Below, one piece after another: positions 1 to 64,000 of a DNA stretch of 64,000 nt. The translations under genes were made by a program, and so were the position numbers. The DNA lies in contig POWB01000023.1 in assembly GCA_010912705.1 (NCBI GenBank), positions 1 to 64,000 of the forward strand. The letters are read 5' to 3'. Numbering within the stretch: position 1 is the stretch's first letter; each line of letters starts with the position of its first letter. This DNA comes from Halochromatium sp. GTDB lineage: Bacteria; Pseudomonadota; Gammaproteobacteria; Chromatiales; Chromatiaceae. The notes beneath the pieces are model-generated. The model made no database searches, had not been told where the DNA came from, and was given only the letters and a program-made list of their open reading frames with translations.

Positions 1-120
1 CCATTATCCCGGTCCTGAGCTGGCTCCATTATCCCGGTCAGGCGGTGGCTCCATTATCTCGGTCAGAGGGTGGCTCCTTTATCCCGATCCCCGAGTGGCT
101 CCATATGCGCGATCATTGAC
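1..120. repeat. Tandem 25-bp repeats, probable insertion-sequence end
   Basis: Five copies of a unit with core TGGCTCCATTATCCCGGTCA and a variable 5-bp spacer follow each other with an exact 25-bp period: cores begin at 21, 46, 71 and 96, and a fifth is cut by the window edge. The last copies are degenerate. Multiple short repeats near a terminus are typical of IS21-type elements, where they bind the transposase. No transposase gene is visible, so the element would lie to the left of the window. The IS assignment is inference; the periodic repeat is directly visible. Confidence 0.6.
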
Positions 121-121
121 A

Positions 122-212
122 TGAGACGCTCATCGCCAACAGACGTTCACCCACCCGGACCCCTGCGCGCCTGGATCACCGTCTTCAAGCACTGGCAAGA
201 GGAGCTCACTAT
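122..212. repeat. 91-bp direct repeat, copy 1
   Basis: This stretch matches 2469-2559 in the same orientation with about five mismatches and no gaps. It lies between the tandem-repeat end at 1-120 and a truncated toxin gene. The same-strand reading frame crosses the repeat in both copies and shares the residues PGPLRAWIT and KHWQEELT, so it may be the end of a coding sequence, possibly from a transposon. Its identity was not recognised. It marks a breakpoint: the genes just beyond both copies are truncated. Confidence 0.75.
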
Positions 213-324
213 GGCCACCATCGCCCACGAACCCGTCCAGCAAGCCATGAACCGCATCCGCCAACTCAGCACCGATTGGATTGCAAGACCTGACCCCGTT
301 CCCCTTGGTATCGAGCAGGAACAT
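130..324 (-). pseudogene. VapC-like PIN toxin, truncated after six codons
   Basis: The ATG lies 6 bp after the stop of the Phd-type antitoxin gene, exactly where a vapC partner is expected. The first residues, MFLLDT, are the usual start of VapC/PIN ribonucleases, with Asp6 the first catalytic acid. After that codon the frame becomes unrelated sequence leading back into the 91-bp repeat, and the PIN domain is gone. The remaining 64-residue frame therefore encodes no toxin. The cut at about position 306 is probably the edge of an inserted or rearranged segment. The VapC identity rests on only six residues plus gene order. Confidence 0.6.
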
Positions 325-330
325 GCGATC

Positions 331-591
331 TCATCGGAACTCGGCAGGTTTTAGATCGTTGCCGCTGATCGTCGGCGGATCAAATTCAACATCTCCACCC
401 GGTATCGCGTCCATGACTGCCAACAGGCTTTGGGGCGCATCTCCTGACAGCTTGTAGTAGTCGTCGATATTAAGCAGCGCGAACGTCGGCCGGCCTTGGT
501 CGGTGACGATCACCGGGCCAGCGCAGGCGGCTTTCTTGGCCTGAGCTAGGTCACGCGCAAAATCACGCGAGGTCACAGTCGTCATTGGCAT
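331..591 (-). CDS. Phd/YefM-family antitoxin (orphan)
   Basis: This 86-residue protein has the N-terminal Phd/YefM fold: residues TTVTSRDFARDLAQAKKAA, then a strand with PVIVTDQGRPTFALLNIDDY. Such proteins bind their own operator and neutralise a VapC- or RelE-type toxin with the C-terminal tail. The start at 591 is preferred over 603 because a GGAG sits 6 nt upstream. Its toxin gene, directly downstream on the same strand, survives only as six codons, so the antitoxin is orphaned. It may still repress its promoter or counteract toxins encoded elsewhere; that is inference. Confidence 0.75.
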   Translation of the reverse strand: MPMTTVTSRDFARDLAQAKKAACAGPVIVTDQGRPTFALLNIDDYYKLSGDAPQSLLAVMDAIPGGDVEFDPPTISGNDLKPAEFR

Positions 592-603
592 GTCGATCTC
601 CAA

Positions 604-1080
604 GCAGATAGCCTCGGTCGTTTATGACGCAAACCCAACGGCATTGGCAAGTGCCGGCTGCCTGGAGTCGTGAAAACTGGCCGGACAGCGCACGCTGCTC
701 CGCCACAACCGTGCGGACAACGGCGCGCCTGACCAGCCTCAGCGTCGACCACCTGTCGGCCTGACCGCATGAGCCAGGACTGGCGCTCAGGCCGACGCGG
801 GCGGTCACGAGCGGCACCGTGCCGCTCAGCCCTTAAACCAACGCCAAATCTCCAGCGAGAAGCCCGGAAACAGAGCGATGCCGGCAGCCGACTTCGCGAG
901 GAACACGGCAGCGCTGAGCAACCGGCAGCGCACCTCAGGCGCCCGATTGGCTATTATGACGCGCCACGCCAGCCCCAAGCCCAGCCGACCAGCGCTCGGC
1001 CTCCGCTGAGCCATCGCACCACCACCGCCGAACGTCGCACGCGAGGAGCGCCGCCGCTAGCGAGGCCGAGATGGCAGTTG
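604..1080. other. No recognisable gene; degenerate accessory DNA
   Basis: Open frames here are long only because of high G+C; their translations are rich in Arg, Ser, Pro and Ala and match nothing I recognise. The stretch lies between an orphan antitoxin and a HigB-like scrap, so it is probably decayed accessory sequence. The part nearest 604 should hold the antitoxin promoter, but no clear -35/-10 pair was seen. Confidence 0.5.
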
Positions 1081-1167
1081 AAAACGAAACATCACGTGCC
1101 AGTTGGCATTGACGGTCACGGCCCAGAACCCTGACAACTCCCCGGTCAAAGGGTGCAATCGCCAAGC
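1081..1167 (-). pseudogene. HigB/RelE-type toxin fragment
   Basis: About 29 residues read like the C-terminal half of HigB-type mRNA interferases: a WRLHPLTGELSGFWAVTV stretch followed by NANWHVMFRF. In intact toxins this is the G(D/E)L-x-G-x-W-x-V-x-V-N-x-NWR-hydrophobic-F-x-F core. The upstream part of the frame has only blurred similarity, a stop follows soon after, and no HigA-like antitoxin is adjacent. It is a decayed fragment, not a working toxin. Confidence 0.6.
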
Positions 1168-1454
1168 GATCGCATGCTCGCCCCAACGCCGCGCCGCCAG
1201 CGCCACCTTCAGCCCCGACAACGGCTCCTCGGTCAAGCGCTTGCGCTCGGCGCTCGGCGCCCGGCAAAAGGCCATCTTCGGCATGGACGAATCCGGCGGT
1301 CGCCTGCGCGCACCCATCCAGCTCACTGGACGCCTGCATCCAGCCGGCATTCACGCGGGAACCCACCAACCAAGACTGCGAAATCAGTAAACTGCACCCG
1401 GATCTCGCCACCGGGATCTCCCCAGGGTCTTGCTCATCCCGCCTGCTGCCGAGC

Positions 1455-2426
1455 TCAGTGCAAGACCTCGTCAAGGCTGCGCGCGTCGATGGCACGGTCG
1501 AACCAGCGCAGGAGGGTGTCGGGATCAGCCTGGTTGATCCGCTCGCGGATAGGCTCGCTTGGCGGACCGAATTTGCGCTCGATGAGATGCAGTAGGGTGG
1601 TTGCTCGGCCGTGCTGTTCGCCGCGCTGTTCGCCAAGCTGGATGCCAAGCTGTTTGCCTTGGTCAATGTAGCGGTCGATAAAGGTTTCCATCAGCGGTTC
1701 TCCGGAGAAGGTCTGTTCAAGTAAGGTGCGCGCTTGCTGCTCATCCAGGCGCCCAGTGCCTTGGACAAAGTAGCGCAGCAGGGATTCAAGGATCGCCATC
1801 GCCGTCTCGTCGCGGCTGACCTTGGCGATCAACTGGAGCAGCTCCAGGAAGCGCACACTGGGCTGATTGCTGTAGATGTAACGCAGCGCGAGCTGTACCA
1901 GTCGTGACAGCACCGCGCCCTTAACCTCGGCGTTGCGCTTGGCCGAGATATCGTGCAGCGCATAGCCGAACTGAGGCACAAAGGGCTTGAGCGTGTCGGG
2001 CAGTGGCTCGATGAGATCGTGGAAGTGCGCGGGCGCACGCCAGTGTTCCTGACCGTGATAGAGCACCAGCGGGAACACCGGCGGCAGGCGCTTGGCCTCA
2101 GGGTGCTGGTCGCGGTACAGCTCGCCACTGGCGACAACGTAGCGCAACAGTTGCAACAGCACCTAATGCTCGGAGCGGCTCTTGTGCTCAAAGAGCAGAT
2201 AGACCAAGAGCTGAGTATCGCGATAGGGGATCTGATAGATCAGATCCGAGTAGACCTTGCGTAGCGCCTCGGTGACGAAGGTGTCCGGCGAGATGCTCAT
2301 CCGCTCGAGGTCCAGCTCGGGGAGCAATGCGGCAGGCAGGTGATGGCGCAAAAAGTCGCGCGCAATCACAGGCCGCGCGAAGTTCTCGCGGAAGAAGCAG
2401 TCGTGCGGTGTCGGCGTCGTCGTCAT
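1455..2426 (-). pseudogene. Rpn-family recombination-promoting nuclease / putative transposase, interrupted by in-frame TAG
   Basis: Two adjoining frames join without a shift into one about 320-residue Rpn-family protein (PD-(D/E)XK fold, formerly transposase_31). The N-terminal part has HDCFFRENFARPVIARDFL, then the nuclease core with LIYQIPYRD and LLFEHKSR. A single amber codon at 2163-2165 follows SRSEH, where homologues usually have Trp, so TGG to TAG is the simplest lesion. The rest continues LLQLLRYVV to a C-terminal region with a GEQRGEQ linker and the [10 protein letters not shown] motif. The start at 2426 (TTTPTPHD) precedes conserved sequence. Either the gene is dead, the two halves are made separately, or the amber is suppressed; the first is most likely. 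Confidence 0.8.
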
Positions 2427-2468
2427 GGAGCGAGTATAGCCGCAACCTGAGATCATCTCTGCGGTCTG

Positions 2469-2559
2469 TGAGACGCTCATCGCCAACAGCCGTTCATCCA
2501 CCCGGACCCCTGCGCGCCTGGATCACATTCTTCAAGCACTGGCAAGAGGAGCTCACCAT
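2469..2559. repeat. 91-bp direct repeat, copy 2
   Basis: This copy matches 122-212. It begins 42 bp upstream of the Rpn-family start and ends a few bases before the truncated O-antigen ligase fragment. Together the two copies bracket about 2.3 kb containing only broken or orphan genes. This suggests deletion or insertion by recombination between mobile-element-derived sequences. Confidence 0.75.
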
Positions 2560-2568
2560 AAGTCATCT

Positions 2569-2865
2569 GTGCTGTTCCGCCGCGGCCATAGCGATTATCT
2601 AGAGCTGGCGATGGAGATCGGCTGGCCGGCGACCATCGCCCTGCTCAGCGCCTTTGGCTTGCTCTTCGCATCGGCCCTAACCATGGTCATCCGCCGCGAG
2701 GAATTCGAGCTGCCTTTACTCTTCGTTGCCGTGACGGTGCAGATCGGCCTGCACTCGCTCGTCGACTTCAGTATGCAGATGCCCGCCGTCGTCTTCGCCT
2801 ACCTCTTCCTAGCCGGATTGGCGTTTGGGGGCGCGGCGCGCAAGGGGGCGGTGGGGGCTAGCTAG
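2569..2865 (+). pseudogene. O-antigen ligase / Wzy-type polymerase, C-terminal fragment
   Basis: The 98 codons read like the last third of a WaaL/Wzy-type membrane protein. HSDYLELAMEIGWPATIAL resembles the conserved HNDYLE motif of the periplasmic loop, followed by three hydrophobic segments including SLVDFSMQMPAVVFAYLFLA. Intact family members are roughly 400 residues or more with 10-12 membrane segments. The 5' part is missing and the frame starts just after the 91-bp repeat, so the gene was cut at that junction. Confidence 0.7.
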
Positions 2866-2954
2866 GGACGCAATAGCTCCATGTCGTGAGGTTCGTCAAC
2901 GGGGATGAGCCTCAGACTGATTATGCTGGAGGAAAGCGGCCGCCTTGGTGTGTC

Positions 2955-3611
2955 ATGTCAGCCTCCATCCAAAATCCGCACTTCTTGCTGCGCCGGCTGC
3001 ATTCGCTGCTCGGCTTGGCGCCGGTGGGTGCGTTCCTGGTCTTCCACCTCTGGGAGAACTCGCAATCGCGTTTCGGCGCGGTCCACTATAACGAGGAGGT
3101 GGTTGGTGCGCTGCAAGGGCTGAACTATCTGCTCCTGATCGAGCTGTTCGTCATCGCCTTGCCGCTGCTGTTCCATGCCGGCTATGGGTTGCTGATCATC
3201 CGCGACGGACGCGCCGAGCCGCAACGCTACGGCTATCTGCGTAACTGGCTCTATTGGCTGCAGCGGATCTCTGGCCTGGCCTTGATCCTGTTTCTGCTGC
3301 TGCATGTCGGCCTGACTCGGATTGCAGGGCTGTTCGATCCTGCCATCAGCGCGAATCTGTTTGGCCACATGCAGCAGGCGCTGTCGCAGCCGTTGATCTT
3401 CGCGCTCTACCTCATTGGCGTGCTGCTGGCGGTATTTCATCTCGCCAACGGGCTGGCCACTGCGGCCATCGTCTGGGGGCTGACCAGCAGTGCCGAGGCG
3501 CAGCGACGTTTCGGCTGGTTTTGCGCTGGGTTTGGGCTGCTGCTCGCCGCGCTGGGTGTGCATGGGCTGATCGGATTTTTGATCCTGCCGACGGCCGGAG
3601 TCACGACATGA
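2955..3611 (+). CDS. sdhC: Succinate dehydrogenase/fumarate reductase cytochrome b subunit (B-type)
   Basis: This 218-residue membrane anchor has five hydrophobic helices. It carries the His set of di-heme B-type anchors, seen in RLHSLLGL, VFHLWENS, LFHAGYGL, LLHVGLTR and VFHLANGL. It would pass electrons between the quinone pool and SdhAB in the inner membrane. The ATG at 2955 directly precedes the conserved SIQNPHFLLRRLHS; a GTG at 2886 would add an unlikely hydrophilic tail. Gene order C-A-B and a single anchor gene fit the Bacillus/Wolinella type, not the E. coli sdhCDAB type. Whether the complex works as dehydrogenase or fumarate reductase cannot be read from sequence. Its stop overlaps the next ATG. 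Confidence 0.9.
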   Translation: MSASIQNPHFLLRRLHSLLGLAPVGAFLVFHLWENSQSRFGAVHYNEEVVGALQGLNYLLLIELFVIALPLLFHAGYGLLIIRDGRAEPQRYGYLRNWLYWLQRISGLALILFLLLHVGLTRIAGLFDPAISANLFGHMQQALSQPLIFALYLIGVLLAVFHLANGLATAAIVWGLTSSAEAQRRFGWFCAGFGLLLAALGVHGLIGFLILPTAGVTT

Positions 3612-3727
3612 AGGGTACCTGCATCAGTGCCGCTGGAATGAATGCGGCTGGTCTGAATGAAGCCGATATCCATGCTGCCAGCCTGGATGTCTCCAAAAAG
3701 CAGCCAGCGAGAGTGCAGCAACGATGA
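3608..3727 (+). CDS. Small ORF bridging sdhC and sdhA
   Basis: A 39-codon frame starts in an ATGA overlap with the sdhC stop and ends in an ATGA overlap with the sdhA start. Ribosomes leaving sdhC could thus be carried through it to sdhA. The product is Ala-rich with no membrane segment or recognised motif. Both its start and the sdhA start read ATGAAGGG, hinting that the segment arose by duplication of the sdhA start region. It may be a translational-coupling spacer rather than a functional peptide. Confidence 0.45.
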   Translation: MKGTCISAAGMNAAGLNEADIHAASLDVSKKQPARVQQR

Positions 3728-5709
3728 AGGGAGCTGACACCGGGCGGCAGGTGATCGTCATCGGCGGCGGCCTCGGTGGCCTTTGGGCGACGCTGGCCAT
3801 CGCCGAGGCCGGGCATCGGGTGATGCTGTTCTCGCTGTTCGAGGTGATGCGCTCGCACTCGGCCTGTGCCCAGGGTGGCATCAATGCCGTGCTCGATATG
3901 AAGGGCCAGCACGACAGCGTGCAGCAGCACATCATCGATACTATCAAGGGCGGCAGCTATCTCGCCAACCAGCCGCCGATCCAATCCATGTGCGAGGACG
4001 CACCGGGCCTGATCCGCACTTTCGAGCGCATGGGTGTGACCTTCTCGCGGACTCCAGAAGGATTGCTGGACCAGCGCCTGTTCGGTGGCGTCAAGCACAA
4101 GCGCACCTGCTTTGCCGGCGCCAGCACCGGTCAGCAACTGCTCTATGGCGTCGATCAGCAGGTGCGCCGACTGGAGACCGAGGGCCGGGTCGAGAAGCAG
4201 GAGTGGTGGGAGTTTCTCTCGCTCGTCAAGGATGCCGACGGTGTCTGCCGTGGCATCGTCGCGATGGATCTGCGCAGCCTCGAGGTGCGCGCCTTCCGCG
4301 CCGATGCGGTGGTCTTGGCTACGGGTGGGTTGGGGCAGCTCTACGCGCCAAAGACCACCTGCTCGACCAACTCGACCGGCGCCGCGGCGAGCCGTGTCTA
4401 CCAGCAGGGTGCGCGCTTCGCCAATGCCGAGTTCTTCCAGTTCCATCCCACCGCAATGCTCGGTGAGGACAAGACGCGCCTGATGACCGAGGCCGCGCGT
4501 GGTGAGGGTGGTCGAATCTGGGTGCCGAAAGACCCGAACGATCGGCGTGAGCCGCTGCGCATCCCTGAATCCGAGCGGTTCTATTTCCTCGAGGACTGGT
4601 ACCCGACCTATGGCAACACGGTGCCACGCGATATCGCCTCGCGCGCGATCTGGAAGGTGACCCGTGAGCTGGGGCTGGGTGTTGGCGCTGTGGGTAAGCA
4701 GGGTGCGGGTGAGCGGGGTGCGGGTGAGCGGGGTGCCGGTCAGCGCGGCGCAGAGGAGAGCAGCGCAGGCGAGAGCCGCGATCGGGTCTATCTGGATCTG
4801 ACGCATCTGGATCGCGGGTTCGTCTCGACGCGCCTCGGTGCCATCCTCTCCATCTATCGCAAGTTCGCCGGACAAGACCCGCTCGAGACGCCGATGGAGA
4901 TCTTCCCGGCGGCGCACTATGCGATGGGTGGCCTCTGGGTCGACTACGAGAAAGACGCGGCGACTAGTGGTATGAAGCCAGGCAGTCCGCGCAATCATGC
5001 GACCAGTATTCCAGGGCTCTACGCCTGTGGCGAATGTGACTATGCCTATCATGGCGCCAACCGTCTGGGGGCCAATTCTTTGCTCTCGGCCTCCTATTCC
5101 GGGCGTGTCGCTGGCGAGGCCGTGGCGAGCTATCTGAGCGGGATCGAGCAGGGGGCCGATGCTGCGCCGGCTGCCTTGTTCGCAGCCGAGACGGCGCGTC
5201 AGCGGGCGATCAATCGGAGTCTGACGGAGGCGAGCGGTGATCAAAACCCGTTCTGCTTGCATCGCGAGCTGGGGGAGCTGATGACCACCAAGGTCGGTGT
5301 GGTGCGCGATAACGCCGAGCTGGATGCCGCACTGTCGGGGCTGCGGGAACTCGAGCAGCGCTTCGAGCGGCTGGTGCTGGGCGAGTCGAGCCGGTGGGCG
5401 AATCAGAGCCTGGCGCATGCACGGCAGGTGCTGGATATGGTGCGTCTAGCGCAAGTGATTGCCGCGAGTGCCCGCGCGCGGGATGAATGTCGCGGCGCCC
5501 ATTTCAAGCCGGCCTTCGATCTCGCCATCCCTGCGGGCAAGTTCCCTGGCGATCCTGAGTTCGAGGCCTATCGCGAGCGCTGGAAGTCGAACAATGCCGA
5601 GTGGCTGAAGACGACCCTCGCTGAGTATCAGCCGGAGGGGCCGCGCATTGGCTTCGAGCCGGTCGACCTCGGGCTGTTGGCGCCCGAACAACCGAGGGAT
5701 TATCGCTGA
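3724..5709 (+). CDS. sdhA: Succinate dehydrogenase/fumarate reductase flavoprotein subunit
   Basis: This is the catalytic FAD subunit interconverting succinate and fumarate. The N-terminal dinucleotide fold has GGGLGGLWA. The covalent-FAD histidine lies in RSHSACAQGGINA, the substrate-site segment is FFQFHPTAM, the catalytic Arg is in TVPRDIASRAI, and the capping/FAD motifs HYAMGGLWVDY and HGANRLGANSLLSA follow. At 661 residues it exceeds the usual 570-600. Part of the excess is a Gly-Ala-Glu-Arg insertion at about residues 320-350, between a conserved helix and YLDLTHLD. It is translationally coupled at both ends: ATGA with the small ORF upstream and TGATG with sdhB. Confidence 0.93.
   Translation: MKGADTGRQVIVIGGGLGGLWATLAIAEAGHRVMLFSLFEVMRSHSACAQGGINAVLDMKGQHDSVQQHIIDTIKGGSYLANQPPIQSMCEDAPGLIRTFERMGVTFSRTPEGLLDQRLFGGVKHKRTCFAGASTGQQLLYGVDQQVRRLETEGRVEKQEWWEFLSLVKDADGVCRGIVAMDLRSLEVRAFRADAVVLATGGLGQLYAPKTTCSTNSTGAAASRVYQQGARFANAEFFQFHPTAMLGEDKTRLMTEAARGEGGRIWVPKDPNDRREPLRIPESERFYFLEDWYPTYGNTVPRDIASRAIWKVTRELGLGVGAVGKQGAGERGAGERGAGQRGAEESSAGESRDRVYLDLTHLDRGFVSTRLGAILSIYRKFAGQDPLETPMEIFPAAHYAMGGLWVDYEKDAATSGMKPGSPRNHATSIPGLYACGECDYAYHGANRLGANSLLSASYSGRVAGEAVASYLSGIEQGADAAPAALFAAETARQRAINRSLTEASGDQNPFCLHRELGELMTTKVGVVRDNAELDAALSGLRELEQRFERLVLGESSRWANQSLAHARQVLDMVRLAQVIAASARARDECRGAHFKPAFDLAIPAGKFPGDPEFEAYRERWKSNNAEWLKTTLAEYQPEGPRIGFEPVDLGLLAPEQPRDYR
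4702..4746 (+). repeat. 15-bp tandem repeat inside sdhA
   Basis: Three in-frame 15-bp units (GGTGCGGGTGAGCGG and variants) start at 4702, 4717 and 4732 and encode repeats of GAGER/GAGQR. Flanking degenerate copies lengthen the low-complexity loop. The insertion preserves the frame and falls between conserved blocks, so it likely forms a surface loop. Confidence 0.8.
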
Positions 5710-6578
5710 TGCAAGCCGAGACGCAATCGGATGCCCTGCCGATCGATGAGCCAGTTACAGTAGCGGCCGGTGGGCCAGATGTCCTGTTAGCTGGCGAGCG
5801 CGAGGCTTGCGCCACCGCTGACCGAATCAACAGCAGCGTCGAGCTGCGTATCCGCCGACAAGATTATCCGACCTCGGCGCCTTATTGGCAGTCGTTCAGG
5901 CTTAAGGCGCGTCCCGGTGCCAATATCGTCTCGCTGCTGATGGACTTGCGCGAGCATTGCGTCACCGCAAATGGCGAGCCGGTTGACCCGGTGGCCTTCG
6001 AGCACAACTGCATGGAGGAGGTCTGCGGCGCCTGCGCGATGTTGATCAATGGCATGCCGCGGCCGGCCTGCTCGGCGCTGATCGCCGACCTGGAGACGCC
6101 GATCCGACTCGAGCCGCTGCCCAAGTTCCCGGTGGTGCGCGATCTGATGGTCGATCGCTCGCAGCTGTTCGACAACCTCAAGCGGGTCAAGGCCTGGCTG
6201 CGTATCGATGGGGCCTGGGACAACCATGAGCGCGCGCCACGGGTCTCGCCGCAGGATTGGGCCGCGCAGTATCTCTTCAGTCGCTGCATGAGCTGTGGCT
6301 GCTGCCTAGCCGCTTGTCCGGAGTTTGATCTGGGCAAGGCCTTCGTCGGTCCAGCGTCTCTAGCGCAGGTGCGCTTGATGAACGCGCAGCCGACCGGCCG
6401 CTACGACAAGGCCGAGCGTCTGCACGCCATCATGGGGGATGGTGGTCTCAGTGACTGCGGCAATGCGCAGAACTGTGTGCGGGTGTGTCCGAAAGAGATC
6501 CCGCTCACTAGCGCGATCGGCGAGTTGGGGCGGCAGACGACGCTGCAGGCATTGAAAGACCTATTTGGTGGTGGTTGA
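5709..6578 (+). CDS. sdhB: Succinate dehydrogenase/fumarate reductase iron-sulfur subunit
   Basis: This 289-residue electron-transfer subunit links the SdhA flavin to the SdhC haems. A plant-type [2Fe-2S] site is visible as CMEEVCGACAM plus a later Cys. A bacterial ferredoxin domain follows with CMSCGCCLAACPE and CGNAQNCVRVCPKEIP for the [4Fe-4S] and [3Fe-4S] clusters. It carries about 40 extra N-terminal residues before the conserved VELRIRRQD, so translation might also start internally, although the ATG at 5709 overlaps the sdhA stop and suits coupling. The gene completes the operon; 15 bp separate it from an unrelated transporter gene. Confidence 0.92.
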   Translation: MQAETQSDALPIDEPVTVAAGGPDVLLAGEREACATADRINSSVELRIRRQDYPTSAPYWQSFRLKARPGANIVSLLMDLREHCVTANGEPVDPVAFEHNCMEEVCGACAMLINGMPRPACSALIADLETPIRLEPLPKFPVVRDLMVDRSQLFDNLKRVKAWLRIDGAWDNHERAPRVSPQDWAAQYLFSRCMSCGCCLAACPEFDLGKAFVGPASLAQVRLMNAQPTGRYDKAERLHAIMGDGGLSDCGNAQNCVRVCPKEIPLTSAIGELGRQTTLQALKDLFGGG

Positions 6579-6593
6579 GGCTCTACAACGACC

Positions 6594-7526
6594 ATGATGG
6601 CAAGGCTTCAACGATTGACCACTGGTCCGCGGCAACTCAGCCGCTTGGTCAATATTGGCCTGCCGTATCTCTGGCTGGGGCTGTTTTTCCTGCTGCCGTT
6701 CGTTATCGTGCTGGGGATCAGTCTGGCCGAGCCGGCGCTCGCGCAGCCGCCCTATACGGCGCTCTGGGAATGGGTCGAAGAGGGCGTGCTGGCGATCCGT
6801 TTGAACCTGCAGAGCTATCTGCTGCTGGCCGAGGATGAGCTTTATCTGACGGCGCTGCTCAGCTCGCTCTGGATTGCGCTCATCTGCACCCTGCTCTGTC
6901 TGCTGCTCGGCTATCCGATGGCCTATGCAATCGCGACGGCCTCTGAGCGCTGGCGCGTGCTGCTGCTGATGCTGATCGTGCTGCCGTTCTGGACCTCGTT
7001 CTTGATCCGCGTCTATGCCTGGATGGGTATCCTCAAGAGCAACGGGATTCTGAACAATGTCTTGCTTTCGCTTGGGGTGATCGAGCAGCCGCTGCAGATC
7101 TTGCATACGCCGCTGGCGGTCTACATCGGCATCGTCTATTCCTATTTGCCGTTCATGATTCTGCCGCTTTACGCCAATCTGACCCGGCTCGACTTCGGTC
7201 TGCTGGAGGCCGCGGCGGACCTGGGCTGTCGGCCTTGGCGCGCCTTCTTGGCAGTGACCTTGCCGCTCTCGCTGCCGGGGATCATCGCCGGTAGCATGCT
7301 GGTGTTCATCCCCGCGGTTGGCGAGTTCGTGATTCCGGACCTGCTCGGTGGCCCGCAGACGCTGATGGTCGGCAAGATGCTCTGGACCGAGTTCTTCAGC
7401 AATAAGGACTGGCCGCTGGCCTCGGCGCTGGCGATCCTGCTGCTGGCGGTGCTGGTGGTGCCCTTCGTGCTGTTGCAGCGACTGGAAGAGAATTGGGAGC
7501 GGCGGTTGGAGGATGAACGCTCATGA
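6594..7526 (+). CDS. potH: ABC transporter permease, spermidine/putrescine type (PotB/PotH)
   Basis: This 310-residue inner-membrane permease has six hydrophobic segments and the cytoplasmic EAA loop (EAAADLGCRPWRAFLAVTLP) that docks the ATPase. The N-terminal segment, the Tyr- and Pro-rich loop before helix 2, and VGEFVIPDLLGG are typical of PotB/PotH polyamine permeases. It overlaps the next permease gene by 4 bp. The matching ATPase and substrate-binding genes are not in the window, so the substrate is assigned by family only. The gene follows sdhB by 15 bp without a visible terminator, so read-through from the sdh operon is possible. Confidence 0.85.
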   Translation: MMARLQRLTTGPRQLSRLVNIGLPYLWLGLFFLLPFVIVLGISLAEPALAQPPYTALWEWVEEGVLAIRLNLQSYLLLAEDELYLTALLSSLWIALICTLLCLLLGYPMAYAIATASERWRVLLLMLIVLPFWTSFLIRVYAWMGILKSNGILNNVLLSLGVIEQPLQILHTPLAVYIGIVYSYLPFMILPLYANLTRLDFGLLEAAADLGCRPWRAFLAVTLPLSLPGIIAGSMLVFIPAVGEFVIPDLLGGPQTLMVGKMLWTEFFSNKDWPLASALAILLLAVLVVPFVLLQRLEENWERRLEDERS

Positions 7527-8401
7527 GCAAGGCCGCAGTTGGCGCCGGTCCAGGCTCGGGCTCGAGCTTGGACTCAGACTTAGGCAAGGATTCCTTTCAT
7601 GGGCGGCGCTGGCCACTGTATAGCCTGCTCGCGTTTGGCTACGCATTCTTGTACGTGCCGGTGCTGTTGCTGATCATCTACTCATTCAATGAATCGCGGC
7701 TAGTGACGGTCTGGGCTGGCTTTTCGACCAAGTGGTACGGTGAACTGCTGCGTAATCAGCAACTGCTGGATGCGGCCTGGCTCAGCGTGCGCATCGCCGC
7801 GGTGAACGCGAGTATCGCCCTAGTGCTAGGAACGCTTGCGGCGAATGCGTTGGTGCGCCATGGTCGCTTCCGGGGCCGGACCGGCTTCGAGCTGCTGCTG
7901 ACCGCGCCGCTGGTGATGCCGGATGTGATCATCGGTCTGTCCCTATTGCTGTTGTTCGTCGCCTTGCAACAGACCTTGGGCTGGCCGCCGGGGCGAGGCT
8001 TCACCACCATCACCATCGCCCATATCACCTTCAGTATGGCCTATGTCGCAGTGATTGTTCGTGCGCGGCTGGCGCGCATGGATCGCTCGCTGGAAGAGGC
8101 GGCGATGGATCTCGGCGCGCGCCCGCTGAAGGTCTACCTGAGCATCACCCTGCCACTGATTGCGCCCGCGCTGCTGGCGGGCTGGCTGCTGGCGTTCACG
8201 CTCTCGTTGGATGATCTGGTCATCGCCAGCTTCGTGTCTGGTCCAGGGTCGACCACGCTGCCGATGCTGGTCTATGCCAGCGTGCGCATGGGCGTCTCGC
8301 CGCAGATCAATGCGCTGGCCACGATCATCGTGGCGGTGGTGAGCTTGGCGGTGGTCATTGCCGGGCTGACGATGCGGCGTCCGCAGGGCGAGCGTCCTTG
8401 A
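7523..8401 (+). CDS. potI: ABC transporter permease, spermidine/putrescine type (PotC/PotI)
   Basis: This second permease of the heterodimer has six membrane helices with LFYVPVLLLIIYSFN-like sequence in helix 1 and the EAA loop EEAAMDLGARPLKVYLSITLP. SLDDLVIASFVSGPG is characteristic of PotC/PotI. A hydrophilic leader of about 25 residues precedes helix 1. The ATGA overlap with the upstream permease implies equal expression. No ATPase or binding protein follows; the next gene is on the opposite strand. Confidence 0.87.
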   Translation: MSKAAVGAGPGSGSSLDSDLGKDSFHGRRWPLYSLLAFGYAFLYVPVLLLIIYSFNESRLVTVWAGFSTKWYGELLRNQQLLDAAWLSVRIAAVNASIALVLGTLAANALVRHGRFRGRTGFELLLTAPLVMPDVIIGLSLLLLFVALQQTLGWPPGRGFTTITIAHITFSMAYVAVIVRARLARMDRSLEEAAMDLGARPLKVYLSITLPLIAPALLAGWLLAFTLSLDDLVIASFVSGPGSTTLPMLVYASVRMGVSPQINALATIIVAVVSLAVVIAGLTMRRPQGERP

Positions 8402-8450
8402 GCCAGAATTACATCGGCTTCGGGGTCTCTTGCTGCTCGCCAAGCGCTTC

Positions 8451-8490
8451 GTTTCCTTAGCGTCTTCGCGCCTTCGCGTGAGATTCATGA
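8451..8490. repeat. Intergenic CGCGAAGGCGCGAAGACGC-type repeat
   Basis: On the minus strand this reads as a chain of GCGAAG/GCGAAGAC hexamer-like units next to the end of the c-di-GMP gene. Short repeats of this style (CGCAGAGACGCAGAG and relatives) occur scattered between genes in many bacteria. Only one copy is in the window, so the assignment is tentative. Confidence 0.3.
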
Positions 8491-8500
8491 AATATCCAGG

Positions 8501-10939
8501 CTAAGTGTCGCTTGCGAGTGTTTCCATCGCGATCGCGTCGAATAGCTTGAGGATGCGCTCGCTGACCTCGGTGAAGGCCTCGATGGCGACAGGTGGGGAG
8601 AAGACATAGCCTTGGGCATAGCGACAGCCCATGTCGCGCAGAAGACGAACCTGGCGTGGATCTTCGACCCCCTCGGCGATCACCTCAAGCTCGAAGCTGT
8701 GGGCAATAGACATGACGGCCTGGACTAGGGCTTGATCACTGAGGTCGTTGCTGAGATCACGAATGAAGCTTTTGTCGATCTTGAGCCTGTCGACCCGGAA
8801 GCGCTTGAGATAGGACAGTGATGAGTAGCCGGTGCCAAAGTCGTCCAGATAGACCAAGAAGCCGCGGTCGCGCACGGCTTCAAGCCAGGTCTGAACCTCG
8901 CCCACATCGCCGATCAACACCCCTTCAGTGATCTCCAGCCCCAAGCGAGATGGCTCGAAGCTCAGGCGTTGAGCGAGGTCCTCTAAATACTCGGGGGTCA
9001 GCTGGCTCGGGATTTGGTGGGCTGAGATATTGACCGAGAGATAGCGCTCCAAACCGGCGCGTTTCCAAGCCGCGAGCTGATGACCGGCCTGCTCGAGGAC
9101 CCAGAGTCCCATCTCGTTGATGAATCCGGTCTCTTCGGCCAAGGGAATGAAGCTGTCTGGTGGCACCAGCCCCCGTTGCGGATGCTTCCAGCGGATCAGG
9201 GCCTCGGCGCCGACAAGGCGTCCTTGGGCGATGTCGACAATGGGCTGGTAGAAGAGTACGAATTGATCCAGCTCGATCGCTTGGTGGAGTGCGGTCTCCA
9301 GGCGATATCGATCCTCAGCGAGCCGAGCGAGGCCTGGATTAAAGAAACGCATTCGGCGTAGCTGGCCAGATCCGCCATGCGAGAGGGCGAGGTTGGCGTG
9401 CTGGATGAGCGTTGTAATACTGGCATTGGTGTCCTGAGGGTAGAGAGCGATACCTTCGCTGACCTGGAGCTTCACCGTTGAGCTTGCCACCACCAATGGC
9501 TGCTGCAGCGCATGCAGGGCACGCTCCATGATGTGCTCGACATCCAAGGCGCGCTGGATCTCTGCGAGCAGCAGGGCGAATTGACACTCGCTGATCCGCG
9601 CCACCAGGTCGCTGCCCTTGACGTTGCTGCAAAGCCGCTTTGCCGCCTCCTGCAAGATGGCATTGCTGGCTACCGGGTCGAGGCCTTCACTGATCCGGGT
9701 GAAGTTGTCGAGGTTGAGCAGGACGAGCGCGAAGCCTCCGCCTTCGTGCAGATCGCAGGCCTGGGCAAGCTCCTTGGCCTGCTGCTCGAGGCCCAGTTGG
9801 TTGGCTAAGCCGGTGGCGCGGTCGGTGACGGCGGAGCGCTTGGCCGAGCGTTCCGCCTCCAGATGCTGGGTGACATCGTAGATCACACCCTGGATCGACT
9901 CATCAGCAATCGGCGTGAGCACCATACTCAGCCAGCGTTGCGAGTCATCTTTGAGGCGGTATCCCAGTTCTGCTGAGCGGCTCTGATCGGTATCGATGCA
10001 GCCTAGCAGGAGCTCAGTAAAGCGTCCTTGCTCGCTCCAGGCAAGCTCGAACAGGGAGCGCTGAGCAAGGGTCTCGGCCTCAGGTGGGAGCTCCATCAGA
10101 CGGGCAAAGGCGGGGTTCCAGGAGCTGAGGTAGCCCCGATCGTCGATGATAAAGAGTCCGGTCTCGGCATTATTGAAGATGGCGTGATAGCGCTGCTCAT
10201 CAACGGCATGCTGGATGCGGAGCCGGCGCTCTTCCTCGAGTGTCTCAACCAGACGATCGGCCAAGCGGTTGACGTCCTGCACCAAGAGGCCGATCTCAGA
10301 GCCCTGATGCCCGGCCGGTATCGGGATGCGCTCGCCTTCGGCGGCATTCATCCGGTGCAGCCGATCCGAGATCGCCGTGATCGGGCGGATGATCAGCATC
10401 AGGATGGCCGCCGCGAAGGCGAGCATGGCAAGCAGGGTCTGCAGCGCGGTCTGCAGCATGGCGATCCGCGTCTCTCGCTGTAGATTCGCCTTGATCAAGG
10501 CCTGATTGGGCGTCAGTAGAATGCGTCCGACCCGCATCTGGGGCGAGAATGGCGAATAGATCTCGCGCACCAGGATCTGATCATCCAGGTTGCCGGCCGC
10601 TGTGTTAGCGCTGACCGATATGTCCTCGCTTGGGCTGCGGCTGAGATGGGCTAAGGGTTGATTGTCCGCCTCGACCGCTACGGCCAGAACCTCAGAGTTC
10701 CTGAGCAAGCCGGAGATCAGCTCCTGCGCGAGGATCTCATCCTGGGTGAAACAGGCAATGCTTGCGGTGCTCTCCACCGTATCCAGCAGCTGGCTGAGGC
10801 GCTCCTCAGTGGTCTGCTCGGCACGCGCCTGGTTGTAGATCAGGTTGATGCCAACGCTGATGGCGCCGAACAAGAGTAGCAGGGCAAGCAGCGCCAATCC
10901 GGCGCGGACGAGGATGCTTTGATGCCAGCGCGCTCGCAT
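8501..10939 (-). CDS. Membrane c-di-GMP phosphodiesterase (periplasmic sensor-HAMP-PAS-degenerate GGDEF-EAL)
   Basis: Domain order: membrane segment, periplasmic region of about 130 residues, second membrane segment ending IIRPITAIS, HAMP, PAS (FNNAETGLFIIDDRGYLSSW), GGDEF and EAL. The GGDEF signature is replaced by SECQF, so cyclase activity is unlikely. The EAL domain keeps EALIRW, DDFGTGYSS and the late AEGVED glutamate, so it should hydrolyse c-di-GMP. Starts at 10939 and 10993 are both possible; 10939 avoids overlap with the upstream gene, 11 bp away. It is the last gene of a porin / binding-protein / phosphodiesterase operon, suggesting that a periplasmic ligand controls it. Confidence 0.85.
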   Translation of the reverse strand: MRARWHQSILVRAGLALLALLLLFGAISVGINLIYNQARAEQTTEERLSQLLDTVESTASIACFTQDEILAQELISGLLRNSEVLAVAVEADNQPLAHLSRSPSEDISVSANTAAGNLDDQILVREIYSPFSPQMRVGRILLTPNQALIKANLQRETRIAMLQTALQTLLAMLAFAAAILMLIIRPITAISDRLHRMNAAEGERIPIPAGHQGSEIGLLVQDVNRLADRLVETLEEERRLRIQHAVDEQRYHAIFNNAETGLFIIDDRGYLSSWNPAFARLMELPPEAETLAQRSLFELAWSEQGRFTELLLGCIDTDQSRSAELGYRLKDDSQRWLSMVLTPIADESIQGVIYDVTQHLEAERSAKRSAVTDRATGLANQLGLEQQAKELAQACDLHEGGGFALVLLNLDNFTRISEGLDPVASNAILQEAAKRLCSNVKGSDLVARISECQFALLLAEIQRALDVEHIMERALHALQQPLVVASSTVKLQVSEGIALYPQDTNASITTLIQHANLALSHGGSGQLRRMRFFNPGLARLAEDRYRLETALHQAIELDQFVLFYQPIVDIAQGRLVGAEALIRWKHPQRGLVPPDSFIPLAEETGFINEMGLWVLEQAGHQLAAWKRAGLERYLSVNISAHQIPSQLTPEYLEDLAQRLSFEPSRLGLEITEGVLIGDVGEVQTWLEAVRDRGFLVYLDDFGTGYSSLSYLKRFRVDRLKIDKSFIRDLSNDLSDQALVQAVMSIAHSFELEVIAEGVEDPRQVRLLRDMGCRYAQGYVFSPPVAIEAFTEVSERILKLFDAIAMETLASDT

Positions 10940-10950
10940 TGATCCAGCGC

Positions 10951-11394
10951 TTAGGGCCCTAGCCTGAGCACGACTCGGAGCTGGGGTGGGCATTCGTCTG
11001 GTCGCATGTAGGCGATCGCTCCTGGTGTCTCTGCAAGCCATCTGACGACCTCCTGACCCGACCCTGCTTGACGCGGTGGCGCCGTTTTTCCCGAAAAGAT
11101 CAGTCGCGACCAATAGGAGCGGATCTCCGCGGGGCTCTTGCCGACCAACAGTTGATAGAAATCGGTCATTAGCGACTGATCTTGAGGCCGGTCGATCGGG
11201 GTTGCCGTCAGTCCGTTTGGCAATCGCCGAAAGCGCCCGAGAAAGATGTGCACGACCTGCTCGCGTGTCAGACGCTCAACATCGCTATCGCTGCCCATGA
11301 CGACAACGAGGCTATCCTCTGCGACGACTGCGCTCTGGCTCATCAGGAGCACGAAGAGCAACAGCAACAGTCCTTTGCGATCTTGCATCGGCAC
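10951..11394 (-). CDS. Small PstS-like periplasmic binding protein
   Basis: The 147-residue protein begins with a signal peptide (LLLLLFVLLMSQSAVVAE). It then shows a compact phosphate-binding-like fold: VVMGSDSDVERLTREQVVHIFLGRFRRLPNG, a central FYQLLVGKSPAEIRSYWSRLIFSG, and a GAIAYM motif near the end. It is about half the size of PstS and resembles the orphan small substrate-binding proteins found beside signalling genes rather than ABC transporters. No permease or ATPase is nearby. It sits 3 bp after the porin gene and 11 bp before a membrane c-di-GMP phosphodiesterase, so it may present a ligand to that sensor; this is inference. Confidence 0.75.
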   Translation of the reverse strand: MPMQDRKGLLLLLFVLLMSQSAVVAEDSLVVVMGSDSDVERLTREQVVHIFLGRFRRLPNGLTATPIDRPQDQSLMTDFYQLLVGKSPAEIRSYWSRLIFSGKTAPPRQAGSGQEVVRWLAETPGAIAYMRPDECPPQLRVVLRLGP

Positions 11395-11396
11395 GG

Positions 11397-12605
11397 TTAG
11401 AACACGAAGTCCAAGGCGAGCGACATGATGGTCATCGAGCCATCCCAGTCTTCTGTTTCATAGCGGTAGAGGAATTTCGAGTCGGCGCTCCCCCTGATCA
11501 CATCGACCTGTGCCTTCAGGCAGACATTGCGGTAGAAATCCCAGCGCGCGCCGACAAAGACAGTGCGCTGATTGCTATAGAAATCAAGCTGATAGGGGTC
11601 GGTCACTGGGGGTATCGGGTGGCTAAGCGCTTTCGGGTCAGACGTGGCAAAGGAGAGGCCAAGAAAGGGGGTCCAATCCTTGATCCGGTAATTGAGCTGG
11701 AGATAGCCCGCCCAAGTATCCTGAAAGGTGCCATGCTCATTGTCGGTCTTGCTCAACATCAGTTGGCTCTGGAACGGTCCTTGATCGTAGACGATGCCCA
11801 GCGAGCTGAAGTGAGACCACTGGTCTTTCACGCGCAGCTCATCGGCTGTGGCCTTGGGTAGCTGTTGATAGAAGGATTCGAGCGGGAGGTCATTGTCAAA
11901 GCGGACGCTGGTTTGACCAAGACGTATCTGCCAGGGGCCATCTAGGTACTCGAGATAGCCCCCGATCAGCAGCGATTCATTCAAGTCGAAGTCGGGCGGT
12001 GCTCCTAACGGGGATTGCTCACGGCTCTGGCCCGTGAACAGCTTTCCGGTGAGTAGACCACCGGCAAACGGATGCGTGATGGCCAGGTCGAGACCGTCCA
12101 GATAGTTGAAGGGTAGGGTGCCGTAATAGTCAGGTGGTGGGCGGACTGTATTGTAGGAATAGCCCACCATGCGCGAATCCGAGAGCATGTAAAATTCGGT
12201 CCCGAAGCGTCCAACCCGGACTGTCAGCACCGGGTTTGGGGTCAAGCGCAGAAAGGCCCAGCTCAAGTCAGGGTTATAGGTTTCATCGTACTTATAGCGC
12301 GTGACCGCTTGGACAACGGCCTCAAGCTCGGGGCTGAAGCGGGCATTGACTTGCAGACCGAAGAGGCTGTCAGTGGTGAGACTCCAGTGGTCGCTGATCC
12401 CATGCGGCTGGGATAGATCGCGAACCAGCTCAGCCGAGCCGTCGGTTGAGCGGGCTGCGCCCAGGGTGCCGAAGCCCCTTAGGCTGAGGTCGGTGCTCCC
12501 CAGGGACGCCTCCAAGGCGGTTGCGGCGGGTGCGAGAAGCAACGCACTGCAAGCAAAGGCCAAGCGCGAGATGGCCGCGAGAGGGATGTCGATAACCTGA
12601 CTCAA
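11397..12605 (-). CDS. Outer-membrane porin-like beta-barrel protein
   Basis: This 402-residue protein has a signal peptide ending near APAATA, alternating strands throughout, and a C-terminal SLALDFVF ending in Phe as in outer-membrane barrels. RGFGTLGAA near the N-terminus and FSPELEAVVQAV with VGRFGTEFYMLSDSR resemble uncharacterised porins that pair with periplasmic binding and GGDEF/EAL genes. It heads the operon, and the upstream intergenic region is shared with the divergent SMR gene. The substrate is unknown. Confidence 0.75.
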   Translation of the reverse strand: MSQVIDIPLAAISRLAFACSALLLAPAATALEASLGSTDLSLRGFGTLGAARSTDGSAELVRDLSQPHGISDHWSLTTDSLFGLQVNARFSPELEAVVQAVTRYKYDETYNPDLSWAFLRLTPNPVLTVRVGRFGTEFYMLSDSRMVGYSYNTVRPPPDYYGTLPFNYLDGLDLAITHPFAGGLLTGKLFTGQSREQSPLGAPPDFDLNESLLIGGYLEYLDGPWQIRLGQTSVRFDNDLPLESFYQQLPKATADELRVKDQWSHFSSLGIVYDQGPFQSQLMLSKTDNEHGTFQDTWAGYLQLNYRIKDWTPFLGLSFATSDPKALSHPIPPVTDPYQLDFYSNQRTVFVGARWDFYRNVCLKAQVDVIRGSADSKFLYRYETEDWDGSMTIMSLALDFVF

Positions 12606-12676
12606 TCCAGGGTCCTATATCGATGCGGAAACCGCTTGCGGCCATGGCCTCCAGTTGTTAGGGCCATCGAGTGGAT

Positions 12677-12706
12677 GGGGCGCCTCTGCATAGGCGAGAA
12701 AGCCCC
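12677..12706. other. Nested hairpin in the porin/SMR intergenic region
   Basis: GGGG at 12677-12680 pairs with CCCC near 12703-12706, enclosing an inner stem GCGCCT/AGGCG. The hairpin could form in the leader of either divergent transcript. It matches no riboswitch class I recognise and lacks a T-tract. Confidence 0.3.
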
Positions 12707-12852
12707 GCTATGGTGCCTCAGACTAGGCTGTTCTGGCTAGTATCCGGTAAGCTTATCTCTCACTCTAGCCCGGGATAGGTGCTCAGTTCTGCGCCGGGTT
12801 GGTCACACTGACAACGGCTGCTCAGGTGAGAGCTGGCCTTAGGAGGCGCGCG

Positions 12853-13182
12853 GTGGGTTATCTGTATCTTGCGGTTGCGATCATCGCCGAAGTGATTGCG
12901 ACCAATGCACTCAAGGCCTCGGATGGCTTTTCCAAACTGGTCCCGAGCCTGGTAGTGGTGATTGGCTATGGTGTCGCCTTCTATCTGCTGGCGCTGGCAC
13001 TCAAGACCATCCCAGTCGGGCTTGCTTACGCGATCTGGGCTGGTTTGGGCATCGTCTTGGTCGCGGTGGTTGCGGCGGTGATTTTCCAGCAGATCCCCGA
13101 TCTGCCCGGCCTCATTGGCATGGCATTGATCGTTACGGGCGTCGCCGTGATCAGCGCGTTCTCGAAGACCACAGGACACTGA
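12853..13182 (+). CDS. Small multidrug resistance (SMR) family transporter
   Basis: This is a 109-residue four-helix inner-membrane antiporter. The essential membrane Glu is in AIIAEVIATNALKASDGF, and the helix-3 GLAYAIWAGLG motif is intact, as in EmrE. The GTG start at 12853 is chosen because AGGAGG ends 6 nt upstream; a longer frame from 12799 adds non-family sequence. It likely exports cationic drugs or related amphipathic cations by proton exchange. It overlaps the following DedA gene (TGATG), so the two are co-translated. Confidence 0.9.
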   Translation: MGYLYLAVAIIAEVIATNALKASDGFSKLVPSLVVVIGYGVAFYLLALALKTIPVGLAYAIWAGLGIVLVAVVAAVIFQQIPDLPGLIGMALIVTGVAVISAFSKTTGH

Positions 13183-13805
13183 TGTTTTCCCTGTTCTCGA
13201 CTCACTATTTCTGGCTTGCACTCAGCGCTTCGACGCTCAATAGCGCGGTGCTAGCGGTCGCCGCTGGCTTTGCCGCTAAGACCGATGGCGGACTGCTGAT
13301 CGTCGTCGTGCTCTTGCTGACCGTTGCTAGCCACATTCTCAGCTGTCTGTTCTTCCTCTCAGGCAGTGGCTTCGAGCTGCTGGTGCATCACTTCCTGGAC
13401 AAGCGCCACCTGCATCCGCAATCGAGCCGTTTCCAAGCGGTGACTTGCTATATGGAGAAGTATCAAAGGCGCTTTATCTTCATGTACCGGTTCATTCCCG
13501 GTCTGCGCTTCATCTCGCCTTACATCATGGGCCTGGGGCGCGAGCGCTTCTGGCCCTTCTTCTTCATCGACTGGTTTGCGTCGCTGCTCTGGGCCTCGGT
13601 CTTTGGCGTTATCGGCTATCTGTTCGGCGCCTCGGCGACGCGCGTGTTGCACGACTTTTCGCGCTATGACGGCCTCATCTTTGGCGTCGTTTTTGTGCTG
13701 GTGCTGGGCTACGTGGTGGGTAAGTTTGTCTACCACCGTCGCCATCGCCAGAGACGGGAGTCCATGACGAAATCCAGCTCCCATGATGCTGGAAGTTCCG
13801 TCTGA
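13182..13805 (+). CDS. DedA family (VTT-domain) membrane protein
   Basis: This 207-residue protein has several hydrophobic segments and the DedA signature around RFIPGLRFISPYIMGLGRE, containing the conserved Arg and Gly-rich turn. The family contributes to membrane-lipid flipping and proton-motive-force maintenance. A basic C-terminal tail (YHRRHRQRRES) is cytoplasmic. Coupling with the SMR exporter suggests a shared role in envelope or drug stress, which is inference from position. Confidence 0.85.
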   Translation: MFSLFSTHYFWLALSASTLNSAVLAVAAGFAAKTDGGLLIVVVLLLTVASHILSCLFFLSGSGFELLVHHFLDKRHLHPQSSRFQAVTCYMEKYQRRFIFMYRFIPGLRFISPYIMGLGRERFWPFFFIDWFASLLWASVFGVIGYLFGASATRVLHDFSRYDGLIFGVVFVLVLGYVVGKFVYHRRHRQRRESMTKSSSHDAGSSV

Positions 13806-13995
13806 TTCGCCTGATTTCCGAGCGCGGCTATGAGCGAGCCTTGATTCTGGAGCTGTTCCGGCTCAAAGACTGGATGATCCGGCTGCCCAAGAGAAATTCG
13901 GCCTTGACAGCGTCGATGCTTTGCGCGAGCGCATCACCACCGCTGAGCCGGACCCGTTACGGGACAGAAATCGCCTCAGGTGGAGACCGATCTGA
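13804..13995 (+). pseudogene. Frameshifted fragment of an Rpn/PD-(D/E)XK-type protein C-terminus
   Basis: The first part reads IRLISERGYERALILELFRL followed by KDWMIRLP. This resembles the C-terminal helical region of Rpn-like putative nuclease-transposase proteins. Around 13892 the homologous reading continues only in another frame (EKFGLDSVDALRERITT), so a frameshift is present. The N-terminal nuclease domain is absent. It is a decayed remnant between the DedA gene and the unknown protein gene at 14042. Confidence 0.5.
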
Positions 13996-14041
13996 TGCGT
14001 TCAGGATACTGATGTTGAGGCACTGAGGGTCCGATTGAGTC

Positions 14042-15385
14042 ATGGCTTCGACTGATCTCGAGACTGAGCAGCAGCGTCCGATCTGGGAGCTGGTTCGGCT
14101 ATCTGATTATCGGCTGCCATCGGCGCCGACCGCGACCAGCGCAAGGCGTGGCCTGTCGTCGCTGAAGCGGCTGTTTGGCCGCCGGCAGCAACAGTCGCAG
14201 GGACCGGTGAAGACCGAGGACGAGCTGCACAGACTCGAGCCCGAGCGTCTGGACGCGATCACCAGCCCGATCGATTGGCGCCAAGCCGCGCAGCTGTTGC
14301 AACAAGCCCTTGAGCAGCGCTCCAAGCTCGATCCCGCCTGGTTCATCATCAGCCCACCCGCTGCCGGTTATGCTGGTCTGCTCGAGACTTGGGCGGCGCA
14401 GCAAGCTGCCGCCTGCATCCCGAGTCCGACCTATGAGATCGTCGCTGGTGACTACTCAGGCTGGCTCGCCGACTTGCCGACCGGTAACGCCCCTTGGGCG
14501 CTGCCACGGCTCGAGCGCTGCTGGCTGCGCCATCCGGCTGGGCTCGGCTTGGTGCGTGATCTGTTCGACCGCCTGCTTAGCGGCAAGCTCGGTTTCGGCC
14601 TGATCGGCTGCGACAGCTGGGCTTGGGCCTATCTGCGCTATCTGGTGCCGACTCAGGCTGTGCGTGCCTTGACGCTACAGGCGCTCGATGGCGAGCGCCT
14701 GGCGAACTGGCTGGGCCAGCTGGCGGCTGGGGGAGCGGCTGGGTCGCCAGTCGTGCAGAGCCCGCGCCCGCGCCGCTTCCGTCATGCACAGAGCGGCAAT
14801 CTACTGTTGGCTGTGAACGATGACGAGGAGACCGGGATTACCAGTGAGCTGCGCTATCTCGCGGCCCAGTCTCGCGGCAACCCTGGTGTGGCGCTGCAGC
14901 TCTGGCGCTCGCGGCTGCGCTCAGAGCCAGACAAGCCAGAGGCCGTCGAAGTTGAGGCTGATGATGAGTCTGATGCCAAGGCGGACGACCATGCGCATGA
15001 CAAAACGGCTGACAAGGCGGGCGAGAATCTAGGCGACAAGGCGAGTGACAAAACGGCTGACAACGCCGGTGACGAGGCGGGCGGCAAGCCGGAGGTTGAG
15101 ACCATCTGGGTCGCCCCGGCGGTCGAGCTTGAGCTGCCGAGCGGTCTGGATGAGGCCGAGGCGCTGATCCTGCATGCGCTGCTGCTCCACGATGGGCTGC
15201 CGACCGAGGTCGTTGAGGGATTGTTACCGCATGCGCGCTTCCAGACGCACTCTCTGCTGCTGCAGCTCGCTGCCGCGGAGGTGATCCAGTCTGAGCCCGA
15301 CGGCTGCTGGCGTGTGACGGCGTTCGCTTATGCCGCCGTGCGTAGCTTCCTCGCCGGGCGTCGTTTCTTGGTCGACGCTGTTTAA
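14042..15385 (+). CDS. Uncharacterised protein paired with an MscS channel gene
   Basis: This 447-residue soluble protein is of no family I can name. WFIISPPAAGYAGLLETWAA occupies the place a Walker A loop would have, but lacks GxxxxGK[ST], so it may be a degenerate P-loop protein. LGFGLIGCDSWAWAYLRYL could correspond to a Walker B strand. Residues about 300-350 are a low-complexity Asp/Lys/Ala repeat (DKTADKAGE-like units). The C-terminal 80 residues (EAEALILHALLLHDGLPTE onward) look like a winged helix. It precedes an MscS channel gene by 17 bp, so a regulatory or accessory role for the channel is plausible. P-loop ancestry and function are inference. Confidence 0.6.
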   Translation: MASTDLETEQQRPIWELVRLSDYRLPSAPTATSARRGLSSLKRLFGRRQQQSQGPVKTEDELHRLEPERLDAITSPIDWRQAAQLLQQALEQRSKLDPAWFIISPPAAGYAGLLETWAAQQAAACIPSPTYEIVAGDYSGWLADLPTGNAPWALPRLERCWLRHPAGLGLVRDLFDRLLSGKLGFGLIGCDSWAWAYLRYLVPTQAVRALTLQALDGERLANWLGQLAAGGAAGSPVVQSPRPRRFRHAQSGNLLLAVNDDEETGITSELRYLAAQSRGNPGVALQLWRSRLRSEPDKPEAVEVEADDESDAKADDHAHDKTADKAGENLGDKASDKTADNAGDEAGGKPEVETIWVAPAVELELPSGLDEAEALILHALLLHDGLPTEVVEGLLPHARFQTHSLLLQLAAAEVIQSEPDGCWRVTAFAYAAVRSFLAGRRFLVDAV

Positions 15386-15402
15386 TCTGCCGAGCTAGCA
15401 CC

Positions 15403-16221
15403 ATGGATACTGAAACGCTCAACGATCTCTTCCGTCGGCTCGATACCGGCGCTCTGCTCGACCTGACACTGATTCTGCTCGGCACGGTCGCGCTGATCCT
15501 GCTGGTGCAGAAGGCGCTACCCTGGCTCGCCAACCGGCTGCACGGTAAGTCCCGGCACTACTTACTGGCCTTGGTGCCGCTGTTACGCCTGATCATCGTC
15601 ATCGGTGCCTTCTTGCTGGCGGTGCCGACCCTGATCGAGCCCTCGCTGCAGAACATGGTCGCGATCTTCGGCTCGCTTGGATTGGCGCTCGGCTTCGCGC
15701 TCAAGGACTACGCCAGCAGTCTGGTCGCCGGCATCGTCGCGGTTGGCGAGGCGCCCTATCGTAATGGCGATTGGGTACAGATCGGCGATACCTATGGCGA
15801 GGTGACCCATGTCGGCATGCGCGCGGTCAACCTGGTGACGCCGGACGACAATCTGGTCAGTATCCCGCACGCGAAGCTCTGGACCGAGCCGATCTCGAAC
15901 GCCAACAATGGCAGCCCGCAATTGCAGTGCACCGCGGACTTCTATCTGCATCCAGCCCATGATGGCGCTCGGGTTCGCGAACTGCTCTTCGATGTCGCGC
16001 TCACCAGCCCCTACCTCGCGCTCGGTGAGCCGATCGCGGTGGTCGCCGCAGAGCAGCCCTGGGGCACTCGCTACCGGCTGCGCGCCTATCCGATCGACGC
16101 GCGCCAACAATTTCGCTTTGCCACGGATCTGACCTTGCGCGCCAAGGCCGAGCTGTTGCGCCAAGGCTTCAGGATGGCCGCCGTGCCGGCACGACCAGAG
16201 CCGGCCGGGGCATCCGGCTAG
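15403..16221 (+). CDS. Small-conductance mechanosensitive channel, MscS family
   Basis: This 272-residue inner-membrane channel has two or three N-terminal membrane helices, then the pore-lining segment FGSLGLALGFALKDYASSLVAGI. The MscS beta domain follows with YRNGDWVQIGDTYGEVTHVGMRAVNLVTPDDNLVSIPH. It releases solutes under hypo-osmotic shock. It lies 17 bp after the unknown protein gene, forming a two-gene unit. Length and topology are standard for short MscS proteins. Confidence 0.88.
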   Translation: MDTETLNDLFRRLDTGALLDLTLILLGTVALILLVQKALPWLANRLHGKSRHYLLALVPLLRLIIVIGAFLLAVPTLIEPSLQNMVAIFGSLGLALGFALKDYASSLVAGIVAVGEAPYRNGDWVQIGDTYGEVTHVGMRAVNLVTPDDNLVSIPHAKLWTEPISNANNGSPQLQCTADFYLHPAHDGARVRELLFDVALTSPYLALGEPIAVVAAEQPWGTRYRLRAYPIDARQQFRFATDLTLRAKAELLRQGFRMAAVPARPEPAGASG

Positions 16222-16365
16222 CGAATGAGCGCTAAGAAAGCGTCCACCAACTGCTTTCCGATTTGAGCGCCAGGGTAGGACGATCATCGGGAATGAGAAA
16301 ATGGACGGCTACTCAGCACAGCTTGCGCGGAATGTGCCGCGTTTACGACGGGCAGTTGACCGCTG

Positions 16366-17367
16366 TTAACCGCCGGTCGCATTCATGTGCCGAAAGATCA
16401 CCGGCTTGGCCTCGAGATTGAAGTCGTGGCCTTCGGGCTTGATCGCCATGGACTTGATGATGGCGCGTTTGACTGCCTCATCATCGAGCGGGTTGGCGCG
16501 TAGCACGCGGCGTAGGTCCATCGAGTGCTCTTGGCCGAGGCAGAGCAGTAGTCGGCCTTCGGCGGTGACACGCACGCGGTTGCAGCTGCTGCAGAAGTTG
16601 TGGCTGTGCGGCGAGATGAAACCGACGCGGGTCTCGGCGCCGGCGACGCGCCAGTAGCGCGAGGGGCCGCCGGTCTGCTCGGTGGTCGGGATCAGCTCGA
16701 ACTGCTCGGCGAGGTCGGCGCGAATCTGCTCGCTCGGATAGAAGGCCTCGGCCCGGTCGTGCTCGCCGATCTCGCCGAGGGGCATCTCCTCGATGAATGC
16801 GATATCCAGTCCGCGCTCCAGCGCGAAGCTCACCAGGTCGATGACCTCGTCATGATTGCGATGCTTGAGGATGACGCTGTTCAGCTTGATGCGCGCAAAC
16901 CCAGCCGCGCGCGCCGCTTCGATACCGGTGAGCACCTGCTCGAGCTCGCCTTTACGGGTGATGGCACGGAACCGCTCGGGTCGCAGCGAATCCAGACTGA
17001 TATTGATACGGGTTACACCTGCGGCCTTGAGCCGCTCGGCAAAGCGCGGGAGTTGGGTGCCGTTGGTGGTGAGGCTGAGGTCTTTGAGGCCGGGCAGCGG
17101 TCCAAGCGCCTCGAACAGCGTCATCAGATCGCGCCGCACCAGCGGCTCACCGCCGGTGACGCGCAGTTTGGTGACGCCGAGCTCGGTGAAGCAACGACCG
17201 AGTCGGGCGATCTCTTCCAGCGTCAACACCTGCGCCCGGGGCAGGAAGGTCATGTCCTCGGCCATGCAGTAGACACACCTCAGATCGCAGCGATCGGTGA
17301 CCGAGAGGCGGACATAGGTCAGGTGGCGGCCGAAACGGTCGATCAGGGCAGGGCGTTCGGTGGACAT
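16366..17367 (-). CDS. moaA: GTP 3',8-cyclase (molybdenum cofactor biosynthesis)
   Basis: MoaA rearranges GTP to 3',8-cyclo-7,8-dihydro-GTP, the first step of molybdopterin synthesis. The radical-SAM cluster motif CDLRCVYC is N-terminal, RVTGGEPLVRRD is the SAM-binding block, and the second [4Fe-4S] site is FCSSCNRVRVTAEGRLLLCL. The C-terminus ends in Gly-Gly, as required for activity in this family. The ATG at 17367 is preferred; a TTG at 17388 adds seven residues. No other moa gene is adjacent. Confidence 0.95.
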   Translation of the reverse strand: MSTERPALIDRFGRHLTYVRLSVTDRCDLRCVYCMAEDMTFLPRAQVLTLEEIARLGRCFTELGVTKLRVTGGEPLVRRDLMTLFEALGPLPGLKDLSLTTNGTQLPRFAERLKAAGVTRINISLDSLRPERFRAITRKGELEQVLTGIEAARAAGFARIKLNSVILKHRNHDEVIDLVSFALERGLDIAFIEEMPLGEIGEHDRAEAFYPSEQIRADLAEQFELIPTTEQTGGPSRYWRVAGAETRVGFISPHSHNFCSSCNRVRVTAEGRLLLCLGQEHSMDLRRVLRANPLDDEAVKRAIIKSMAIKPEGHDFNLEAKPVIFRHMNATGG

Positions 17368-17517
17368 GCGGTCAGGCTCTTGGGGCAAACAGTGATGCTT
17401 TTACAGGTGATCAGGGTGATGAACGGCTAGGATGTTCGGTAGGGCTTCGCTAGCATTGTCGCTGATTCTGCGAGGTCTGGTCGAAAGACAAACAAACAAC
17501 AACAGCAAACAAGGGGA

Positions 17518-19113
17518 TTGGATGCGACAACTGCAATCGAGCATGCTGGCCAGATGACGGCACTGCAACAGCTCATTGATGGCCTGACTAACAGCTACTG
17601 GGAGCTGCTGGTCGGGCTGCTGGTGCTGGCCTTCATCTGGAAGATCGGCACGCTGGTGGTCGGCAAGCGGCCGCTGGCAGAACATTTGCCGCTGTTGACG
17701 GCACTGCTGGATGTGATCCTGTTGCCGATGTGGGTGGTCATCACCAGCGGGCTGTTGCGCTATGCGCTGCGAGCCTTGGGGCTGCCGAGCTTGATTGATC
17801 CGGTCGACTGGTGGACCAACTTCTTCGTCTACCTGGCCGCAGCTTGGGCCCTGGGCCGCGTGGTCACTGTGGTCGCCAAGCAGCGCCGGCGGCGGAAGAA
17901 TCGCAACGAGCATATCCCGAAGCTGATCGAGGCCTTGCTCTATGTCACCGTGATGCTGGTGGCGGTCGGGTTGTTCATGTGGCAGCAGGGCTATTCCTTT
18001 ACCGGTGTCTGGGTCTCGACCGGTGTCGCCGCGGGTGTGATCGGTCTGGCCTTGCAGCGCACGCTCGGGGATCTGTTCGCCGGAGTCTCGCTTGGGATCG
18101 AGCGGCCGTTCCGCATCGGCGATTGGCTTGAGCTCCCGGAAGAGAATCTGATCGGTCAGGTGGTTGACCTGAATTGGCGAGCAACCCGGCTTAGAGGCTG
18201 GGATAACGCCACGGTCGTGATCCCGAATGGCCGCATGGCGAGTGCGTCGCTGAAGAATTATTACAGCGACCATCATCTCTATGCACCCTGGTATTTCGTC
18301 AGCATCCCGGCCGAGGTCTCGCCGCGCTTCGCCTGTGCCCTGCTCCTGGATGCGGCGATGCGCTGCGATAGCGTGCTGAAGTTTCCGAATCCGGTCGTGC
18401 GCCTTTCCGATGCCTCGAAGGTGCCTTATAGCTACATGGTCTGGGTGCATCTGAAGAACTATCCGTCGATGTTTCGAGCACGCGAAGAGCTCTATCGCGA
18501 GATCCATCTTGGCTTGCAAGAGGCGGGCATTGAGGTCTCACCCGAGGTGACCGAGATGCGCACGCGCCGCGCGCACACCAATCGCGCCGAGCCGCCAACG
18601 GTGGCCTTGGCCTTGCGCAGTCTTGATGTCGCCGGGGTGCTGAATGACGACGAGCTGAATCAGCTGGCCGCGCGCAGCGAGTATCGGTACTTTGATGTCG
18701 GCGACCAGATCTTGGCCGAGGGTGGGGCTAGCGATGCCTTCTACGTGATCATTGGTGGCCTGGTCGACAGTGCGATCCGACTGCCGGATGGCTCCCCGAA
18801 GGTGGTGGAGACGCTCGGCCCGGGCAAGCATTTTGGCATCTCGGAGATGCTCACCACGCAGCCGAACTTCCTCGAGTTCATCGCCAATACCGATGTGACC
18901 CTGATCCGGATCGACCTCGATGCAGTGCGTGAGCTGATTGCGAAGCGCCCGGAGCTGGGTGAATACCTGGCCAGTGTGGTCAAGACGCGGCTCGATGCGG
19001 CCGATGCGGCGCGGGTTGCGAGCCGGCGCCCGGTGCGGCGGCTGTCGCTGCGCGATGTCCGCGATGGAATCGAGCGGCGTTTGCGTGGGAATCGGGGCGA
19101 GCGCCGCGGTTAG
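17518..19113 (+). CDS. MscS-family channel with C-terminal cyclic-nucleotide-binding domain
   Basis: The N-terminus has about four membrane helices; the MscS pore and beta domain follow (VSTGVAAGVIGLALQRTLGDLFAGVSLGIERPFRIGDWLEL). Residues about 370-500 form a CRP/cNMP-type beta-roll (YFDVGDQILAEGGASDAFYVI, then GPGKHFGISEML). The usual phosphate-binding GE-x(6-9)-RxA cassette is only partly recognisable, so cNMP binding is uncertain. Such fusions (bCNG-like) gate by ligand rather than tension alone. Starts at TTG 17518 or ATG 17554 are possible. It is divergent from moaA. Confidence 0.85.
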   Translation: MDATTAIEHAGQMTALQQLIDGLTNSYWELLVGLLVLAFIWKIGTLVVGKRPLAEHLPLLTALLDVILLPMWVVITSGLLRYALRALGLPSLIDPVDWWTNFFVYLAAAWALGRVVTVVAKQRRRRKNRNEHIPKLIEALLYVTVMLVAVGLFMWQQGYSFTGVWVSTGVAAGVIGLALQRTLGDLFAGVSLGIERPFRIGDWLELPEENLIGQVVDLNWRATRLRGWDNATVVIPNGRMASASLKNYYSDHHLYAPWYFVSIPAEVSPRFACALLLDAAMRCDSVLKFPNPVVRLSDASKVPYSYMVWVHLKNYPSMFRAREELYREIHLGLQEAGIEVSPEVTEMRTRRAHTNRAEPPTVALALRSLDVAGVLNDDELNQLAARSEYRYFDVGDQILAEGGASDAFYVIIGGLVDSAIRLPDGSPKVVETLGPGKHFGISEMLTTQPNFLEFIANTDVTLIRIDLDAVRELIAKRPELGEYLASVVKTRLDAADAARVASRRPVRRLSLRDVRDGIERRLRGNRGERRG

Positions 19114-19222
19114 ACTGCAGATCCGCTGCCTGCGGCCCTAACGCAACAGAGTTGGTCTGCCCCGCGCTGCAAGAGGAAAATCGCTGATCAGCAGAAGGAA
19201 AGGTTGCGGTCATCTATTCGGC

Positions 19223-19250
19223 AAGGCGGCCGCGCCGAGCGGGCCGCCTT
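19223..19250. terminator. G+C-rich hairpin between convergent genes
   Basis: AAGGCGGCC at 19223-19231 pairs perfectly with GGCCGCCTT at 19242-19250 around a 10-nt loop. It lies between the ends of the MscS-cNMP gene and the lipoprotein gene, which converge. No clear T-tract follows on either strand, so its termination efficiency is uncertain. Confidence 0.45.
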
Positions 19251-19263
19251 GGTCCCGCCCGCG

Positions 19264-19710
19264 TTACTCCTGCCCTTGCTCCTGTCCCTGCAGCTTGTCG
19301 AGCTTCACTTCAAGCGCGTCGATCTGCTCACGAATCGACTCGGGCAGCGAGTCCTTCAACTCGCCGAGCTTGGCCATCAGATCCTCGGCTGAGGTTAGAT
19401 TGTTCTTCTCGAGGTAGGTCTTGACCTGCCCGATCATCTCCTGCGCCTCGGTGTCAGCCTGCGCGCTCAGCATCTCGGCCTGATCCTTGGCAACGCCGGC
19501 GGCCTCAGAGAGGGCGTCCATGGCCTGGCTGCCAGCCTCAGCAGCGCTATCCATGGCTGCCTGTGCCTTCTCCTTGACCGCGTCCATGGTCGAGCTGCTG
19601 CCTTCGCCTGCGGGCTCAGTCGCGCCTTCGTCGCCGTTGCCGCCGTCGCCACAACCGCTCAGCGTAAGGAACAGCGCAGCAAAGACGGGGAGGATCAATC
19701 GCGTGTTCAT
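19264..19710 (-). CDS. Putative lipoprotein with helical repeat-like body
   Basis: A signal peptide with lipobox LSGC (LFLTLSGCGDGG) predicts a lipid-anchored periplasmic protein of about 125 mature residues. After a Gly/Glu/Ser-rich linker, the body is almost wholly alpha-helical with Ala-rich heptad-like segments (DAVKEKAQAAMDSAAEAG). It resembles small stress-type or Lpp-like helical lipoproteins, but no family was recognised. The ATG at 19710 starts the signal peptide; the longer frame from 19767 has no sense as a leader. Function unknown. Confidence 0.7.
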   Translation of the reverse strand: MNTRLILPVFAALFLTLSGCGDGGNGDEGATEPAGEGSSSTMDAVKEKAQAAMDSAAEAGSQAMDALSEAAGVAKDQAEMLSAQADTEAQEMIGQVKTYLEKNNLTSAEDLMAKLGELKDSLPESIREQIDALEVKLDKLQGQEQGQE

Positions 19711-19855
19711 AGGGTTGTTCCTTGATGTGTTGATGGGATGTTTGGTTGATCGGATGTTGGCAGACAACCCTATCGCAGTCGCAGGATCCTTGCATCAGGA
19801 TTCGTCGGGTTTCCTCGCTTGAAATCCCGGGCCGCTTTCTATAGCGTCTGTCGTC

Positions 19856-19940
19856 GTCCTGCTGGGGGTGCCTGCACGCGTGGGCTGAGAGAGTCCCCTC
19901 ATTACCTGATCCGGTTCGTACCGGCGGAGGGAAGCCAGGT
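19856..19940 (+). promoter_or_regulatory. TPP riboswitch (THI element)
   Basis: The conserved thi-box blocks are visible in order: GGGGGTGCC, GGCTGAGAGAGTCCC, the invariant CCTGATC, GGTTCGTACCGGCG, and GGAGGGAAGC. CCTG at the 5' end can pair with CAGG at the 3' end to close helix P1. It lies about 75 nt upstream of the thiC start, the standard arrangement for thiamine-pyrophosphate feedback control. A strong TAAGGAG Shine-Dalgarno precedes thiC, so translational control is plausible. Confidence 0.95.
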
Positions 19941-20004
19941 CGAGCCGCGGTTTTACTGTCGGCTCGTTTCGGTTCCTCGCACGCTGGTTCGCCATCGTTC
20001 CTAA

Positions 20005-21906
<1,902 letters not shown>

Positions 21907-22033
21907 GGCGCTTCCGAGTCGGCGATCGCAGCCAAGGGCTACTTCAAGGGTAGTGTTAGCGAAGCTCGATCAGGCATGGCTTGGTGGTTTGCAGCTTGCG
22001 GACACCGGGCCTTGGTCAATCCTGCGTTAAGAC

Positions 22034-24301
22034 TCAGCCGGCCGAGCGCTCGCGACGGACAGGGATATTGACGGCCGCTAGGGCCTCAGGTGGTCCTGGA
22101 CGACCGAACAGATAGCCTTGAAAGGCATTGCAGCCATTGCGCGTGAGAAAGCGACGTTGGGCGGAGGTCTCGACGCCCTCAGCAATGACTGAGAGTCCAA
22201 GCTGCGGCGCCAGGGCGAGGATGGCGCGCACGATCGCTGCCGCATTGGAGTCGTTGGTGACGTCATCGACGAAGGAGCGATCGATCTTCAGCGCATCGAG
22301 GGGCAGTCGCTTGAGATAGGCGAGTGACGAGTAGCCGGTGCCGAAATCATCGAGCGCAAACCGCAGGCCGAGGCCGCGTAGTGCGGTCATCTTGGTGATC
22401 GTGTCCTCGACATCCTCGAGCAGCAGGCTCTCGGTGAGTTCAAGCTCGAGCAGGCTCGGGTCGATCCTGTGCGAGAGCACGGCATGGCGCACCATGGCGA
22501 TGAAGTTGGGGTCGCGAAACTGGCGCGCGCTGATGTTGACGGCGAGCGATCGTTGCGCGCTGCTCGGCTCTTGCGCCCAGTCGGACAGCTGCGAACAGGC
22601 TGCATGCAGGACCCATTCACCGAGTGGTAGGATCAGCCCCGACTCTTCGGCCAGATGGATGAAGATGCCTGGGCCTAAGAGGCCGCGCTCAGGATGGGCC
22701 CAGCGCACGAGGGCCTCGGCCCCGATCAAGGTGCCAGCACTATCGACTTGTGCCTGGTAATGCAGCACGAACTGCTTGCTCAGCAGGCCTTCGCGCAGGT
22801 GCGCCTCAAGCTTGGTCCGTTGCTCCAGTGCGATCTGTGTCTTCGGATCGAAGAAGCGGAAGGTGTTACGGCCAGCATCCTTGGCCGCGTACATCGCTAG
22901 ATCCGCCCGCTTTAGCAGGTCGTCGACACTGGTGTCCGCATCATCGATCAGGGTTGCACCAATGCTGGGGGTCAGATGATGAGGCTTACCCCCGAGCGTA
23001 TAAGGTTCGCCGAGTGCCTGCTGCACCTTATCGGCGACCGCACGGGTCTGCAGTACGGCCTGATCGGTCTCATCGCTCAGGCCTTCCACAACCACAACGA
23101 ATTCGTCACCGCCGAGGCGGGCGACGGTATCGCGAGCGCGCACGCTACTGACGAGCCGTTCGGCGACCTGTTGCAATAAGTGGTCGCCCATATCATGGCC
23201 GAGGCTGTCGTTGAGGTCTTTGAAGTGGTCAAGATCGATGAACAGCAGGGCACCAAGATCACCGGTGCGGCGGATCGTTGCCAAGGCGTGGCTGAGTCGG
23301 TCGAGCAACAGACGCCGATTGGGCAGATGGGTCAAGACGTCGAAGAAGGCGAGCTGTTTGATCTGATTCTCAGCCGCCTTGCGGGAAGAAATATCTTGAT
23401 TCAGGAGTACTGCACCTAGGATGTCGCCGTTGCTGTCCTGGATCGGGACGGCCGAGGTGAGGATGGTCTTTGTTTTGCCGTCGACAGGCTCGATGCTGAC
23501 CTCTTTATTCAGGGTCGTCTCACCGTGGTGGATGGCACGAAAGGCTGGGCAATTCTGGAGCCCGATGCGGTGCCCGTTTTTGCTTGAGCAGACTGGACAG
23601 CTGCGGAAATGCTGGGGGCCGATCTGCTGTGTTCCGCTCCAAATCTGCTGTGCCGTGGAATTGCTATAGGTGATCTTTCCCTGGCGATCTAGGAACCAGA
23701 CGCCAACCGGTAGGTGCTCGACAATGGTCTTGAGTCGATCTTCGCTCTGGCGCAACGCATCCCGGGCACGCTGTTGCTCGGTCAGATCGGTAACAATTAC
23801 GGAAAAGGCACCTTGCTTCTGCTCGATCGGTAGCTCAGTGAGCGAGACATGGCAGGGAATGAGGGCGCTGCTCTGAACACTAGCCTGACGAATGAGCTGC
23901 AGCTCCAGGCGTTGTTGGGGGCGTGGTGATTGGCTGCGCAGCCAGGCCAGATAGGCGGGGCGGTCGGTCTCGCTGATCAGCTCGGCGAGCGTCGTTCCGG
24001 TGAGATCCTCGCGTGCACGCCCAAGCATTGCCACCATGCGAGGGTTGGCAAAATAGATGTGGCCGGTCGCGGTCAGGGTCATCGCCCCTTCACCCATCTC
24101 CTCGATCATCAGGCGATAGTCGTGCTCGGCGCCCTGCAGCTCGAGCACTCGACCGCCTTGCTGATCGGCGACGAGCAGCGCATCGATCTCGCCGGCACGG
24201 ATGGCATGGAGCACCGCCTCAGCTTCAGCCAAGCGCTGCTGCAGGGATAGCACTTTAGCCTCAGCGCTGGTCTCTAGCTCTGGGGATTGGTTGCTGGTCA
24301 T
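22034..24301 (-). CDS. PAS-PAS-GGDEF-EAL c-di-GMP protein downstream of kaiB
   Basis: This soluble 755-residue protein starts with a coiled coil. PAS 1 (about 65-175) contains MTLTATGHIYFANPRM. PAS 2 (about 190-315) has an unusual CPVC...NC cysteine cluster. The GGDEF domain (about 325-480) is intact (RLGGDEFVVV) with an RARD inhibitory site five residues earlier. The EAL domain keeps EALVRW, DDFGTGYSS and AEGVET. Both synthesis and breakdown of c-di-GMP are possible. It is 68 bp downstream of kaiB on the same strand and is probably co-transcribed, placing c-di-GMP output beside the Kai proteins. Confidence 0.88.
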   Translation of the reverse strand: MTSNQSPELETSAEAKVLSLQQRLAEAEAVLHAIRAGEIDALLVADQQGGRVLELQGAEHDYRLMIEEMGEGAMTLTATGHIYFANPRMVAMLGRAREDLTGTTLAELISETDRPAYLAWLRSQSPRPQQRLELQLIRQASVQSSALIPCHVSLTELPIEQKQGAFSVIVTDLTEQQRARDALRQSEDRLKTIVEHLPVGVWFLDRQGKITYSNSTAQQIWSGTQQIGPQHFRSCPVCSSKNGHRIGLQNCPAFRAIHHGETTLNKEVSIEPVDGKTKTILTSAVPIQDSNGDILGAVLLNQDISSRKAAENQIKQLAFFDVLTHLPNRRLLLDRLSHALATIRRTGDLGALLFIDLDHFKDLNDSLGHDMGDHLLQQVAERLVSSVRARDTVARLGGDEFVVVVEGLSDETDQAVLQTRAVADKVQQALGEPYTLGGKPHHLTPSIGATLIDDADTSVDDLLKRADLAMYAAKDAGRNTFRFFDPKTQIALEQRTKLEAHLREGLLSKQFVLHYQAQVDSAGTLIGAEALVRWAHPERGLLGPGIFIHLAEESGLILPLGEWVLHAACSQLSDWAQEPSSAQRSLAVNISARQFRDPNFIAMVRHAVLSHRIDPSLLELELTESLLLEDVEDTITKMTALRGLGLRFALDDFGTGYSSLAYLKRLPLDALKIDRSFVDDVTNDSNAAAIVRAILALAPQLGLSVIAEGVETSAQRRFLTRNGCNAFQGYLFGRPGPPEALAAVNIPVRRERSAG

Positions 24302-24369
24302 GGCCGTAGATGAGCGCTCAGCCGGGCTTAGATGTGCAGCGTCTGCCTGGCAGATGGCGGCTTAGGCGG

Positions 24370-24879
24370 CTAGATGCCCGTTGACCAGCTTGTCTGGCGC
24401 AGGTCGAGGCCGACGATGGCGCGTTCGGTGTCGGAGAGGTCACCGATGATCTTCCGCATCGGTAGAGGCAGGCGCCGGACAACGGTAGGGATGGCAAGGA
24501 TCTGATCTCCTTGAGCCAATTGTGGCTTATCGAGGAGGTCAATGACCTCGATTTGATAGCGACCGCTTAGGTGCTCCTCGCACATGGCCTTGAGGTTGGC
24601 GAAGGCGGCTAGCGACTTGGGCGTTTGACCAGCGACATAGAGACGCAGGGTCCAGGGCTCGCTCGCAGTGCCGGATTCAGCCTGATCCTGAGCAATGGCG
24701 GTTGGGGCGTTTGTTTGGGTATTAGGCAGGCTATTTGACTCGCTGTCGGGTTGTTCGTGCAATTGGCTGGCTCTTGTGCTGCCTAGCACGCTGTCGGAGC
24801 GCATGTCAGGGCTAGCGAGAGACTCGTTGGAGAGGATGGCGCGAACCGGCTGCTTGGCGTTATCGTCGGCTGCGCTCAT
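24370..24879 (-). CDS. kaiB: KaiB-like protein with long N-terminal extension
   Basis: Residues about 76-163 align with Kai[67 protein letters not shown]. KaiB switches fold to bind the KaiC CI ring. The proline cluster reads PLP where cyanobacterial KaiB has PPP. The first 75 residues are a hydrophilic, probably disordered Ser/Gln/Asp-rich tail absent from standard KaiB of about 100 residues. Its ATG overlaps the kaiC stop by 4 bp, and an AGGAGG lies within the kaiC 3' end, so the two are translationally coupled. No kaiA is in the window. Confidence 0.92.
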
Positions 24880-26597
24880 GGTCTATTATCCTCCTTCGTC
24901 ATGCTAGTCGGTGAATCGGCTCGTCGTACCGAGGCCATCGAGGCGCGAACTTGCAGAGACTGCGATTGGCGTTGCAGCTCGCGGTTGATAAGCGCTAAGG
25001 TCTCGGTTTCTTGAGCCTCAAACTCCTGCCGCAGTGCGGCGATCTGTGCTTCTAGTATAGTGCGGCGGCGCTCGAGATTCTGCTTGCGACGCTCAATCTC
25101 CTGCTCACGCTCGAGCTGCTCGCTCTCCTCTGCGGATTCCTGCGCGAGCCGCGCGCTGCCGGTCAAGACCCCGCCTGGCCCGATATAGACGTCGAGGATC
25201 TCGATACCCTGGCTGGTAATCAGGAATTCGCGGGTCTGATTAGAGTGCGCCATGCCGCGTGACTTGAGGATGCTGAGGGCGCGGTTACGCTCGCCGTCAG
25301 TGTTCAGCGCCATCAGGAGCAGCCAGGTATCGATCAGCGAAGAGATTGCCGAATCGGTCCGTTCTAACGACTCGCCGCCGAGCGTTAGGCTAGTAAACAG
25401 GGCCGTGATTTGACGGGTCTTGAGGAAATCGATGAGTCGCGTCAGCATGCCCTTGACTTCGAGCTCATTGTTGCCAGTGATGAAGCTATTGAGCGGGTCG
25501 AGTATCACCACCGCGGGGGTAAATCGCTCTACCGCCTGGTGAATCAGTGCCAGATGGCTCTCGAGGCCGGTGAAGCTTGGGCGGGCGGCATGAAACCGGA
25601 GCAGACCCTGCTCGGTCCAGTGTGCTAGGTTGAGGCCGATCGCGCTGAGGTTGCGCTGAATCTGTGCTGGCGATTCCTCAAAGGCGAAATAGAGTACGCG
25701 CTCGCCGCGGGCGCAGGTGGCCGCGGCGAAATGCCCCGCTAGGCTCGATTTGCCGGTGCCGGCAGTGCCTGAGACGAGCACGCTGCTGCCGCGAAAGAAG
25801 CCGTTGTCACCGAGCATGGTGTCGAGCCGCGCGACGCCGCTCGAGATGCGCTCGGTGGAGACCGGGTGGTTTAGGCCGAGCGAGGTGATTGGGGTCACCG
25901 AGATGCCGTCGCTGTTGATCAGGAAGGGATAATCGTTGGTGCCATGGCTGGAGCCGCGGTACTTGAGCACGCGCAGTCGGCGGGTCCAGGTCTGATCGCG
26001 TTCCTGATGATCGAGCGTGATCACGCAATCGGAGACATATTCCTCGAGTCCCTGGCGGGTGAGCTGGCCATGGCCACGCTCGCCGGTCACAATCGCCGTC
26101 ACGCCCTTGTCTTTGAGCCAGCGGAACAGACGTCGCAACTCCGCTCGCAAAATTGTTGGGTTTGGTAAGCCGGCAAAGATGGTCTCGATGGTGTCGAGCA
26201 CAACGCGCTTGGCGCCGATCGCATCGATGGCGCAGCCGAGACGGATGAACAGGCCGCTGAGGTCAAAGTCACCACTCGCCTCGAGCTCGCCTGGCTCAAC
26301 GACAACGAAGTCGATTGCCAATTGACCACGCGCACTCAGGTCATCGAGATCGAAGCCGAGGGAGGCGACGTTCTGGGTCAGCTCCGCGGCGGTTTCCTCG
26401 AACGCAATAAACACACCCGGCTCGCCGTAATTGGTCGCGCCCCTGACCAAGAACTCCATGGCGAATAAGGTCTTGCCACAGCCTGCGCCACCGCAGATCA
26501 GGGTTGGCCGACCGCGCGGTAAGCCGCCGCCGGTGATATCGTCGAGCCCACTGATGCCGGTTGGGGCCTTGGGCAAGCTGTTGCTAGGGTTGGTCAC
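24876..26597 (-). CDS. kaiC: KaiC-like double-domain ATPase/autokinase
   Basis: Two RecA-like domains are present. CI has Walker A GGAGCGKT (about residue 36) and the catalytic Glu pair FEET (67-68). CII has GTAGTGKS (277-284) and FEES (307-308). The autophosphorylation segment reads [12 protein letters not shown]: the site equal to cyanobacterial Ser431 is Ser and that of Thr432 is Ser, with the Thr426 equivalent kept. The C-terminal 85 residues form a charged coiled coil rather than the short cyanobacterial A-loop tail. GTG at 26597 is chosen for its GAGGAA Shine-Dalgarno; TTG at 26609 is the alternative. Without KaiA it may act as an hourglass timer or light/energy-responsive regulator. 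Confidence 0.95.
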
Positions 26598-26714
26598 GCC
26601 GTTCCTCAAGCCAATCAGGTTTCATCAATACTGCGCGCTCTTATCTCAGGTAGCTCTACTGAGCATGGTGACAGGGTCTGACCTTTGCATGCCAAGCTTG
26701 AGAGGGGGCAGATG

Positions 26715-29696
26715 CTAATGGCTCCATCTCTTGAGCAGGTTGTCGGCAGTCAGGGGTTTAGAGAAAAAGTAGCCCTGACCGAGATCGACCTGCTCGCGGG
26801 TCAGGAAGGCCTGCTGCTCGGCACTCTCGACGCCCTCTGCGACAGTTTCTAGGCCTAATGTACGCGACATTGCGATGATAGTGCGCACAATCGCCTCGTC
26901 GTTGTCGTCAGCGCCAATATCGCGCACGAAACTTTGGTCGATCTTCAATTGATCCAGCGGCAAGAGCCGCAGCATCGTCAGGCTTGAATAGCCGGTGCCG
27001 AAGTCGTCGATGCTGATCCTGGTGCCCAAGGATTTCAGCTCTGCGAGCAGGTTGCGTGCCGCATCCGGATTGCGCATCAGCATGGATTCCGTCACCTCCA
27101 GCTCGAGCCGGTCGGGCTCAATCCCGAACGCCTGCAGGGTTGCGGCGATGGTTGTGGGCAGGTTGATCTCGTCTAACTGCTGCGCAGAGAGGTTGACGGC
27201 CACCCGTGGCACCCTGAGTCCGGCTCGATCCCAGGCTGCTAACTGTTTGCACGCTGTCCCTAACACCCAGTCGCCGATCTCGCCGATGACTCCGATCTCT
27301 TCAGCGAGTGGAATAAATTGCCCCGGTGGCACCAGACCGAGGTCTGGGTGCTGCCAACGCACCAGCGCCTCAACCCCAACTAGTGCCGTATCGCTGAGTC
27401 GTACCTGCGGCTGGTACATCAGGCGCAGCTCGTCGCGCCTGACGGCACCGCGCAATGCATGCTCGGTGATCAGTCGTTCTAACGCGCCCTCGGTGAGCGA
27501 GCGGTCGAAGAATTGAAAGCTGTTGCGGGATGTGCGCTTAGCGGCACCAAGCGCTTGACTCGCATGGCGCACAAGGCTGTCGGCATCGGCGCCGTCGTCT
27601 GGATAGAGGCTGATACCAATGCTGGCGGTAATCACCAGCTCACGATCACCGATCCGCAGTGGCTTGGCAATGCGCGTTAGTAGCTCGCGGGCGAGGGCAG
27701 CGACGCGAGGTGCTTCGGCACGCTCTTCGAGCAGGAGTGCGAATTCGTCACCGCCGAGTCGGGCTAGGGTGTCGCTTGGCAAGAGCTCGGCTTGGATACG
27801 CTGCGCCATCTCCATCAGGAGGTGATCGCCGTCCTGATGGCCTAGAGTATCGTTGACTTGCTTGAAACGGTCCAGATCAAGATTGAGCAACGCCAGACGG
27901 CCATTGCGTGCCACGCGCGTGAGGGCATGCTCGATGCGTTCGTTAAAGAGGGCGCGGTTGGCCAGTCCGGTGAGCGCATCATGATGCGACAGATAATCAA
28001 TCTTCTGTTGTGCCTGCTTCGATTCACTGAGATCGGTAAACAGGCCGACATAGTGGCCGACTTGGCCGCTGCTGTCGTGTACGGCGCTGATCGAGAGCCA
28101 TTGCGGATAGATCTCGCCGTTCTTGCGCCGATTCCAGATCTCGCCACGCCAACTGCCCTGCTCGGCGATGTGCGACCAGATGGCCCGGTAGAAGGCGCGA
28201 TCATGCCGTCCGGACTTCAATAGGCGCGGATTCTGACCAAGCACTTCATGCGCCTGATAGCCAGTGATCCGGGCAAAGGCGGTATTGACCCGGACCAGGG
28301 CGCCATCGGCCGCAGTGATCGCGACGCCCTGAGGAGTTTCGGCCAACACCTGATCCGCGAGCGTGAGTTGTGCGAGCGAGCGCAGCTTTTGGGCGAGACG
28401 CCAGGCCTCGTTGGCGAGCAGCTGAGCGGATTCGATGTCGGTGGCGTCGTATTGTCCGGTCTTATTGCCGACGCCAAATAGCATGGTGACACGACTGCCA
28501 TCGATGACCGGTACCACGAGCGTGTTAGTGATTGTGATATGGCCAGTGGGCAGGCCTGTGGCCTTGGGGTGCGAGGGGTAGTCGCTGAGAATAATGGGCC
28601 TGCGTTGGCGTAAGGCATCGGCCCAGAGCCCGGCCTGCTGTAGTGGATAATGCATGTCGTGGTTGACCTGGCAGCCGGCGTCGAGGGTGCGGAAGGACCA
28701 GGCGGCGAATTCGACTGAGGTTTGATCCTCATTGACAAAGTGCGCGAAGCCAATCTTGCTGTCGGTCAGGTCTTCAGCGAGCGCAAGCGCTTGCTGGAGT
28801 AAGGCGTACTCGTCCAGGTTTTCGGTGATGCGCGGCAGCTTGAGCAGGGCGTCATCGCGACGGGTCTTGAGGGCGAGCATCAAACGGTTGTTCTTCTGCT
28901 CGGTAATGTCTTGTGCGGTGCCGATCGAGCGCAGCGGCGTGCCGTCGTCCGCATATTGGGTTTCGGCGTACTCCTGCACCCATTTGATCCTGCCATCTGC
29001 CAGTTGCAGGCGATGTGCAAGTGCATACTGCCCATGCTCAGCAATCGATGCCCGAAAGGCGTGATCAACCCGATCGCGATCCTCGGGGTGGACCAGGTTG
29101 AGGAAGCTACTGTAGGTCGGCTCGAGCGTGCCAGGCTCGATATCGAGCAGCCGGTAGATTTGATCGGACCAGAACAGCTGCTCAGTCTGGAGGTCGAGCT
29201 CCCAGCTACCAAGGCCGCCTAGGCGCTCGGCCTCGCGCAGGCGGCTTTCGTTGGCACTGAGCGCTTGAATCGCCTGTTGTTGCTCAGTCACATCATGGGC
29301 GATGGCATAGATCAGATTGGTGTCTGGCTCGGCAATGGCGGACCAGGCGAGACTCAGCCAGCGGCCATCACGGCAGCGATAGCGATTGATGAAGGCCGAT
29401 GTGATCTTGCCCTCGCCAAGCTTAACGGTCTCCGCTTGGGTGTTGGCAAGGTCATCAGGGTGCACCAGCTCGAAGAATGAGCGCCCGATCAGCTCATCTG
29501 GCTTCCAGCCGAGGTGCGCCTGCCAGGCCGGATTGCAGCGGCGGATGCGCCCGTCTAGCTCTGCGATCAGCAACAGCTGCAAGGACAGCGAAAAGAAACG
29601 ATCAACCTCATGGCGACGGCCCACCGGGGATTGTGGCTGTTGGCCGAGATCGATTGGCGCTTGTTCGCCGACAAGGTCGGCTGGCCGCTTGGTCAT
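26715..29696 (-). CDS. PAS-PAS-GAF-PAS-GGDEF-EAL c-di-GMP protein upstream of kaiC
   Basis: This soluble protein has about 993 residues. PAS domains lie at about 30-145 and 155-270 (the second with WVQEYAETQY, PAS_3-like), a GAF domain at about 285-445 (SKIGFAHFVNEDQ, MLFGVGNKTGQYD), and a third PAS at about 450-570. An intact GGDEF (RLGGDEFALLL, no RxxD inhibitory site) and an intact EAL (EALVRW, DDFGTGYSS, AEGVES) follow. The start at 29696 is preferred; longer starts would run into the divergent FKBP gene. It precedes kaiC by about 117 bp on the same strand. With three PAS domains and one GAF it is a multi-input sensor. Confidence 0.88.
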   Translation of the reverse strand: MTKRPADLVGEQAPIDLGQQPQSPVGRRHEVDRFFSLSLQLLLIAELDGRIRRCNPAWQAHLGWKPDELIGRSFFELVHPDDLANTQAETVKLGEGKITSAFINRYRCRDGRWLSLAWSAIAEPDTNLIYAIAHDVTEQQQAIQALSANESRLREAERLGGLGSWELDLQTEQLFWSDQIYRLLDIEPGTLEPTYSSFLNLVHPEDRDRVDHAFRASIAEHGQYALAHRLQLADGRIKWVQEYAETQYADDGTPLRSIGTAQDITEQKNNRLMLALKTRRDDALLKLPRITENLDEYALLQQALALAEDLTDSKIGFAHFVNEDQTSVEFAAWSFRTLDAGCQVNHDMHYPLQQAGLWADALRQRRPIILSDYPSHPKATGLPTGHITITNTLVVPVIDGSRVTMLFGVGNKTGQYDATDIESAQLLANEAWRLAQKLRSLAQLTLADQVLAETPQGVAITAADGALVRVNTAFARITGYQAHEVLGQNPRLLKSGRHDRAFYRAIWSHIAEQGSWRGEIWNRRKNGEIYPQWLSISAVHDSSGQVGHYVGLFTDLSESKQAQQKIDYLSHHDALTGLANRALFNERIEHALTRVARNGRLALLNLDLDRFKQVNDTLGHQDGDHLLMEMAQRIQAELLPSDTLARLGGDEFALLLEERAEAPRVAALARELLTRIAKPLRIGDRELVITASIGISLYPDDGADADSLVRHASQALGAAKRTSRNSFQFFDRSLTEGALERLITEHALRGAVRRDELRLMYQPQVRLSDTALVGVEALVRWQHPDLGLVPPGQFIPLAEEIGVIGEIGDWVLGTACKQLAAWDRAGLRVPRVAVNLSAQQLDEINLPTTIAATLQAFGIEPDRLELEVTESMLMRNPDAARNLLAELKSLGTRISIDDFGTGYSSLTMLRLLPLDQLKIDQSFVRDIGADDNDEAIVRTIIAMSRTLGLETVAEGVESAEQQAFLTREQVDLGQGYFFSKPLTADNLLKRWSH

Positions 29697-29871
29697 GGAT
29701 CTGTTCCGCCCCTTTCGGGTCAAGTCGCGTTGGGCGTTGGGCGCTAGGCAAATCGCATCCGGTTTGCGCTGAGCGCGAGGCTCGTCTAAGGTGGTTGTGA
29801 CTGTAAGGGACACCTCTGCTCTGATGTGAGCTTCTCCATGCATTTCAGTTGAAATCCTCGCTAATATTTCT

Positions 29872-30315
29872 ATGGCTAACTCTCCGATGACCGAAGCAAA
29901 GAGCGGCGATACCGTCAAGGTTCATTATACCGGTACCCTCGCCGACGGCACTCAATTCGATTCTTCGCGCGGCCAGGAGCCGCTTGAGTTCACCCTGGGA
30001 CAAGGACAGATGATCACCGGCTTCGAAGAGGCCGTGATCGGTATGGTGCTGGGCGAGCACAAGACCATTACCATTGCCTCCGCGGACGCTTATGGCGAGC
30101 GCAACAGGGCCATGGTGCAGCAGGTTCCACGCACCGCGATCCCACCGGAGATCGAGCTGAGCCAAGGCATGTTGCTTCAGGCCCAGGGGCCGGATGGCGA
30201 GACGCTCCGATTTGCCGTCGCCGATTTTGATGATGAAGAGGTCACGGTCGATGGCAATCACCCGCTAGCCGGTCGTGATCTAACCTTTCAGCTGGAGCTG
30301 ATCCAGATCGCCTAG
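29872..30315 (+). CDS. FKBP-type peptidyl-prolyl isomerase, SlyD/SlpA-like
   Basis: This 147-residue cytoplasmic isomerase and chaperone has the FKBP core VKVHYTGTLADGTQFDSS and FTLGQGQMITGFEEAVIGM. An inserted-flap domain (IPPEIELSQGMLLQAQGPDG to VDGNHPLAGRDLTF) is typical of the SlyD/SlpA group. The Cys/His-rich metal tail of SlyD is absent, so it is closer to short SlyD or SlpA forms. It is divergent from the PAS-GAF-GGDEF-EAL gene, and the 175-bp gap should carry both promoters. ATG at 29887 is an alternative start. Confidence 0.9.
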   Translation: MANSPMTEAKSGDTVKVHYTGTLADGTQFDSSRGQEPLEFTLGQGQMITGFEEAVIGMVLGEHKTITIASADAYGERNRAMVQQVPRTAIPPEIELSQGMLLQAQGPDGETLRFAVADFDDEEVTVDGNHPLAGRDLTFQLELIQIA

Positions 30316-30357
30316 CCCGACTTGCACCCTTGATCGAGCGCTAGGCGTCGGCACCAG

Positions 30358-31212
30358 GTGACGCACCGGCAAGACCCATGGCGGGCGTTGCTTGCGGCTG
30401 CGAGCGGCGATCAGGTGGCTGCGCGAGCACTTGGCCTCAGCTGCGGCTCCGATCAGCGTTGGCGCTGGTCTGAGCCGGCTTCGTCAGCTGAGGAAGACCT
30501 CTGGTCAGTCTATCTGCCGTTCCTGCCCTGTGCGGGTAGCCAGGGTCGCAGCTGCATCATCGGCCATCTTGGCCAAAGCTTGGATGGCTTTATTGCCACG
30601 CAAACGGGCGATTCCCGCTTCGTTACCGGGCCGGACAATATCATCCATCTGCATCGGATGCGTGCGCTTGCCGATGCGGTCCTGGTTGGCGCTGGCACGG
30701 TGGCCATCGATGATCCAAGGCTGACCACTCGGCTCGTGCCGGGGCCGAGTCCGGTTCGGGTGGTGCTCGATCCCGAGGCGCGGGTGCCGACTGATCGGCA
30801 GCTGTTTACCGATGGCTGTGCGCCAACGCTGCTCTGTCGACGTCCAGGGTCCGCCCAGCGGTTCGATGATGCTGATGTGGAACTGGTCGAAGTGCCTGCA
30901 GCGAGAGGCTCCGCGGTTGGGCTTGACTTGGCAGCAGTGACCGCTGCCCTGCGCGCCCGAGGACTCAGTCGGTTGTTCGTTGAAGGGGGCGGGGTGACGG
31001 TATCGCAGTTTCTGCAGCAGGGGTTGCTCGATCGGCTGCAGATCACGGTTGCGCCACTGATCATTGGCGCGGGCCGGCGCGGCCTGACCTTGCCTGCGAC
31101 CGAACGGCTTGCTGATGCGCTACGTCCGGCTCATCAACGCTATCCGATGGGCGAGGATGTGCTGTTCGATTGCGATCTGAGGGCCAACCGGCCGCTGCTC
31201 GCGTCGTCTTAG
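30358..31212 (+). CDS. RibD C-terminal domain reductase (pyrimidine/diaminohydroxy type)
   Basis: Residues about 65-275 form the RibD_C reductase fold: HLGQSLDGFIATQTGDSRFVTG, HRMRALADAVLVGAGTVAIDDPRLTTR, and LFVEGGGVTVSQFLQQGLLDRL. In riboflavin synthesis this domain uses NADPH to reduce the ribose of the pyrimidine intermediate. The deaminase domain of full RibD is absent, and the first 60 residues are unrelated. It could be a stand-alone reductase or a dihydrofolate reductase-like homologue. It starts with GTG 42 bp after the FKBP gene. Confidence 0.82.
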   Translation: MTHRQDPWRALLAAASGDQVAARALGLSCGSDQRWRWSEPASSAEEDLWSVYLPFLPCAGSQGRSCIIGHLGQSLDGFIATQTGDSRFVTGPDNIIHLHRMRALADAVLVGAGTVAIDDPRLTTRLVPGPSPVRVVLDPEARVPTDRQLFTDGCAPTLLCRRPGSAQRFDDADVELVEVPAARGSAVGLDLAAVTAALRARGLSRLFVEGGGVTVSQFLQQGLLDRLQITVAPLIIGAGRRGLTLPATERLADALRPAHQRYPMGEDVLFDCDLRANRPLLASS

Positions 31213-31256
31213 CGCATCGACTGGCCATCCTTGGCTAGAGGATCAGCGGTGATGGC

Positions 31257-31799
31257 TTACTGCTGTGGACTGGCTGCGTCTTGTTGCTGTTGCTGCATCT
31301 GCTGCATTTGCTGCATCTGCTCCTGCATCTGGCGCTGCATCTCCTCGAAGAACAAGGTCGCTTCTTCCTTGGTCGCAAAGCCGTCGCCATCGGTGTCCAT
31401 ACGCTTAAACGACTCGACCGTGGGCTGCTCGAATTCGGCAATGCTGATCTTGCCGTCACCGTCTTTGTCGAGATTCTTCACAAAGCTCTCACCGGGATCA
31501 GGCATGCCCCGCTCCTTCATGGCCTCGAGCATCTCGGCGGGGACCTGATTGCTAAAGGCGGTGCTCGCCTCTTCCACGCTGACAAAACCGTCACCGTCTG
31601 TGTCAGTTTCGCTGAAGCGTGGTTTTTGCGGTGCCAGTGCCTCCTCGAGGCTGACCTTGCCATCGCCGTCGGTGTCGAGCTGCTGGATGAAGGCATCCGC
31701 GGGCGTTGTCGGGGCGGCTGGGGCCTCTTGGGCGAGGCTGAGACTGGTGGTGAAGGTGCCGGCAATGGCGACGGCGAGAATAGAAGCGGCTCTCTGCAT
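31257..31799 (-). CDS. Exported EF-hand calcium-binding protein
   Basis: A signal peptide (ILAVAIAGTFTTSLSLAQ) is followed by four EF-hand loops of canonical spacing: DTDGDGKVSLEE, DTDGDGFVSVEE, DKDGDGKISIAE and DTDGDGFATKEE. The C-terminal 35 residues are a Met/Gln-rich helix (MQEQMQQMQQMQ). It probably binds Ca2+ in the periplasm or outside. The ATG at 31799 begins the signal peptide; upstream codons are not leader-like. Its partner is unknown, and it is divergent from glnS. Confidence 0.88.
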   Translation of the reverse strand: MQRAASILAVAIAGTFTTSLSLAQEAPAAPTTPADAFIQQLDTDGDGKVSLEEALAPQKPRFSETDTDGDGFVSVEEASTAFSNQVPAEMLEAMKERGMPDPGESFVKNLDKDGDGKISIAEFEQPTVESFKRMDTDGDGFATKEEATLFFEEMQRQMQEQMQQMQQMQQQQQDAASPQQ

Positions 31800-32035
31800 G
31801 ATCTGACTCCGTAAGTGGTAAACGAGCGTGCTGTTCTCGGCCAGTGGTGTCGACGGCATGGGCCAGAGATGAGGGGTCTGGCAACCGCCACCATTGCGCC
31901 GAGTCGGCGACAGAGTAGTAGTCCTGACTCGCGCTGGCAAACGCGGGGTTCAATCAAAGGTGGTAAGTACAGTATGCTGCCCCCTTTTCGCCTGCGGCTG
32001 GGACTCCGGCCGGCTGGGCCTTGGTGCTAACAACG

Positions 32036-33859
32036 ATGCCTGACCCTGTTTCGACACCGACCCGTAGCAACTTCATCCGCCAGATCATCGAGGATGATCT
32101 GGCCAATGGTAAGCATGAGCGCCTGATCACGCGGTTTCCGCCAGAGCCGAACGGCTATCTGCACATCGGCCATGCGAAATCGATCGTGCTCAACTTTGGC
32201 CTTGCGGAACAGCTGAACGGGGTCTGCAATCTTCGCTTTGACGATACCAATCCGGGTAAGGAGAGCCCAGAGTTTGTGGCGGCGATCAAGGCCGATGTGC
32301 ATTGGCTCGGCTTCGACTGGGCTGGGCCGGTCCGTTTTGCATCGGATTATTTCGAGCAGCTCTATGGCTTTGCGGTCGAACTGATCGAGCAGGGCCTAGC
32401 CTATGTCTGCGACCTGAGCGCTGAGGAGACGCGTGCCTATCGGGGCACCCTGACCGAGCCAGGTCGTGATAGCCCTTATCGTGCTCGCTCGGTCGAAGAG
32501 AACCTGGACCTATTCCGGCGCATGCGTGCGGGGGAGTTCCCCGACGGCACCCGCACGCTGCGCGCGAAGATCGACATGGCGGCGCCCAACATCAACCTGC
32601 GCGATCCGGTGCTCTACCGCATTCGTCACGGTGTCATCCATCATCAGACTGGCAGTGAGTGGTGTCTCTACCCCACCTACGACTACACGCATCCGATCTC
32701 AGACGCCTTGGAAGGGATCACCCATTCGCTGTGCACGCTAGAATTCGAGGATCATCGTCCACTCTACGATTGGTGTCTGGCCCATGTCTCGGTGCCCTGC
32801 CGACCGCGTCAGATCGAGTTCAGCCGGCTCAATCTCGAATACACGGTGATGAGCAAGCGGTTGCTCACGCAGCTGGTCTCGGAGCGGATCGTCGATGGCT
32901 GGGATGATCCGCGGATGCCGACCATTGCGGGACTTCGGCGCCGTGGCTTCACCCCCGGTGCCTTGCGTGGCTTCTGTGAGCGTATTGGTGTGACCAAGGC
33001 CGATAACCTCGTCGAGATGGGCGTCTTGGAGAGCGCCATTCGTGATGAGCTTGATGCGACAGCCCCGCGCGCGATGGCGGTGCTTGACCCGCTGCGGGTG
33101 CTGTTGACCAACCTGCCGGCCGATGCACCGGCTGCGATGCAGGCACGCAATCATCCGAAGGACGAGTCGATGGGCGCGCGCACGATTCCACTCAGCTCGG
33201 TGCTCTGGATCGATCGCAGTGATTTCGAAGAGACGCCGCCAAAGGGCTTTAAACGGCTGGTGCCTGGGGGTGAGGTGCGGCTTCGTAATGCCTATGTGAT
33301 CCGCTGTGACGAGGTGGTGAAAGATGCTGAAGGTCGCGTGACTGAGCTGCGCTGCTCGCTCGATCCGGAGACCCTCGGCAAGAATCCGGAGGGGCGTAAG
33401 GTCAAGGGTGTAATCCATTGGGTGCCAGCAACGGCGGTGCGCGCCGAGGTGCGGCTCTATGACCGGCTGTTCGCGGTGCCGCAGCCGGGGGCGAGCGATC
33501 GCGACTTCCGCGCCGATCTGAATCCTGAGTCGCTGCGTGTGCTGAGTGACGCGCTGCTTGAGCCCAGCCTAGCGAATGCCGAGCCGGGCAGCCGTTTCCA
33601 GTTCGAGCGCGAGGGCTATTTCGTTGTTGATCCGGAGTCGACACCCGAACGCCCGGTCTTCAATCGCACGGTCACGCTGCGCGACACCTGGGCAAAGCTG
33701 AAGGACGCTGGTGGGCAGGCGGGAGCTGGCCAACCAGGTTCTGGGCAGCGCGCGAGAGGTCAGCGAGGTTCAGGCCAGAAGGCGCGCTCGGTGGACCAAA
33801 GGGTTGGGGCTCAAGCCCCTACAGCGCAGGGCAACGGGGCATCGGGGGACGCTGTATGA
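32036..33859 (+). CDS. glnS: Glutaminyl-tRNA synthetase
   Basis: This class I synthetase charges tRNA-Gln. [18 protein letters not shown] contains the HIGH motif, VMSKRLL is the KMSKS-type loop, and the C-terminal anticodon-binding beta barrels follow ([18 protein letters not shown] onward). The conserved end [15 protein letters not shown] is normally the C-terminus. Here about 45 extra Gly/Gln/Arg-rich residues follow, built of GQRGSGQ-like units. The ATG at 32036 is preferred to the upstream GTG. Its last 4 bases overlap the DinB-like gene. Confidence 0.95.
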
Positions 33860-34437
33860 GTTCGACAGCGCCGCCACCGCTAGATCTGCCGGGACAGGGC
33901 GTCGGCTGGCTCGAGCGCCAATTGCTCGGCGCTGGCGTGCGCGCGTCGGCGCGTTTCTATGGCAAGGACCGGCTCACCGATCTGTTTCGTCGCGAGGCCG
34001 AGCGGGCGCTGGTGGCGGCTCGCTCGCTGAGTGAGGCGCGCGGGCGCCAGCGGGTGCGCATCGAGCGCTTCATCGGCATCGAAGACAGCAGCCGCGACTG
34101 GTCGGTGTACATGACCCTCGAGCATCTGGTGATCGTCAACACCGCGATCGCCGCGATCCTGCCACAGCTCTACTCGGGCAGCCTGATCGGCACACAGGTC
34201 CGGAGCGAGGAGGTCAAGCCGGTGCCGGAGGCGGGGCCGGAGCAGATCGATGATCTCGCCGCGCTGGTCGAGCGCTACACCGAGATCGTCGACAAGCTCG
34301 GCAACCTGCACACCGGGGCCAAGCTGCCACATCCCTGGTTCGGCCCGCTCTCGGCGGCGCAATGGCATGCGCTGGCGACCATCCATAACAGCACCCATCG
34401 GCGCCAGATCGAGCGCATCAAACAGGCGTTGGGTTGA
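33856..34437 (+). CDS. DinB-like metal-binding protein
   Basis: This 193-residue helical protein is similar to the DinB/YfiT four-helix superfamily. A first-helix His in [10 protein letters not shown] and a C-terminal [20 protein letters not shown] plus THRRQIERI provide the usual three-His metal site. Family members include thiol-dependent transferases and many of unknown function. Its ATG overlaps the glnS stop, so it is translated with glnS, although no functional link is known. Confidence 0.7.
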
Positions 34438-34513
34438 TGACGGATGATGTCGCCGCTGGCGCCGCTGGCGCCAATGAGCGCGCATTGGGCCTATCTGTGA
34501 CGACGAGGCGTGG

Positions 34514-35251
34514 ATGCAAACGCGGATTAAGATGCAGATGAAGACAAAGACGCCAAAAGCGGAGCGCGAGCGCGAGCTGCTGCGCGGTGCTGACGACCTG
34601 CTGGTTGATTTCGACCGCGGCGTGACCGTGTTCAACGAGCTGGTGAAAGGCTGCCGGCGCCTGTTCGATCTCGGCCGCAGCGTGACCGTCTTCGGCTCGG
34701 CCCGCTTTGCGCCGACCCATCCCTGGTATCAGCTGGCGCAAGCGATTGGCGCCGAACTGGCGCGCGCCGACTGCACGGTGATCACCGGCGGTGGCCCCGG
34801 GATCATGGAGGCCGCTAATCGCGGCGCCAAGGAGGCCGGCGGCCTGAGCGTCGGCTGCAATATCCGCCTGCCGCACGAGCAGCATCCGAACCCCTATCTG
34901 GATCGGGTGCTGACCTTCGACTACTTCTTCGTGCGCAAGGTGATGTTGCTCAAATACTCGTCCGGGTTCGTCTTCATGCCCGGCGGTTTCGGCACCCTGG
35001 ATGAACTGTTCGAGACCCTGACCCTGATGCAGACCGGCAAGGTGCAAGCCTTCCCCTGCGTGCTCGCCGGCAGCGCCTTCTGGCAGCCGATGCTGGATCT
35101 AGTGATGACGCAGCTCTACGAGGCCGGCACCGTCGCGCCCGGTGAGGTCGAGCTGAAACTGCTCGATGATCCGGCCGAGATCGTCGCCCATCTGCTTGCG
35201 AGCCAAGAGGTCACGCCGGCCGGCCCCTGGGCCGAGCAGGAGCCGTCTTAG
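34514..35251 (+). CDS. LOG family protein (lysine decarboxylase-like, nucleotide phosphoribohydrolase)
   Basis: This 245-residue Rossmann-fold protein has VTVFGSARF, TVITGGGPGIMEAANRGA and the signature PGGFGTLDELFE. Proteins with this PGGxGTxxE motif cleave ribose-phosphate from nucleotides, releasing free bases such as cytokinins, although many were annotated as lysine decarboxylases. The N-terminal 40 residues are charged and not part of the core. It stands alone, 76 bp after the DinB-like gene. The exact substrate is not predictable. Confidence 0.88.
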   Translation: MQTRIKMQMKTKTPKAERERELLRGADDLLVDFDRGVTVFNELVKGCRRLFDLGRSVTVFGSARFAPTHPWYQLAQAIGAELARADCTVITGGGPGIMEAANRGAKEAGGLSVGCNIRLPHEQHPNPYLDRVLTFDYFFVRKVMLLKYSSGFVFMPGGFGTLDELFETLTLMQTGKVQAFPCVLAGSAFWQPMLDLVMTQLYEAGTVAPGEVELKLLDDPAEIVAHLLASQEVTPAGPWAEQEPS

Positions 35252-35479
35252 CGCGCTTCGTAGATCGCTTGCTACTGACTGCGGCTTGAGCGCTGATCCT
35301 TAGCCTAGCCCGAGCGCGCTTGAACGACCTGCGGTCCGCTGGACTGGACATCTGTCAGTCGGGAGCTGCCAATGATCTGCCGCCTCCATTGTAGGCTGAG
35401 ACGTCAGATCGAGGCAGGCACCGGGGATCAAACCCAGAGCGAGATCCAAGTCAACCTACTGCCAAATAAAATGCTGGAA

Positions 35480-35498
35480 ACTTTCATAAACTGAAAGT
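35480..35498. promoter_or_regulatory. Palindromic operator upstream of AbiEi-like gene
   Basis: ACTTTCA-TAAAC-TGAAAGT is a perfect 7-bp inverted repeat with a 5-bp spacer, ending 12 bp before the ATG at 35511, in a locally A+T-rich stretch. AbiEi-type antitoxins repress their own operon through inverted repeats near the start, so this is the likely operator. Confidence 0.6.
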
Positions 35499-35510
35499 AT
35501 CTTGCATGTC

Positions 35511-36161
35511 ATGCAAACCCTGACCGACGCCATTGTCGCCGCAGGCTGGCGAGAGCGCATCCTCACCGAGGCGCAGTTGGCGCGCTTGCTCGGCGGCTCC
35601 GCGCAGCGACGTTACAATCTAGTGAACCGGGCACTGAGAAGCGGTGAACTGGTTCGGCTTCGACGTGGGCGCTATCGGCTGGCTGCCTCCATTGCCGGTA
35701 CATCACCGCATCCCTTCGTCGTCGCCCAAGCCTTGCGCTCCGGGTCCTACGTATCGCTGGAGTCGGCACTGAGTTTCCACGGACTGATTCCGGAAGCCGT
35801 CGCCTCGGCAGTGTCCATCGTCCCAGGTCGGCGGCGTGACGAACTCTCGGTTCCCGCGCTTGGCACCTTATTCTTCTGCCCCTTAGCGTTGAGTACCGGC
35901 TATTTTCTCGAAGGCGTCGAGCGCGTCCTGTTCAACGGACAGGCCGCGCTCGTCGCCCGGCCACTGCGGGCGTTGCTCGACCGCTGCTGCTTGCTCAAGT
36001 TAGAGTGGACCGGGCTGGATGCCTTGCTCGACAGTCTGCGTATTGATCCCGATGACTGGGCGATGCTGCCGCGCGATGAGCTGGAGACATTGAAACCCGT
36101 TTATCGGCATCGACGCATGCACTTAGTGATCGATGCCATGCAACAGGAGTGGGCCGCGTGA
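35511..36161 (+). CDS. AbiEi-type antitoxin / transcriptional regulator
   Basis: This 216-residue protein has an N-terminal winged helix (LTEAQLARLLGGSAQRRYNLVNRALRSGELVRLRRGRYRL) and an AbiEi C-terminal domain (ALRSGSYVSLESALSFHGLIPE, then RPLRALLDRCC). AbiEi is the antitoxin of the type IV AbiE phage-abortive system and represses the operon. The ATG at 35511 is preferred to a TTG at 35502. An inverted repeat ends 12 bp upstream. The downstream AbiEii-like toxin is only partly present, so the system looks broken. Confidence 0.78.
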   Translation: MQTLTDAIVAAGWRERILTEAQLARLLGGSAQRRYNLVNRALRSGELVRLRRGRYRLAASIAGTSPHPFVVAQALRSGSYVSLESALSFHGLIPEAVASAVSIVPGRRRDELSVPALGTLFFCPLALSTGYFLEGVERVLFNGQAALVARPLRALLDRCCLLKLEWTGLDALLDSLRIDPDDWAMLPRDELETLKPVYRHRRMHLVIDAMQQEWAA

Positions 36162-36182
36162 TCGATCTCCCGCGGCAACGGC

Positions 36183-36506
36183 TTGCTGGCTATGCATCGA
36201 CCGATGTCCATACCTCAAGGGCAGAGATTGGTTCGATTTGGCTGGTACGTTGCCCAAGGCGTGCAACCGAATCTTCCGCATCTCGCGGCCGCCCTTGATC
36301 AGTCTGGTCCCTGGCAGGCGCAGGGCTTGCAGGTCGATCGTCAATGGCTGGAGTCCGCCTTGCTCGATCGCATCCGGGTGATCGACTGGCCACTGGCCGC
36401 GAGAGATGTGGCCCCTTTTCTGGCCGCACCGGAGCAAGCCGGATTGAAGCTATGGAGCGAGCGGTTTTTTGCCGGTAAGGTCGCCAAACTGTTGCTTGGG
36501 TTGTAA
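36183..36506 (+). pseudogene. AbiEii-like nucleotidyltransferase toxin, C-terminal remnant
   Basis: About 100 residues resemble the C-terminal part of AbiEii/AbiGii toxins: LESALLDRIRVIDWPLAARDVAPFLAAPEQAGLKLWS. The catalytic nucleotidyltransferase core (GSxxxxxSDxD) expected 150-200 residues earlier is absent; only about 20 bp separate this frame from the antitoxin gene. A GTG overlapping the antitoxin stop opens a different frame that terminates early. An internal deletion of the 5' part is the simplest explanation. Similarity is modest, so the call is tentative. Confidence 0.5.
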
Positions 36507-36509
36507 TCG

Positions 36510-37166
36510 TTAGGGCAGGATCTCAATCGGCGTGCCATCGTCCACCGCGCGCCAGACCACCTCCATTGGGCCATTGCGCAGCGCGATGCAACCATGGGTG
36601 TGGTCGCGGTATTGAGTCAGCCAGCCGAGCCAGCCGCTGCCGTTGACCTGGCCGTGGATCATGATCAGCCCGCCGGGATCATCGCCGCGCGCGGCGGCTG
36701 CGGCGCGATCGGCCTCATCGGGGTAGGAGACATGCAGGGATTTGAAGCAGCAGCTATCGGGGTTGCGCCAGTCGAGGATGTAGTGGCCCTCGGGGGTGCG
36801 GCCATCGCCTTCGCGCTGCTTGTGACCAATGGGGTCGAAGCCGAGGCTGATCCGCCACTGGCGGTCGATCTCGCCTTCGCGGATCAGGGATAAGCGCCGC
36901 GCACCCTTCTCGACCAGCACCAGATCGGCCTTCGGCGGCTCGCTGCCGAACAGGTCGAGACGCCAGGCTGGGAGCTGATATTCGAACTGATGCAGGCTCA
37001 GGATCAGCAGCGAGAGCAGGATCAGGGCCCAGCCGGTCTGGCGTAGGCTCTGGCCCGGGTGGGGCTTGTTTGGCTGGGGCTTGCGTGGCTGGAGCAGGGA
37101 ATGGGACTGAGGTTGAGGCGTGCTTGGCTGAGGCTGAGAGTGGTTTGGCATCGTCTGGCTGCTCAT
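36510..37166 (-). CDS. L,D-transpeptidase (YkuD domain)
   Basis: This 218-residue protein has a Pro/Gln-rich cytoplasmic N-terminus (KPQPNKPHPGQ-like), one membrane anchor (GWALILLSLLILSLHQF) and a periplasmic YkuD domain. The catalytic site is HGQVNGSGW...HTHGCIALRN, with the active Cys and both His. RTPEGHYIL is also typical. It forms 3-3 peptidoglycan crosslinks or attaches proteins to the wall; related short anchored proteins can also be amidase-like. It lies alone, with the photolyase gene 88 bp upstream on the same strand. Confidence 0.88.
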   Translation of the reverse strand: MSSQTMPNHSQPQPSTPQPQSHSLLQPRKPQPNKPHPGQSLRQTGWALILLSLLILSLHQFEYQLPAWRLDLFGSEPPKADLVLVEKGARRLSLIREGEIDRQWRISLGFDPIGHKQREGDGRTPEGHYILDWRNPDSCCFKSLHVSYPDEADRAAAAARGDDPGGLIMIHGQVNGSGWLGWLTQYRDHTHGCIALRNGPMEVVWRAVDDGTPIEILP

Positions 37167-37254
37167 GTCAGCAGTGGTGAGGCTTAATGGGCGGTCTCTG
37201 AGCGCTGCGATTCAGCGGGTCAATGACAAGGCCGACGACTGCCGGCAAGTCTGC

Positions 37255-38712
37255 TCAAGTGCTGCCCTTGACCTGATCATAAGCCGCCAAGGCCTCGGCG
37301 CGAGTCTGCTTGAGATCGACGATCGGCGCTGGATAGTCGTGGCCGAGCCGGATGACGCATTGGGCCAACAGGCTTGCAGGCGCCTGCCAAGGTTGATGGA
37401 TGAATTGATCGGGCAGGCGGGCCAGCTCCGGGCACCAGCGCCGAACATACTGCCCTTTTGCATCGAAGCGCTCGCCCTGCAGCACCGGGTTGAAGATGCG
37501 GAAGTAGGGCGCGGCATCGGCGCCGCAGCCGGCGCTCCACTGCCAGCCTTGGGTGTTGTTGGCCAGGTCGGCATCGACCAGGGTGTCCCAGAACCAGCGC
37601 GCGCCCTCTTGCCAGGGCAGGCGCAGGTTCTTGGTCAGCAGCGAGGCGACGATCATCCGCACCCGGTTGTGCATCCAGCCGCTATGCCAGAGTTCGCGCA
37701 TGCCGGCGTCGACGATGGGGATGCCGGTGCGGCCGCGCTGCCAGGCTATGAGCAGGGGTTCGGTGTCGCCGCCGCGCCAGGGGAATTGGGCGAAGCGTGG
37801 GTTTAAGGGCTCGCTCGGGGTGTGCGGGAAGTGATAGAGCAGCTGATAGCTGAACTCGCGCCAGCCCAGTTCGCGCTCAAAGGGCTCAGCGACCTCGGCA
37901 GCGATGCCTCGGCCGCGGATGGCGGCGAGGATTTGGCGCGGGCTGATCTCGCCGAAGTGCAGATGCGGTGAGAGCCGCGAGGTGCCGCGCTCAGACGGCC
38001 AGTCGCGGGCCTCGTGATAGGGCCCGATGGGGCCGCTGAGAAAGCGCTCGAGCTCCGCGCGCGCGCCGGCTTCGCCCGGCTGCCAGTTCGCTTGCAGGCC
38101 CTGATCCCAGGGGATCTGCGGGCGCAGCTCTAGGGCCTCGAGGCGAAGGGTTTCGAGTGGGGTTGGCAGCGGTTGGAGGGCGTCTGGCGTGGTACTCCGG
38201 TTGTCCAGGTCGGCCAAGTCGTCCAGTTTCGCCAGTTCGACCTTGAGCCGCCGCCAATAGGGTGTGAAGACGCGATAGGGCTCGCCGGCGCCGGTCTTCA
38301 GCTCCCAGGGCTCACTAAGCAACGCGGCATTTTGACTGTTGCAGCGGATCCCTTCGGCACGTAGGGCCTGCTTGATCCTGCTGTCGCGGGCGATCATCGC
38401 CGGCTCGTAGCAGCGATTCCAATGCACCGTTGTGGCCCCTGTCTCTAGGATCAGTTGCCGCAGTACGTCCAGGCTCTCGCCGCGACGAATCAGTAGTGCG
38501 CTCCCCAGTTCGCGCAGCCGTTGGTCAAGCGCGCTCAGACTCTGATGCAGCCACCAGCGCGAGGCCGGGCCGGGTTGCCAAGGGGGCTCTTCGTCGGGGG
38601 CGTGGATGTAGACCGGGATCAGGCGCTCGCTCTGAGCAAGCGCTGCCGTCAGGGCGGGATTGTCGCTGAGCCGCAGATCGCGACGCAGCCAGAGGATGGC
38701 TGTGGTGGGCAT
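37255..38712 (-). CDS. phrB: Deoxyribodipyrimidine photo-lyase (CPD class I)
   Basis: This 485-residue flavoprotein repairs cyclobutane pyrimidine dimers with blue light. The N-terminal antenna domain starts ILWLRRDLRLSDNPAL. The FAD-binding and DNA-contact region has TSRLSPHLHFGEISPRQ, GRTGIPIVDAGMRELWHSGWMHNRVRMIVAS and WFWDTLVDADLANNTQGWQWSAGCG, all diagnostic. The gene is followed by the L,D-transpeptidase gene and preceded by a toxin-antitoxin pair. Photolyase fits a light-exposed lifestyle. Confidence 0.96.
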   Translation of the reverse strand: MPTTAILWLRRDLRLSDNPALTAALAQSERLIPVYIHAPDEEPPWQPGPASRWWLHQSLSALDQRLRELGSALLIRRGESLDVLRQLILETGATTVHWNRCYEPAMIARDSRIKQALRAEGIRCNSQNAALLSEPWELKTGAGEPYRVFTPYWRRLKVELAKLDDLADLDNRSTTPDALQPLPTPLETLRLEALELRPQIPWDQGLQANWQPGEAGARAELERFLSGPIGPYHEARDWPSERGTSRLSPHLHFGEISPRQILAAIRGRGIAAEVAEPFERELGWREFSYQLLYHFPHTPSEPLNPRFAQFPWRGGDTEPLLIAWQRGRTGIPIVDAGMRELWHSGWMHNRVRMIVASLLTKNLRLPWQEGARWFWDTLVDADLANNTQGWQWSAGCGADAAPYFRIFNPVLQGERFDAKGQYVRRWCPELARLPDQFIHQPWQAPASLLAQCVIRLGHDYPAPIVDLKQTRAEALAAYDQVKGST

Positions 38713-38727
38713 GACTGTGCTGTGTGT

Positions 38728-39066
38728 TCAGGAGGACCGACGAACCAAGCGTTCGATCAAGACCGAGTGCAGGTCGCGCCGCCCGTCGAGCACCGCCATG
38801 ACGAAGACCAGATGGCCCTCGATGCGGTAGATTAGGCGCCAAGGCCGTTCGATCAGCTCCCGGTAATGGTAGACATCGATCAAGCGCAGCTCGGGTACAA
38901 AGCGGCCCCGTTTGGGGTGATCCGAGAGGCTCTCTGCTCGCGCCTGCAGCCGATCCAAGACATCGAGCGCGTTGCCAATGCTGTCCTCGGCGATCCAGCT
39001 GACGATGGCGTCCAGGTCGCGCTGAGCGGCGCGCGTCCAGCGGACCTCTGGCGTCGGCTCAGCCAT
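38728..39066 (-). CDS. ParE/RelE-family toxin
   Basis: This 112-residue protein has the ParE fold: VRWTRAAQRDLDAIVSWIAEDS, a central SLSDHPKRGRFVPEL, and a C-terminal YRELIERPWRLIYRIEG and AVLDGRRDL. ParE-type toxins block gyrase and RelE-type toxins cut mRNA; the sequence favours ParE but does not prove the target. It lies 9 bp after its antitoxin gene. Confidence 0.88.
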   Translation of the reverse strand: MAEPTPEVRWTRAAQRDLDAIVSWIAEDSIGNALDVLDRLQARAESLSDHPKRGRFVPELRLIDVYHYRELIERPWRLIYRIEGHLVFVMAVLDGRRDLHSVLIERLVRRSS

Positions 39067-39075
39067 GACGTCGGC

Positions 39076-39363
39076 TCAGCCATCCTGCGCGTCCTGTTGT
39101 GCCTGCAAGCGGCTGCGCAGCGCTGTGAAGACATCGGCCTGCGGCATCGTGTCCCCAGTGCTGAGATCCCGCTCCGCTTCGGCCATCAACTTGAGCATCA
39201 GCATGGCGCGCTCGCGCGCTTGGTACTCGACAAAGTCTTGCACGACTGCGCGTGCGCGACCGTTCTGCGTCAGTACGAGCGTGGCGGCCTCATCTCGGAC
39301 CTGATCCAATAGCCGGGCGGCATCGGTCTTGAACTGGCTGAGACTCAAGACATGTTCGCTCAT
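39076..39363 (-). CDS. Phd/YefM-family antitoxin
   Basis: This 95-residue antitoxin has an N-terminal Phd-type domain (SLSQFKTDAARLLDQVRDEAATLVLTQNGRARAVVQDFVEYQ) and a C-terminal tail that would wrap the toxin (MLMLKLMAEAERDLSTGD). It is the first gene of a two-gene unit with the ParE-like toxin and probably autoregulates. Unlike the orphan at 331-591, its partner is intact. Confidence 0.87.
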   Translation of the reverse strand: MSEHVLSLSQFKTDAARLLDQVRDEAATLVLTQNGRARAVVQDFVEYQARERAMLMLKLMAEAERDLSTGDTMPQADVFTALRSRLQAQQDAQDG

Positions 39364-39441
39364 CAGAAGACCCTATTCAGATCGAATTTGTACTTCCAGG
39401 ATGATCTTTCAGAGCGGAGGTCCGGTCAAGCGTTGCGTTGG

Positions 39442-39574
39442 TCAACCATGCCCAATCAGCTCACCGATATGCACGGCGACACTGCGCCCGAGCGCCGAGA
39501 GGCTGTAGCCACCCTCCAAGCAGGAGACAATCCGCTCATGCGCATGGCGCACCGCGATCTGCCGTAGCTCGGCG
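39442..39574 (-). pseudogene. Duplicated 3' end of the deacetylase gene (copy 1)
   Basis: These 133 bp match 41707-41839 with nine substitutions and no gap. Read on the minus strand they still encode the last 43 residues of the deacetylase family protein plus its stop codon (CLEGGYSLSALGRS core). Seven of the eight changed codons are synonymous; the eighth is Asp to Gly. Homology starts exactly at the stop codon. The fragment thus comes from a diverged, once-functional allele, not a fresh duplication, and forms the left border of the ATPase-MNT-HEPN cassette. Confidence 0.85.
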
Positions 39575-39581
39575 CTATCGC

Positions 39582-39746
39582 ATGCTATTTTATTGGCCGA
39601 TCTGGCTGGAAAACCAGACCCTGGTCGCCGATCAGCTCGACGGCGAGCATGATCCGGTGGTGGTGGCGATCACAGAGCCGGTGCCAGCGCGCATCCCACC
39701 GTTCGAGGCCATCGTGATAGACCTGGCTGATGTCCTTGGCGACTGA
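39582..39746 (+). CDS. Hypothetical 54-residue protein at the cassette start
   Basis: The frame begins 8 bp after the duplicated deacetylase end and encodes MLFYWPIWLENQTL... ending PPFEAIVIDLADVLGD. Residue usage is protein-like, and the frame ends 19 bp before the ATPase ATG. No family was recognised. It could be the first gene of the cassette or the 3' remnant of another gene. Confidence 0.4.
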   Translation: MLFYWPIWLENQTLVADQLDGEHDPVVVAITEPVPARIPPFEAIVIDLADVLGD

Positions 39747-39765
39747 AGAGAGTCCGGAGGTCAAC

Positions 39766-40869
39766 ATGCTCAAGCAACTCAAGCTCACTCAGTTCACGGC
39801 CTTTGGGAAAGCGACCTTCGATTTTTCTGATGGGCTCAACGTGATTGTCGGGGCCAACGGCACCGGCAAGACGCATGTCCTGAAGTTGGGCTATCTCTTC
39901 ACTCGCGCATGGTCGGAACTGTCGAAACAGGGCGTATCGCCGGAAGGAAAGCGTGCCGAAGCTTATTTCGAAGAAAGGCTCATGGGGCTGTTTCGACCGG
40001 AGCGTCTAGCGCATCTTGCACGTCAGGGAGGAAAGGCGACGACCAGGCTCGAAGCCAACGTCCGCGGCGAGATACCAACTGTCAAGATCTATATGCCCGA
40101 TGAAGATCCACCGGCTGGAATCGGCGAAAACCTCCAATGGGAGATCAGCATCGATCAGGATGAAGCAAAGATTCGTACAGCAAGGCTCGTCAATCACGCT
40201 GCTCGCAATACCATATTGCCCGCTTCGCTGTTCGTGCCGAGTAAGGAGATTGTCTCCTTCTTCGACGGGCTGATCTCGCTGTTTGAGAACTACAAGATCA
40301 ACTTGGATGAAACCTACCGGGACCTCGCGGTGGCGATGACGGTTCCTGAAAGTCAGCGACCTTCGGAGCTGTTGCCGCACTTATTGGAGGCGCTATCTGG
40401 ATCGATCGGCGGGGAGTTGGTGCTCGAAAAGGGTAAGCTGTTACTACGTCAGTCCAACGGCGAGCGGTTGGAGCCACAGTTGCTTGCCGAGGGCTTTCGT
40501 AAGCTCGGAATGCTCTTGTTCTTAGTGAGAAATCATGTCATCGAAACGGGCAGTAACCTGTTTTGGGACGAGCCAGAGGCCAATCTCAATCCGGAGCTGA
40601 TGCGGCCGTTGATCGAGGTGCTTGTCGCGCTGTCGGGCATGGGCGTCCAGATCGTCCTCGCCACCCACAGCTTGTTCGTGCTCCGGGAGATCGAGATCCT
40701 CCTGCGCCAACCAGAATACCAGTCGGTGCCTCGTGCCTGCTTCGCTTTGGCCCCGTCGCAACAAGGGGTCAAGGTGTCGCGGGGAACCTCATTCGAGGAT
40801 GTTGACCCGATCTTGACGTTAGATGCCGACCTGGCTCAGTCCGGCCGCTTCATGGACGTGATGGATTGA
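39766..40869 (+). CDS. AAA family ATPase (SMC/OLD-like, no TOPRIM)
   Basis: This 367-residue ATPase has Walker A GANGTGKTHVL near the N-terminus (LTQFTAFGKATFDFSDGLNVIVGANGTGKT spans it), a signature-like LAEGFRKLGML, Walker B LFWDEPEANLNP, and the switch ATHS. It resembles AAA_15/AAA_21 proteins common in phage-defence loci, with a short middle region and no fused nuclease. The ATG at 39766 has GGAGG 5 nt upstream; a start at 39730 would add a leader and is less likely. It is followed by the nucleotidyltransferase gene after 4 bp, so the three genes form one operon. Confidence 0.88.
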   Translation: MLKQLKLTQFTAFGKATFDFSDGLNVIVGANGTGKTHVLKLGYLFTRAWSELSKQGVSPEGKRAEAYFEERLMGLFRPERLAHLARQGGKATTRLEANVRGEIPTVKIYMPDEDPPAGIGENLQWEISIDQDEAKIRTARLVNHAARNTILPASLFVPSKEIVSFFDGLISLFENYKINLDETYRDLAVAMTVPESQRPSELLPHLLEALSGSIGGELVLEKGKLLLRQSNGERLEPQLLAEGFRKLGMLLFLVRNHVIETGSNLFWDEPEANLNPELMRPLIEVLVALSGMGVQIVLATHSLFVLREIEILLRQPEYQSVPRACFALAPSQQGVKVSRGTSFEDVDPILTLDADLAQSGRFMDVMD

Positions 40870-40873
40870 AGCT

Positions 40874-41281
40874 ATGCCGAGCGTGACGGTCGATCGTTTC
40901 CGATTCAAGCTGATGAGCGAACTCCGCGATCATCACTGCATCGATGCCGCCACCAGGGAAGCGGTTCAGCGTTTTATGGCCCGCGCTAAGGCTTCGCCGG
41001 CGCTACCGGGCGTTGTGGTAGGCGCGGTGCTGTTTGGCAGCCGCGCACGCGGCGAGCAAAGGCCCGACAGCGATGCTGATGTGGCGGTGCTGCTGGCGGG
41101 CGATCATGCTTGCAGGGTCGACGTTGGGTTGCATCTGGCCGATATCGCCTTCGATCTGATGCTGGAAACGGACATTCTGATCGAGGCGATCCCACTCTGG
41201 CAGGATGAGTGGTCGCACCCCGAACGCTTTTCAAACCCGGCGCTGATCGAACGCATTCGACACGAGGGGGTGTTTCTGTGA
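40874..41281 (+). CDS. Minimal nucleotidyltransferase (MNT domain)
   Basis: This 135-residue protein has the nucleotidyltransferase signature GSRARGEQRPDSDADVAVLL, with both metal-binding Asp residues, and a likely third acid in ETDILIEAIPL. In MntA/HepT (type VII) toxin-antitoxin pairs, such enzymes AMPylate the HEPN partner to silence it. An extra N-terminal helix (about 30 residues) precedes the core. Its stop overlaps the HEPN gene (GTGA), and it lies 4 bp after the ATPase gene. Confidence 0.87.
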   Translation: MPSVTVDRFRFKLMSELRDHHCIDAATREAVQRFMARAKASPALPGVVVGAVLFGSRARGEQRPDSDADVAVLLAGDHACRVDVGLHLADIAFDLMLETDILIEAIPLWQDEWSHPERFSNPALIERIRHEGVFL

Positions 41282-41664
41282 CACCGAAACGTTACCTGGC
41301 CAAAGCGGATCGAGCGTTGGAGTCTGCTTGTTTGTTGTTGGCGGATGGCGATATCGAGGGTGCCTGCAATCGCGCTTACTACGCCATGTTCGACGCCGCT
41401 CAGGGGGCGCTGATCCTCTCTGGTGCCACTGCGGACCCCGCAGCGATCCGCACGCACAGCGGACTGATCGGCGCTTTCGGCAAGCATCTGGTCAAGACCG
41501 GCCGCATCCCGGCCGATCTTGGCCGCACCCTGAACCAGGTCGAGCGTATGCGCTTGCTTGCCGACTATACGGGCGAGGAGATCGAGCCGGAGCGGGCGCG
41601 CTGGGTCGTCGAGCAGGCTGCGACATTCCTCTGCGCCATCAAGGACGCCTTCGCTCCTGATTAG
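41278..41664 (+). CDS. HEPN domain protein (UPF0332-like)
   Basis: This 128-residue all-helical protein has ALESACLLLADGDIEGACNRAYYAMFDAAQGAL and THSGLIGAFGKHLVKTGRIP, characteristic of the UPF0332 type of HEPN protein. The RX4-6H ribonuclease motif of toxic HEPN proteins is not evident, so nuclease activity is uncertain. The GTG start overlaps the MNT stop by 4 bp. The usual view is a toxin-antitoxin or defence pair; here an ATPase precedes it, which may act as a sensor. Confidence 0.85.
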   Translation: MTPKRYLAKADRALESACLLLADGDIEGACNRAYYAMFDAAQGALILSGATADPAAIRTHSGLIGAFGKHLVKTGRIPADLGRTLNQVERMRLLADYTGEEIEPERARWVVEQAATFLCAIKDAFAPD

Positions 41665-41706
41665 GACTTTTCATGTTGGCGGACACAAAAGCGAGCTTGT
41701 GTGTAA

Positions 41707-41839
41707 TCAACCATGCCCAATCAGCTCATCGATATGTACGGCGACACTGCGCCCGAGTGCCGAGAGGCTATAGCCACCCTCAAGGCAAGAGACAATCCGC
41801 TCATGCGCATGGCGCACCGCGATTTGCCGCAGCTCGGCG
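41707..41839 (-). repeat. Deacetylase 3' end, direct repeat copy 2 (in intact gene)
   Basis: This is the intact-gene copy of the 133-bp sequence repeated at 39442-39574. Its left edge is the stop codon of the deacetylase gene. Together the copies bracket 2132 bp that hold the small ORF, the ATPase, the nucleotidyltransferase and the HEPN genes. Confidence 0.85.
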
Positions 41840-42639
41840 GTGATCCAGGCATAGTCCGGCTCGCGCAGCATGAAGTGCGCCATGTCGTCCTCGGCATGGC
41901 CGTCGAAGCCGGCGGAGATCATGATCAACTCGGGTGCGAAGGCGTCGAGTCGTGGCAGACAGTGCTCCTCCATCGCGGCACGGAAGGCCTCGCCGTTGGT
42001 GCGGGAGGGTAGCGGCAGGTTGATGACGTTGGGCGCCTTGGAATCGGCGCCGGAGCCAGGGTAGAACGGATGCTGGAAGCTGGAGCAGAACAATACCCGC
42101 TCGTCGTCGGTGAAGATGTCCTCGGTGCCGTTGCCATGGTGGACGTCGAAGTCGACGATGGCGATGCGCTTGAGCCCGTGTGCATTCATCGCGTGCGCGG
42201 CGCCGACGGCAACGTTGTTGAAGAAGCAGAAGCCCATCGAGCGCGCGCGCTCGGCATGATGGCCGGGTGGGCGCACTGAGCAGAAGGCGGCATGGTGGCG
42301 ATCGCTCATTACCAGGTCGACCGCCATGACCGCGGCGCCGGCGGCATGCAGCGCGGCGCTCAGTGAGCCGCGCGACATGGCGGTGTCGCCATCGACCCAG
42401 ACCAGCACATCATCGGCGCTGGGTGCGGCCTCGAACAGGGCATCGACATAGTCCGCATCATGCACCGCCAAGAGTTGCTCACGGCTGGCCTCAGGCGCGT
42501 CATAATGGGTCACCAGCATTTCCATGCCGGCGGCGATCATCCGATCCGAGATCGCGTGCAGGCGCTCCGGCACCTCGACATGGTGCGCGCCCATCTTGTG
42601 CTCGAGACAATCTTGGTGAGAGATAAAGGCCAGGTTCAT
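41707..42639 (-). CDS. Histone deacetylase family (class II / acetoin utilisation type) protein
   Basis: This 310-residue Zn-dependent deacylase has a HH pair in RPPGHHAERA, the metal ligands in VDFDVHHGNGTEDIF and SAGFDGHAEDD, and the C-terminal EGGYSLSALGRS. It likely removes acetyl groups from lysines or polyamines. The start at 42639 (NLAFISHQDCLEH) fits the family; the frame extends upstream without similarity. It is divergent from a protein acetyltransferase gene 99 bp away. Its last 133 bp are duplicated at 39442. Confidence 0.92.
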   Translation of the reverse strand: MNLAFISHQDCLEHKMGAHHVEVPERLHAISDRMIAAGMEMLVTHYDAPEASREQLLAVHDADYVDALFEAAPSADDVLVWVDGDTAMSRGSLSAALHAAGAAVMAVDLVMSDRHHAAFCSVRPPGHHAERARSMGFCFFNNVAVGAAHAMNAHGLKRIAIVDFDVHHGNGTEDIFTDDERVLFCSSFQHPFYPGSGADSKAPNVINLPLPSRTNGEAFRAAMEEHCLPRLDAFAPELIMISAGFDGHAEDDMAHFMLREPDYAWITAELRQIAVRHAHERIVSCLEGGYSLSALGRSVAVHIDELIGHG

Positions 42640-42738
42640 AGGGCGCTGACTCAGCTGCTTGGGTCGGTAGTCCGAAAGCTTAATCGCTTTGTCATCTTTT
42701 TGCTTTATTACCCGATTCGCCCCAGGAGGGGCCAGCCG

Positions 42739-45432
42739 ATGCGACTCTCCGATGTCGACCAGCTTTTCGTCCCTGATGCGGTGGCCGTGTTTGGCGCCAG
42801 TGATCGCGAGGGCTCGGTGGGCGCCATGGTCTATCGCAACGTCCTCGCTGGTGGCTTCAAGGGGCCTTGCTATCCGATCAACCCGAAGTATGAGACGGTT
42901 GATGGCCAGCCCTGCTGGAAGGATCTGGCCGCGCTCGATAAGCATGTGGATCTGGCGTTGATCGCGACCCCAGCCGCGGCGGTGCCAGGCATCTTGGATC
43001 AGTGCGGTGAATTTGGGGTGCGCGCGGCGGTGGTCCATTCGGCCGGTTTCTCCGAGCAGGGCGAGCAGGGCAGTGCGCTGCAGGAGCGCCTAGTGGAGGC
43101 GGCGCGGCGTAACCGCATACGGGTGCTGGGGCCGAATTGCCTGGGCGTGATGCGGCCTTCGCATGGGCTCAACGCAACCTTCGGCAACGAGCTGCCACGC
43201 GCTGGCAACGTTGCCCTGGTGTCGCAGTCGGGGGCGGTTTGCACCGCGATGTTGGATCGCTCCGGGCCGCGTCGGCTGGGCTTCTCGGCGGTGGTCTCGC
43301 TCGGTGCCGCGGCCGATGTGGATTTTGGCGATATCCTCGATTATCTGGCGCTCGATCCGCAGACCCAGAGCATCCTGCTCTATGTCGAGGGGGTGCGCGA
43401 CGCGCGTCGCTTTATGAGCGGTCTGCGGGCGGCAGCGCGGCTGAAGCCGGTGGTGGTGGTCAAGACCGGCCGGCATCCGGCAGGCTCGCGTGCGGCGCGC
43501 TCGCATACTGGGGCTTGGGTTGGCTCCTCGGAGGTCTTTCGTGCCGTGCTCGAGCGCGGCGGCGCGGTGCAGGTGGAGCGGCTGGCGCAGCTGTTTGCGG
43601 CGGCGCAGGTGTTCGGCGCCGGGCGTCGGCTCGCGGGCAATCGCATTGCAGTGATCACCAATGGCGGTGGTCCAGGGGTGTTGGCGGCGGATCGGGCGGT
43701 GGATCATGGGCTGTCCTTGGCTGAGCTGAGCGAGGAGACGCGCACCAAGCTTGAGCAGGCACTACCGGATCATTGGTCGCACGGGAACCCCGTCGATGTG
43801 ATGGGCGATGGCTCGGCGCAGCGTTATCGCGATGCCCTCGAGGCCTGCCTCGCGGACGCGGGCGTCGACGGCGTGATCGCCTTGATGGCACCCTTGGCGA
43901 CCAGTGATCCGACCACCGTAGCGACCGAGGTGATCGAGGTCGCGAAGAAGACCCGCAAGCCGGTGTTGACCTGCTGGATGGGCGAGAGCCGGGTGGCCGA
44001 GGCGCAGGCGCTGTTTGCCGAGCATGGCGTGCCGCATTTCGAGTCGCCTGAGGTGGCGGTGGATGCGATGTCGTTCCTCGCCGAGCAGCGTCGCAATCGG
44101 ATGCTGCTGATGCAGTCGCCGGGGCCGCTGTCGCAGCAGTTGGGGCCTGATATCGAGGGCGCGCGGCTGATCATCGAGGGCGTGATGGCCGAGGGCCGCA
44201 AGGTGCTCGGCAGCATCGAGGCCAAGGCGGTGCTCTCGGCATTTCGCATCAACAGCACCCAGGCGGTGCTGGCGCGCTCGCCGAACGAGGCGCTGATCGC
44301 TGCTGAGTCGCTCGGCTTCCCCGTGGTGATCAAGATCAATTCGCCGGATATCCGCTATAAATCCGATGTCGACGGCGTGCGGCTGGGCTTAAGCGACGCG
44401 CAGAGTATCCGCCGTGCCTACTCCGAGCTGACGGAGCGGGCGCAGAAGCTGCGGCCACAGGCGCAGATCCAGGGCGTGACGGTCGAGCACATGGTGCCGA
44501 CCCGTGCCGCGCGTGAGCTGATGGTGAAGGTGGTGCGCGATCCGATCTTCGGGCCGGTGATCAGCTTCGGCGCCGGTGGCACCGATATGCAGGTGCTCGA
44601 GGATAAGGCGCTCGGCCTGCCGCCGCTCAATGCCTTCATCATCCAGACCATGATCGAGCACACGCGGGTGGCGCGGCTGATGGGCGCTTACAGCAATATG
44701 CCGCCGATGAATCGGCAAGCGCTGTCGCGCATCCTGCAGCGGGTCTCGGAGATGGTCTGTGAGCTGCCGGAGATCATCGAGCTCGAAATCAACCCACTGA
44801 TCGGCAATGATCTTGACGTGATCGCAGTCGATGCGCGGATTCAGGTCGAGTACCCGCCACCACAGATGCCGGTCTATGGGCACATGGCGATTCATCCCTA
44901 TCCGCAGCATCTCATCGAGCGCGTGCCATTGCCGGATGGCACCGATCTGACCATTCGCCCGATCCGCCCCGAGGATGCGCAGATGGAGCAGGACTTCGTC
45001 CGTGGCCTCTCCGATCAGACCAAGTATTTCCGCTTCATGCAGACCATCAAGGAGCTGTCGCCGGAGATGCTGGTGCGCTTCACTCAGATCGATTACGACC
45101 GCGAGATGGCGCTGATTGGGGTGGTCCGCCCGCAGGGTGAGGATGGGGTTGGCCCTGAGCTGGAGGTTGGTGTTGCGCGCTACATGGCGCATCCGGGTGG
45201 CGACACCTGCGAGTTCGCGATCGTGGTCTCGGATGCCAGCCGTCGGCGAGGGATTGGTGCCCGGCTGATGCGCTCGCTGATGCAGAATGCGCGGAATAAG
45301 GGGTTGCGGATCATGGAAGGTGAGGTCTTGAGCGCGAATTCACGGATGCTGGCGCTGGTGAAGTCGCTCGGTTTTCGTATTGAGACCGACCGTAATGATC
45401 CGACTGTGAAGCTGGTGTCGAAGGTGTTGTGA
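42739..45432 (+). CDS. Protein lysine acetyltransferase (ADP-forming acyl-CoA synthetase-like-GNAT fusion, PatZ type)
   Basis: This 897-residue protein has the same layout as PatZ/Pka/YfiQ. The CoA-binding domain has AVFGASDREGSVGAMVYRN and the ligase-like domain has LVSQSGAVCTAMLD. The ATP-grasp part is VVIKINSPDIRYKSDVDGVRLGL and ISFGAGGTDMQVLED. The C-terminal GNAT domain (LTIRPIRPEDAQMEQDF, RRRGIGARLMRSLMQNA) acetylates target lysines such as that of acetyl-CoA synthetase. The start is set by AGGAGG 10 nt upstream of 42739. It is divergent from the deacetylase gene, so writer and eraser of lysine acetylation are adjacent. Confidence 0.93.
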   Translation: MRLSDVDQLFVPDAVAVFGASDREGSVGAMVYRNVLAGGFKGPCYPINPKYETVDGQPCWKDLAALDKHVDLALIATPAAAVPGILDQCGEFGVRAAVVHSAGFSEQGEQGSALQERLVEAARRNRIRVLGPNCLGVMRPSHGLNATFGNELPRAGNVALVSQSGAVCTAMLDRSGPRRLGFSAVVSLGAAADVDFGDILDYLALDPQTQSILLYVEGVRDARRFMSGLRAAARLKPVVVVKTGRHPAGSRAARSHTGAWVGSSEVFRAVLERGGAVQVERLAQLFAAAQVFGAGRRLAGNRIAVITNGGGPGVLAADRAVDHGLSLAELSEETRTKLEQALPDHWSHGNPVDVMGDGSAQRYRDALEACLADAGVDGVIALMAPLATSDPTTVATEVIEVAKKTRKPVLTCWMGESRVAEAQALFAEHGVPHFESPEVAVDAMSFLAEQRRNRMLLMQSPGPLSQQLGPDIEGARLIIEGVMAEGRKVLGSIEAKAVLSAFRINSTQAVLARSPNEALIAAESLGFPVVIKINSPDIRYKSDVDGVRLGLSDAQSIRRAYSELTERAQKLRPQAQIQGVTVEHMVPTRAARELMVKVVRDPIFGPVISFGAGGTDMQVLEDKALGLPPLNAFIIQTMIEHTRVARLMGAYSNMPPMNRQALSRILQRVSEMVCELPEIIELEINPLIGNDLDVIAVDARIQVEYPPPQMPVYGHMAIHPYPQHLIERVPLPDGTDLTIRPIRPEDAQMEQDFVRGLSDQTKYFRFMQTIKELSPEMLVRFTQIDYDREMALIGVVRPQGEDGVGPELEVGVARYMAHPGGDTCEFAIVVSDASRRRGIGARLMRSLMQNARNKGLRIMEGEVLSANSRMLALVKSLGFRIETDRNDPTVKLVSKVL

Positions 45433-45434
45433 GT

Positions 45435-45457
45435 GGGCTGGCATCCATTGCCAGCCC
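45435..45457. terminator. Perfect hairpin between convergent genes
   Basis: GGGCTGGCA (45435-45443) and TGCCAGCCC (45449-45457) form a 9-bp perfect stem with a TCCAT loop, 2 bp after the acetyltransferase stop and 37 bp before the end of the convergent sbtB gene. No strong T-tract follows, but position and stability fit a bidirectional terminator. Confidence 0.6.
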
Positions 45458-45493
45458 GGGCCTTCTGCGGTTTATAGGATCAGGTTTACAGGA

Positions 45494-45808
45494 TCACAGG
45501 CTGTGCGCATAGAGGACCTCAACCCGTCCGATATGGATGATGCCGGAGAAGTTGTCGAAGTACTTCTCGGCGACCTGCTTGGCAATCGTCCGGGCGACGT
45601 CCTCGCTCGCGGTGATGACCTCGATCTTGATGTTCGAGTAGGTGTCCGAGACGGTGGGTTGACCTGGAGACGGGGTGTTGCGGCTACCGACGCCACCCGC
45701 GTCCATCACGGTGTAGCCGGTGGCCCCTGCTGCGCGGATGATCTTGGTGACCTTAGACAGCAGCACCTTCTCGGTGATGATCACGAGCTTCGTGGCCATT
45801 TGTGTCAT
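45494..45808 (-). CDS. sbtB: PII-like protein SbtB, regulator of bicarbonate uptake
   Basis: This 104-residue ferredoxin-fold protein resembles PII-like SbtB: KLVIITEKVLLSKVTKIIRAAGATGYTVMDAGG, then SNIKIEVITASEDVARTIAKQV and FSGIIHIGRVEVL. SbtB trimers bind adenine nucleotides (ATP, ADP, AMP, cAMP) and close SbtA. The C-terminal CGPxGC redox loop of cyanobacterial SbtB is missing. Gene order sbtA-sbtB is standard, with 74 bp between them. The ATG at 45808 follows AGAGGT; a second in-frame ATG lies at 45799. A small hairpin (ATACC-AAGA-GGTAT) overlaps the Shine-Dalgarno. Confidence 0.9.
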   Translation of the reverse strand: MTQMATKLVIITEKVLLSKVTKIIRAAGATGYTVMDAGGVGSRNTPSPGQPTVSDTYSNIKIEVITASEDVARTIAKQVAEKYFDNFSGIIHIGRVEVLYAHSL

Positions 45809-45882
45809 GACTTGATACCTCTTGGTATGAATCGCGGTGTGGATCGACGGGCCGAGTGCCTTCGGCCCCTCCGTGTGGTGCG

Positions 45883-46887
45883 TCAGGCCCCGAAGACTAA
45901 CTGCGCCAAGCCGATGTAGAGCGGGATGCCGATAGCAATCGCGACAGGGGTGCCGATACTCGTCGATGAGCCGATATAGGACGATGGGTTGGCCGTTGGG
46001 ATACCGGCACGCAGTGTTGGCGGCCCGGAGATATCGGAGCTCGAGCCGGCGATGATCGCAAGCAGCACGACGCCGCCTGGGCTAAACCCGGTCAGCACAT
46101 GGGCGATATAGCCGAGGCCGAACGCGATGAGGCCATTCATCAAGGGAGCGACAGCGGCGTAGACGGCAAACCAATGCGCCACGCGGCGAAGCTCGTTCAA
46201 TCGTGCATAGGCCTCGATGCCCATGATCAGCATCAACACCGACAGCAGACCGCGGAAGAGTGGCTCGTAGAAGCTGTCGAAGACCTTTTCAGGATTGGTG
46301 AATAGGCCAAGGGTGATCCCCAGCAACAACGCCGACAGGGCCGGGCCTTGCAGACTTTCCTTGACGATGGGCCAAATTGCCACCTTTTCGCCAGAGCCGT
46401 CCTTCTTTTTCAGGTAGACGCTAGCAAGCACGATGGCCAGGACCAGGGCCGGGATGTCCATGAAGGGGTACAGCGCCACGGCCCAGGGCTCGTAGCTGAT
46501 GCCTTCGGATTCCAACACGACCGTCCCAGCGGCGAGTGTCGACCCGCTGACGGCGCCGAACAGGCCGGCGGTTGCGATCCCGTCTTCAGTGCGGATACCG
46601 GGCAGCAAGGCCAGCGTGTAGCGACCGATCACGACCGTCAGACAGCCCACGACCACCGCGAAAAACGCGGGGAGCAGCATGGCCCCGATATCCGCATCGC
46701 CGATCGCCATGCCGCCCTTAAGGCCCACTTTCAATAGCAGCATGAAGACGATGAACTTGTAGATGGCATCAGGGATCGTCAGCCGTGAGCCAAGCGCGGC
46801 GATCAGGATGCCTCCCAACAGGAATGCCAAGGTTGGCGATTGCAGCTGGTGCAAAAATCGCGCACCGAAATCGAGTAATAGCTCCAC
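45883..46887 (-). CDS. sbtA: Sodium-dependent bicarbonate transporter SbtA
   Basis: This 334-residue inner-membrane protein has about ten helices in two inverted halves. FGAVSGSTLAAGTVVLE and AGSSSDISGPPTLRAGIPTANPSSYIGSSTSIGTPVAI are the bicarbonate/Na+-site motifs of SbtA. It is a high-affinity Na+/HCO3- symporter feeding carboxysomes or Rubisco. The GTG start has GAGGAG about 8 nt upstream. It heads the sbtA-sbtB unit; the 345-bp upstream region carries A+T-rich repeats. Confidence 0.94.
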   Translation of the reverse strand: MELLLDFGARFLHQLQSPTLAFLLGGILIAALGSRLTIPDAIYKFIVFMLLLKVGLKGGMAIGDADIGAMLLPAFFAVVVGCLTVVIGRYTLALLPGIRTEDGIATAGLFGAVSGSTLAAGTVVLESEGISYEPWAVALYPFMDIPALVLAIVLASVYLKKKDGSGEKVAIWPIVKESLQGPALSALLLGITLGLFTNPEKVFDSFYEPLFRGLLSVLMLIMGIEAYARLNELRRVAHWFAVYAAVAPLMNGLIAFGLGYIAHVLTGFSPGGVVLLAIIAGSSSDISGPPTLRAGIPTANPSSYIGSSTSIGTPVAIAIGIPLYIGLAQLVFGA

Positions 46888-47232
46888 GTTCTTTACTCCT
46901 CGTTGTCTGCGCTTCTGGCAACGTCACCTTGCCATGGCGACGGCCTGCCAACTGCGCTGTTAAGGCGGCCCTTCGATGCGATTCCCCATTTGGGTCACCT
47001 GGGATCGGCCATCACGGCCACGAGAGGGATGATGTGGGCAGTCTGCCTCGATCGGTTATCGGACTTTACTGGTTAAATCATCGACTAAAATCGATAGATT
47101 CGTTAAATCCGATAGATTGAGCTTAAATTCCGAATGCGGTTGCCTGACGCTGTCCGCATGTTCAATGGCAGCCGGTTGTGCTGACCGGGCTAGCACTTCA
47201 CGGGATCTTGGGGTTTGAGCAACGAAGGTGAG
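46888..47232. other. sbtA upstream region
   Basis: This 345-bp gap holds no convincing gene. Its middle (about 47050-47130) is conspicuously A+T-rich against the G+C-rich surroundings and carries the direct repeats described separately. It should contain the sbtAB promoter on the minus strand and possibly one for the small ORF at 47233. Confidence 0.5.
47072..47129. promoter_or_regulatory. A+T-rich direct repeats upstream of sbtA, candidate regulator sites
   Basis: GTTAAATC occurs at 47072-47079 and 47102-47109, with the near copy CTTAAATT at 47122-47129. CGATAGATT occurs at 47092-47100 and 47110-47118, 18 bp apart. The interleaved repeats lie 185-245 bp upstream of the sbtA start. T-rich/A-rich half sites of this kind suit LysR-type activators such as CbbR or CcmR, which control CO2-fixation genes, but no regulator gene is in the window. 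Confidence 0.45.
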
Positions 47233-47604
47233 ATGACGATGAAGCAGATGCCAATCGGGCGAGGATTCGCAGGCCCAGTGCTCGCTGGACTGATCCTGAC
47301 TGATGCAGCAAGTGCTGCAAGCGATGCGCTGAAATACTATCCGACGTCGGTGGCACCGACCTTGCCTACCCCAAGCGCGGTGAGTGCGATGCGAGGGGAT
47401 GCGCCGCGCGGCATCCTGGCGGTGCTGCAGTCGGCTTATCGCCGCTCGGTTGGACAGGGATGGTCTGGACGACAGTCGCACCGGCGCCTAGGCCTGGCAT
47501 TGTCGGGGCATCATCCAGAGCGCCAGTCGGCACCACTCGATCAGCGTTGCGGATTCCGAAAAACGCTGACGAGTGATACCGAGGCCCAAGCTGAGGTTGG
47601 TTAG
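47233..47604 (+). CDS. Hypothetical small protein with possible signal peptide
   Basis: The frame encodes about 123 residues. The N-terminus (PIGRGFAGPVLAGLILTDAASAASD) looks like a weak signal peptide, and GAAGGTGAG precedes the ATG. The C-terminal half is Arg-rich and unlike a folded domain. No homologue was recognised. Its end overlaps the SulP gene end by 4 bp on the opposite strand. It may be spurious. Confidence 0.3.
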   Translation: MTMKQMPIGRGFAGPVLAGLILTDAASAASDALKYYPTSVAPTLPTPSAVSAMRGDAPRGILAVLQSAYRRSVGQGWSGRQSHRRLGLALSGHHPERQSAPLDQRCGFRKTLTSDTEAQAEVG

Positions 47605-49289
47605 GCTTGCTGGGCCTGGCCGGCACGGTCTGAGACGGCGCGCTTGAGTGCATCCGAGCGGTTATCGATCCAGTGGGAGGCGGGTACCACAGCGGCAAGT
47701 CCTAAGTTCGACAAGCGCTTGCGCGGTTGCTCTCCGACGCCGGCAAAGTACAGGCGGCAGCCATGCTCGACGGCCTCGCGAACCACCGTCTCGACGGCGA
47801 GCGAGGTGGTCACGCCGATGTGTGGGACCTCGCTGAGGTCAATCACCAAGGAGCGTGCGGCTAGTAGATCATTTTGTTGGCGCGTGACCGCTTTAGCGGC
47901 GCCAAAGATCAGTGGGCCACTGAGGCAGAGCATGACCACGCCGTTACTTGGATCACGCAAGATACGCACATCCTCCGGCGAGGCATCGGGGCAGTCGAGG
48001 CCGTCTTCGGCGTCTGGCAGGCCGAGCACGCGTACGCCCTCTGACTGCAGATCGGCCAGTCGGCGGATGGTCAGGACGTTAGCAACAAAGAGCCCAATGC
48101 CGACCGCGGTGATCAGGTCGACGAAGACCGTCATCAGGATGACGCCATACATGATCAGGGCGCCGCGGATTGAGACCTTGTGTGCACGACGCAGGAAGCC
48201 CCAGTCGATGATGTCGATGCCGACTTTGATCGCGATGCCGGCGAGTACGGCCTTCGGGATCGGCTCGACCAGCGCGCTAGCACCGAAGACGACGACGCCG
48301 AGGACTAAGGCGCGGGTCAGACCCGAAAGGGCGGTGCGGCCACCGGTCTGGATGTTGACGACGGTGCCCATGGTCGCGCCAGCGCCGGGTAGGCCGCCGA
48401 ACAGACCCGAGGCTAGATTGCCGAGGCCCTGGCCCATCAGCTCCTTGTCCGAGTTGTGCTGGGTGCGCGTCAAGCTGTCGGCGATGACCGAGGTGAGCAG
48501 GGCATCGATGGAGCCAAGCAAGGCCAGCACCAGCGCATCGATGACGATGGTCTGCCATTGGTCTGCACTGAAGGTCGGGATCTGTAGGCTGGGTAAGCCG
48601 CCTGGCACTGAGCCGATAGCGCGGTAGGCCTCGCCGGAAAATAACTGTGGTAGCACAAAGATGGCCAGCAGGGTGCCGGCGACCAAGGCCAGTAGCTGCG
48701 GTGGGATAAAGCGCCGTAAGCGCTTTGGCATCAACAGCAGAATCGCTAGCGAGAGCAGACCTAAGGAGGCCTCGGCTGGCTTGATGTTGGCGATAAAGGT
48801 CGGCAGGGCGCTTAACGAGCCGAGCACGCCACCTGGTGGTGAGGCGTAACCGAGCAGTGGCGGTAGCTGGATAATGATGAGGATGAAGCCGATCCCGGAC
48901 ATGAAGCCGGAGATGACCGTGTACGGCATCATCGTCACGTAGCGCCCCAGCTTGAGCACAGCGAACAGCACCTGGAAGACACCGGTGAGCATGACGGTGG
49001 TGAATGCCATCGCCATGCCCTGCTCGGGGTTCGCCGCCATCAAACTGGTGATGACGGCGGTGAACACCACCGTCATCGGTCCCGTAGGCTCCGAGATGAG
49101 GGTTGGCGTGCCGCCGAACAGGGCGGCGAAGAGGCCGATCAAGACCGCGCCATAAAGCCCGGCCTCGGCGCCGGCGCCTGAGGCGACGCCGAAGGCGAGT
49201 GCCATCGGCAGCGCGATTACTGCTGCCGTGACGCCACCGAACAGGTCACCCTTCAGATGTGTGAGATTGATCTGGTTGAAGACTTGCAT
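47601..49289 (-). CDS. SulP-family anion transporter, BicA-like
   Basis: This 562-residue transporter has the SulP membrane domain (GGVTAAVIALPMALAFGVASGAGAEAGLYGA, GPTGPM-like ISEPTGPMTVVFTAV, SLTRTQHNSDKELMGQGLGN) and a cytoplasmic STAS domain from about residue 430 (GVVMLCLSGPLIFGAAKAV, VIDLSEVPHIGVTTSL). Related proteins such as BicA are low-affinity, high-flux Na+/HCO3- symporters; others carry sulfate. Its location beside sbtAB favours bicarbonate. The ATG at 49289 has AGGGAG 6-7 nt upstream, better than the 49322 frame start. Confidence 0.87.
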   Translation of the reverse strand: MQVFNQINLTHLKGDLFGGVTAAVIALPMALAFGVASGAGAEAGLYGAVLIGLFAALFGGTPTLISEPTGPMTVVFTAVITSLMAANPEQGMAMAFTTVMLTGVFQVLFAVLKLGRYVTMMPYTVISGFMSGIGFILIIIQLPPLLGYASPPGGVLGSLSALPTFIANIKPAEASLGLLSLAILLLMPKRLRRFIPPQLLALVAGTLLAIFVLPQLFSGEAYRAIGSVPGGLPSLQIPTFSADQWQTIVIDALVLALLGSIDALLTSVIADSLTRTQHNSDKELMGQGLGNLASGLFGGLPGAGATMGTVVNIQTGGRTALSGLTRALVLGVVVFGASALVEPIPKAVLAGIAIKVGIDIIDWGFLRRAHKVSIRGALIMYGVILMTVFVDLITAVGIGLFVANVLTIRRLADLQSEGVRVLGLPDAEDGLDCPDASPEDVRILRDPSNGVVMLCLSGPLIFGAAKAVTRQQNDLLAARSLVIDLSEVPHIGVTTSLAVETVVREAVEHGCRLYFAGVGEQPRKRLSNLGLAAVVPASHWIDNRSDALKRAVSDRAGQAQQA

Positions 49290-49477
49290 TGGTCTCCCTT
49301 GCCCCCGCAGCGTGGATATCATCTAGTATGCCTAGGGTAATGGTTATGGCGCAGGAACCGAAATCGAAAAGCCAGATCGGTACGATAGATGATTCTGGTC
49401 GAGCCCAAAGCTAGGCTGCGCGTTATACTGCACAGCATCCTTATTAGTCGATTTTTTCTCACCTTATCACGCTGGAA

Positions 49478-50398
49478 ATGACTCCTATGGGCTGGTCGCG
49501 GTCGTTGTTCTCCTCTCTGATTCTAGGCTGGCTGCTGACTGCTGGACCTGCCTTTGGCCAGGCCGATCCCAATGCTTGGCGTTTGAGTCTTGATACGGGT
49601 GCCGTGCATCGCTGGCAGACCGATCTCGATGATGCTGGTGAGGTTGGGCTGGATGCCTGGGCAGTCCGTGTCGGGGCCGGCAAAGTGGTCGCGCCGGACT
49701 TGCGTCTAGGACTAAGCGCTGGCTATGGTGAGCGCCACTATCGTTTTTCGGGTGAGAGCGGCTTTGCTGCCCTAAAGCCTTGGTCGAACATCAGACAAGC
49801 GCGGCTGAGTGGTCGCCTGAGCTGGAAGGCGGACGAGCGTTGGAATCTGTTTGCGGTGCCAACGATCCGCTGGTTTGCCGAAGAGGGCGCGGATCTCAGC
49901 GATGGCCAGATTGGCGGCCTACTGGCGGCCGCGAGCTATCGGGTGAGCGATCGCCTGAGCATTGGACCTGGCTTTGGCGTCCTCTCCGAGCTGGAGAATG
50001 AGGTCAATTGGTTCCCGATCTTGGCCATCGATTGGGCGCTTACGGACAATTTGGCGCTGCGCACCGGGCGGGGATTTGCGGCGACCGAAGGGCCAGGGCT
50101 GGTGCTTGACTGGCGCCCCTCGGAGCGCTGGTCGCTATCCCTCGGTGCGCGTTACGAAAAGGCCCGTTTTCGACTGAATGACAAGGGTGTTGCGATGGGT
50201 GGCGTGGGTCAAGAGACCTCGGTGCCGGTCTATCTCGGGGCGACCCGCAGCTTTGGCAGCCATCTGCGCCTGAGTTTGATCGCTGGCGTCGAATTTGCTG
50301 GCGAGCTGCGATTGGAGGATGCCAACGGTGGGCTGCTTGAGAAGTCGCGCTTTGACCCAGCGCCCTTTGGCGGTGCCAGCCTCGATCTGCAATTCTGA
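49478..50398 (+). CDS. Outer-membrane beta-barrel protein of unknown function
   Basis: This 306-residue protein has a signal peptide (LILGWLLTAGPAFGQ), then amphipathic strands throughout and a C-terminal GGASLDLQF ending in Phe. It resembles small uncharacterised outer-membrane proteins with Arg/Trp-rich strands (ALKPWSNIRQARLSGRLSWKA), of the DUF6268 kind. No catalytic motif is apparent. The STAS gene follows 73 bp later on the same strand. Confidence 0.7.
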   Translation: MTPMGWSRSLFSSLILGWLLTAGPAFGQADPNAWRLSLDTGAVHRWQTDLDDAGEVGLDAWAVRVGAGKVVAPDLRLGLSAGYGERHYRFSGESGFAALKPWSNIRQARLSGRLSWKADERWNLFAVPTIRWFAEEGADLSDGQIGGLLAAASYRVSDRLSIGPGFGVLSELENEVNWFPILAIDWALTDNLALRTGRGFAATEGPGLVLDWRPSERWSLSLGARYEKARFRLNDKGVAMGGVGQETSVPVYLGATRSFGSHLRLSLIAGVEFAGELRLEDANGGLLEKSRFDPAPFGGASLDLQF

Positions 50399-50471
50399 GG
50401 GTTTCGATGCCAGGCTTGAGCACCGAGCGGTACCCCTGACTTTCAACCTCTTTGACGACGGAGAATGCTGG

Positions 50472-50813
50472 ATGGATATCCTTGAGGAGACAACCGAAGT
50501 CGCCCTGGTGCTTGTGCCGCAGGGTCGACTCGATAGCCAAACTGCACCGCTGCTCCAAGAGCAGCTGCTGGGGCGTATCGACGCTGCTCCATCGGTGCTC
50601 ATTGACTGCTCGCGGCTAGACTATGTGTCCAGTGCGGGGCTGCGCGTGTTCTTGATGGGCGCAAAACGTTGTCAGCAGTCACAGCGCGCTTTCGCGATCT
50701 GTGGCCTCCAAGACACAGTCAAAGAGGTCTTCGAGATCAGTGGCTTTCTCTCGATACTCAGCTGCTATCCGGATCGTGAGCAGGCGCAGCAGGCGATCTC
50801 AGCGCCGGGGTGA
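50472..50813 (+). CDS. STAS-domain anti-sigma factor antagonist
   Basis: This 113-residue protein is a single STAS domain: VALVLVPQGRLDSQTAP, VLIDCSRLDYVSSAGLRVFLMGAK and the C-terminal VKEVFEISGFLSIL. The Ser in DYVSSAGLR is the usual phosphorylation site of SpoIIAA/RsbV-like antagonists. A cognate kinase and phosphatase are not in the window. The start at 50472 is set by GGAGA upstream. Its 3' end overlaps the convergent glycosyltransferase gene by 15 bp. Confidence 0.87.
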   Translation: MDILEETTEVALVLVPQGRLDSQTAPLLQEQLLGRIDAAPSVLIDCSRLDYVSSAGLRVFLMGAKRCQQSQRAFAICGLQDTVKEVFEISGFLSILSCYPDREQAQQAISAPG

Positions 50814-53489
50814 GCGGGCACTCGGTTTGTCTCCGCCTGGAACTGTTGTGGTCTCTAGAATCGCTCGCATCTCAGGCAGGGACCCAATCAGGCGCGCCGG
50901 CAGCTTAGGCATGGCGCTAATCAACGATACCAGGACCGCAGCGGCGTAGGGCAGGGCTTGCACGAGCAGCACCGCGGCCCAGACCCGCACATCGATCATA
51001 AAGGCATCCGGGCGTTGTAGCACCGAGAAGGCGCCGAGCAGAAAGGCGATCAGCAGCAGCGCCTCCTCGCGCGCATCGACCAGCGCTCGCAGCACCGCTG
51101 CAGAAGACACCCGTTTTGGCGTGCGGAAGAACCCAAGCTTGCCCGAAACGAGACCGGCCCAGGTGGCGCGCGCGATGGTATGCGAGAGTGCCAGTCCGGC
51201 TAAGCCGGCAGCCAGCGCTTGGCGCCAAGTGGCATCCACGCGGCGCCGATAGAGCACCAGGCTCTTGAGCATCTTGAAGCCAAATAGCACCAGCGGCACC
51301 AGCGCGATGCTCATATAGGGCGGCGTGATCTGCTCCGGTAGCGCGACCATGGCGACCGTCCAGGTGAGCGCGGCGAAGTTAAAGAGCAGGTTGAAGCCGT
51401 CAGCGAACCAAGGCAGCCAGCCAGAGAGGAAGTGCCAGCGCTGGCCGCTGCTGAGGCGGGTGCGGCGCAGCCCGAGTAACTGATGGCGATGCGCAAGCAA
51501 TACCCGCACAGCTCCGTATGCCCAACGAAAGCGCTGTTTCTTGAAGTCGTTGAAGGTATCTGGGATGAGTCCGCGGCCATAGGTCGTCGGGATGTAGAGG
51601 GCCTTATGGCCCTGCTCGAAGAGCCGCAGTCCGAGTTCGGCGTCCTCGGTGATGCACCATTCGGACCAGCCGCCCACGGCGGCGAGGGCGTCGCGTCGAA
51701 TCATGGTCATGGTGCCATGCTGGATGATGGCGTTGCGCTCGTTGCGGGTGACCATGCCGATGTGGAAGAAGCCACGATACTCGGCCAGGCACATGGCCTT
51801 GAAGGCGTTCTCGTCGCCGTCGCGATAATCCTGTGGGGCTTGGACGATCGCAACCTCGTCGTCGAAGAAGGCTGGGATCAGATCGCGCAGCCAGTTTGGA
51901 CTCACCAGATAATCAGCGTCGATCACCGCGACGATGCCTGCTTTCGGGTCGGTTTCGCGCAGCGCGAAGTTCAGCGCGCCGGCCTTAAAGCCAGCGAGCG
52001 GACTCACATGAAAGAACCGAAAGCGCTTGCCATTGGGCTGACCCTTGAGCAGCAGACGCCGATTGAGCTGGGCGCAGTGCGCGCGCACCGGCTCCCAGAC
52101 TGCTCGATCCTTGGTGTTGTTATCGATCACCAAGACCTCAAAGTGCGGGTAATCCAAGGTGGCGAGAGCGTCTAGGGTCTCGATCAGCAAGCCCGGCGGC
52201 TCGTTGTAGGCGGGCACCTGCAGCGAGACCATCGGTAGCCATGCGTCTGGAACCTGGCGCCGCGGAAAGGCCCGGCGCCAGCGCTTGAGCCAGAGTGACT
52301 CGGCCCACTCGTGCGCCTCCGCGGAAAGCAGCACCAGCACGCCGATGCCGCCAATCAACAGCAGCACGCCGACCGCGGTGGTCAGCGGTGTCATGTACTG
52401 CTGCGTGTATTCGTAGACTAGCAATACGGCCGCTGTGGAGACGGCGTAGGTGATCAATGCCAAGAAGCCTTTGCCGGAGGAGGACAGGGTTGCGCTGTCG
52501 CGATAGAGCAGCAGCAGCAAGAGGACGGCAAGCCCTACCGATAAGGCGGCCAGCTCATGCCAATTCGGAATCCTGACCACCGGCTGGGTGAGGGCAAATT
52601 TGGCCTCACGGTCGGCGTCGTAGACGCCCCAGTAAGTGCCGATCGCGCCTTCAATCTTGACCTTCCAAGGCTGATCGAAGGCCTCCATCACATAGTAGAC
52701 GAGGCCTTCTTGCTCAGCGCGGGCGAGCGTGCGGCGCAGGAATCGGGTCTGATTGGCCTGCGATGGCTCAGCCCCCCGATTGCGTCGTCCGTTGCTTGGC
52801 CAGCCGATCTCCCCAATGATCACCTCCTTGTCAGGGAAGGCCTGCTGAACCTGGTAGAGACGGCTGAAGGCATAGTCGACGGCCTTGTCGATCGGCAGCC
52901 CTTCCCAATAGGGCAGCAGATGAATAGCGATGAAATCGACATGCTCGGCGAGCTCCGGATGCTTGAGCCAGACATGCCAGGGCTCGGCGGTTCCGACGGG
53001 GATCTCAGTGAGACGGCGGATGCGATCGAGCGCTTTAGTGAGCTCGGCGATCTTGACGTCTTTGCGTAGGACAGCCTCGTTACCGACGAAGACGCGCACG
53101 ATATTGCGATGCGGCTCGCGCAAGATTTCGATCAGGCGCTCGAGTTCCGACTCGTTGGCCTTGGCATCGGGACCAATCCAGGCGCCAAGGGAGACATTGA
53201 GCCCATGTGGAGCGGCAAGCTGTGGCACCTGGCCGAGCGTGCCATCAACCGAGTAGGTGCGCACAGCGTGGGCCTCGCCTTGGAGCAGCGCCAGATCTTG
53301 GTCGATCTCGGCGAGCGACGGATAGAGCCGGCGACCGGGATCATCATCAGCGCGCATCGGCTGGAAGGCATAGCCCTGAATGCGCGTGGGCCAGGGCGGC
53401 TCGACCGAGGGCTGGTTCATCATCGCCCAGAGCGCAACGCTGAGGCCGGCGATGAGGAGTGGGATGACGATGGAGAGTGAGCGATGCAT
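50799..53489 (-). CDS. GH17-GT2 fusion, beta-glucan synthase-like (NdvB-type)
   Basis: This 896-residue inner-membrane protein starts with a signal-anchor. A glycoside hydrolase 17-like domain (about 35-310) shows VRTYSVDGT, VFVGNEAVLRKD and EVIIGEIGWPSNG, with acid residues at the GH17 catalytic positions. Three or four membrane helices follow. The GT2 domain (about 420-680) has VSLQVPAYNEP, VIDADYLVSPNWL, TEDAELGLRLFEQG and QRFRWAYGAV, equal to the DxD, TED and Q/RxxRW motifs; more helices follow. Fusions of this kind make or remodel beta-1,3/1,6-glucans in rhizobia. It could provide periplasmic or exported glucan; the exact product is unknown. Confidence 0.87.
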   Translation of the reverse strand: MHRSLSIVIPLLIAGLSVALWAMMNQPSVEPPWPTRIQGYAFQPMRADDDPGRRLYPSLAEIDQDLALLQGEAHAVRTYSVDGTLGQVPQLAAPHGLNVSLGAWIGPDAKANESELERLIEILREPHRNIVRVFVGNEAVLRKDVKIAELTKALDRIRRLTEIPVGTAEPWHVWLKHPELAEHVDFIAIHLLPYWEGLPIDKAVDYAFSRLYQVQQAFPDKEVIIGEIGWPSNGRRNRGAEPSQANQTRFLRRTLARAEQEGLVYYVMEAFDQPWKVKIEGAIGTYWGVYDADREAKFALTQPVVRIPNWHELAALSVGLAVLLLLLLYRDSATLSSSGKGFLALITYAVSTAAVLLVYEYTQQYMTPLTTAVGVLLLIGGIGVLVLLSAEAHEWAESLWLKRWRRAFPRRQVPDAWLPMVSLQVPAYNEPPGLLIETLDALATLDYPHFEVLVIDNNTKDRAVWEPVRAHCAQLNRRLLLKGQPNGKRFRFFHVSPLAGFKAGALNFALRETDPKAGIVAVIDADYLVSPNWLRDLIPAFFDDEVAIVQAPQDYRDGDENAFKAMCLAEYRGFFHIGMVTRNERNAIIQHGTMTMIRRDALAAVGGWSEWCITEDAELGLRLFEQGHKALYIPTTYGRGLIPDTFNDFKKQRFRWAYGAVRVLLAHRHQLLGLRRTRLSSGQRWHFLSGWLPWFADGFNLLFNFAALTWTVAMVALPEQITPPYMSIALVPLVLFGFKMLKSLVLYRRRVDATWRQALAAGLAGLALSHTIARATWAGLVSGKLGFFRTPKRVSSAAVLRALVDAREEALLLIAFLLGAFSVLQRPDAFMIDVRVWAAVLLVQALPYAAAVLVSLISAMPKLPARLIGSLPEMRAILETTTVPGGDKPSARSPRR

Positions 53490-53530
53490 CGCCTAGGTCT
53501 CGCGAGGGCGTTGAGTGGGCGCCGATGAGT

Positions 53531-54097
53531 TCAGCTGTGCGCCGATGGCCGCGGCCTCATGCGCTGGTTGGTCAGATCGCGGGGAAGCGCTGCTTGTCGA
53601 TGGGTTGTGGTCAATGCGGCAAGGGCATAGAGCCTCGCTTCGCTAGGTGCCAGCAGCCAGCCGTCGACTGTTAGCAGCGGTACTGAGCGGTATTCGTACT
53701 GGATCAAGGCGCTTAGAACCTGGCTGAGCGCGGTGCTGTCAGTTGGGGCTTGGGGCGGAGCCTTGATCGGAAACTGGACAAGATAGGCATCGAGTGCAGC
53801 AGACAGCTGGTCGATAAGGCGATTCGCGTTTTGCTCATAGGGATGATCAGCGAGATAGCGCTGACCGAGCCAACCTGCTGCGCCCGGGTTGCTTAGGGTT
53901 GCCAGCAGGGTGCTTGGGCCGATGTCAGCGGTGAGGCTGGCTCTGATCGTCAAAGGGGAGGACGAGGCGAGGGCGGATACCTTGGGCGAGACGGCGATCA
54001 ATCCGAGAGCAATACCCATGAAGGTCCGGCGATCGAGGCGGGCGGGCCTGCTGTCCCTGACTTGGGCGGTTGGCCTCGATAATGTATTCATGTCCAT
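53531..54097 (-). CDS. Tat-signal small partner protein of GMC oxidoreductase
   Basis: The 188-residue protein begins with a Tat-type signal (LDRRTFMGIALGLIAV) containing twin Arg. The mature part is helical with LATLSNPGAAGWLGQRYL and resembles small subunits encoded before membrane-bound sugar or alcohol dehydrogenases (gluconate/sorbitol dehydrogenase gamma type). It overlaps the GMC gene by 10 bp. It may carry the flavoprotein across the membrane as a hitch-hiker, since the latter lacks a signal peptide. Confidence 0.65.
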   Translation of the reverse strand: MDMNTLSRPTAQVRDSRPARLDRRTFMGIALGLIAVSPKVSALASSSPLTIRASLTADIGPSTLLATLSNPGAAGWLGQRYLADHPYEQNANRLIDQLSAALDAYLVQFPIKAPPQAPTDSTALSQVLSALIQYEYRSVPLLTVDGWLLAPSEARLYALAALTTTHRQAALPRDLTNQRMRPRPSAHS

Positions 54098-55650
54098 TGT
54101 TGTCCGAGATGGTCGGCGAGCCGATAGCTGAGCGCGAGGATATTCAGGGTCGGATTCGCTGAGCCACAGGTGGGGAAAACCGAGGAGCCGGCGATGTAGA
54201 GGTTGTCGATCCCATGCACGCGGCAATCGCGGTCGACGACGCCGCGCTTGGGATCATCACTCATCCGAGTTGTGCCCATGTGATGGCTACCACCCGAGAC
54301 CCTTGGCTCCCATTGACCGTCGTCCGGCAGGCGGGGGCGCATGCGGCCGATGCCGGTGGCGCCGAGCTCTCGGGCCAAGGCATGAATATTGGCGAGCAGA
54401 CTGCGCCGATCCTGCTCGGTCAGCCGCCAGTCGAGCCTTGAGCGCCGCAGGCCGAGCGCATCGGTCTCGTCGCTCAGCGTCACCCGGCTATCTAGATTCG
54501 GCGCTTGCTCGCAGGCGCAGCCGATGCCCATGCGGACACCGAGCCCCTTACCCTCGTGCCCGGCGCTCTGTTCGGTATGGCTATTGCTCTCCACCGCTGG
54601 CCTGTCGGTCAGGAACGGCTGTGCCGCTGCGAGCATGCTGTGCTGGCCGATGATCGAGGGGTCAGCATCTGTGCTGGGCGTTGGGCCGAAGCTATCGATC
54701 ACCGACATGGTGAAAGAGGCCGATAGGAGCCGCTCGCGGCGCAGGAAGTCGGCGTCTGGAATATAGCAGACGCGGGCGGTACGACCATCGACGAGGATTC
54801 GCTCGCGGTAGATAGGTGGTAACCGATTGAGGTCAGCGATGACGATATCGGCAAAGCCACCGAGGTGCGGATGCTCCATGAAACAGCGTCCGACCATATC
54901 GTGCTGGTTGCCGAGGCCGTTGGGCATGACATCGTTCGAGAGCAGGAGCAACCGTGCGTTCTCGATACCGCCGGTTGCCAGCACATAGCGCTTGGCATGC
55001 ACCTGGTGGTGGCGACCGTTCAAGGTCTGTAGTTGTAGAAAGCTGACCGCCCGTGCCGAGGGTACCAGGCTGATTCGGGTCAGGTTGCTATGGAGCAGCA
55101 CAGAAATGTTAGCAGCACGCTCCAGCTCGGCGTGATAGCGCTCGCCAAACCGAGTCGGCGGGCTGAACTGGAAGAATCGAGTGCTGAACCGACCCGCGCG
55201 CCACTCGACCATGGGCTCGCCAGTGGCCTGCGCCCAATAATCAGTGTCTTCATAGCGCGCAGGCGCCACCTCGACCGCTTCGCTCGCGGCCTCCCAATAA
55301 GGTGCGAGTGCTGCTCGGGTCAATGGCCAGCCGCTCAGCGGAATCCAATCGCGCTGCTCGAAATCGATGGGGTCGAGTGGTCGGCAATAGCCGCCCCAGT
55401 GGCCTGAAGTGCCGCCAAAGTAACGCAGTCGAGAGGTACTGATTGGATACTCGAGCCCGGGCGTTTCACCTTGATAGAGGTCTTGGGTCTCGGGCTCGAG
55501 GCTGAGACCGCCTGATTCGATCAGGCAGACATTGGTCGTAGCATTGGCAAGCCGACGGGCCAGGGTGATTCCGGCTGGGCCGGCGCCGATGATGGCAAGG
55601 TCAGCATCGATGCGGCTGTTGTCGTCTACATGGCGAGCGTCGATGAGCAC
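54088..55650 (-). CDS. GMC-family FAD-dependent oxidoreductase
   Basis: This 520-residue flavoprotein has an N-terminal dinucleotide fold (DLAIIGAGPAGITLARRLA), GGTSGHWGGYCRPL for FAD, a C-terminal GGSHHMGTTRMS with the active-site His pair, and IDNLYIAGSSVFPTCGSANPTLNILAL. It resembles large subunits of gluconate/fructose/sorbitol-type dehydrogenases that oxidise sugars or alcohols. The GTG start at 55650 is used. No cytochrome subunit gene follows, so the electron acceptor is unclear. Confidence 0.85.
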   Translation of the reverse strand: MLIDARHVDDNSRIDADLAIIGAGPAGITLARRLANATTNVCLIESGGLSLEPETQDLYQGETPGLEYPISTSRLRYFGGTSGHWGGYCRPLDPIDFEQRDWIPLSGWPLTRAALAPYWEAASEAVEVAPARYEDTDYWAQATGEPMVEWRAGRFSTRFFQFSPPTRFGERYHAELERAANISVLLHSNLTRISLVPSARAVSFLQLQTLNGRHHQVHAKRYVLATGGIENARLLLLSNDVMPNGLGNQHDMVGRCFMEHPHLGGFADIVIADLNRLPPIYRERILVDGRTARVCYIPDADFLRRERLLSASFTMSVIDSFGPTPSTDADPSIIGQHSMLAAAQPFLTDRPAVESNSHTEQSAGHEGKGLGVRMGIGCACEQAPNLDSRVTLSDETDALGLRRSRLDWRLTEQDRRSLLANIHALARELGATGIGRMRPRLPDDGQWEPRVSGGSHHMGTTRMSDDPKRGVVDRDCRVHGIDNLYIAGSSVFPTCGSANPTLNILALSYRLADHLGQQWT

Positions 55651-55941
55651 GCGGGTTAATCACTCCGAGCTGGGTCATAAAGTATGTTGACCTTTCAGCT
55701 CGCTTGCCTTCCAGAAGGTCTAGGGCAAATCCGCTGGCGAGGCCTTTGCGCACCTCAGCAGGGCTACTGCACCTGCATCGGTATCAGCTATAGATTGGCG
55801 ATCACAGGTGAGGGTGCGAGCTTACTCATGTCATTCGAAAACAACTCAGAGTAGCAAAAAGGCTGCTCGAGGTCGTGGAAAGATACCTAGAGTAGCGCAA
55901 TCGCCCTACAGATTGCGCGCAAATTTGCTGCTCAGCTGGTC
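55651..55941. other. Intergenic gap, nothing recognised
   Basis: About 290 bp separate the GMC gene start from the end of the methionine sulfoxide reductase gene. No RNA gene, terminator or convincing ORF was seen. Confidence 0.5.
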
Positions 55942-57216
55942 TCAATCAGCATCTGGGACAAAGCTCAGCACCTTGCCATTGATGCAGTAGCGCTTGCCGG
56001 TGGGCGGCGGGCCATCATCGAAGACATGGCCGAGGTGGATGCCGGAGCTGGCGCTGCGGACTTCGATGCGGCGCATGCCATGGGCATTATCTTCATGGTA
56101 GGTGACGGCGCCTTCGATGGGGTTGAAGAAGCTTGGCCAGCCGGTCCCGCTCTTAAATTTGGTGTCGCTGCGAAACAGCGGCGCGCCGGTGATCGGGTCG
56201 ACGAAGACGCCAGGACGCTTCTCATCCAGGTGCGAGCCAGTGAAGGCGCGCTCGGTGCCTTGCTCGAAGGCGATCTGTTTCTGATCCGGGGTCAGGATCT
56301 GGAACCCCAGCCACTTCCAGAAGCGCTCCTTGTCACCCTTGTAACCGGTATAGCGCGAGACCTCCCGGCCATCCTCGAACAGGACCATGGTGGGCGTGGC
56401 GAACAGGTCCTTGTCCAAGCGCCAGCCTTTGGGCGGACGCGGATTTAGCGTAGTTACCACTGGAACCTCCGACGACCAGCCAGCCAGCACCTCAGCGTGG
56501 AATGCCTTGCAGAACGGGCAGTCTTCGGCCTCGAAGACGATCAGCTGGCGCTTGGCATTGAGGTCGCTGGCTTGCAGGCGATCGGCTTGGGGCTTGGTGA
56601 TCCCGCCTGGAGCGAGACCTGGATAAGCCACCTGGGTGCCACCAAGCCCGCAGTAGCCATCGGGGTTCTTCTTCAGATAGTCCTGATGGTAAGTCTCGGC
56701 GCGATTGTAGTGGCGCAGCGGCGCGATCTCGGTGGTGATCGGCCCGAAGCCTGCCGCGCTCAGGGCCTGCTGATAGGCATCGCGGGTCTTGATGGCAAGC
56801 GCGTGTTGAGCTTCATCGTTGTAGTAGATCGCGCTGCGGTAGTTGCTGCCGACATCATTACCCTGACGGTCGCCTTGGGTCGGATTATGGTTCTCCCAGA
56901 AGCCGATCAGAATGCGCTCGAGGCTGACTTGCTCGGGGTCGAAGGTCACCTTGATGACTTCGGCATGATTGCGCGCATCGCTCTTGCCGCGCTGGATGCG
57001 CTTCTCGAGGTTGAGCACATCGCGATAGCTCGCGCGCTCGGCATCACCGCCGGCATAGCCGGATTCGACATCCAGCACGCCCGGGATCTCGGACATGCGC
57101 TTCTCAGCGCCCCAGAAGCAGCCCATGCCGAGGACGATGGAGTCGGTCGCGGCGAGAGCTTGCAGCGGTGTGATGGCAAAGAGAAGAGGGAGCAGGAAGC
57201 GGGAAAGTAAACGCAT
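55942..57216 (-). CDS. msrAB: Periplasmic MsrA-thioredoxin-MsrB fusion
   Basis: This 424-residue protein repairs oxidised methionines in exported proteins. A signal peptide (FLLPLLFAITPLQALA) leads into MsrA (GMGCFWGAEKRM, catalytic Cys). A thioredoxin-like segment follows with CPFCKAFH (about residue 240). MsrB is C-terminal, with SGTGWPSFF and RYCINGKVLSF containing the catalytic Cys. The MsrB Zn-binding CxxC pairs are absent. The order MsrA-Trx-MsrB differs from the Trx-MsrA-MsrB order of Neisseria PilB. The start at 57216 begins the signal peptide; the frame from 57255 is longer. Confidence 0.92.
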   Translation of the reverse strand: MRLLSRFLLPLLFAITPLQALAATDSIVLGMGCFWGAEKRMSEIPGVLDVESGYAGGDAERASYRDVLNLEKRIQRGKSDARNHAEVIKVTFDPEQVSLERILIGFWENHNPTQGDRQGNDVGSNYRSAIYYNDEAQHALAIKTRDAYQQALSAAGFGPITTEIAPLRHYNRAETYHQDYLKKNPDGYCGLGGTQVAYPGLAPGGITKPQADRLQASDLNAKRQLIVFEAEDCPFCKAFHAEVLAGWSSEVPVVTTLNPRPPKGWRLDKDLFATPTMVLFEDGREVSRYTGYKGDKERFWKWLGFQILTPDQKQIAFEQGTERAFTGSHLDEKRPGVFVDPITGAPLFRSDTKFKSGTGWPSFFNPIEGAVTYHEDNAHGMRRIEVRSASSGIHLGHVFDDGPPPTGKRYCINGKVLSFVPDAD

Positions 57217-57555
57217 GGGATTCTTGGTCCTATCGTGAACGACACTGATGTTCATGGGACATCGCCACCCCAGAGGATGAGGCGACCGTTGCTAACGCCT
57301 AGGTTAGGACCGCCGCGAGGGTCGAGTTGTTTCATTGCCAACCTGGTAGCGCTCGAGCCGCTGTTGCGCACTCACCGCCACGCGTCTGGTCCGGTGGTAG
57401 CAAAGGCCTCAGACAGGTTTTGCTTAGATTGACGGTCTTCACGACTTAGCACTAACCTAGCTCAGTCAACTCGGTAATCATGGTCTGAGATCTGCTGAAT
57501 GTCGTCAGGCTGTACCAGGATCTCGTCGTCTGACCACCTTTGGCTATCACCTTGC
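57217..57555. other. Intergenic region between msrAB and the FHA gene
   Basis: This 339-bp divergent gap should carry both promoters. No RNA gene, riboswitch or strong hairpin was recognised. Base composition falls toward A+T on the FHA side. Confidence 0.5.
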
Positions 57556-58395
57556 ATGTTGCGTCTGATAGAGCCTATGAAAAGTCAACGCCTGTGTTTG
57601 CAGTGCACGAAAAGCGGCAGAATCCATGAGCTGCCGGAAACGGGGATATTCTTAATTGGAAGGCAGCCGAGCTGCGATCTTCGGTTAGAGGATAAGCAAG
57701 TGTCTCGCAGCCATGCCCGAATTGTCCGGGATGCTGAAGGTATCAGTATCGAGGATCTTGGATCGACCAATGGTACGAAGGTGAATTATACCAAGATTAA
57801 CAACAAGGCTGTGCTGAGGCGAGGTGATATTATTGTGATTGGTGATTACGCTTATCGGCTTTTCTCCCCAGATAACCAGTCGGAGGAAACGCAGATCCAT
57901 AGGCGTAACGCTGGACTTGAGGATTCTTATGTTGTCGAGGAGGATCCCTCAAATATGACCTCTTTCCGGCAGGTGCTACCGTTACCACCAGGCTGGCCGG
58001 GCGAAGAAACAATGGAGCTCTCAGTGATCAAGGCGGTGCTCAATGAGCCAGTCGTAAGCAGGATGTTGCAAGAAATTGAGCGTCATCAACAAGCAGTTCC
58101 CGCAGCATTGATCGTCACAGCCGGCAAACAAAAAGGTAGGGTCATTTTACTAAAAATTAGCGAAGGTCCGGTCTGGGTGCTCGGGCGTGGCAGTGATTGC
58201 GCCCTTTGCTTGCATGACAGCACGCTATCAGAGCACCACGCCGAGCTGCACCTCAAAAATGGCGCTTGGTTTGTTAGAGATGCCAATTCTCGCAATGGCT
58301 CTTTGGTGAATGGTCATCGAATCCACGAGGCTGAGATCAAACAGCATGATGTTCTTGAATTTGGTGCGGTTGCAGTGATATTCCATCTGACCTGA
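57556..58395 (+). CDS. Double FHA-domain protein
   Basis: This protein of about 279 residues has two forkhead-associated domains. The first (GIFLIGRQPSCDLRLEDKQVSRSHARI, DLGSTNGTKVNYTKI) has the GR, SxxH and NG motifs that read phosphothreonine. The second (VWVLGRGSDCALCLHDSTLSEHHAELH, DANSRNGSLVNGHRI) keeps the same set. A linker of about 80 residues joins them. Starts at 57556 and 57577 are possible; the frame opens at 57499. The coding sequence is clearly less G+C-rich than neighbouring operons. No Ser/Thr kinase gene is in the window. Confidence 0.85.
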   Translation: MLRLIEPMKSQRLCLQCTKSGRIHELPETGIFLIGRQPSCDLRLEDKQVSRSHARIVRDAEGISIEDLGSTNGTKVNYTKINNKAVLRRGDIIVIGDYAYRLFSPDNQSEETQIHRRNAGLEDSYVVEEDPSNMTSFRQVLPLPPGWPGEETMELSVIKAVLNEPVVSRMLQEIERHQQAVPAALIVTAGKQKGRVILLKISEGPVWVLGRGSDCALCLHDSTLSEHHAELHLKNGAWFVRDANSRNGSLVNGHRIHEAEIKQHDVLEFGAVAVIFHLT

Positions 58396-58599
58396 TCTTG
58401 ATCAGGCCAGCTAGATAAGCAGCTGGCTGTGCGAAAGCCATCTAAGTGTTGCTACTCTACCCAACAGGTGAAGCGGTGATGAGTAGCAGGGTCTTGAAAT
58501 CTCTGCGTTAATCGGCGTAGTCTGCGGTTTAAATGCTCTTTTAGGATAAATCCTTGGATATCATCCTGCTCGAGTTATTATAGAAGAGCGGCTGATTGT

Positions 58600-59757
58600 A
58601 TGAGCGATGGGCCGAGTGCCCAAACGCCCGCCCTGCGAGCGTCCAGTTTTTACTCAAGAGACGGCATTATGACGCATTATTGTTGGTATCTTGAAGGTTA
58701 TGTTGAGGGGTCTGAGCGGCTTCGACGGTTTCAGATTCACCGCCTACCATTTCGGGTAGGACGTCACGAAAGTTGCGAGCTTATTCTCAATAGCGCACAG
58801 GTTTCACGTCACCACGCCGAGATTGACCTTAGGGCTGGGGTTTTAATGGTGAACGACCTGGCGTCAACTAATGGCACTTTTGTCAATCACCAAGCCATCA
58901 CTGAGACTCGACTCAGCCATGGTGACATCGTTCATTTCGGAGATCAAGAATTCCGTATGATTGAGGAGCGCCCGACGGTCGCAGTGGAGGAAGAGCGAAC
59001 CTCAATTCGTAGCACCAACTTGACCCAGAAGCTACCTTCTGGGGCACGCCAGCTTCAGGAATTGTTGCAAACCGGCCAAGTCTCAGCTGTATTTCAGCCA
59101 ATCGTTAATGCTAATGGGGAGCCATTTGGCTACGAGATGCTTGGGCGGGGTGCCCTCGAGCAGTTGCCAACGGCGCCTTGGCCTCTTTTCCAGATTGCTG
59201 AGAGCTTAGACTTAGAGGTTCCGCTGAGTGAGTTGTTTCGGCAACGAGGCTTGCAGCTTGCTCACGGATTAGGCCCAAATCGGCGTTTCTTCTTTAACAT
59301 TCATCCACGAGAGTTACAGGACCCTGATCGCCTACTCGCCTGTATAGAGCGGACTCGACTGGCTTTCCCTAACCTGTCTTTAGTGTTTGAGATGCATGAG
59401 GCTGCCGCAACCAATGCCATATTGATTCGGCGCATCCGAGATCAACTGCAAGGTCTCGGGGTCGGCTTTGCTTACGATGACTTTGGGGCAGGGCAGGCTC
59501 GGCTTATTGAGCTGACAGAGGTTCCCCCAGACATCGTCAAATTCGATATCGCATTGATACGTGATATCGACACCGCACCCAGTGCAAAGCGCCAGATGCT
59601 GGAGATGTTTCAACGCTATCTACTCGAGCTAGGTGTTGCCACGCTTGCTGAAGGTGTTGAAACTGAGCCAGAATTTAAGATCCTACAGGAGCTTGGAATC
59701 CAGTACTTTCAAGGGTATTACTTTGGCAAGCCGAGCGCTAACTTGAAGTTTGACTAA
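58600..59757 (+). CDS. FHA-EAL c-di-GMP phosphodiesterase-like protein
   Basis: This 385-residue soluble protein has an N-terminal FHA domain (FRVGRHESCELILNSAQVSRHHAEI, ASTNGTFVN) and a C-terminal EAL domain from about 155. The EAL signature reads YEMLGRG instead of EALLRW, keeping the metal-binding Glu. DDFGAGQARL, VKFDIALI, AEGVET and QGYYFGKP are kept, so activity is possible. FHA input suggests control by Thr phosphorylation, which is rare among EAL proteins. ATG at 58669 is an alternative start. It follows the double-FHA gene by 204 bp; both share low G+C. Confidence 0.85.
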   Translation: MSDGPSAQTPALRASSFYSRDGIMTHYCWYLEGYVEGSERLRRFQIHRLPFRVGRHESCELILNSAQVSRHHAEIDLRAGVLMVNDLASTNGTFVNHQAITETRLSHGDIVHFGDQEFRMIEERPTVAVEEERTSIRSTNLTQKLPSGARQLQELLQTGQVSAVFQPIVNANGEPFGYEMLGRGALEQLPTAPWPLFQIAESLDLEVPLSELFRQRGLQLAHGLGPNRRFFFNIHPRELQDPDRLLACIERTRLAFPNLSLVFEMHEAAATNAILIRRIRDQLQGLGVGFAYDDFGAGQARLIELTEVPPDIVKFDIALIRDIDTAPSAKRQMLEMFQRYLLELGVATLAEGVETEPEFKILQELGIQYFQGYYFGKPSANLKFD

Positions 59758-59791
59758 GCGCGCTTGCCTGGTACCGAAAGAACAACCTGTC

Positions 59792-62700
59792 TCAGCCGGT
59801 CGCGCTGCGAATCCACTCCACCCGCTTGCGCATCACCCCATAGTAGACCACCGGGATCACCACCAGCGTCAGCAGGGTTGAGACGAACAGGCCGAATAGC
59901 AGCGAGACCGCGAGCCCCGAGAAGATTGGGTCATCGAGGATAAATGCGGCACCGGCCATCGCCGCGAGGGCGGTTAAGACGATGGGCTTGGTGCGGACGA
60001 CGGCGGAGTCGACGACCGCGCGCTCCAGGCTCGCGCCCTCGCGCACCTGCTGGTTGATGAAGTCGACCAGCAGGATCGAGTTGCGCACGATGATGCCGGC
60101 GAGCGCGATCATGCCGATCATGCTGGTGGCCGTGAACTGGGCGCCGAGCAACGCATGACCGGGCATGATGCCGATGATGGTGAGCGGGATCGGCGCCATG
60201 ATCACCAAGGGCACCAGGTAGCTGCGGAACTGGGCGACGACCAGCAGGTAGATTAGGATCAGCCCGACCCCATAGGCGATGCCCATGTCGCGGAAGGTTT
60301 CATAGGTAACCTGCCATTCGCCGTCCCATTTGACGCTGTATTCGTAGGGATTCTCCGGCGGACTCAAAAACCATTGGCTCAGGCCGAACTCTTCGCTGAG
60401 CTTGCCGGCGATCCTGAACAGACCATAGAGCGGGCTGTCGGTCGTGCCGGCCATATCACCGACGACGTAGACGACGGGTAGCAGATCCTTGTGGTAGATA
60501 CTGTGCGCGCGTTCGGTGTCGACGACCTCGACGATCTCCGATAGTGGTACCAGCTCGCCACTACGTGCGCGCACTCGCAGCGCCAAGACCTGCTCCAGAT
60601 CGGCCTGATCTGCCTCTGAATACTTGACCCGAATTGGCACCGCGAACTTGACGTTGGCGCCATGCAGGAAGCTCATATCTTCGCCCTCGAGCACGGTGGC
60701 CAAGGCTTGCGCGACCGTCGCCTGCTCGACCCCAAGCCGCGCCGCCTTGGCCCGATCGACAACGACCAGGAACTTGGCTGAGGGGAATTCTACCGAGTCG
60801 TCGATGTCGACGATGTCCTCGGTGCCAGCGAAGCTGTCTCGAACCTGCTTGGCGATCGCGATCTGTCCCGGATAATCGATGCCATAGACCTCAGCGACCA
60901 AGGGCGAGAGCACGGGTGGGCCGGGCGGGATCTCAACGATCTTGGCGTTACCATCGTATTGGCGCGCGATCGCCTGCAGGGGCTCGCGTAGCTCGCGTGC
61001 GATCTCATGGCTCTTATCGTCGCGGTGATGCTTGTCGACGAAGTTGACCTGCAGATCGCCCAGATGGGCGCCTTCGCGCAGATAGTATTGCCGAACCAAG
61101 CCGTTGAAGTTGATCGGTGCCGCGGTGCCGGCGTAGGCCTGGTAGTCGGTTACCTCCGGTACCCTCTCCAGATACTCACCCATCTCGGCGAGCACCCGCG
61201 CGGTCTGCTCTAAGCTGGTGCCCTCGGGCATGTCCAACACCAGCTGCAGCTCGCTCTTGTTGTCGAACGGCAACATCTTCAGGATCACGGTCTTGCTGAC
61301 CGTCAGCGACAGGGAAGCGGCGATCAGCACCAGGATGCCGGCAAGCAGCAGCCAACGGTTGAGGATGCCCTTGCGGCCGCTGAGGAAGGGGCCGATGACG
61401 CTGTCGAACAGGCGTTGCAGGGTCGAATTGTTGCCCTCGGCATGATGAGCACCGTCGCCGCTCGCAATCGCCGCATCATGCCGGGGGCCGAGCAGCTTGT
61501 TGCTCATCCAGGGGGTGAAGACGAAGGCCACCACCAGCGAGATCAACATGCCCATGGAGGCATTGATCGGGATCGGGCTCATGTAGGGCCCCATCAGGCC
61601 GGTGACGAAGGCCATCGGCAACAGCGCGGCGATGACGGTGAAGGTCGCGAGGATGGTCGGGCTGCCGACCTCATCGACCGCGCCCGGCATTAGATCCAGC
61701 AGCTTGCGGCGGCCGATCGCCATGTGCCGATGGATGTTTTCGACGACAACGATGGCGTCATCGACCAGGATGCCGATCGAGAAGATCAGCGCGAACAGTG
61801 AGACGCGATTGAGCGTGAAGCCGTAGGCCCAGGATGCGAACAGGGTCAGTGCTAGGGTCACGATCACCGCCGCACCGACGATGATCGACTCGCGCCAGCC
61901 GATCGCAATCATCACCAGTAGGATCACCGAGGCGGTGGCAAAGAACAGCTTGCTGATCAGCTTCTTCGCCTTATCATCGGCGGTTGCGCCATAGTTGCGG
62001 GTGATGGTCACCTCGACATTGTCCGGGATGAAGGTGCCTTCGAGCTGACTGAAGCGCTCGATCACCCGCTCGGCGATGTCGACCGCATTGCTGCCTTCCT
62101 GCTTGGCCACCGCGATGGTGACCGCTGGCGTGGTGCCAGTCAGCCTGATGCCCTTATCCTCCGCAGCCGGTCCGGCGCCCATCCAGACATAGCTCGACGG
62201 CACCTCTGGTCCGCGCTCCAGGCTGGCAATATCACGCAGATAGACCGGCCGGCCGCCATGTAGCCCGACGACCAGCTCACCAATCTGCTCGGGCGTGGTC
62301 AGGAAGGTTCCGGCCTGGACTAGGATCTCACGGTTATCGGCGACGATATCGATGTCATCGCGGATGCCGTTGCTGGCCTGCAAGGCGCGTCTGAGATCAG
62401 TCAGGTCGATCCCATGCGCGGCCAGTCCTTGCGGGTCGAGCACCACCCGCACCACCTGGCGCGGCTCGCCGATGGTATAGACATCGCGGGTGCCGGGCAC
62501 GCGTTTGATCTCCTGCTCGATTGCATGCGCAACCTGGCCCAGCTCGTAGGCGCCAAGGTCGTCATCCTTGGACCAGAGCGTGGCGGTCAGGATCGGCACA
62601 TCGTCGATGCCCTTTGGCTTGATGATCGGCTGGCCAACGCCGAGGTTGGGCGGTAGCCAGTCCTCGTTGGAGCGCACCTTGCTCGAGAGCCGGACGATGG

Positions 62701-63052
62701 CGTCGGTGCGATCCTCGCCGACCTTGAACTGCACCGTGATCACGGCCATGCCGGGGCGTGAGATCGAGTAGATGTGCTTGACACCCTTGATCTCGGACAG
62801 CACCTGCTCGGCCGGGCCGGCGACCAGATGCTCGATCTCGGTTGCCGAGGCGCCGGGGAAGGGGATGAAGATATCGGCGAAGGTGACGTTGATCTGGGGC
62901 TCTTCCTCACGTGGCGTGATCAACACCGCGAAGATCCCGAGCATCAGGCCGACCAGCGCCAGCAGCGGCGTGATCTCAGTGTTTTGGAACTGCTTGGCGA
63001 TGCGCCCGGAGAGCCCGAGCTTAGGCGCGGCTGGGTTGCTTGGCTCAGTCAT
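59792..63052 (-). CDS. RND-family efflux pump inner-membrane transporter
   Basis: This 1086-residue AcrB-like transporter has twelve predicted helices and two large periplasmic loops. The GILVDDAIVVVENI helix-4 motif carries the Asp pair for proton relay; PFPGASATEIEHLVAGP and the PREEEPQI start are typical of the HAE-like branch. It exports toxic compounds by proton antiport with the fusion protein encoded immediately upstream. The ATG at 63052 overlaps the stop of that gene by 8 bp. An outer-membrane factor gene is not in the window. The substrate is not predictable. Confidence 0.93.
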   Translation of the reverse strand: MTEPSNPAAPKLGLSGRIAKQFQNTEITPLLALVGLMLGIFAVLITPREEEPQINVTFADIFIPFPGASATEIEHLVAGPAEQVLSEIKGVKHIYSISRPGMAVITVQFKVGEDRTDAIVRLSSKVRSNEDWLPPNLGVGQPIIKPKGIDDVPILTATLWSKDDDLGAYELGQVAHAIEQEIKRVPGTRDVYTIGEPRQVVRVVLDPQGLAAHGIDLTDLRRALQASNGIRDDIDIVADNREILVQAGTFLTTPEQIGELVVGLHGGRPVYLRDIASLERGPEVPSSYVWMGAGPAAEDKGIRLTGTTPAVTIAVAKQEGSNAVDIAERVIERFSQLEGTFIPDNVEVTITRNYGATADDKAKKLISKLFFATASVILLVMIAIGWRESIIVGAAVIVTLALTLFASWAYGFTLNRVSLFALIFSIGILVDDAIVVVENIHRHMAIGRRKLLDLMPGAVDEVGSPTILATFTVIAALLPMAFVTGLMGPYMSPIPINASMGMLISLVVAFVFTPWMSNKLLGPRHDAAIASGDGAHHAEGNNSTLQRLFDSVIGPFLSGRKGILNRWLLLAGILVLIAASLSLTVSKTVILKMLPFDNKSELQLVLDMPEGTSLEQTARVLAEMGEYLERVPEVTDYQAYAGTAAPINFNGLVRQYYLREGAHLGDLQVNFVDKHHRDDKSHEIARELREPLQAIARQYDGNAKIVEIPPGPPVLSPLVAEVYGIDYPGQIAIAKQVRDSFAGTEDIVDIDDSVEFPSAKFLVVVDRAKAARLGVEQATVAQALATVLEGEDMSFLHGANVKFAVPIRVKYSEADQADLEQVLALRVRARSGELVPLSEIVEVVDTERAHSIYHKDLLPVVYVVGDMAGTTDSPLYGLFRIAGKLSEEFGLSQWFLSPPENPYEYSVKWDGEWQVTYETFRDMGIAYGVGLILIYLLVVAQFRSYLVPLVIMAPIPLTIIGIMPGHALLGAQFTATSMIGMIALAGIIVRNSILLVDFINQQVREGASLERAVVDSAVVRTKPIVLTALAAMAGAAFILDDPIFSGLAVSLLFGLFVSTLLTLVVIPVVYYGVMRKRVEWIRSATG

Positions 63053-64000
63053 GGCTCCCTGCTCCATCATTGGCGCGGGCTTGTGCCTGGGCCTTCAAGG
63101 CCACGCCAGCGGCGATTGGGTCGAGCGCCACCTGTTCGCCCTCGGTCAGGCCGGAGAGGACGACGACCTCTTTGTCGATCACCGGGCCAACGCGGATCTG
63201 CCGTAGCCGGATGTCGCCATCGGCATCGACTAGGTAGACAGCGGTGACCTCTGAGCGGTAGACCACGGCCTGTTTCGGCACCGTGAGCTGCTCCTTCTTG
63301 CCGGTGACGATGCTGGTCTTGACGAACATGCCGGGGAAGAGCCCTGGCGTCTCAGTGGCCAGGTCGGCGCGAACCTTGAAGGTATTAGAGCCGAGGTCAG
63401 CAAAAGGAAACACCGTGATGCGCTCGGGGATCGCGACCTCAGCGTTCGGCAAGTAGACCTTGATCTCGCCAAGCTCACGGACCGCTGGGATGACGCTCTG
63501 CGGCACATCGATGATCACCCGTAGCTGCTCCAGCGAGATGCCGCTCATCACCGGGCTGCCGGGGCTCGCGACCTCACCAAGCTCGACATGACGACGAATG
63601 ACGATGCCGGAGTAGGGCGCGCGAATCTGGGTGTATGCCAACTGCTCCTGTGCCTGCTCCAGGTTGGCCTGGGCTGATTCGAGGCGGGCCTCGGCGCTTT
63701 CGAGATCGGCCTTGGCCTGATCCATCGCTGATTCGGATACGTTCTGTTGCTTATATAGCCCTTCGATGCGGTTATATTCATCACGGGCCTGCTCGAGCTT
63801 CGCTGAGGCCGATCTCAGATCAGCCGCCGCTTGCGCGAGCCGTGCGCGATGCTCGGTATCGCGCAGCTTGACGACCACCTCACCCTTTTCAACGAAGTCA
63901 TCCACATCGTAGAGGATCGCTTCGACCTGGCCGCTCGTCTGTGCCGATACCGTGGTGCGGTTGATCGCCTCGACGACACCGTCGAGGCGGTATTCCTTGG
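63045..64000 (-). CDS. RND efflux periplasmic adaptor (membrane fusion protein), 5' end outside window
   Basis: The 318 visible codons cover the lipoyl/hairpin part and beta-barrel of an AcrA-like adaptor: the lipoyl half TTVSAQTSGQVEAILYDVDD, the coiled coil with Glu/Ala heptads (LESAEARLESAQANLEQAQ), the second lipoyl half IRAPYSGIVIRRHVELGEV, and GLFPGMFVKTSI. The start, signal peptide and first barrel strand lie beyond position 64000. It ends overlapping the transporter gene, forming a two-gene operon. Confidence 0.92.
   Translation of the reverse strand, partial: KEYRLDGVVEAINRTTVSAQTSGQVEAILYDVDDFVEKGEVVVKLRDTEHRARLAQAAADLRSASAKLEQARDEYNRIEGLYKQQNVSESAMDQAKADLESAEARLESAQANLEQAQEQLAYTQIRAPYSGIVIRRHVELGEVASPGSPVMSGISLEQLRVIIDVPQSVIPAVRELGEIKVYLPNAEVAIPERITVFPFADLGSNTFKVRADLATETPGLFPGMFVKTSIVTGKKEQLTVPKQAVVYRSEVTAVYLVDADGDIRLRQIRVGPVIDKEVVVLSGLTEGEQVALDPIAAGVALKAQAQARANDGAGSHD

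What the first reader, a model, noticed from the sequence alone, without database searches (positions are those of the whole stretch)
22034..29696. kaiC-kaiB sandwiched between two PAS/GAF-GGDEF-EAL genes
Four same-strand genes run sensor-GGDEF-EAL, kaiC, kaiB, sensor-GGDEF-EAL, with kaiC/kaiB overlapping by 4 bp and the others within about 120 bp. No kaiA or SasA-like kinase is present, so the output of the Kai ATPase may be c-di-GMP level instead of a two-component pathway. Kai genes next to signalling genes are known in some non-cyanobacteria, so the adjacency alone may not be new; two different c-di-GMP enzymes flanking KaiBC is the unusual part.
Basis: partly seen in the sequence, partly recalled or inferred. 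Interest (0 to 1): 0.78.

Follow-up and report, generated by a model that had tools for sequence, protein, structure and literature searches.

The report
Clock-gene cluster with swappable output
A purple sulfur bacterium carries two daily-timer genes followed by an enzyme that should control the messenger c-di-GMP, and that enzyme begins with a short, unnamed segment found almost only in genes lying right next to timer genes, where it is joined to several different output enzymes, so it is probably the plug that connects the timer to the cell.

Summary
The cluster is real: on the minus strand lie GGDEF-EAL gene A, kaiC, kaiB and GGDEF-EAL gene B, in a Chromatiaceae genome near Halochromatium/Lamprobacter. 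KaiC is of the KaiC2 (Rhodobacter) kind, with a coiled-coil tail and a Ser-Ser phosphosite. The robust part is not the double flank but gene B. Its first ~54 residues (helix plus hairpin) have no significant match in Pfam, NCBIfam or the PDB. Genome-wide searches found this module at 31 places: 30 lie 41-319 bp downstream of a KaiB match; the 31st follows a fused KaiC/KaiB remnant and has lost its own hairpin. The module is joined to histidine kinases, GGDEF-EAL, HD-GYP, sigma-54 activators or PAS alone; on the KaiC tree the output class changes at least 13 times. It also starts the kinase of the R. sphaeroides kaiCB operon. Best reading: gene B is the Kai-coupled transducer, with c-di-GMP turnover (EAL signature kept in 15/15) in place of a kinase output. 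Gene A is a clade-specific accessory (3 of 142 genomes, own included, each beside kaiC). No interaction was tested.

The parts
26715..29696 (-). Gene A: sensor GGDEF-EAL protein (993 aa from ATG 29696; ORF open to 29918): PAS x3, GAF, GGDEF, EAL; no Kai-linked module
   Evidence: module profile finds only gene B in this genome; close relatives only in G002 and G005, both upstream of kaiC
24876..26609 (-). kaiC, 577 aa, two KaiC domains, Ser-Ser phosphosite (SSLIDTW from residue 423), C-terminal coiled-coil tail
   Evidence: (best PDB match 8dba, R. sphaeroides KaiC, E 4e-200, aligned to residue 559)
24879..25154 (-). KaiC C-terminal extension (about residues 486-577) corresponding to the coiled-coil of KaiC-RS
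   Evidence: alignment; tail printed; boundary approximate
24370..24879 (-). kaiB, 169 aa; KaiB domain at residues 79-159; N-terminal extension of about 75 residues, variable between relatives
22034..24301 (-). Gene B: Kai-linked transducer, module + PAS x2 + GGDEF (with RxxD I-site) + EAL, 755 aa
24095..24253 (-). N-terminal module of gene B (residues 17-69): end of long helix, beta-hairpin, helix leading into PAS
   Evidence: no significant Pfam, NCBIfam or PDB match
23786..24088 (-). first PAS domain of gene B (about residues 72-172), found with the module in every Pfam-scanned example

Best explanation
A KaiA-independent type of KaiC2/KaiB timer is probably transcribed with gene B, its dedicated transducer. 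Shown here: gene B starts with a ~54-residue module that, in the genomes searched, lies in genes directly after kaiB whatever the output domain; gene B keeps the EAL phosphodiesterase signature residues and an intact GGDEF with I-site. Inferred: the module's hairpin docks on KaiB (or the KaiB-KaiC complex), so that the ATP/ADP-driven phosphorylation state of KaiC sets the orientation of module and PAS and thereby the c-di-GMP turnover (mainly hydrolysis) by gene B. In this lineage GGDEF-EAL stands where relatives, including R. sphaeroides, have a histidine kinase. Gene A is a clade-specific second c-di-GMP enzyme in the same gene string, without the module, and may tune the same pool.
For: Specificity: 31 distinct module places from genome-wide searches; 30 have a KaiB match 41-319 bp upstream on the same strand, and the 31st follows a KaiC/KaiB fusion remnant. 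Per search: module in 16 of 142 relatives, all among the 28 KaiB-positive; 11 of 398 Pseudomonadota with KaiB in 38 of 398; 3 of 142 with KaiB in 8 of 142; 5 of 78 with KaiB in 4 of 78 (these 5 are also). In 72,556 plasmid records 13 match; 5 loci opened, all with the module gene directly after kaiC-kaiB or kaiC-kaiB-kaiB. Own genome: one module, in gene B. Modularity: 68 distinct module genes among all loci held (classes): 30 HK, 15 GGDEF-EAL, 5 HWE-HK, 3 HD-GYP, 2 sigma-54, 11 none/PAS-only, 2 cut by contig end; Pfam confirms examples. At least 13 class changes on the KaiC tree, at least 7 for c-di-GMP enzyme versus other. EAL signature in 15 of 15, canonical GGDEF in 12 of 15. Co-loss: G246 has lost most of kaiC/kaiB and the hairpin of the adjacent module, while PAS and HD-GYP remain.
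Against: No binding, activity or transcription data. The search profile was built from kaiB-adjacent genes; at most 16 and at most 46 candidates per genome were scored, so distant or low-ranking copies elsewhere could be missed. Many KaiB genes have no module neighbour: 12 of 28 KaiB-positive relatives lack the module, and 21 of 81 kaiC-kaiB loci have no module gene after the last kaiB. Three of those have a GGDEF-EAL gene there without the module (L044, L046, L052), so c-di-GMP linkage does not need it. Two module genes on L077 do not have KaiB as the immediate upstream ORF, though both lie in a kaiC-kaiB string. Two of the 31 places are weak (G075, profile positions 1-32; G168, 29.9 bits). 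The hairpin is modelled with low confidence (block pLDDT 60-71). Module distances correlate with KaiC (0.59) and KaiB (0.50) no more than PAS distances do (0.66, 0.54). The tree counts had no shuffled-label control, and 'none' and HWE counted as classes. The co-loss case is one genome. No sigma-70-like promoter was found in the region, so co-transcription is unproven.
Confidence: 0.62

Rival explanations
1. The module proteins are inputs, not outputs: the PAS domain senses redox, oxygen or light and the module resets the KaiBC timer; the enzymatic domains report separately.
For: A PAS domain in each of the 19 module proteins scanned with Pfam; a redox/oxygen input role was proposed for the PAS-kinase beside kaiBC in R. 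sphaeroides (passages in PMC10931921, and PMC5520375).
Against: Enzymatic outputs change repeatedly while module and PAS stay, which fits a shared upstream partner driving different outputs; KaiBC-RS is reported to be driven by the ATP/ADP ratio (PMC10076222, abstract and passages).
Confidence: 0.22
2. Operon hitch-hiking: kaiCB and gene B are inherited as a block without physical coupling, and the module is only an N-terminal cap of a PAS family.
For: Module, PAS, KaiB and KaiC distances all correlate, as plain joint inheritance would give.
Against: Output domains are exchanged under a constant module; in the genome searches no module match at E 0.001 or better lay away from KaiB or its remnant; solo kaiB-module pairs without adjacent kaiC keep the adjacency (L146, L152, L157).
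Confidence: 0.1
3. One reading: A and B form an antagonistic pair that brackets the timer, one making and one breaking c-di-GMP at different times of day.
For: Both keep GGDEF and EAL motifs; B has the RxxD I-site, A has not; quartet conserved in three species; an independent HD-GYP/GGDEF-EAL bracket exists (L237).
Against: A has no module, and no close A relative was found in the five other congeners searched, two of which have a short GGDEF fragment in its place.
Confidence: 0.2

Closest known systems
KaiBC hourglass of Rhodobacter (Cereibacter) sphaeroides KD131 (PMC10076222; abstract and passages seen)
   Same: KaiC with two domains, Ser-Ser site and coiled-coil tail (8dba, E 4e-200); kaiC-kaiB order; the HWE kinase after kaiB (WP_012643402.1, L224) carries the module (47% identity to the 53-aa query)
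   Different: Output is an HWE histidine kinase there, GGDEF-EAL here; KaiB here has a ~75-residue N-terminal extension; no c-di-GMP gene among the 12 features annotated around the KD131 operon
kaiCBB plus diguanylate cyclase in 'Thiodictyon syntrophicum' Cad16 (PMC5944118; one passage seen)
   Same: Chromatiaceae, kaiC-kaiB beside a diguanylate cyclase gene; authors suggest joint action in flotation. A Thiodictyon MAG locus (L068) has a module GGDEF-EAL after kaiC-kaiB-kaiB
   Different: One flanking c-di-GMP gene and two kaiB; the passage describes no module
kaiC contexts of De Luca et al. 2011 (PMC3164672; section 17 read)
   Same: States that almost all non-cyanobacterial kaiC-kaiB clusters have a histidine kinase or GGDEF/EAL gene immediately downstream; proposes a shared N-terminal part (RtaNt) as KaiC-interacting for a kaiB-less kinase group
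   Different: RtaNt is described as receiver/SasA-like and belongs to the kaiB-less group; the module here is a short helix-hairpin in the kaiB group. The two were not compared here
Cyanobacterial SasA/CikA output (recalled)
   Same: A dedicated protein reads the Kai complex and passes it on
   Different: SasA reads KaiC with a thioredoxin-like, KaiB-like domain and a kinase (recalled); gene B shows neither

Membership tests
KaiC2 / KaiC-RS type | two KaiC ATPase domains with Walker A and catalytic Glu pair | tested here: met
   PF06745 in two stretches; Walker A at 40 and 280, FEE at 70 and 310
KaiC2 / KaiC-RS type | two adjacent serines at the CII phosphosite | tested here: met
   SSLIDTW aligned with the SS of KaiC-RS, which is EE in the S413E/S414E entry 8fwi
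KaiC2 / KaiC-RS type | C-terminal coiled-coil tail | tested here: met
   alignment to 8dba through residue 559
KaiC2 / KaiC-RS type | dodecamer, ATP/ADP-driven hourglass | not testable with these tools
   needs biochemistry
NCBIfam circadian KaiC | curated cut-offs | tested here: inconclusive
   NF006799 met (710.6 of 408 bits), TIGR02655 not met (349.4 of 546.25)
KaiB | Pfam KaiB domain | tested here: met
   PF07689 81.7 bits, cut-off 27
KaiB | NCBIfam circadian KaiB equivalog cut-off | tested here: not met
   99.3 of 110 and 93.8 of 145.3 bits; so KaiB family, not claimed as the cyanobacterial equivalog
SasA | N-terminal KaiB/thioredoxin-like domain | tested here: not met
   no KaiB match in gene B; helix-hairpin-PAS in the model, and the 50 Foldseek hits listed (of 1092) are PAS proteins
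SasA | histidine kinase domains | tested here: not met
   GGDEF and EAL instead
EAL c-di-GMP phosphodiesterase | catalytic signature residues | tested here: met
   EALVRW, N, DDFGTG, K, EGVE in genes A and B (motif list recalled)
EAL c-di-GMP phosphodiesterase | activity | not testable with these tools
   needs assay
Kai-linked module family (proposed here) | 54-position module match and a KaiB gene directly upstream | tested here: met

The most novel reading that the evidence does not exclude
An undescribed short adaptor domain, a helix plus beta-hairpin capping a PAS domain, is the general socket through which KaiA-less KaiBC timers drive their outputs in at least nine phyla (one an archaeal MAG that may be mis-binned), with interchangeable outputs: histidine kinase, c-di-GMP synthesis/hydrolysis by GGDEF-EAL, HD-GYP, sigma-54 transcription activator, or PAS alone. 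In these purple sulfur bacteria it ties the daily timer directly to c-di-GMP.
Probability: 0.55. Interest if true: 0.85.

Novelty: new variant of a known kind. Interest (0 to 1): 0.66.

Why it matters
How KaiA-less KaiBC timers speak to the cell is open: the R. sphaeroides timer is solved structurally, but the terms 'histidine kinase', 'operon' and 'c-di-GMP' do not occur in the main text of that paper. A module confined to kaiB-adjacent genes points to the likely output protein in each genome, R. sphaeroides included, and makes the question testable with a few purified proteins and one short deletion. It also suggests that evolution re-wires a clock by exchanging only the output half of one protein.

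Tried and rejected
Gene A as the key part: rejected as the conserved core, because close relatives occur in 3 of 142 genomes, the own one included (the 10 best candidates per genome scored; 17 of 142 have some match at 1e-50, the 14 others at 47% identity or less). The GGDEF fragments upstream of kaiC in L148 and L156 match A and B about equally, so their parentage is undecided.

SasA-like N-terminus in gene B: no KaiB-like domain found.

Module as a known domain: the PDB search gave nothing better than E 0.24; Pfam and NCBIfam gave scattered matches of one or two of 22 members at 0.0097 and weaker, to unrelated families. InterPro/CDD were not available.

Co-evolution by matrix correlation: positive for every pair tried and therefore not discriminating.

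Promoter/terminator scan: no promoter-like site and two overlapping terminator-like sites inside gene A, both counts below the shuffle means; uninformative.

Wider sampling centred on Bacteroidota failed, so generality outside Pseudomonadota rests on KaiC-selected loci only.

Papers: all 10 searches. No listing, abstract, passage or section that I saw mentions the module. Subscription journals are largely not held, and no bioRxiv collection.

Rows dropped: 84 of 246 loci contained in longer ones were dropped before the 81-locus count. The KaiC tree used 61 of the 68 module genes (those with a KaiC of 480 aa or more upstream) plus one outgroup; the loci cut by a contig end were in the tree, but their states were not counted. 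The matrix correlations used 58 loci.

Full report
What is there. The window lies in a draft genome of 4.19 Mb in 43 contigs. Its closest KaiC relatives in the genome collection are Lamprobacter modestohalophilus and Halochromatium roseum (86% identity) and H. glycolicum (80%), so the host is a purple sulfur bacterium of the Chromatiaceae (inferred). I equate unnamed handles with these records by equal contig lengths (G002 Lamprobacter, G005 H. roseum, G001 H. glycolicum, G006 a GSL MAG). On the minus strand four ORFs follow one another: gene A (sensor GGDEF-EAL), kaiC, kaiB and gene B (sensor GGDEF-EAL). kaiC and kaiB overlap by 4 bp. The KaiC is closest in the PDB to R. sphaeroides KaiC, including the C-terminal tail, and has the two serines of that group; KaiB is closest to the KaiB of entry 8fwj, the R. 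sphaeroides complex. KaiB falls below the NCBIfam circadian equivalog cut-offs, and KaiC passes one of two.

Conservation of the cluster. The quartet is complete in L064 and L065 (identity to the window: A 80%, KaiC 86%, KaiB 69%, B 79-81%). In H. glycolicum (L148) kaiC-kaiB-B is kept on the thiC side as in the window, while upstream of kaiC there is only a short GGDEF fragment; H. roseum instead keeps the FKBP side. G003 has kaiC-kaiB-B without A. G004 has kaiC-kaiB-kaiB-hybrid kinase; G007 has two kaiB and a module gene cut by the contig end. G001, G003 and G006 carry, besides kaiC-kaiB-B, a separate kaiB with a module hybrid kinase; G006's gene B is cut by the contig end. Close gene A relatives (78-79% over the sensor part) exist only in G000 (own), G002 and G005 of 142 genomes, always upstream of kaiC; the next best by score has 36% identity (the 10 best candidates per genome scored).

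The module. Residues 17-69 of gene B recur at the start of genes that follow kaiB in many phyla. I aligned 22 of them and searched whole genomes with the profile at E 0.001. In 142 relatives it occurs at 19 places in 16 genomes, all within the 28 genomes with KaiB. In 398 Pseudomonadota it occurs in 11 (KaiB in 38), in 142 genomes of the class of G472 in 3 (KaiB in 8), and in the 78 genomes of the class of G206 in 5 (KaiB in 4; the 5 are already). Of the 31 distinct places, 30 have a KaiB match ending 41-319 bp upstream on the same strand. The remaining one, G246, follows a 78-residue ORF in which the start of KaiC runs straight into the end of KaiB; there the module itself lacks its hairpin, while the PAS and HD-GYP parts remain. 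Two of the 30 are weak matches (G075, profile positions 1-32 only, and G168, 29.9 bits). Among 72,556 plasmid records 13 match (9 Cereibacter); I opened 5 loci, and in each the module gene follows kaiC-kaiB or kaiC-kaiB-kaiB directly, one being the KD131 operon. In the Sinorhizobium locus the kinase half is annotated as a separate overlapping ORF. Limits: the profile comes from kaiB-adjacent genes, and not every first-look candidate was scored (at most 46 per genome); in the own genome all 79 candidates were scored and only gene B matched.

Outputs are interchangeable. Over all loci held, 68 distinct module genes were found; in 66 the immediate upstream ORF is KaiB (the G246 remnant counted), and the two exceptions are both on L077, in a string kaiC-kaiB-kaiB-ORF-module HD-GYP-kaiB-ORFs-module kinase. 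ORFs were picked by a simple longest-ORF rule with priority for domain hits, not by a gene caller. Output classes by home-made profiles: 30 histidine kinases, 15 GGDEF-EAL, 5 HWE kinases, 3 HD-GYP, 2 sigma-54 activators, 11 without a recognised output, 2 cut by contig ends. Pfam confirmed examples and showed one of the 11 (L133) to be a kinase. Named records span nine phyla, one an archaeal MAG that may be mis-binned. On a quick KaiC tree of 62 rows the output class changes at least 13 times, and at least 7 times for c-di-GMP enzyme versus other. The tree has some long branches, 'none' and HWE were counted as classes, and I ran no shuffled-label control. Among 81 distinct kaiC-kaiB loci (held because of KaiC, KaiB or module similarity, so not an unbiased sample) 60 have a module gene after the last kaiB and 21 have not; 9 have a GGDEF, EAL or HD-GYP ORF directly upstream of kaiC, two of these being the short GGDEF fragments of L066 and L067.

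What the output does. All 15 module GGDEF-EAL proteins keep the EAL signature; 12 of 15 keep a canonical GGDEF with RxxD, and three do not (L060, L073, L237). Three further ones use HD-GYP. The common denominator of the c-di-GMP branch is therefore probably hydrolysis (inference; no assay).

Structure. AlphaFold2 of residues 1-180 (39 sequences, mean pLDDT 82.9) gives helix 8-35, hairpin 41-46/49-54, helix 58-68 and then PAS; apart from the first residues the hairpin is the least certain part (blocks of 71 and 60). The 50 Foldseek hits listed, of 1092, are PAS or LOV proteins, by title or recalled.

Mechanism proposed. KaiC phosphorylation follows ATP/ADP as reported for KaiBC-RS (PMC10076222, abstract and passages). 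The module reads KaiB or KaiB-KaiC, and the helix and PAS pass the state to the catalytic half. Direction (output rather than input) is inferred from the exchange of catalytic halves. That changed c-di-GMP levels shift the Kai clock of S. elongatus has been reported (PMC13001216, abstract), so feedback is possible too.

Relation to print. De Luca et al. 2011 (PMC3164672, section 17) already state that almost all non-cyanobacterial kaiC-kaiB clusters have a kinase or a GGDEF/EAL gene immediately downstream. PMC5944118 (passage) notes a diguanylate cyclase beside kaiCBB in a Chromatiaceae strain. PMC4794148 (passages) calls the R. palustris/R. sphaeroides arrangement a kaiC-B-PAS/HK operon. What I did not find in the listings, abstracts, passages and section seen is the shared N-terminal module or its exchange between outputs.

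Noticed in passing
L144:7958-16537 (G000:C9): Second kaiBC of the same genome: KaiC of 508 aa without coiled-coil tail, KaiB, a receiver protein and a HAMP histidine kinase, next to an RND efflux pump (AcrB-type and HlyD-type genes); the same KaiC-KaiB-receiver order in G002 and G005.
   Followed up: partly
L237:2347-5802 and upstream (G206): Independent double flank: HD-GYP gene (1174 aa), kaiC, kaiB, module GGDEF-EAL.
   Followed up: partly
L229:4595-7944 (G246): KaiC/KaiB collapsed to a 78-residue fused ORF, and the adjacent HD-GYP transducer has lost its module hairpin: a natural co-loss.
   Followed up: yes
L077:3018-14748: One Methylococcaceae string with kaiC, three kaiB and two module genes of different output (HD-GYP and histidine kinase).
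   Followed up: partly
L062 and L063 upstream of kaiC: Another lineage: long sensor GGDEF-EAL gene directly upstream of a KaiC and a weakly scoring KaiB, without the module.
   Followed up: no
L118:7341-8474: Module core appears twice in one protein, before and after the first PAS.
   Followed up: no
L096, L095, L099, L083, L121, L132: Bacteroidota kaiC-kaiB-kaiB followed by a 233-240 aa module-PAS protein with no recognised catalytic domain (Pfam run on L096 only).
   Followed up: partly
window 58600-59757 (+): FHA-EAL protein: a phosphothreonine-binding domain joined to a c-di-GMP phosphodiesterase domain.
   Followed up: no
window 17518-19113 (+): Mechanosensitive channel fused to a cyclic-nucleotide-binding domain.
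   Followed up: no
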